Of a stretch of 20,287 nt of DNA, positions 1 to 20,287 are shown piece after piece. Below the pieces are notes generated by a model. It was not told the DNA's origin and did no database searches. It saw only the letters and a program-made list of their open reading frames with translations. This DNA comes from a virus. Where the stretch lies: IMG/VR virus record IMGVR_UViG_3300030085_003046, positions 392 through 20,678 of that record, one strand, 5' to 3'. Each line of letters starts with the position of its first letter. Positions within the stretch are counted from its first letter, which is position 1. The position numbers and the translations under genes are program-made.

Positions 1-8
1 AAAAAGTA

Positions 9-27
9 TTGTAAACATATTTTACAA
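9..27. repeat. Perfect 7-bp inverted repeat upstream of tRNA-Cys
   Basis: TTGTAAA at 9-15 and TTTACAA at 21-27 are exact reverse complements around a 5-base loop (CATAT). The hairpin is AU-rich and no U-run follows it, so it is not a convincing intrinsic terminator. It could be an operator or a processing site ahead of the tRNA, or chance in AT-rich DNA. The rest of 1-68 shows only a 15-codon ORF, discussed in the findings. Confidence 0.35.
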
Positions 28-68
28 ATACAAGATGAAAATTTCAACAGAAGGTATCGGTAGAGGCC

Positions 69-142
69 GTGCTGGTGCCTGAGTGGTCTAAGGGTGTGGA
101 TTGCAAATCCATTATTCGTGAGTTCGAATCTCACCCAGCACT
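69..142 (+). tRNA. tRNA-Cys (anticodon GCA)
   Basis: A full cloverleaf can be folded by eye. The acceptor stem pairs GTGCTGG (69-75) with CCAGCAC (135-141), and U142 is the discriminator, as is usual for tRNA-Cys. The anticodon stem GTGGA/TCCAT carries the loop TTGCAAA, giving anticodon GCA. The T arm is GTGAG-TTCGAAT-CTCAC (118-134). CCA is not encoded. The gene stands alone, about 7.3 kb from the other three tRNAs, and directly precedes a run of small forward genes. Confidence 0.93.
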
Positions 143-169
143 CAAAGAATTAAAATGAAGGAATATTAA

Positions 170-586
170 ATGGATACTACTAATTTAAATTCATATCAAT
201 CACTACCGTGTACTAAATGTGGTAGGATAGTGAATAACGTAGGAGAGACTGCATTAAAGGTTACGTGTTCATATTGTGTTTTAATGACAGTCGGATTACC
301 ATCAGAATCTACAACTAAAACTTACAAACCTACAGGTCGTCCACCAGGTTGGCACTTTATGTCAGAGTTTGTTGATAAGGATGGTAATGTATTTCACAAA
401 GGTGTTGAAGCAAAACAATTAAAAGGTACTTTACCACCTACTATAGTGAAACCAACCAAGAAGAAAAAAACTAAGCGTCGGACTAAAGAACAAATTCTCA
501 TTGACCGACACAATGAGAAAAAGAAAGCTCTTAAAAAAGCTGTAAAAAAACAAAAAGATTTTTTAAATCATAATTTTGGAGAATAA
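170..586 (+). CDS. Small zinc-ribbon-like protein with basic C-terminal tail
   Basis: This 138-residue protein has no family I can name. Two CxxC pairs near the N terminus (C14/C17 and C33/C36) look like a four-cysteine zinc knuckle or ribbon. A central segment (about residues 56-91) contains a GRPPGWH stretch and a short D-x-D-G-N hairpin. Residues 95-130 are very rich in lysine and arginine. A zinc site plus a basic tail suggests binding to nucleic acid or the ribosome, but this is inference. The start is supported by AAGGA at 159-163, seven bases before the ATG. The stop is followed immediately by the next start at 587, suggesting coupled translation in a run of small genes behind tRNA-Cys. 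Confidence 0.8.
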   Translation: MDTTNLNSYQSLPCTKCGRIVNNVGETALKVTCSYCVLMTVGLPSESTTKTYKPTGRPPGWHFMSEFVDKDGNVFHKGVEAKQLKGTLPPTIVKPTKKKKTKRRTKEQILIDRHNEKKKALKKAVKKQKDFLNHNFGE

Positions 587-661
587 ATGTTTGAATTAAT
601 TGTAGTTTTTTTATTAGGATACATAGCCATTAAAATGAATGATAACAATATGAGGTTTTAA
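587..661 (+). CDS. Micro-ORF, 24-residue single-span membrane peptide
   Basis: This 24-codon frame starts right after the upstream stop and ends in TAA overlapping the next ATG (TAATG at 659-663). Residues 3-15 (ELIVVFLLGYIAI) are strongly hydrophobic and could span the membrane; the tail is polar (KMNDNNMRF). A GGAG lies seven to ten bases upstream, inside the preceding gene. The exact fit between two neighbours with coupled start and stop codons, and the hydrophobic content, argue that it is a real gene. No function can be assigned; small phage membrane peptides may be lysis or superinfection-related, but nothing here shows that. Confidence 0.6.
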   Translation: MFELIVVFLLGYIAIKMNDNNMRF

Positions 662-810
662 TGAACGAGGTTTTACATTTTTTTAAACACATAATAGGTT
701 TTTGTGGTGAACATTCACACCCTAGTTTATTGATATCAGGTGGTGTGTTTATTACAACAATTGGATTATACTATACACGATTAATAAATTATATGAAAGA
801 TTTGTTTTAA
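661..810 (+). CDS. Micro-ORF, 49-residue membrane protein
   Basis: This 49-codon frame is coupled at both ends through TAATG overlaps (659-663 and 808-812). The N-terminal half contains a CGEHSHPS motif (about residues 15-22) with two histidines and a cysteine. It is followed by a hydrophobic stretch, about residues 23-38, likely to span the membrane, and a short basic tail. Probable Shine-Dalgarno sequence: TGAGG just upstream. I recall similar short cysteine/histidine-plus-helix ORFs in marine myoviruses but cannot name a family. Function unknown. Confidence 0.6.
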   Translation: MNEVLHFFKHIIGFCGEHSHPSLLISGGVFITTIGLYYTRLINYMKDLF

Positions 811-1097
811 TGGGATTTAGAGATAATTTAGTCAAACAAAAGGATGGTTCGTACATTTTAAAATCTAAAACAAAAGAAGTTAAGAAAAAGGGAATTTGTA
901 TTGAGTGTGGAGAAAACACTGCGACAAGAGATTTATTATATCAATATAACGCTGAAGATATGATATTAGTTCGTGAGTATATGGAAAACCATTTAATTAC
1001 GTATTCTAATTGTAAAACGATTACTCCTAAATGGTGTAATAAATGTAAATCTTTAAAAGGTTATATAACAAAGTTAAAAGATGCAAAAAATAATTAA
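810..1097 (+). CDS. Small zinc-ribbon-like protein
   Basis: This 95-residue basic protein has two CxxC pairs, C30-x2-C33 and C76-x2-C79, that probably form one zinc ribbon with about 40 residues between the knuckles. The N-terminal 25 residues and the C-terminal 20 are lysine-rich. The start overlaps the previous stop (TAATG) and the 3' end overlaps the deformylase gene by 17 bases, so it is part of the same transcriptional run. Zinc ribbons of this size in phages are often transcription or nucleic-acid-binding accessories, which is inference only. The protein at 170-586 has a similar cysteine layout, but I see no clear homology between the two. Confidence 0.75.
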   Translation: MGFRDNLVKQKDGSYILKSKTKEVKKKGICIECGENTATRDLLYQYNAEDMILVREYMENHLITYSNCKTITPKWCNKCKSLKGYITKLKDAKNN

Positions 1098-1731
1098 TTG
1101 TTTAAAAGAACATAATCCAGTAATAAATAAAAAATTAAAAGAGGTAAGTATAGATGAGGGACTCAAAATTGCGGAAAAGTTATTCAGGGTTCTTAATGAG
1201 AGAAAAGACGGAATTGGTCTTGCGGCTAACCAGGTTGGTATTGATGCTTCTGTTGCTGTGGTTAATGTTCGTGAACCTATAATATTAATTAATCCTACTA
1301 TTGTTAAACAATGGGATGAGGTTCCATACTATGAGGGTTGTTTATCTTTTAAAGGTAAAGGAATACAGACTAAAAGATACTCTAATATAATTGTTACCAC
1401 AGAACAAGAAAAAAGTCAACTATATTTTAGTGGAGCGGAAAATCCAAGTGATGGTAAAGGTAGTTGGGAAAAAGAAAGTTCTGATAAACACGACCAAGAA
1501 TTAAGGTTACTTGAAACCATATGTATACAACACGAAATAGACCATCTTAATGGTATGACTATTCACGACAGACAAATGATAACTACCATAGTTAATGAAC
1601 AAAAATTTGGTCGAAATGAAATCGTTATGATTACTGATGGTAACGAAACAAAAGAATTGAAGTGGAAAAAAGCAAAAACACTTATAGATAGTGGTAAATG
1701 GGAACTCTATGTGGGAGGCCCAATAACGTAA
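1081..1731 (+). CDS. def: Peptide deformylase, phage type with extra loop and C-terminal extension
   Basis: This protein should remove the formyl group from the N-terminal methionine of new proteins. All three deformylase motifs are present: GIGLAANQ (residues 44-51), EGCLS (85-89) and QHEIDH (150-155). The metal ligands are therefore C87, H151 and H155, with E152 as the catalytic acid, so it should be active. It is 216 residues long. Two additions stand out: a polar loop of about 25 residues (about 116-140, rich in Gly, Ser, Lys and Asp) between motifs 2 and 3, and a C-terminal extension of about 40 residues with a WKKA segment (195-198) not needed for catalysis. The start overlaps the previous gene by 17 bases. 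Deformylases are known auxiliary genes in marine phages. It lies 182 bases upstream of the tmRNA. Confidence 0.94.
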   Translation: MQKIINCLKEHNPVINKKLKEVSIDEGLKIAEKLFRVLNERKDGIGLAANQVGIDASVAVVNVREPIILINPTIVKQWDEVPYYEGCLSFKGKGIQTKRYSNIIVTTEQEKSQLYFSGAENPSDGKGSWEKESSDKHDQELRLLETICIQHEIDHLNGMTIHDRQMITTIVNEQKFGRNEIVMITDGNETKELKWKKAKTLIDSGKWELYVGGPIT

Positions 1732-1779
1732 TGAATAAAAAATATTATATATGATACTTAAATATAAACGAGGTTTATT

Positions 1780-1920
1780 ATGGATTTAGAAGAAGTTCTT
1801 CACAATTTAGAAGAAGCGAAAGAATTACAAGATTGGGATATGATAGATGAATGTATCGAATCTATCAGAGTTCTAATAGATGATTTTGATGAATATCAAA
1901 ACGAAGAAGATTGGGGCTGA
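1780..1920 (+). CDS. 46-residue acidic helical protein whose stop lies in the tmRNA
   Basis: This is a 46-codon ORF with a good ribosome binding site (ACGAGG ending six bases before ATG). The product is very acidic, leucine/isoleucine-rich and probably one or two amphipathic helices: E4-E5, L7-x2-L10, and a D/E-rich C terminus ending DWG. Its last codons, Trp-Gly-stop, overlap the first eight bases of the tmRNA (GGGGCTGA at 1913-1920), so the tmRNA 5' end supplies the TGA. TGA is otherwise unused among the genes called here. Function unknown; it could be read from the same transcript as the tmRNA precursor, in which case RNase P cleavage would remove its stop codon. Confidence 0.6.
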   Translation: MDLEEVLHNLEEAKELQDWDMIDECIESIRVLIDDFDEYQNEEDWG

Positions 1921-2325
1921 ACGGTATCGACAGGTGTTATTTGACAACAGAGTGCAGCAGAGATTGAGTAGGTCTCGTTACAAAATACTCACAAACCTAA
2001 ATGGCGAAAAATCGCTACAAGGGTTGGAAATCGATTGGCATCTAGCCAATGCTGAAATGGGATTTGACAACTTCGTTGAACCTGTTTCTGATTCTCAACC
2101 AACTCACGTTTACGCGTAAGTTACTGAGTCGTCTAACACTCGGTCATAAAATAAGTTAGACACCAACTCTTTCGTATTAGAGTATAAAGAAATATCAGTT
2201 AAACTATTCTGTGTAAAATAGGACATAGTGGTTTGTTGATTTCTACTGATTTGAAATCAAACTAAGCTGTAAATGACTCTTTGGAGAAAACAAACTGGAC
2301 GTGGGTTCGAATCCCACCAGCTCCA
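1913..2325 (+). ncRNA. ssrA: Transfer-messenger RNA (tmRNA), one-piece, phage-encoded
   Basis: tmRNA rescues stalled ribosomes and adds a degradation tag. The tRNA-like ends are clear. The acceptor stem pairs GGGGCTG (1913-1919) with CAGCTCC (2318-2324), including the G3-U70 wobble that alanyl-tRNA synthetase recognises. The T arm is GTGGG-TTCGAAT-CCCAC, with discriminator A2325 and no encoded CCA. Pseudoknot 1 pairs GAGAT/GTCTC (1960-1964/1972-1976) and TGAGTA/TACTCA (1965-1970/1986-1991). Pseudoknot 2 pairs 2123-2129/2138-2144 and 2131-2137/2155-2161. Pseudoknot 3 pairs 2166-2169/2180-2183 and 2170-2173/2189-2192. Pseudoknot 4 pairs 2204-2208/2217-2221 and 2209-2213/2224-2228. P2 is formed by GAGTGCAGC and the ACTAAGCTGTA region. 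An extra hairpin (GATTTC/GAAATC) lies at about 2238-2259. At 413 nt it is longer than the roughly 360-nt E. coli molecule, mainly because of the tag region. Confidence 0.95.
2003..2119 (+). other. Probable tmRNA tag reading frame, 38 codons
   Basis: The likely resume codon is GGC at 2003-2005. It lies 11 bases after pseudoknot 1, the same spacing as in E. coli, and has U at -5 and A at -4, matching the conserved U85-A86 pair before the E. coli resume codon. From there the frame reads GEKSLQGL, continues through an internal hairpin (ATTGGC/GCCAAT around 2035-2051) and ends in THVYA followed by TAA at 2117-2119. The tag would be 38 residues, far longer than the usual 8 to 20 or so. The alternative +1 frame from GCG at 2004 would give 13 residues ending in IGI, but its upstream bases fit the rule less well. 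Confidence 0.6.
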
Positions 2326-2391
2326 CAAAAATTAATTTTATACTTTTGTAGTGTAAACAGATATTTATTAATAACAAATGAAAAGGTAACT

Positions 2392-2910
2392 ATGAATAAT
2401 ATAAATAAAAATACCATACTATTAGGAATAGCTATTGTGTTGATTACATACGCTAATGGCATTGTATCAACTAAATTTCTTAGTGATAAGAATATTCAAC
2501 TACAATCTCTGTTAGATGAAAACAAAAGACTATCAGATAAGTTGAATGAATATGAAACAGAGGGAATGCACGTGACTGTAACTATGTATCAACCAGTCGA
2601 ACGTCAAACAGATTCTACACCGAACATTCTCGCAGATGGAACGCGTATTAGGACACAAGAAGCGTCCAATTATAAGTTTATAGCGGTGAGTAGAAATCTT
2701 TTGAAACGCTGGGGTGGTTGGTTAGATTACGGTGACTTCATTCTTCTAAAAGGTACTGACGGTAAAGATGGAGTTTATCAAGTTAGAGATACAATGAATC
2801 CACGTTGGGTTAATCGTATTGATATCCTTGAGTCCATTGATGTCAAACCATATAAATATGAAAAGGCAAAAATAATAAAAACTAACTTACAATACACGAG
2901 TGCACACTAG
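2392..2910 (+). CDS. Membrane-anchored 3D/RlpA-like double-psi beta-barrel protein
   Basis: This is probably a cell-wall-acting protein, since 3D and RlpA-like barrels are associated with peptidoglycan cleavage. From the chosen ATG it has 172 residues: an N-terminal membrane segment or uncleaved signal (about 8-25), a short coiled linker (about 33-57) and a barrel domain (about 60-150). The barrel shows VTMYQP, an ADGT turn at 81-84, IAVSRNLL, and the aspartates D133 and D144 in the DTM and RIDI segments, which resemble the 3D signature. The frame is open further upstream but those codons lie inside the tmRNA; AAGGTAAC just before 2392 marks the true start. It is probably anchored in the inner membrane facing the periplasm, fitting a lysis accessory role, though adsorption or exclusion functions are possible. 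Confidence 0.75.
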   Translation: MNNINKNTILLGIAIVLITYANGIVSTKFLSDKNIQLQSLLDENKRLSDKLNEYETEGMHVTVTMYQPVERQTDSTPNILADGTRIRTQEASNYKFIAVSRNLLKRWGGWLDYGDFILLKGTDGKDGVYQVRDTMNPRWVNRIDILESIDVKPYKYEKAKIIKTNLQYTSAH

Positions 2911-2922
2911 AAAAAAAAGTAC

Positions 2923-2951
2923 TTGACTTTAGTCAAAAATTTTTGTAAATT
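2923..2951 (+). promoter_or_regulatory. Possible promoter with overlapping palindrome
   Basis: The 53-base gap before the glycosyltransferase gene is longer than the other gaps in this run. It contains TTGACT (2923-2928), a near-consensus -35, then 17 bases, then TAAATT (2946-2951), a 4-of-6 match to -10. The -35 is half of a palindrome, TTGACT-TT-AGTCAA (2923-2936), which might be an operator or a weak hairpin. A Bacteroidetes-type -7 element is only approximate here. Uncertain. Confidence 0.4.
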
Positions 2952-2963
2952 AAGGTTATAAAT

Positions 2964-4412
2964 ATGAATATAAAACATCCACTTTATGGCAGAAGAATAT
3001 TACACGTAATGTCTCCAGTTCGTTGGAGGTCAACGAAATTTATGCATCAAGCAGATTCTAATTACAAAGTAATGGTAAAAACAATTAAATGGTTACCAAT
3101 GTGTCACCATTTTGTTCTAGTTCCAAAAAATAATACTATACCACCTATGGGTGACAATGTGACTATTATACCGTTTCCATATGCTGGTAGTGTGTTATTT
3201 AATCGAGGATATTTTGATAGTAAGGCATTATTAAAAAGTTTTGACTTTCAAAAACACGATATTGATTTTGTGTTCAATCATCAACCTGAATTGACATATA
3301 ATGTTTTTAATGCGTTATTAACTGGTAGAATTGGTATGTCGGTAGATGCTTTTAATTTCTTTCATTGGGTTGATTGTGAAAAAAGTAAACCTGTAAGTGG
3401 TTATCCAGTTGGATTTTTCAGACAACTTGAAGCTATAGATTTATCTTATAAGTCTTATTTTCATAGTCCTGCTAGTATGGAGTATTTAAAATCTAATTGG
3501 GATAAAGTTCCACATACATCACTTGGTGTTGACGATAGTGTTATGAAAGAAAAAATAAATTTCTTTCCATTAGGTGTTGGTAATCCTACAAAGCCAGAAC
3601 CATTCGCATTACCTGATAAAAAGATACTTGTATTTAATCACAGATGGAACGCAACAACCGGTATAAAAAAACTTATAAAATATACAGAGGACTTGGATAG
3701 AGATGAGTGGTTGGTGTGGGTTACTGATAGTGATGCTAAAAAACCTAAAGCAGGTGCACCAGCTCCAAGTTGGATGAAAGTTCAGAACTTACCAAGTGGT
3801 GGTCAATACAGATATCTACTTGACAACTGTCACGCTACAATTTGTTTTGTTGATGATTATATGACTTGGAATTTATCTGCACAAGACGCTGTAAAGATTG
3901 GTAGACCAAGTTTAATTTATAAACATCCAACAATGAAATATGTTTTAGGTGATGATTATCCACTTTACTTTGATGATAAAAAATCTTTTGTTGATTCTTT
4001 AAATAATTTACCTGATAAAGTAGATTGGAATCTACCAGAACACGATGAACAATTCAAAACAAACTTACTAACAGACCTTGAGAACGCTTGTAAAGGTAAG
4101 AAGAAAAGAATTATGAGAGAACCCACAAATGGTGTAGAGTGGTTGTATCATATATTACAAGATAATGGTTATAAGAAAAATCTTTTATACAATAGTCATC
4201 CTAATTTATATCTTAGTAATACTTGGGAGAAGATAAGATTGTGGTGTTTAGAAAAAGGTGCTCTCGATGACCCAACAAGTGAGTACACAAAGTTATTTAT
4301 ACCAGATGAGAACAGAGAAGTTGTCGAGAAGATAGTAAAAGACTCTGGTCAAACATTTGGTGAATCCAAAAAGAATCCAAACTTTTTACAAATCAAAAAC
4401 AAGTGGTGGTAA
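2964..4412 (+). CDS. Glycosyltransferase-like protein (GT-B fold), C-terminally extended
   Basis: This 482-residue protein has the outline of a GT-B sugar transferase. An N-terminal Rossmann-like half (about 1-210) includes RRILHVMSPVRW and the FVFNHQPEL strand. The C-terminal half begins at about 219 with KKILVFNHRWNATTGIKKL, the strand-loop-helix that opens the donor domain in this fold. A SAQDAVKIGRPSLIY segment (305-319) sits where donor-binding residues usually lie. Residues from about 370 form an additional, possibly helical, domain that I do not recognise. Targets could be phage DNA bases or host surface glycans; nothing here decides which. The start is supported by AAGG seven bases upstream. 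It is followed within a few bases by the next gene, whose candidate starts lie near or inside its 3' end. Confidence 0.72.
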   Translation: MNIKHPLYGRRILHVMSPVRWRSTKFMHQADSNYKVMVKTIKWLPMCHHFVLVPKNNTIPPMGDNVTIIPFPYAGSVLFNRGYFDSKALLKSFDFQKHDIDFVFNHQPELTYNVFNALLTGRIGMSVDAFNFFHWVDCEKSKPVSGYPVGFFRQLEAIDLSYKSYFHSPASMEYLKSNWDKVPHTSLGVDDSVMKEKINFFPLGVGNPTKPEPFALPDKKILVFNHRWNATTGIKKLIKYTEDLDRDEWLVWVTDSDAKKPKAGAPAPSWMKVQNLPSGGQYRYLLDNCHATICFVDDYMTWNLSAQDAVKIGRPSLIYKHPTMKYVLGDDYPLYFDDKKSFVDSLNNLPDKVDWNLPEHDEQFKTNLLTDLENACKGKKKRIMREPTNGVEWLYHILQDNGYKKNLLYNSHPNLYLSNTWEKIRLWCLEKGALDDPTSEYTKLFIPDENREVVEKIVKDSGQTFGESKKNPNFLQIKNKWW

Positions 4413-4413
4413 T

Positions 4414-5247
4414 TTGAGTAATTTAGCTAGATTTTTATCAGATACTAAATACGCTGATGAATTTAAAATAGGACATATTAATAGTTTATGGCATATAATG
4501 ATAGATATACAAAGAACTATCGATGGTCTTTCACCTAACTTTCAAGACGCTATTAAGCACGTTAATCACTCTACTCTTTTTCAGAACATAACTTATTCTG
4601 AAAAGCTTAAAACGTTACCTTTTAAACAATTAAAAAAAGAGTTAAGTTATTTAAAAAATCATTTAGATAAAGCTATGGCTGACTTTGGTTGGAATAGAAA
4701 AGGTTTACAAACTGGTTTAGTTTCGAAAAAACTTACAAAGTTCAAAACTGATAGACGAGGGTTTACAGCTTTTGATAAAACAGGTTTATCCACGACAGAC
4801 CCGAAATATCCAGTAATAGAACATTTTTATACTTTAGGACAAGTTGGTACTTGGATTATGATTTGGGATTGTTTAATTGAAAGATGGAAAATTGAGTTTG
4901 ATAAAAACTGTCTTCCAAAAAATATAATTGGTTTGGATTATATAAATCAAATTTATCCAACTTTTCACTTAACAACTTGGACTACAAAAGAAGAAAATGA
5001 TAGGTTAAAAAAGATAGTGGATAAAATAATAAAAGAGTATACTAATACAGAGGGTATTGTTAGTTGGGATTTAATTAGAGAAGATTTAAAAGATGCTAGA
5101 CATTATATAGAAGCTGGAATTGTATTTCATACAGAAGATATTCAGATTGGTAAAACGTTACCAATACATCCAGCTTTAGTAACACAATCTTTAAGAGATT
5201 TAAAAGGTAAAAAAACTAAAATAAAACAGACACACAACTATTGGTAA
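4414..5247 (+). CDS. Conserved-looking phage protein of unknown function
   Basis: The protein is about 277 residues from a TTG start at 4414, two bases after the upstream stop. The frame is also open from TTG 4357 or GTG 4360, which would overlap the glycosyltransferase by about 55 bases, and no strong ribosome binding site separates the choices. The sequence is rich in helices, with many aromatic and basic residues, tryptophan-rich stretches (for example TWIMIWDCLIERW around residues 146-158) and a lysine-rich end. I see no catalytic motif. Because it is locked between a glycosyltransferase and an HD hydrolase, it may act with one of them, for example in nucleotide-sugar or modified-base metabolism, but that is speculation. 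Confidence 0.75.
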   Translation: MSNLARFLSDTKYADEFKIGHINSLWHIMIDIQRTIDGLSPNFQDAIKHVNHSTLFQNITYSEKLKTLPFKQLKKELSYLKNHLDKAMADFGWNRKGLQTGLVSKKLTKFKTDRRGFTAFDKTGLSTTDPKYPVIEHFYTLGQVGTWIMIWDCLIERWKIEFDKNCLPKNIIGLDYINQIYPTFHLTTWTTKEENDRLKKIVDKIIKEYTNTEGIVSWDLIREDLKDARHYIEAGIVFHTEDIQIGKTLPIHPALVTQSLRDLKGKKTKIKQTHNYW

Positions 5248-5259
5248 ATAGGAGAATAA

Positions 5260-6033
5260 ATGAAAGAACTAAAACCAGAACAAATCCAAAAAAATTGGGA
5301 ACAACTTAGAAACCTAATTACAAATACATTTGAGGGTGAACGATTAGAAAAACTCAATAAGATGTATGACCACTTTGAAGATAGAATGTGTGTAGCTCCA
5401 GCAAGTGGTAAAGAACATTTCCATAACGCTCACGTTGGTGGATATGTGGAACACGTACTTCACGTTGTTGATTGTGCATTGAAGATTACAAACCTATGGC
5501 AATCAGAGGGAGCTACAATAAACTTTACTACAGAAGAAGTTATATTCGCAGCTATGCATCACGACTTAGGTAAAGTTGGTGATTTAGAAAATGATTATTA
5601 TATCCCACAAGAATCCGAATGGCACAGAAAGAATCAAGGTTCTATATTTACTCATAATCCTAAATTACAATATATGACTGTAACTGATAGAGCTTTATTT
5701 CTACTTAACCATTTTGGTATTAGTATGACTGAATGGGAATATGTGGGTATAAGACTTACTGACGGTTTGTACGAAGACGCTAATAAATCTTACTATATGT
5801 CATACAACAAAGATTTCTCTCTTAAAACTAATATAGCGTATATACTACACCAAGCTGATATGATGGCTACTCACATAGAATATGACGAGTGGAAACGTGG
5901 TGAAGAAGAGGTAGAGATTAGAGTTCAAAGTAATGTCGAGAATATTAAAAAGGCTGTAACTATGGAAGAAACTTCAGAAGAACTTTCTAAAAAATCAAAA
6001 GACCTTTTTGATGAATTATTTGGAGATAAGTAA
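5260..6033 (+). CDS. HD-domain phosphohydrolase
   Basis: This 257-residue protein has the metal-binding pattern of HD-superfamily hydrolases: H65 in YVEHVLHV, the H101-D102 doublet in MHHDLGK, and D200 in LHQADMMAT. These give the H...HD...D layout. Known members hydrolyse phosphate esters of nucleotides, including (p)ppGpp, cyclic nucleotides and dNTPs; the substrate here cannot be read from sequence. A second histidine cluster (H53, H55, H58) may help bind metal or substrate. The C-terminal 45 residues are charged and probably helical. A strong AGGAG at 5249-5253, six bases before ATG, supports the start, and the stop overlaps the next start. Phage HD hydrolases often tune nucleotide pools or disarm host alarm signals, both only possibilities here. 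Confidence 0.85.
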   Translation: MKELKPEQIQKNWEQLRNLITNTFEGERLEKLNKMYDHFEDRMCVAPASGKEHFHNAHVGGYVEHVLHVVDCALKITNLWQSEGATINFTTEEVIFAAMHHDLGKVGDLENDYYIPQESEWHRKNQGSIFTHNPKLQYMTVTDRALFLLNHFGISMTEWEYVGIRLTDGLYEDANKSYYMSYNKDFSLKTNIAYILHQADMMATHIEYDEWKRGEEEVEIRVQSNVENIKKAVTMEETSEELSKKSKDLFDELFGDK

Positions 6034-6293
6034 TGATTTTAGAAATTATATTAGGTGTGGTCGTTATTGTAGAGGGTTATGTAATTTGGAATTTATTTAA
6101 AAAAACTGAATTACTAGAGACGTGGGTAGAAAACTTTACTCAAACAATTCAAGGTGTTCAAGACGATTTAACACAAATAGACTCATCAGGTGCGTTTGAA
6201 TCTGATGATGAGGTAGGTTCAATATTTAAACAAATAAAAGATACGGTAAATCAATTAGATAATTTAAAAGGAGAAGAAGTAAATGCCAACTAA
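6033..6293 (+). CDS. Small single-pass membrane protein
   Basis: This 86-residue protein begins with a hydrophobic helix (about residues 2-21), followed by a soluble tail with coiled-coil character and many acidic residues (about 25-82). Such a helix-plus-coil design suits a small membrane-anchored adaptor. The start overlaps the HD gene stop (TAATG) and the end overlaps the sigma-like gene by 11 bases, so translation of the three is probably coupled. GGAGA in the upstream gene serves as ribosome binding site. I do not recognise a family. Confidence 0.75.
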   Translation: MILEIILGVVVIVEGYVIWNLFKKTELLETWVENFTQTIQGVQDDLTQIDSSGAFESDDEVGSIFKQIKDTVNQLDNLKGEEVNAN

Positions 6294-7014
6294 AGTTGTT
6301 AAGAAGAAAAGACGTAAAAAGAGTAAAATGTATTTTGGTACACCAGTTCAAGAAGCAATTATTCGATATAATGAATCCTCGAATCCAGTTATTAAGAATA
6401 GAATTTATCAAGAACACATACACGCTGCATTTGAAAAAATGGCAGAAAACTTGATTCACACTTTTAAATTTTATTATTTTGATTATCCATTTGAGGAAGT
6501 AAAAGCTGAGGTGGTATCTTTTATGGTAATGCAGTTACCAAAATATCAACCTGATAAAGGAAGAGCTTTTTCTTATTTTTCTATAGTTGGTAAAAACTAT
6601 TTAATTTTAAATAACAACAATAATTATAAAAAGATGAAGATACACGATGATGTTAGTAGATTAGATTATAAAAGAAACATTCATTCAGAAGCTGTAGACG
6701 AATCGGTTGATGAATTTAATTCAGAATTTGTAACTCAAATGTTAGATTATTGGGATAATAATATAACTAATATTTTTAGAAGACAAAAAGATATTCTAGT
6801 TGCTGATTCAGTTCTTGAGTTATTTAGAAGAAGAATGAATATCGAAAACTTCAATAAAAAAGCTTTATACATAATGATTCGTGAGATGACTGGTTCTAAT
6901 ACCCAACATATCACACGAGTTGTTAATCAAATGAAAAGATATTATTTTAATATGATAGAAGAGTATAATTCTGTTGGTCAAATAGATACGTCAAACACAG
7001 GAAGTATATTTTAA
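6283..7014 (+). CDS. Late-transcription sigma factor, T4 gp55-like
   Basis: This 243-residue protein looks like the sigma factor that directs host RNA polymerase to late phage promoters. The key segment is KYQPDKGRAFSYFSIVGKNYLI (split as 87-97 and 98-108), which matches the conserved core-binding region of T4-like gp55 proteins and bacterial sigma region 2. A very basic N-terminal stretch (about 5-15) and a helical C-terminal third (about 150-225) complete it. In T4-like phages this protein recognises TATAAATA-type -10 boxes and cooperates with gp33 and the gp45 clamp; neither partner is in this window. A strong GGAGAAG leads into ATG; the stop overlaps the next gene (TAATG). Alternative: another sigma-like protein of similar fold. 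Confidence 0.8.
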   Translation: MPTKVVKKKRRKKSKMYFGTPVQEAIIRYNESSNPVIKNRIYQEHIHAAFEKMAENLIHTFKFYYFDYPFEEVKAEVVSFMVMQLPKYQPDKGRAFSYFSIVGKNYLILNNNNNYKKMKIHDDVSRLDYKRNIHSEAVDESVDEFNSEFVTQMLDYWDNNITNIFRRQKDILVADSVLELFRRRMNIENFNKKALYIMIREMTGSNTQHITRVVNQMKRYYFNMIEEYNSVGQIDTSNTGSIF

Positions 7015-7292
7015 TGGGTTGGTTTTATTTTCATTGTGTTTTAGCGTTAGTTATACTTGTAAAAGATTATAATGGAACATTAGAAGAGGACTTAAATAAG
7101 TTTGAATTAAGTATAGGTATACGAACGGAGTTACCACCTGATACGAACGATACGAGACCACCATACTACATACCACCAGTAGAAGAAGAGGTAGACTCCA
7201 CTTGGATACTACCTGATAGATTACAAATAAAGAAAGATTCAAATAAGGAAAAAAAAGATGCCAAGAAAAACGACAAAAAAGAAAATAAATAA
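7014..7292 (+). CDS. Small protein with hydrophobic N terminus and lysine-rich tail
   Basis: This 92-residue protein of unknown function has an N-terminal hydrophobic stretch (about residues 3-16), a middle part rich in proline and acidic residues (about 40-65, with PPYYIPP), and a C-terminal tail of alternating lysine and aspartate/glutamate (about 73-92). The start overlaps the sigma-like gene's stop (TAATG) and its own end overlaps a short basic ORF, so it is co-translated. Its position just after the sigma factor might mean a transcription accessory, but no motif supports it. Confidence 0.6.
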   Translation: MGWFYFHCVLALVILVKDYNGTLEEDLNKFELSIGIRTELPPDTNDTRPPYYIPPVEEEVDSTWILPDRLQIKKDSNKEKKDAKKNDKKENK

Positions 7293-7374
7293 TAGACGAA
7301 AAAAAACAACAGAGAACAATAAATTTCTTGACGCTGTTATGAAGGGTGCTAAAAAAATATTTTCACCTAAGTAA
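7258..7374 (+). CDS. Micro-ORF, 38-residue highly basic peptide
   Basis: A 38-codon frame overlaps the end of the previous gene by 35 bases in a different phase. AAGGA about nine bases before the ATG is a plausible ribosome binding site. The product begins MPRKTTKKK, has a run of basic residues in the first half and an amphipathic second half (FLDAVMKGAKKIF), which suggests nucleic-acid binding. It is the last gene before the tRNA cluster. It could be spurious, since lysine codons are easily generated in A-rich DNA. Confidence 0.45.
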   Translation: MPRKTTKKKINNRRKKTTENNKFLDAVMKGAKKIFSPK

Positions 7375-7401
7375 ACTTGTGTTGTGATTAACACGAAGTA
7401 T

Positions 7402-7474
7402 GGGGCTGTAGCTCAGTTGGGAGAGCATCTCGTTTGCACCGAGAAGGTCGCAGGTTCGACTCCTGTCAGCTCCA
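7402..7474 (+). tRNA. tRNA-Ala (anticodon TGC)
   Basis: The acceptor stem pairs GGGGCTG with CAGCTCC and has the G3-U70 pair that marks alanine tRNAs; the same stem sequence is found in the tmRNA. The D arm (GCTC/GAGC), anticodon stem TCTCG/CGAGA with loop TTTGCAC (anticodon TGC), and T arm GCAGG-TTCGACT-CCTGT are all clear. Discriminator A7474; CCA not encoded. First of three tRNAs in tandem. Confidence 0.96.
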
Positions 7475-7478
7475 CAAT

Positions 7479-7550
7479 GGCCCGTTCGTCTAGTGGTTAG
7501 GACTCAGGATTTTCATTCCTGCAACAGGAGTTCGATTCTCCTACGGGCTA
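7479..7550 (+). tRNA. tRNA-Glu (anticodon TTC)
   Basis: The acceptor stem pairs GGCCCGT (7479-7485) with ACGGGCT (7543-7549), the first pair being G-U. The anticodon stem CAGGA/TCCTG holds the loop TTTTCAT, anticodon TTC. The T arm is AGGAG-TTCGATT-CTCCT. Discriminator A7550, no encoded CCA. Only four bases separate it from tRNA-Ala, so the two are probably cut from one transcript. Confidence 0.94.
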
Positions 7551-7582
7551 CTAAATTAGGTTACAAATGAATGTAGTCAAAA

Positions 7583-7655
7583 GCCAGAGTAGCTCAGTTG
7601 GTAGAGCAAGTGATTTGTAATCACTAGGTCGTAGGTTCGAATCCTATCTCTGGCT
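7583..7655 (+). tRNA. tRNA-Thr (anticodon TGT)
   Basis: The acceptor stem pairs GCCAGAG with CTCTGGC. The D arm is GCTC/GAGC, the anticodon stem AGTGA/TCACT with loop TTTGTAA (anticodon TGT), and the T arm GTAGG-TTCGAAT-CCTAT. Discriminator T7655, CCA not encoded. Last of the cluster, nine bases before the A-run of the terminator. Confidence 0.96.
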
Positions 7656-7664
7656 CACATAAAC

Positions 7665-7700
7665 AAAAAAAGGGAAGCTTTTACACTTCCCTTTTTTTTT
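7665..7700. terminator. Bidirectional intrinsic terminator
   Basis: GGGAAG (7672-7677) pairs with CTTCCC (7686-7691) around an 8-base loop. It is flanked by an A-run (7665-7671) and a T-run (7692-7700) that extend the stem. In the forward direction it ends the tRNA transcript; in the reverse direction the A-run becomes a U-run and would end the minus-strand gene at 7740-7961. A second small hairpin, CTGTATT/AATACAG, lies at 7704-7726. Confidence 0.88.
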
Positions 7701-7739
7701 GCTCTGTATTGATTGTAGGAATACAGAACTATTTCGCTC

Positions 7740-7961
7740 CTACTTTCGAAATAAACCCACCAACACCAACAAGGCGACAAGCCCAGCGAAACCCGACTCG
7801 CCGAACTTGTTAATGATGGATGTTAGGTTACCTATAACATTCACACCAAAGATACCACTTCCAAAGATTACTTCAGATATAGCACCTATGGTTACAAAAG
7901 ATAACAATAGATGAGCTAAGTCATCAATGTATCCTTTGACCGTTGTTACGATTTCCTTCAT
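7740..7961 (-). CDS. Small two-helix membrane protein, the only minus-strand gene
   Basis: This 73-residue protein has two hydrophobic segments (about 16-44 and about 57-71), the second ending in LFRK. A short amphipathic N terminus precedes them and an FGESG turn lies between. The reading direction is supported by a strong GGGAGA located six to eleven bases before ATG on the minus strand, and by a terminator at its 3' end. The size and layout suit a holin-like or small virion-associated membrane protein, but nothing proves either. It lies opposite to all neighbours, between the tRNA cluster and the virion module. The forward frame across the same bases looks like a shadow. Confidence 0.78.
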   Translation of the reverse strand: MKEIVTTVKGYIDDLAHLLLSFVTIGAISEVIFGSGIFGVNVIGNLTSIINKFGESGFAGLVALLVLVGLFRK

Positions 7962-7980
7962 TTGGTTTTCTCCCGTTAGT

Positions 7981-8026
7981 TAAGAAAAAAAGGATTACTC
8001 AGTAATTTTACAGAACCGAGTAACCC
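7981..8026 (-). terminator. Terminator-like or attenuator-like hairpin in the leader of the minus-strand gene
   Basis: Read on the minus strand, GGGTTACTC (8026 to 8018) pairs with GAGTAATCC (8000 to 7992), nine pairs with one G-U, and is followed at once by seven U residues (7991-7985). This is an intrinsic terminator shape, but it sits about 20 bases before the start codon region of the minus-strand gene. A competing shorter hairpin (ATTAC-TGA-GTAAT) shares the 3' strand, which is attenuator-like. On the plus strand no U-run follows. Confidence 0.6.
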
Positions 8027-8069
8027 TCATTAATAACTATATTGTTAACAAATAATAAACTCTAATATA

Positions 8070-8077
8070 TATTTATA
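8070..8077 (-). promoter_or_regulatory. T4-late-type promoter box, minus strand
   Basis: TATAAATA on the minus strand matches the T4 late promoter -10 box exactly and lies 109 bases upstream of the minus-strand start codon. A second near match (AATAAATA) lies at 8109-8102. A gp55-like sigma is encoded at 6283-7014. The motif also turns up inside genes in this AT-rich DNA, so chance is possible. Otherwise 7962-8135 shows no gene; a forward promoter for the virion module was not convincingly found. Confidence 0.4.
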
Positions 8078-8135
8078 TACGAAAGTTTTTTGGTTATAGT
8101 ATATTTATTATTAGATAAAAACATTTAGGTGAATT

Positions 8136-8531
8136 ATGGCTATAGATTATGAAATCTTTGAAGGAAAATCACTTTCCTCTTTATTCAAAGACATATATGA
8201 CAATACAGAACATAACAAAAAACAACTTGATACTTTGACAAGAGAACTTGTTCAATTTATCAAAGATGGTGATACCGCAGTTCAGATAGTACCTATGATT
8301 AAAGAGTATTTAGAAATAAATGTAAAAAATGATGACCAACTTGTTAAGATGGCGGCTATAGTACAAAGACTTATTTCTGCCGAGGGTAAAGCGGGTTCAG
8401 AGGACGAATTTGGTTTATCAGAAGAAGAAAAAAATCAGTTACTTTCAAATATGGAAGATACCATAAAAGATATACAAATAGAATCAGATAAGATACAAAA
8501 TAAAATAGAATCAGTAAATAAGGTAGATTAA
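8136..8531 (+). CDS. Helical protein at the head of the virion gene cluster
   Basis: This 131-residue acidic protein is predicted mostly helical, with coiled-coil-like heptads at both ends (about 20-45 and 95-130). There are no cysteines and no enzyme motif. AGGTGA six bases before ATG supports the start. It ends where the gp5-like gene begins (TAAATG). I recall similarly placed short proteins next to gp5 in marine T4-like genomes, so a baseplate assembly or structural role is likely; this comes from context, not from a motif. Confidence 0.75.
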   Translation: MAIDYEIFEGKSLSSLFKDIYDNTEHNKKQLDTLTRELVQFIKDGDTAVQIVPMIKEYLEINVKNDDQLVKMAAIVQRLISAEGKAGSEDEFGLSEEEKNQLLSNMEDTIKDIQIESDKIQNKIESVNKVD

Positions 8532-9497
8532 ATGGCCTGGAAAGAAAAGAAAACTGTAGATACAACCACATCTATACCGTTGGGTCGTTTAGCTAAACCA
8601 TCTGAGATAAGTTCTTACGTAAAAAAATTAATTAATGCTTCACAATATAATTATCACGAGTCTGAAGCGTTTGAGGTCACAGAAGTTATTTTGAATGAAC
8701 CGTTGAATCGTGGTAGTGTCAGAGGTACTTTTATTAATAACCCAAATCAAGAAATACTTGGTAGTGTGGTTAAACCATTGATGCCTAATGTAGTGGCTGT
8801 ACCTGTTATTGGAGAACACGTTGTGGTCATCGAGTATAACGGACAACATTATTATACAAGTATTATAAATCGTAAAGGTTCTGTTAATGAAAACTCTATA
8901 CCGGGAGTTGCAGGTAACTATACAGACAATACTAAATACGGTGAAAAATTCGAAAGAAAAAAAGTTAAACCACTTGAGATAAGTGAGGGTTGTATTTTAT
9001 ATGAGGGTAGGTTTGGTCAGTCAATACATTTTGATGGTGAAGACAATTCACCGACAATTAGAATTAGAACGAATGTAGATGAAACTGATGGAGATTTTAC
9101 AAAAGAAAATATAGATACGGATGATAGTTCAATTACGATGACATCAGATGGTAGTAATATAGTTTTTGATAAAAGAAGACGCCCAGGAAAAAATATCATA
9201 ATAAAATCTGACAATATATTTATTAGTGGAGATACTGTAAACATTAATTCTAAATCAGGACAAACGATTAAAATGGGAAATCCAGACTTACCAATGAAAC
9301 CGACAGTTAGAGGAGATGTTTTATTACAGTTTCAAACTGACATTACCACTCTTTTGGGTGACATACAAACACTACTTGCGATTCCTGACGCTAAAGTTGC
9401 TGCAACAAAAGCGGCTACTTTACTTCCAAAAATAAAAAGAGTGGTAAATACTGTGAAAGAACAAAAATTTTTAAATAAAAAAATATTAGCATCATAA
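8532..9497 (+). CDS. Baseplate hub/spike protein, gp5-like, without lysozyme domain
   Basis: This 321-residue protein resembles the spike part of T4 gp5. After a polar N terminus comes an OB-fold-like region (about 50-115) with GSVVKPLMPNVVAVPVIGEHV, the strand pattern seen in gp5 and VgrG proteins. Next come short beta repeats that look like a spike (about 150-250: SEGCILYEGR, SITMTSDGSN, DTVNINSKSGQTIKMGN). A helical C terminus (about 258-321) ends it. T4 gp5 is 575 residues and contains a lysozyme domain; that domain is absent here, so any cell-wall cutting must come from another protein. It would sit at the tip of the tail tube at the centre of the baseplate. The gene abuts the upstream stop. 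Confidence 0.82.
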   Translation: MAWKEKKTVDTTTSIPLGRLAKPSEISSYVKKLINASQYNYHESEAFEVTEVILNEPLNRGSVRGTFINNPNQEILGSVVKPLMPNVVAVPVIGEHVVVIEYNGQHYYTSIINRKGSVNENSIPGVAGNYTDNTKYGEKFERKKVKPLEISEGCILYEGRFGQSIHFDGEDNSPTIRIRTNVDETDGDFTKENIDTDDSSITMTSDGSNIVFDKRRRPGKNIIIKSDNIFISGDTVNINSKSGQTIKMGNPDLPMKPTVRGDVLLQFQTDITTLLGDIQTLLAIPDAKVAATKAATLLPKIKRVVNTVKEQKFLNKKILAS

Positions 9498-9513
9498 AAT
9501 AATAGGAGTTATT

Positions 9514-9966
9514 ATGACTAAAAAAGACCTTGTAAAAATAATACGAGAAGTGGTCAAACGAGAGGTACAAAAAGAAGTTAAAAAGATATTTATAAAAGAA
9601 GAGACTTCACCGATATTAGAAAACATTGTATCTAATATTGAAAAACCAAAACAAACTACACCGACCACAAAGTATACAGACAATGAAGCTTTAAATAAAG
9701 TTTTAAATGAAACTGTTGCACTTTCAAGTAAACAAACTACTGAAGAATATCCAACACTAGGTGGTAGTGGATTTGATACAAATCGTATGAGTGAACTGTT
9801 AGGATATGGTAAACCAGATGATGTAAAAAGAGATATGGTAGCTGTAGATACTTTAAAAAAGGCTGGAGTCACTTCAGAACAAGTACCAGAATCTGTAACA
9901 AATGCATTAACTAGAGATTATAGTGACCTTATGAAAAAAATGGAAGAGAAAAAGAAAGGTAGATAA
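9514..9966 (+). CDS. Small helical protein between gp5-like and gp25-like genes
   Basis: This 150-residue protein has a highly charged N-terminal helix (about residues 1-35, with repeated RE/KE pairs), a threonine-rich linker (about 48-62), and a second half with a GGSGFDTNRM turn followed by helices and a lysine-rich end (about 140-150). TAGGAG seven bases before ATG is a strong ribosome binding site, and the stop overlaps the next start (TAATG). Marine T4-like genomes often have a poorly conserved protein here. Baseplate or hub assembly is likely from context; no motif names it. Confidence 0.72.
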   Translation: MTKKDLVKIIREVVKREVQKEVKKIFIKEETSPILENIVSNIEKPKQTTPTTKYTDNEALNKVLNETVALSSKQTTEEYPTLGGSGFDTNRMSELLGYGKPDDVKRDMVAVDTLKKAGVTSEQVPESVTNALTRDYSDLMKKMEEKKKGR

Positions 9967-10391
9967 TGCCAGGAGCACAAGAAAAAGATTTAAATCCTGA
10001 TACCTTTATTGGTTTGTCTTTTCCATTAAGAAGAGACAACAATAATGATTTTAAATTAACAAAAACCTCATTAGAACAGGCACAACACAATTTAAGAAAT
10101 TTATTTTTAACTTATCCTGGTGAAAGAGTCGGACAACCTGAATTTGGTAGTAGAATACGAGAACTTTGTTTTGAACAAATAGACGATGATTTACCTGGTA
10201 AAGTAGAAGAAGAAGTTAGAAGAAGTGTATCAAATTGGTTACCATATATAATCGTAAAAGAGGTCAATACTCTCAACGAAGATGGTGATGAAAATAAAAT
10301 TTTTGTACAAGTTAAATATTCTACTACTTTAAATCCAAACACTTTAGAATCAATAACAGTAGACGCGTCGTATACAGCTGAAAGCTATTAG
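9966..10391 (+). CDS. Baseplate wedge protein, gp25-like (GPW/gp25 family)
   Basis: This 141-residue protein fits the gp25/W family in length and pattern. It has a F-x2-LSFPLR strand near residue 15, the helix TSLEQAQHNLRNLFLT (34-49), and the family hallmark YPGERVGQPEFG (50-61), whose arginine sits in the EPR-like core. A C-terminal beta stretch follows (KIFVQVKYSTT, about 111-121). In T4-like phages this protein joins the inner baseplate wedge to the sheath. TAATG overlap at the start, and TAG stop followed by a GGAG site for the gp6-like gene. Confidence 0.93.
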   Translation: MPGAQEKDLNPDTFIGLSFPLRRDNNNDFKLTKTSLEQAQHNLRNLFLTYPGERVGQPEFGSRIRELCFEQIDDDLPGKVEEEVRRSVSNWLPYIIVKEVNTLNEDGDENKIFVQVKYSTTLNPNTLESITVDASYTAESY

Positions 10392-10401
10392 GAGTAATTA
10401 A

Positions 10402-12396
10402 ATGCCACGTACATCAGTAAAAAAGAATATGGTAAAATCAGTTAATTATATTAACAAAGATTTTAGTGATTTTAGAGATAACTTGATTGAATTTGCTAGA
10501 GTTTATTTTCCTAATACCTATAACGACTTCAACGAAGCTTCACCTGGTATGATGTTTATAGAAATGGCCGCTTATGTTGGTGATGTTCTTTCTTATTATA
10601 TTGATTCACAATTCAGAGAATCACTTCTCGCTTACGCTGAGGAAAAAAGAAATGTTTATACGATAGCTCAATCATTTGGATATAAACCAAAAACAACTTC
10701 ACCATCTTCAGTCGTTTTAGACGTATTTCAGTCAGTACCAGCTATAAATGGAAAACCAGACCTACGATACGCACTTAATATTGAAGCTGGAGCTCAAGTA
10801 TCCGCTGGAAGCACTGGTACAACATTTAGAACTTTGGAAGATGTAAACTTTAAATTTTCAAGTTCTTTTGACCCACGTGAAACATCAATTTTAGAAAGTG
10901 ATAGTGGTGATGTAACTAAATTTTTATTAAAGAAAAAAGTAAAAGCTGAAAGTGGAACTGTCGTAACAGAAACATTTACTTTTGGAGCGGCTGAAAAGTA
11001 TACACAGATTAAGTTAGCTAATCCAAATGTAATTGAAATAATTTCTTGTACAGATAGTGACAACAATACTTGGTATGAAGTAGATTCTTTAGCTAGAGAT
11101 ACAGTATTTGAAGATATGGAAGCTAATACATTAAATTCACCAGACTTAGTCGAAGATAGAGAAACAGTTCCATACATATTAAAATTAAAAAAAGTATCTC
11201 GAAGATTCACATCATTTATTGATGAAAATGACCAAACTATTGTTAGGTTTGGAGCTGGAATATCAGATAATCCTGACGAAGAGATTATTCCAAGTCCAGA
11301 TTCAGTAGGTTCTAATCTACCAGGTAGTCCATCTAAATTAACTACAGCTTTTGACCCAAGTAATTTTTTAAAGACAAAAGCGTTTGGATTAGCTCCATCG
11401 AACACAACACTTACTATTAAGTATTCTTATGGTGGTGGTATAGACGATAATGTAAATTCTGGTGACATAACAAACTTATCAAGCATTAGTTTTCAGATAC
11501 AAGACACTTTACTTAATGCATCATCAGTACAAGAGAGTAAAGATTCTGTAGTATTTACAAATGTTAATCCTTCCACAGGTGGTTCTTCTGGTCAAACAAT
11601 TAGAGAGGTTCGTGAAAGTGCTTTAGCGTACTACCAATCTCAACAAAGAGCTGTAACAAAGGAAGATTACATAGTTAGAGCTTATTCACTTCCAGCAAAA
11701 TATGGTAATATAGCAAAAGTACACTTGTCACAAGATGACCAATTAAATAGAGATTCTGATTCGATAGACTTAAATAGAACAGTTACACAAGCTGATGTTG
11801 ATGCTGGTCGTACATTACAATCGTTTCAAGCTGGAAGATTTTTGAATCCTTTAGCTATGAATATGTATACACTTGGATTTGACTCTGATAAAAAATTAGT
11901 GAAAATGAATCAGACAAGTAAAGAAAATCTTAAAACATATTTATCACAATTTAGGTTAGTTACTGATGCTATAAATATTAAAGACGCTTACATTATTAAT
12001 ATAGCTGTAAATTTTTCTATATTAACAAAAACTGGGTTTAATAAAAATGATGTATTACTTAGATGTGTAACAGCGGTTCAAGACTTTTTTGATATTGATA
12101 GGTTACAAATTGGTCAACCAATTATTTTATCTGATATAGCATATGAACTATCTTTAATAGATGGTGTAGCTTCGGTTGTTAAACCAACAGAAAATAATCC
12201 TAATGATTTACCAATTGTAATTGAAAACAAATACAAATTAGAAGAGGGTTATTCTGGTAACTTCTACGATATAAGTAGTGGTTTAATCGATGGTATATTA
12301 TATCCCGCTCTTGACCCAAGTATATTTGAAATTAAATTTCCCAACACAGATATTAAAGGTAAAGTTGTGGGTGATAACTTAGGAATAACGGAGTAA
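10402..12396 (+). CDS. Baseplate wedge protein, gp6-like
   Basis: This 664-residue protein is close in length to T4 gp6 (about 660). Recognisable features are the N-terminal INKDFSDFRDNLIEFA (17-32) and SPGMMFIEMAAYVGDVLSYYID (split 47-57 and 58-68), typical of gp6/gpJ-type wedge proteins. Around residues 400-430 it has ESALAYYQSQQRAVTKEDY, another conserved patch of the family. A beta-rich middle (about 100-390) and C-terminal half follow. In T4-like phages two gp6 copies per wedge form the inner ring of the baseplate together with gp25 and gp53. The gene follows gp25 after ten bases, with TTAGGAG before the ATG, keeping the T4 gene order. Confidence 0.93.
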   Translation: MPRTSVKKNMVKSVNYINKDFSDFRDNLIEFARVYFPNTYNDFNEASPGMMFIEMAAYVGDVLSYYIDSQFRESLLAYAEEKRNVYTIAQSFGYKPKTTSPSSVVLDVFQSVPAINGKPDLRYALNIEAGAQVSAGSTGTTFRTLEDVNFKFSSSFDPRETSILESDSGDVTKFLLKKKVKAESGTVVTETFTFGAAEKYTQIKLANPNVIEIISCTDSDNNTWYEVDSLARDTVFEDMEANTLNSPDLVEDRETVPYILKLKKVSRRFTSFIDENDQTIVRFGAGISDNPDEEIIPSPDSVGSNLPGSPSKLTTAFDPSNFLKTKAFGLAPSNTTLTIKYSYGGGIDDNVNSGDITNLSSISFQIQDTLLNASSVQESKDSVVFTNVNPSTGGSSGQTIREVRESALAYYQSQQRAVTKEDYIVRAYSLPAKYGNIAKVHLSQDDQLNRDSDSIDLNRTVTQADVDAGRTLQSFQAGRFLNPLAMNMYTLGFDSDKKLVKMNQTSKENLKTYLSQFRLVTDAINIKDAYIINIAVNFSILTKTGFNKNDVLLRCVTAVQDFFDIDRLQIGQPIILSDIAYELSLIDGVASVVKPTENNPNDLPIVIENKYKLEEGYSGNFYDISSGLIDGILYPALDPSIFEIKFPNTDIKGKVVGDNLGITE

Positions 12397-12400
12397 ATAA

Positions 12401-13897
12401 ATGCATTATTTTGAGTTTGCAGAAAAAGACGCTACATTATATCAAGCTAGTTCAAGTTTAAATTCAGGTTTAGATGAAATACTTGAAGTAAGAAAAGACG
12501 TTAGTGATACAGCCGCAGTTAAAGAAGTTTCTAGAGCGTTAATTAAATTTGATTTGACAGAAATATCGTCATCGATAGTTAACGGAATAATACCAGACTC
12601 AGGTAGTAAAGCTGCAAGATTTTATTTAAATCTATTTGATGCACACCCAACAGCGTTAGCCTCATCTCAAAGTTTATTTGCGTATCCAGTAAGTCAATCT
12701 TGGGTAATGGGTGATGGTCGTAGTTACGATAACCCTGTGACACAAGAGGGTTGTAGTTGGAATTTTACAAAAGGTATAAACGATGGTACTTTATGGACAC
12801 CAGAGATAACTGCTTCAGGCGGTACTTGGTATCAAAATTATGCTAGTGGTTCTTTTGATTTCATACCACCATTTGGTACTTCCATTACAGCTTCTAACGA
12901 AGTTCAAATTACTGTTAAAGGAACTGAGTTTAATTTTATAGCAACTGCATCAGTTGACTCTAATGGGACTGGGTCTGTACCAGATGATGCATCCCCGAAT
13001 TTCTTTTTTAACTCTGGTTCTTCAACAGCTGATTTTGGTAGTAATTTAGTTGACCAAATTAATGCAGCAGATATTGGTATTACAGCTTCTTTTAGTGGAA
13101 CTACAACTTTACACATAACAGCTTCATCCATCACAACAGCAGGTCTAACCGATATTTCAATAGATACTGGTTCAAATGGTACTTATTCTGATGTATTAAC
13201 TCTTGGTGGTGGTGGAGTACCTTATGAAGCTTCACAATCATTTAACCAAAATAGTGAAGATGTTAGAATGGACGTGACTGATATTGTTAAAGCTTGGTTG
13301 AGTCAATCAATTGACAATGAAGGATTTATTGTTAAACGAAGAGGTAATGTTGGGAATACTGATAATTTTTCTGATGAACATAACACACAGAGATTAGGTA
13401 ACTTTTCATTCTTTTCATCCGATACCCATACAAAATATCCACCAACATTAGAAGTTGTTTGGGATGATTCTAAATGGAACGCTGGTTCACTATCACAATT
13501 AAGTTCTACGGAATTAGAAGATACTGTGATATATATGAAAGGTTTACGACCAGAATATAATCAAAAATCAAAAGCTAAATTTAGAGTTGTTGGTAGACCA
13601 AGATTTCCTGAAAGAACCTACGCTACAACACCATCAAACTTAACAGTAAAAGTTCTACCACCAAGTTCATCATATTACTCGATTGTTGATGCCGAAACAG
13701 ATGATGTAATTGTTCCTTATGGAAGTGGTTCTCAAATAAGTTGTGATTCATCAGGTAATTATTTTAATATTGATTTAAATGGATATCAACCAGAGAGATA
13801 CTATAAACTTGAGTACAGAATACAAAGTGGTAGTAATACTGATGAAGAACTTAATCTTTATTATGATGAAGGATTTACATTTAAGGTAACGTTATAA
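12401..13897 (+). CDS. Virion protein with DNRLRE-type domain carrying an inserted beta domain
   Basis: This 498-residue protein is probably part of the baseplate periphery or tail fibre. It begins with a beta region (about 1-135) that includes SRALIKFDL. The conserved closing part of the DNRLRE-type fold, with VRMDVTDIVKAWLSQSIDNEGFIV (split 288-300 and 301-311) and YPPTLEVVWDD (346-356), lies much further on. Between GGTWYQ (140-145) and VPYEASQSF (273-281) sits a segment of about 125 residues, rich in Ser, Thr and Gly, that looks like a separate beta-sandwich inserted in the domain. Residues 370-498 form another beta-rich part. DNRLRE domains are linked to carbohydrate binding. CGGAG before the ATG; stop overlaps next start. 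Confidence 0.75.
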   Translation: MHYFEFAEKDATLYQASSSLNSGLDEILEVRKDVSDTAAVKEVSRALIKFDLTEISSSIVNGIIPDSGSKAARFYLNLFDAHPTALASSQSLFAYPVSQSWVMGDGRSYDNPVTQEGCSWNFTKGINDGTLWTPEITASGGTWYQNYASGSFDFIPPFGTSITASNEVQITVKGTEFNFIATASVDSNGTGSVPDDASPNFFFNSGSSTADFGSNLVDQINAADIGITASFSGTTTLHITASSITTAGLTDISIDTGSNGTYSDVLTLGGGGVPYEASQSFNQNSEDVRMDVTDIVKAWLSQSIDNEGFIVKRRGNVGNTDNFSDEHNTQRLGNFSFFSSDTHTKYPPTLEVVWDDSKWNAGSLSQLSSTELEDTVIYMKGLRPEYNQKSKAKFRVVGRPRFPERTYATTPSNLTVKVLPPSSSYYSIVDAETDDVIVPYGSGSQISCDSSGNYFNIDLNGYQPERYYKLEYRIQSGSNTDEELNLYYDEGFTFKVTL

Positions 13898-14724
13898 TGC
13901 CATATACAACTGACGAAAGGAACGAATTAGATTTTTATAAATCGTTTGTTTCTGAATTAAGAAAAAATCATATTGATAAAATAAAAGAATCTATTCCAAA
14001 AAATTTTAGGGATGATAATAGAGTTTTACAATCATTTGAAGATATAGTAACTGGTTTAGGATTGGAAGATGCTAATCTTGAAGATGGTGGTTCTGTGTAT
14101 GAGACCGCGTTATTTAATCCTAACATTGAAGGAACAACACAAAATAAATCTACATTTTTTGATAGTGTCCGAAGCTCAACCGTAACAACTCAAACCGAAA
14201 AACTAAAACAGTATACAAAATCAGAACTTTTAAACAAAACAATAGAACGAGGGTTTAGTGAATTGATTACCACACCAACATCAACCTTACCCTCTCCAAT
14301 ACCTGAAGAGGTGGATGATGATGGTAACGTAGTGATTGAAGGTGCTGAAGTAAAAGAGGGTGATATAGTGGTAGAGTTTGTACCCGAACAAGAGGAACAG
14401 AGTATAAGTGATATTCTAAGACAACTTCGGGGAGGAGACACTACAGGAATAAAAAGAAAAATTTGGTTAATACAAAACGGTAAAAAAAGAAGATTCATAA
14501 GTACAAATGATTTTTATAGTAGTAAGTATTATAGACGACCATTAAAACAATTACCAAAAGATTTTCTTGATTCTATAGACGATGGTAAACTGATAGTTTT
14601 AGAAACACTAGCTCCGTTTAACAGTCCAACCACAGTTATACCGCCAGTTGTAGAACTAGAGGACATAAATGTAGTATCTGAACCTTATTCAGACGGAGAT
14701 GATGATGGATATGGAGGTAGTTAA
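13897..14724 (+). CDS. Probable virion protein of unknown function
   Basis: This 275-residue protein has three parts. The N-terminal third is helical and charged (about 1-55). A middle stretch follows, with Thr/Ser/Pro and acidic residues (about 125-165, PSPIPEEVDDDGNVV). Then comes a small globular part (about 175-230) with IWLIQNGKKRRFI, a G-K-R-x-F pattern seen in short beta repeats of secreted proteins. The C terminus is acidic and glycine-rich (DGDDDGYGGS). It starts by TAATG overlap with the preceding structural gene. Placement among tail genes implies a structural or assembly role; the fold cannot be named from sequence. Confidence 0.7.
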   Translation: MPYTTDERNELDFYKSFVSELRKNHIDKIKESIPKNFRDDNRVLQSFEDIVTGLGLEDANLEDGGSVYETALFNPNIEGTTQNKSTFFDSVRSSTVTTQTEKLKQYTKSELLNKTIERGFSELITTPTSTLPSPIPEEVDDDGNVVIEGAEVKEGDIVVEFVPEQEEQSISDILRQLRGGDTTGIKRKIWLIQNGKKRRFISTNDFYSSKYYRRPLKQLPKDFLDSIDDGKLIVLETLAPFNSPTTVIPPVVELEDINVVSEPYSDGDDDGYGGS

Positions 14725-14726
14725 TA

Positions 14727-15494
14727 ATGTCGAGATTAAATGAAAAAGATTTACAAATATTACAGACTGGGAAAAATATTGATTTTAATTCACCTAGTTA
14801 TTCTTATATCGATGGTGAGTTTGGAACAAATCCAACTGACTATATTGAGATTTTAATTCACGATGAAGAAGAAAATTTTTTAGAAAGTGCTGTTGTTGAA
14901 GAAAGTGATTATGAAATACTAGATACTGGGGTAGAGTTAAAAACTGGAACAATTCTTAGAAAATTTGGTTATGATAGAGGTCGTTATGTTGTAAAATATA
15001 ATTTTTTTAGAAAAGTAGCTGGTTCATTTGAAAACTTATTGGTTGATGAAAATGAAATTCCTTTTGATGGTGATTTTAGTATAGATGAACAAACTGGTAA
15101 AATAACAGATGAGAATGGTAGAGAATTATTTATAAAAGAAAATAAATATTTAATTCACGAAATCTCACCATCAAGAACTGAACTTAGACTTGTCACCCAA
15201 AATATAAGAAGTAGACAATACGTATCAGATTTTTTTAATTTACAGAGAAATAAAAGAATAATATCCTCTACTCTCAGAGGTGAAACTGTTAGAGACCCAA
15301 TTCAATTTTTTGTACCAGAGGGAGACACCCAAGACCTAACAGACACTAATAAAATTAAATTATCGATACCAACAACCACCAATATGGTCGGTGGTTATAT
15401 ATACCTTAATGATGTTTTTAAACTTCAAGAAAGAGAACCTGAAGTTGTCGATGACGCTGAATCAGAATTTAGAGACTATTACACAGGTAGTTAG
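14727..15494 (+). CDS. Probable baseplate or tail protein of unknown function
   Basis: This 255-residue acidic protein is beta-rich at the N terminus (about 20-110: alternating strands such as DYIEILIHD and GRYVVKYNFFRK). It has a DENG turn (127-130) and a central ELRLVTQNIRSRQYV helix-strand (about 151-166). A downstream region (about 180-235) contains PIQFFVPEG and GGYIYLND. The C-terminal 20 residues are acidic. I recognise no named family. The start lies two bases after the TAA of the previous gene, and a run of Gly-Gly codons just upstream supplies a GGAGG ribosome binding site. The neighbours suggest a virion role, possibly a link between the wedge and the large tail protein. Confidence 0.7.
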   Translation: MSRLNEKDLQILQTGKNIDFNSPSYSYIDGEFGTNPTDYIEILIHDEEENFLESAVVEESDYEILDTGVELKTGTILRKFGYDRGRYVVKYNFFRKVAGSFENLLVDENEIPFDGDFSIDEQTGKITDENGRELFIKENKYLIHEISPSRTELRLVTQNIRSRQYVSDFFNLQRNKRIISSTLRGETVRDPIQFFVPEGDTQDLTDTNKIKLSIPTTTNMVGGYIYLNDVFKLQEREPEVVDDAESEFRDYYTGS

Positions 15495-15496
15495 AA

Positions 15497-15982
15497 ATGA
15501 TTTGGGAATATGGAAACTATAAATTTAATTGTAATTTAAAACCACCTACTTGGGATAAATTTAATCAATGGAAAAAAGATTTTTTTAAACTACAAAACAT
15601 AAATAAATATGAAGTATGGTTGACTGGTGGTTTTTTAGAAAACTGGAAAACATTAGATGTTGACATCGTGCTAACAGGAAAACCAAATTATAAAGAATTA
15701 CAAAAGTTAATGATTGATGGTATATCGTTAGGGATAAAAAAATATAATATGTTTGTTGATATACAATACAGTAATAAAAAACCAGAATTAAATGGTCGTA
15801 AGGTGCAAAAAATAGTATCAGCAAATAAAATAGTACAAGATGGAAGATTAATTACTGATTGGACTACTAGTGAACAAATACTTCCTAATCTTTATAGTAG
15901 AATTACGGAGTATCCAAAGGAACATCAAATGAATAGAGTTTATAAAAATAAACCAATATTATTAAACGAGGGTGTAAACTAA
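15497..15982 (+). CDS. Nucleotidyltransferase-fold protein inside the tail operon
   Basis: This 161-residue protein shows the core signature of the DNA polymerase beta-like nucleotidyltransferase superfamily. GG at 44-45 (WLTGGF) is followed nine residues later by D54-x-D56 (LDVDIVL), with a third candidate carboxylate at D88 (MFVDIQY). These would bind metal and the incoming nucleotide. The N terminus holds several aromatic residues (WEYGNYKF) and the C terminus is basic. It is short, near the minimal size for this fold. In this superfamily such proteins add nucleotides to tRNA, antibiotics or proteins; some are toxins. The substrate is unknown. Stop and start overlap the next gene (TAATG), so it is translated with tail genes, which is unexpected for an enzyme. 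Confidence 0.65.
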   Translation: MIWEYGNYKFNCNLKPPTWDKFNQWKKDFFKLQNINKYEVWLTGGFLENWKTLDVDIVLTGKPNYKELQKLMIDGISLGIKKYNMFVDIQYSNKKPELNGRKVQKIVSANKIVQDGRLITDWTTSEQILPNLYSRITEYPKEHQMNRVYKNKPILLNEGVN

Positions 15983-18900
15983 TGCCAGAATATAGAGTAA
16001 CAGATATCATAATAAAATCAGGTGTGGTAAAAGATGATAACGGTTTATTTCAAGCATTCTTAGACAATCCGATTGATTTATCATATGAGTCTTCTAAAGA
16101 TGAAAATACCTTTGGTAACATTCAGAACGTAGCCAATGGACTTGAGCCACCAGAATTTTTTCAAAATGTAAAGTGGATTTTTAAACAAAACGGGGAAATA
16201 TTATCATTGATTGATGGTGATTACGTAGATGGTGATGGAAATAAAATTGGAACAATAGAGAATAACACTATTAATCTTAGTGATACATTTTCAATAAATC
16301 CTCTTACGCTAGAAAATATATTAACCGATGGTAATACAATCACAGGTGAAATAGAAATATTTGCTATACCAGGTATTGTAAATGACGCTACTAGTCAGTT
16401 TAATTTTGATAGTAGTAGACAGTCTCAAACAAAAATTAATTTTAGCTATCCGTATGACCCAACGTCTGATGACCCTATTGTAGAAGCATTAAATACAAGT
16501 GTGAACACTATTGGTAGTCCGTTTTTTGCTAGAATAATTGGTGTTGAAGGTGATATAATTACAATAGATAGAACTTACAATGAGTTCACAAGTTTTTATG
16601 ATTTGACACCAAATGATGTTACTCAACCATTTGGTACGTTTGAGTCTTGGGAGTTAGTTCATAAATTTCAAGATACACGTGATTTATTAACTTACGTTCA
16701 TTTTGGAGATAATAGAGTAGCATTAGTTACAAATACAAGAGAAGACAAACAAACATTTAAAGTTTATCCATATGGTACTTTACTCAAGTTATATGAACCT
16801 TTACCAGATGATATAGATGAGACCAACAATGTGTATGTTGTTAAAGAACTATTACCACAGAAGACAGAGGTAGTTGATTTAATTCCGTATGACCAAGAAG
16901 ATGAAGATTTAACAATATTAAGAACACCTGATTCGGCTAATGTTGATTCACCAATTACAAAACGTTCAACTGATTCAAAAAATTATAATGATTTAATTAC
17001 AACAGATAAAAAGTTACAACAAAGTATAATCAACAAATACATTAGTGGTAGTCAAAAACCAGTTGAATTAAATATAGATTATACAAATTATGAAAATTTT
17101 GTTAATTTTAGTTCAGCTGAAAAACGATTGGAAAATTTTAGATACAAAATTGAGTTAATAGAGAGTTACACAGCTGAAAGTTCTTCTTTTTCTGCACTAA
17201 CAGATGGGTCGGTTGACGCTTTAAAATTTGAAAATAAGATTCAAGAAGTTAAAAATAATTTTGATGGATATGAAACTTATTTATACAATGTTAGTTCATC
17301 TTATATATCAAGTTCTATGGGAGTATTCAATGATGCTAGTTGGCCTAAATCTGGTAGTGGAACTTATGCTGACCCGTTTGTACCAGTAAGTTCTTCGGAA
17401 GCTACTTTTACAAATTGGTATGGTTCAAATGTTAGTGGTAAAGGTCAAATATATTCAGCGTCTTTATACGATATAAACAATCCAAATAGATTAGTAAATT
17501 TATTACCACAACATATTAGAGAAGATATAGAAAACAATCAATTTTTAGATTTTATGGATATGATTGGTCAACATTTTGATGAGTTGTGGGTTTATACTAA
17601 AGCTTTAGCAGATATAACTGATAGACAATCTGATTTATCTGAAGGATTTTCAAAGGATTTAATTTTTAACTTATCTAAAGCACTTGGTTTTGAAGTACAA
17701 GATGGTAAAGACCTTTTAGATTTAAGTAGAGCTGGTTTTGGTCAAAAAGCTAGTGGAAGTGCATTTTCATTATATACTTCAGGTTCATTAGACTCACCAG
17801 GTGAATCTGATATTTCTAAAGAGATAACTAAAAGAATTATAGCAAGTATGCCTTATCTACTCAAATCAAAAGGTACTATTGGTTCACTAAAAGGTTTGAT
17901 GAATTGTTATGGTATACCTAGTTCAATATTAAGAGTTCGTGAGTATGGTGGATTACAAAAAGATAATCAGAGAGCTCAATTTGAGATAGCTAGAAAGTTT
18001 ACAAAAACTTTAGGATTTAAAAACTCACAATATGTAGAAACAACTTGGGTTGATGATGATGTTAGTGGTAGAAAACCTGAAACTGTAGAACTTAGATTTC
18101 GTTCACCATCCACTGGTTCAGACCAAATTCTTGTACAAAAAGATACTGATTGGGCTATAAAATTAAAAGATAATAATTTAGATGATAACTATGGAACTGT
18201 TTCATTTATGTTATCTGGTTCGAGTGGTTATAAAGAAATAAGTTCTTCATTATTACCAGTTTATGACGGTGATTTTTATCAAGTAATGTTGAGAAAGTCT
18301 AAAATAAACACAGAGTTATTTCCGTTCACATCATTTGAAACTGGTTCATTAGTTAACCCACCATTTTTACCAGGAACAAATAGTGCTGAACGTGGTGAAA
18401 TTGAGATAGTGAGTAGTTCTAATGTAGCTAAAAACGGAACTAAAAGTTTAAGACATAGAAATACATCAACCGATGGTACTTCATACACTTATTTTTATAG
18501 AAATCCTGGTGATACTTACTCATCTTATTCCTCAGCTATAACAGATGTTAGTCAGTACGAAACTTACTTGTTTAGTGCTTATGCTAAAGCTTCAGGTAGT
18601 ACAGTTGATTCTCTTGGTTCTTTAACTCTATTCGAATTAGACTCTGATGAAAATGTTGTGAATTGGGATGTAGAGTTTGAGTACTCAACAAATGAAGGTG
18701 GTATCAAATCATCTCAACGCGTTGGGTTAAATGAGACTGAGTGGAAACAAGTACAAGTAAAGAAAACTATTAAGTTTCCAAATACGGCAAAACTTGGTGT
18801 TCGATTTGAAAACAATAAACCAAGTTCCACGATTTTTTGGGATGAAGTATCTTTAAGAAAAATTTCTGCTAATACCGATACTATTGCTGATGCATTTAGT

Positions 18901-20287
18901 TATGATTTATTTGTTAAAAAGTATGAAGCTGGTTTGGACAGAATTTTATTATCATCAAAATCAAATCTTACCATTTCAAGTTCGGCTTCCCAATCGTATA
19001 ATGCCAATTGGACTGGTAGTGGTAATCTTTTTATCGGTGGTAATAACACAACTCCTTTTAGTGCTAATAAATTATCAGGTTCATTGATGGAGTTTAGACT
19101 GTGGACTGAACCATTAGATGAAGAGTTTTTTGACATTCACGTAGCTACTCCTAAATCATATGTTGGAAATACTGTCTCCTCATCATACACTAACTTAGTT
19201 AGAAGATTTTCTTTTGACGATGACACCACTTTGTCTGAGGGTAGTTCTCTTAGAGATGTTAGTGCTAATCAGACCTATACACAAAGTGGTAGTGCTCGTG
19301 GATTTGGAGGAAATAACCTTTTTCAACCTGTAGTTGATAAAACTAAAACACTTGTACCTAATCACGGCCCTAACCGTAGGATGGCTACAAAGATTAGAAT
19401 TGAAAACAATTTTTTAAGTGGTAGTGGTGCTACATTAAATAAAAATAGTAGATTTGACGCAAGTTCAAATGATTTCGCACCAATTGATTCTGCTAAATTA
19501 GGAATATACTTTTCACCAACCGATGTTATAAATGAAGATATTATATCATCATTTGCAAATCTTGATTTTAATAAATATCTAGGAGACCCTCGTGATAATT
19601 TTAAAGAGGACTATACTGAACTAAAAGATATATCTAATACGTATTTCCAAAAGTATGATGGTAACAACAATTTTTGGGATTATATGCATCTTATAAAATT
19701 TTATGACCAATCAATATTTAAACAATTAAAAAGACTAATTCCAGCTAGAACAAAAAGTCATATGGGAACTTTGATTGAAGGTAACATATTTGAAAGACCA
19801 AAATCACCAGTTCAAAAAAGTAATCCGTCTTTGACACAACCATTTTTTGAGGACACAATTAACGTAGGTGTTTTAGAACAAGAAAATGAAACAAGTCATT
19901 CAATAGTCACGATTGAAACTGAATACCCAACTTATACGGCGTCTGTAGACACAAGTGATAGGTTCTTCACACCATCGTTGTATAGATTTGAAGCTAACGA
20001 TAACTACGAAGATAGAAACTTATATATTTCAGGTTCAGCAAAATATGGAGGCCCTAATTACGTATTTAGTGAACCAACTGGTGCTATTGTATTCGAAAAT
20101 AGAAAATCAGATTTTAATCAAGAGTACAGATATTTCTACACAAGTTCAGACGATTATGACAGAAGTTCAAAATTTACCTCTAACAGATTTGAAAATTTTT
20201 ATACTTCAAAATCTTTGGTGGAATCAGATTTAGACCCTGGATATAACTTTATTTTAGCGTTAAATAGAAGTTTTTATGAGGGTGTGA
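15982..20287 (+). CDS. Very large multidomain tail protein with carbohydrate-binding domains (partial, runs off right edge)
   Basis: The frame is open for 1435 codons to the window edge with no stop. Three regions stand out. Residues about 500-660 resemble a tail protein I-type domain (NLLPQHIREDIENN, SKALGFE, YLLKSKGTIGSLKGLM). Residues about 677-780 and 967-1054 look like the two halves of one LamG/concanavalin A-like lectin domain (first QVMLRKS, later NLFIGGN and LSGSLMEFRLW). Between them, about 780-963, sits a CBM4/9-like module with WKQVQVKKTI and FWDEVSLRKI. The segment 1055-1435 includes NHGPNRRMATKIRI and LIPARTKSHMGTLIEG. A protein of this kind likely joins the baseplate to receptor-binding parts. 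Starts by TAATG overlap. Confidence 0.85.
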   Translation, partial: MPEYRVTDIIIKSGVVKDDNGLFQAFLDNPIDLSYESSKDENTFGNIQNVANGLEPPEFFQNVKWIFKQNGEILSLIDGDYVDGDGNKIGTIENNTINLSDTFSINPLTLENILTDGNTITGEIEIFAIPGIVNDATSQFNFDSSRQSQTKINFSYPYDPTSDDPIVEALNTSVNTIGSPFFARIIGVEGDIITIDRTYNEFTSFYDLTPNDVTQPFGTFESWELVHKFQDTRDLLTYVHFGDNRVALVTNTREDKQTFKVYPYGTLLKLYEPLPDDIDETNNVYVVKELLPQKTEVVDLIPYDQEDEDLTILRTPDSANVDSPITKRSTDSKNYNDLITTDKKLQQSIINKYISGSQKPVELNIDYTNYENFVNFSSAEKRLENFRYKIELIESYTAESSSFSALTDGSVDALKFENKIQEVKNNFDGYETYLYNVSSSYISSSMGVFNDASWPKSGSGTYADPFVPVSSSEATFTNWYGSNVSGKGQIYSASLYDINNPNRLVNLLPQHIREDIENNQFLDFMDMIGQHFDELWVYTKALADITDRQSDLSEGFSKDLIFNLSKALGFEVQDGKDLLDLSRAGFGQKASGSAFSLYTSGSLDSPGESDISKEITKRIIASMPYLLKSKGTIGSLKGLMNCYGIPSSILRVREYGGLQKDNQRAQFEIARKFTKTLGFKNSQYVETTWVDDDVSGRKPETVELRFRSPSTGSDQILVQKDTDWAIKLKDNNLDDNYGTVSFMLSGSSGYKEISSSLLPVYDGDFYQVMLRKSKINTELFPFTSFETGSLVNPPFLPGTNSAERGEIEIVSSSNVAKNGTKSLRHRNTSTDGTSYTYFYRNPGDTYSSYSSAITDVSQYETYLFSAYAKASGSTVDSLGSLTLFELDSDENVVNWDVEFEYSTNEGGIKSSQRVGLNETEWKQVQVKKTIKFPNTAKLGVRFENNKPSSTIFWDEVSLRKISANTDTIADAFSYDLFVKKYEAGLDRILLSSKSNLTISSSASQSYNANWTGSGNLFIGGNNTTPFSANKLSGSLMEFRLWTEPLDEEFFDIHVATPKSYVGNTVSSSYTNLVRRFSFDDDTTLSEGSSLRDVSANQTYTQSGSARGFGGNNLFQPVVDKTKTLVPNHGPNRRMATKIRIENNFLSGSGATLNKNSRFDASSNDFAPIDSAKLGIYFSPTDVINEDIISSFANLDFNKYLGDPRDNFKEDYTELKDISNTYFQKYDGNNNFWDYMHLIKFYDQSIFKQLKRLIPARTKSHMGTLIEGNIFERPKSPVQKSNPSLTQPFFEDTINVGVLEQENETSHSIVTIETEYPTYTASVDTSDRFFTPSLYRFEANDNYEDRNLYISGSAKYGGPNYVFSEPTGAIVFENRKSDFNQEYRYFYTSSDDYDRSSKFTSNRFENFYTSKSLVESDLDPGYNFILALNRSFYEGV

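Follow-up and report, generated by a model that had tools for sequence, protein, structure and literature searches.

Does a tmRNA gene on a tailed-phage contig really specify a peptide tag of 38 codons, and if it does, what might so long a tag be for? The tags added by tmRNAs normally have about 10 residues and are conserved mainly at the degron end. The gene in question lies in a 20,287-nucleotide stretch of DNA (the window, to whose positions and plus strand all coordinates below refer unless a locus is named) from the 29.8-kb IMG/VR virus record IMGVR_UViG_3300030085_003046, and the window carries tailed-phage genes that include a baseplate gp25 homologue and a peptide deformylase. A sequence-only reading had proposed a one-piece tmRNA with both tRNA-like ends, an alanine identity pair, four pseudoknots and a tag of 38 codons (GEKSL...THVYA) with an internal stem in its middle. 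It also allowed that the wrong resume codon had been chosen.

The tmRNA itself is well supported. The Infernal search with the tmRNA model that had been proposed as a check gave a clear match, in which cmscan aligned window positions 1913-2328 to positions 1-374 of Rfam RF00023 with 93.7 bits (E 1e-35), compared with a gathering score of 47. RF00023 was also matched in eight further viral homologues and in L123, a member found in a bacterial genome assembly, which were all of those run against Rfam. The gene (1913-2328) consists of tRNA-like ends and an mRNA-like domain, and its acceptor and T-arm covary across 28 aligned sequences. The 5' acceptor strand GGGGCTG (1913-1919), which contains G3 of the G3.U70 pair, forms seven of seven pairs with the 3' acceptor strand CAGCTCC (2318-2324); the latter belongs, with the T-arm GTGGG/CCCAC and the discriminator A2325, to a segment at 2301-2325 that is supported by the RF00023 match and the alignment. 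The alanine-identity pair G3.U70 (1915.2322) is kept in 28/28 aligned sequences, while acceptor pairs 4 and 6 show compensatory changes in relatives and leave the G.U pair unchanged. The 3' CCA is not encoded in the window, where CAA is found instead, nor in the other members read. The full-model match and the covarying acceptor and T-arm thus uphold the one-piece assignment, and the 7-bp acceptor and invariant G3.U70 uphold the tRNA-like ends and alanine identity.

The four pseudoknots fared less evenly. PK1 (1960-1990) is composed of GAGATT 1960-1965 paired with GGTCTC 1971-1976 and GAGTA 1966-1970 paired with TACTC 1986-1990, and in a shuffle test 33 of 36 sequences did better than at least 39 of 40 shuffles, with 12 distinct sequences of the first stem and 6 of the second. 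PK2 (2123-2161) is composed of ACTGAGT 2123-2129 paired with ACTCGGT 2138-2144 and GTCTAAC 2131-2137 paired with GTTAGAC 2155-2161; all 35 of 35 sequences did better than at least 39 of 40 shuffles, and the stems occur as 8 and 10 distinct sequences. These two pseudoknots flank the tag, and each has several compensated stem versions. The region of PK3 and PK4 aligns poorly between members, and both are possible pseudoknots.

Relatives were obtained in several ways. The neighbouring 482-aa gene led to the first of them, namely L004/L005 and L006, which have the same tmRNA, and L003, which has its 3' end. Searching with a DNA pattern taken from the mid-tag region, and afterwards with a tag profile, extended the family to 45 virus loci, with one additional member in the metagenome-assembled genome (MAG) contig L123, assigned to bacterium TMED198. 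Upon removal of copies, about 35 different nucleotide tags remained, encoding 34 different peptides of 35-40 aa with the consensus (G/S)D[KN]SLxGLxIDWHLANxEMGFDNFVEPxxDxQPTYAYA(A). The L123 tag is the most divergent (35 aa, with the insert partly replaced by EYDYSPMVPVSNDEP), and its contig is phage-like in appearance. TMED198 was considered as a host and set aside, as a single member in a MAG contig could be a binning accident. The tag peptide matched none of 50,697 annotated phage records and nothing meaningful in Pfam, PHROGs or PDB sequences, and when the tmRNA was compared with the phage collection at the nucleotide level, just short T-arm matches to tRNAs and other tmRNAs came up.

These homologues allow the reading frame to be judged. 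In the window, the tag frame (2003-2119) starts at the resume codon GGC (2003-2005), continues for 38 codons and stops at TAA (2117-2119), giving the peptide GEKSLQGLEIDWHLANAEMGFDNFVEPVSDSQPTHVYA; it is conserved in about 35 homologues. The base at -4 of the resume codon (1999), equivalent to A86, which sets the frame in E. coli tmRNA (PMC2481249), is A in 35/35 distinct sequences. Full-length members have their resume codon 89-94 bases in from the 5' end, and the conserved peptide begins there. Tags have 35, 36, 38, 39 or 40 codons, every length change being one of whole codons. Variability is highest at third codon positions (0.29 vs 0.18 and 0.14), and pN/pS is 0.40 for the pooled tags and 0.23 for the last codons. 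Translational bypass of the insert was dropped as an explanation because the insert is conserved as codons.

Two readings of this frame compete with a tag that begins at GGC. If the resume codon had been misjudged, the true tag would be the 13-codon +1 frame, AKNRYKGWKSIGI; the run of A at -4 to -2 makes the A rule alone ambiguous on frame, and the hairpin at the resume codon, described below, could influence it. In the homologues, however, the +1 frame runs for 5 to 28 codons and yields no common peptide, and the +2 frame runs for 0 to 17, whereas peptide, multiple-of-three lengths and stop position are all kept in the 0 frame. A conserved +1 frame beside an unconserved 0 frame had been named in advance as what would speak against the 38-codon tag, and the comparison went the other way, leaving a misjudged resume codon highly improbable. 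Alternatively, the ORF could be an ordinary small gene with its own start that overlaps a tmRNA-like RNA, as the frame is open upstream in the window and has TTG and GTG codons there. Yet 11 of 33 tmRNAs have an upstream in-frame stop, as near as codon -2 in L094 and L105, and downstream of that stop no start codon occurs ahead of the resume codon, which means that in these members the conserved frame can be entered by trans-translation only; with the conserved peptide starting at the resume position, 89-94 bases in, a separate small gene is, if anything, even harder to credit. The comparison shows that translation on the tmRNA resumes at GGC(2003) and that the 38-residue frame is maintained as a peptide, and we are highly confident, on grounds of sequence, that the gene is a genuine one-piece tmRNA with a translated long tag.

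The coding segment is also folded. Helices within it were sought with RNAalifold and pair counts and compared with slid controls; the three helices together had 99.4% of cells paired, vs 16 to 47% in the controls, and the folding z of the tag region in the window is -3.86. The first sits at the resume codon, a hairpin of GGCGA 2003-2007 with TCGCT 2012-2016 (2003-2016), which has 100% of cells paired in 30 sequences and a compensatory pair, GACGA/TCGTT, in L110 and L111. The second, GGTTGG 2022-2027 with TCAACC 2095-2100 (2022-2100; 98.9% of cells paired), closes the extra coding segment and is nearly invariant, so covariation speaks neither for nor against it. The third is the internal hairpin ATTGGC 2034-2039 with GCCAAT 2045-2050 (2034-2050; 99.4% paired) that had been noticed in the window alone. 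It is conserved in the family and shows double changes on separate tree branches, ACTGGC/GCCAGT in L094 and ACTGGC/GCTGGT in L106, L113 and L117; compensatory changes on at least two branches mark this stem as a genuine RNA element.

Since the ORF holds three helices, the internal stem is compensated and the TCG, GGG, TTG and TGG codons are invariant, the middle segment might have been selected purely as RNA structure, a spacer or folding module, and its peptide be incidental. This we consider unlikely in view of codons 19-26, eight codons outside the three helices, where pS is 0.55 and pN 0.15 (ratio 0.27); in addition, indels stay in frame, and the codons for I, H, L, A, F, D and V often vary synonymously. 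A translated, selected peptide is the preferred reading for the segment, although part of the conservation of codons 1-17 may be at the RNA rather than the peptide level.

In the tmRNA database, tags of 10 aa are the most frequent (PMC11915505). As a sample of our own, 108 tmRNAs called by ARAGORN were collected via a 5'-end pattern, nearly all from IMG/VR and a few from the TMED198 MAG; the mode of tag length was again 10 and the maximum was 31, a maximum that is limited by ARAGORN itself. The 38 codons of the window therefore make a tag much longer than usual, as had been claimed, and the tags of the family, with 35-40 residues, exceed the usual length roughly fourfold. Running ARAGORN had been the second proposed check, and on the full window the program did not report the tmRNA. 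When codons were removed in silico from the window tag, it called the gene at 32 codons or fewer and at none longer, and then placed the same resume codon and the same GEKSL start. Hence ARAGORN misses the full-length gene because the tag is too long, and agrees on the resume codon once the tag is short enough. Applied to 30 family members, it found 4, none of them with the full or right tag. ARAGORN is widely used for phage tmRNAs, and with so few members recovered, surveys based on it will have missed genes like these.

Other long tags were seen on virus contigs. Tags of 27-31 aa occur in L148, L222, L226, L228, L200, L215, L143 and L214, such as ANASKGEVTVSGKGIRFSARTAQRQTLAV in L148 and AKNVVDFASRVASKIADVVAPAPAFALAA in L214, with ends LAV or LAA; several share an SGKxxxFSARTAQRQxLAV-like pattern that is unrelated to the present family. 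Long tags as such are accordingly not unique to it. These tmRNAs resemble ours in being carried by virus contigs and having tags well above 20 aa, but differ in that the sequences are unrelated and that L148 and its relatives are called permuted (two-piece) by ARAGORN. A tag conserved at 35-40 aa and with RNA structure inside it was encountered in none of the other tmRNAs compared here.

Against bacterial ssrA (RF00023), the family has the same G3.U70 acceptor, T-arm, PK1, PK2 and A at -4, a resume codon roughly 90 bases into the RNA and a helix that holds the stop codon at the end of the tag ORF. It differs in its tag, of 35-40 codons with a structured extra coding segment vs about 10 codons in ssrA, and in the 3' CCA, which is not encoded in the members read here. 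A 2009 paper by Ge and Karzai is reportedly concerned with the extended tmRNA tag of Mesoplasma and Mycoplasma that is read by Lon. The tag of Mesoplasma florum, AANKNEENTNEVPTFMLNAGQANYAFA, has 27 aa and is recognized specifically by the Lon protease of that organism (PMC9097571; PMC3985003). It is likewise long, and its -YAFA end is near the -YAYA end of the phage family; it is, however, cellular, shorter at 27 aa and Lon-recognized in a lineage without ClpXP, and its body, the end excepted, has no evident sequence similarity to the phage tag. This Lon-directed tag is the nearest precedent for an extended degron.

Phage tmRNAs have been described in the mycobacteriophages Bxz1 and relatives and Wildcat and in Bacillus phage G (PMC4131195). 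The OM43 phage Melnitz has a two-piece tmRNA, and 402 of 18,146 phage genomes were found to have a tmRNA (PMC9004378). The present gene is similar in being a tmRNA on a tailed phage that presumably works with host SmpB. Melnitz and most of the two-piece phage tmRNAs of that survey are marine or aquatic, whereas the present tmRNA is one-piece, and the survey relied on ARAGORN, which fails on this family. Two further virus contigs (L194:4019-4084 and L131:842-907) carry tmRNA-like RNAs of about 66 bases that have the tRNA-like domain only and in this resemble the TLD-only tmRNA described in mycobacteriophage DS6A.

As for the surroundings of the gene, most loci have a small acidic ORF that runs up to the tmRNA 5' end, and a gene for a protein of about 175 aa comes next on the downstream side. 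In the window this ORF (46 aa; 1780-1920) has its stop codon TGA at 1918-1920, overlapping the tmRNA 5' end, and a homologous ORF is upstream in 28 loci. We rejected it as a dedicated partner of the tmRNA: it stands in the same place in relatives without tmRNA, such as L007, and its position at the tmRNA 5' end is occupied in some members by another gene (a cold-shock-like protein, a protein resembling IMP dehydrogenase and others). It is therefore a mere neighbour outside the tmRNA. L007 (3549-4290) is a close relative whose neighbouring gene is 80% identical; there this gene comes directly after the acidic ORF, and such a natural tmRNA-free site implies that the tmRNA has been cleanly gained or lost within the phage group. 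In members arranged like the window, the message of the acidic ORF would lose its stop codon upon RNase P processing. A non-stop message made in this manner was rejected as an explanation, since in many members the ORF ends ahead of the tmRNA and the arrangement is thus not conserved. The same phage has other translation-related genes, namely the peptide deformylase (1081-1731) and, in the ARAGORN run, a cluster of tRNA-Ala, tRNA-Glu and tRNA-Thr (7402-7656).

What the tag does can be approached through its C terminus. The family mostly ends in YAYA or YAYAA, with YANA, YAYTA, YAFA (one member) and HVYA as the other ends; these are alanine- and aromatic-rich and degron-like, and while not ALAA they resemble the canonical YALAA and the Mycoplasma YAFA. 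The VYA ending of the window had been taken as a pointer to escape from ClpXP, an idea that loses its footing when the family ends are seen to be mostly of this ALAA/YAFA-like kind. A tmRNA with the short tag ADYGYAAAA is encoded by the TMED198 MAG itself. The tags of 12 relatives have 9 aa, and one of these, ADNYGMAYA from a bacterial relative, ends in AYA, so a non-ALAA end argues only weakly for escape from proteolysis. The tag may instead redirect proteins to a different protease or adaptor, or the tmRNA may compete with host ssrA. SmpB, ClpP and Lon (Lon_C) were not found in the 30 phage contigs searched, any of which may be a fragment, and lack of a phage-borne SmpB is expected if host SmpB is used. 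An AlphaFold2 model of the tag, with a single short helix at residues 12-18, had a mean pLDDT of 59 and was set aside for its low confidence.

We propose that the tmRNA is used during infection, when it would be alanylated by the host alanyl-tRNA synthetase and delivered with host SmpB. The charged tmRNA would enter stalled ribosomes and append alanine and the long tag to the stalled protein, which would then carry Ala followed by GEKSLQGLEIDW and the rest of the tag. The peptide is built from tmRNA-like ends (GDKSL... and ...TYAYA(A)) around an inserted conserved middle, xGLxIDWHLANxEMGFDNFVEPxxDxQP, and its RNA folds as well, through the resume-codon hairpin, the closing helix and the internal hairpin. 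An AAA+ protease could bind the alanine-rich C terminus, and the middle part, being conserved, could make a second contact, with the protease or an adaptor, so that truncated proteins would be cleared efficiently, or by another protease than the host tag would choose. That the tag functions as such an extended, multipart degron or adaptor tag is a suggestion by analogy to which we give slightly less than an even chance; the explanation as a whole, a tmRNA with a translated long tag acting as an extended degron, we hold to be moderately probable.

The tag could instead be a stabilizing, inhibitory or localizing peptide that shields stalled proteins from host proteases or redirects them. It is longer and more conserved than a C-terminal degron requires, its end is not ALAA, and the MAG that carries one member has a much shorter tag of its own; but a C terminus such as TYAYA, YAYAA or YAFA is alanine- and aromatic-rich in the manner of known degrons, and the AYA end occurs in a bacterial relative of that MAG, and we find a non-degron role rather unlikely. 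More speculatively, and with some doubt on our part, the tag may be a phage effector, whose middle motif would bind and pass stalled proteins, of host or phage origin, to a particular protease or adaptor (or block one), and whose hairpins would tune ribosome passage.

In this family, a phage clade keeps a tag of 35-40 residues under purifying selection, with RNA structure within the coding part, which suggests that phages evolve their own ribosome-rescue tag carrying extra information. If the tag is indeed an effector, the phage would rewire the fate of every rescued protein.
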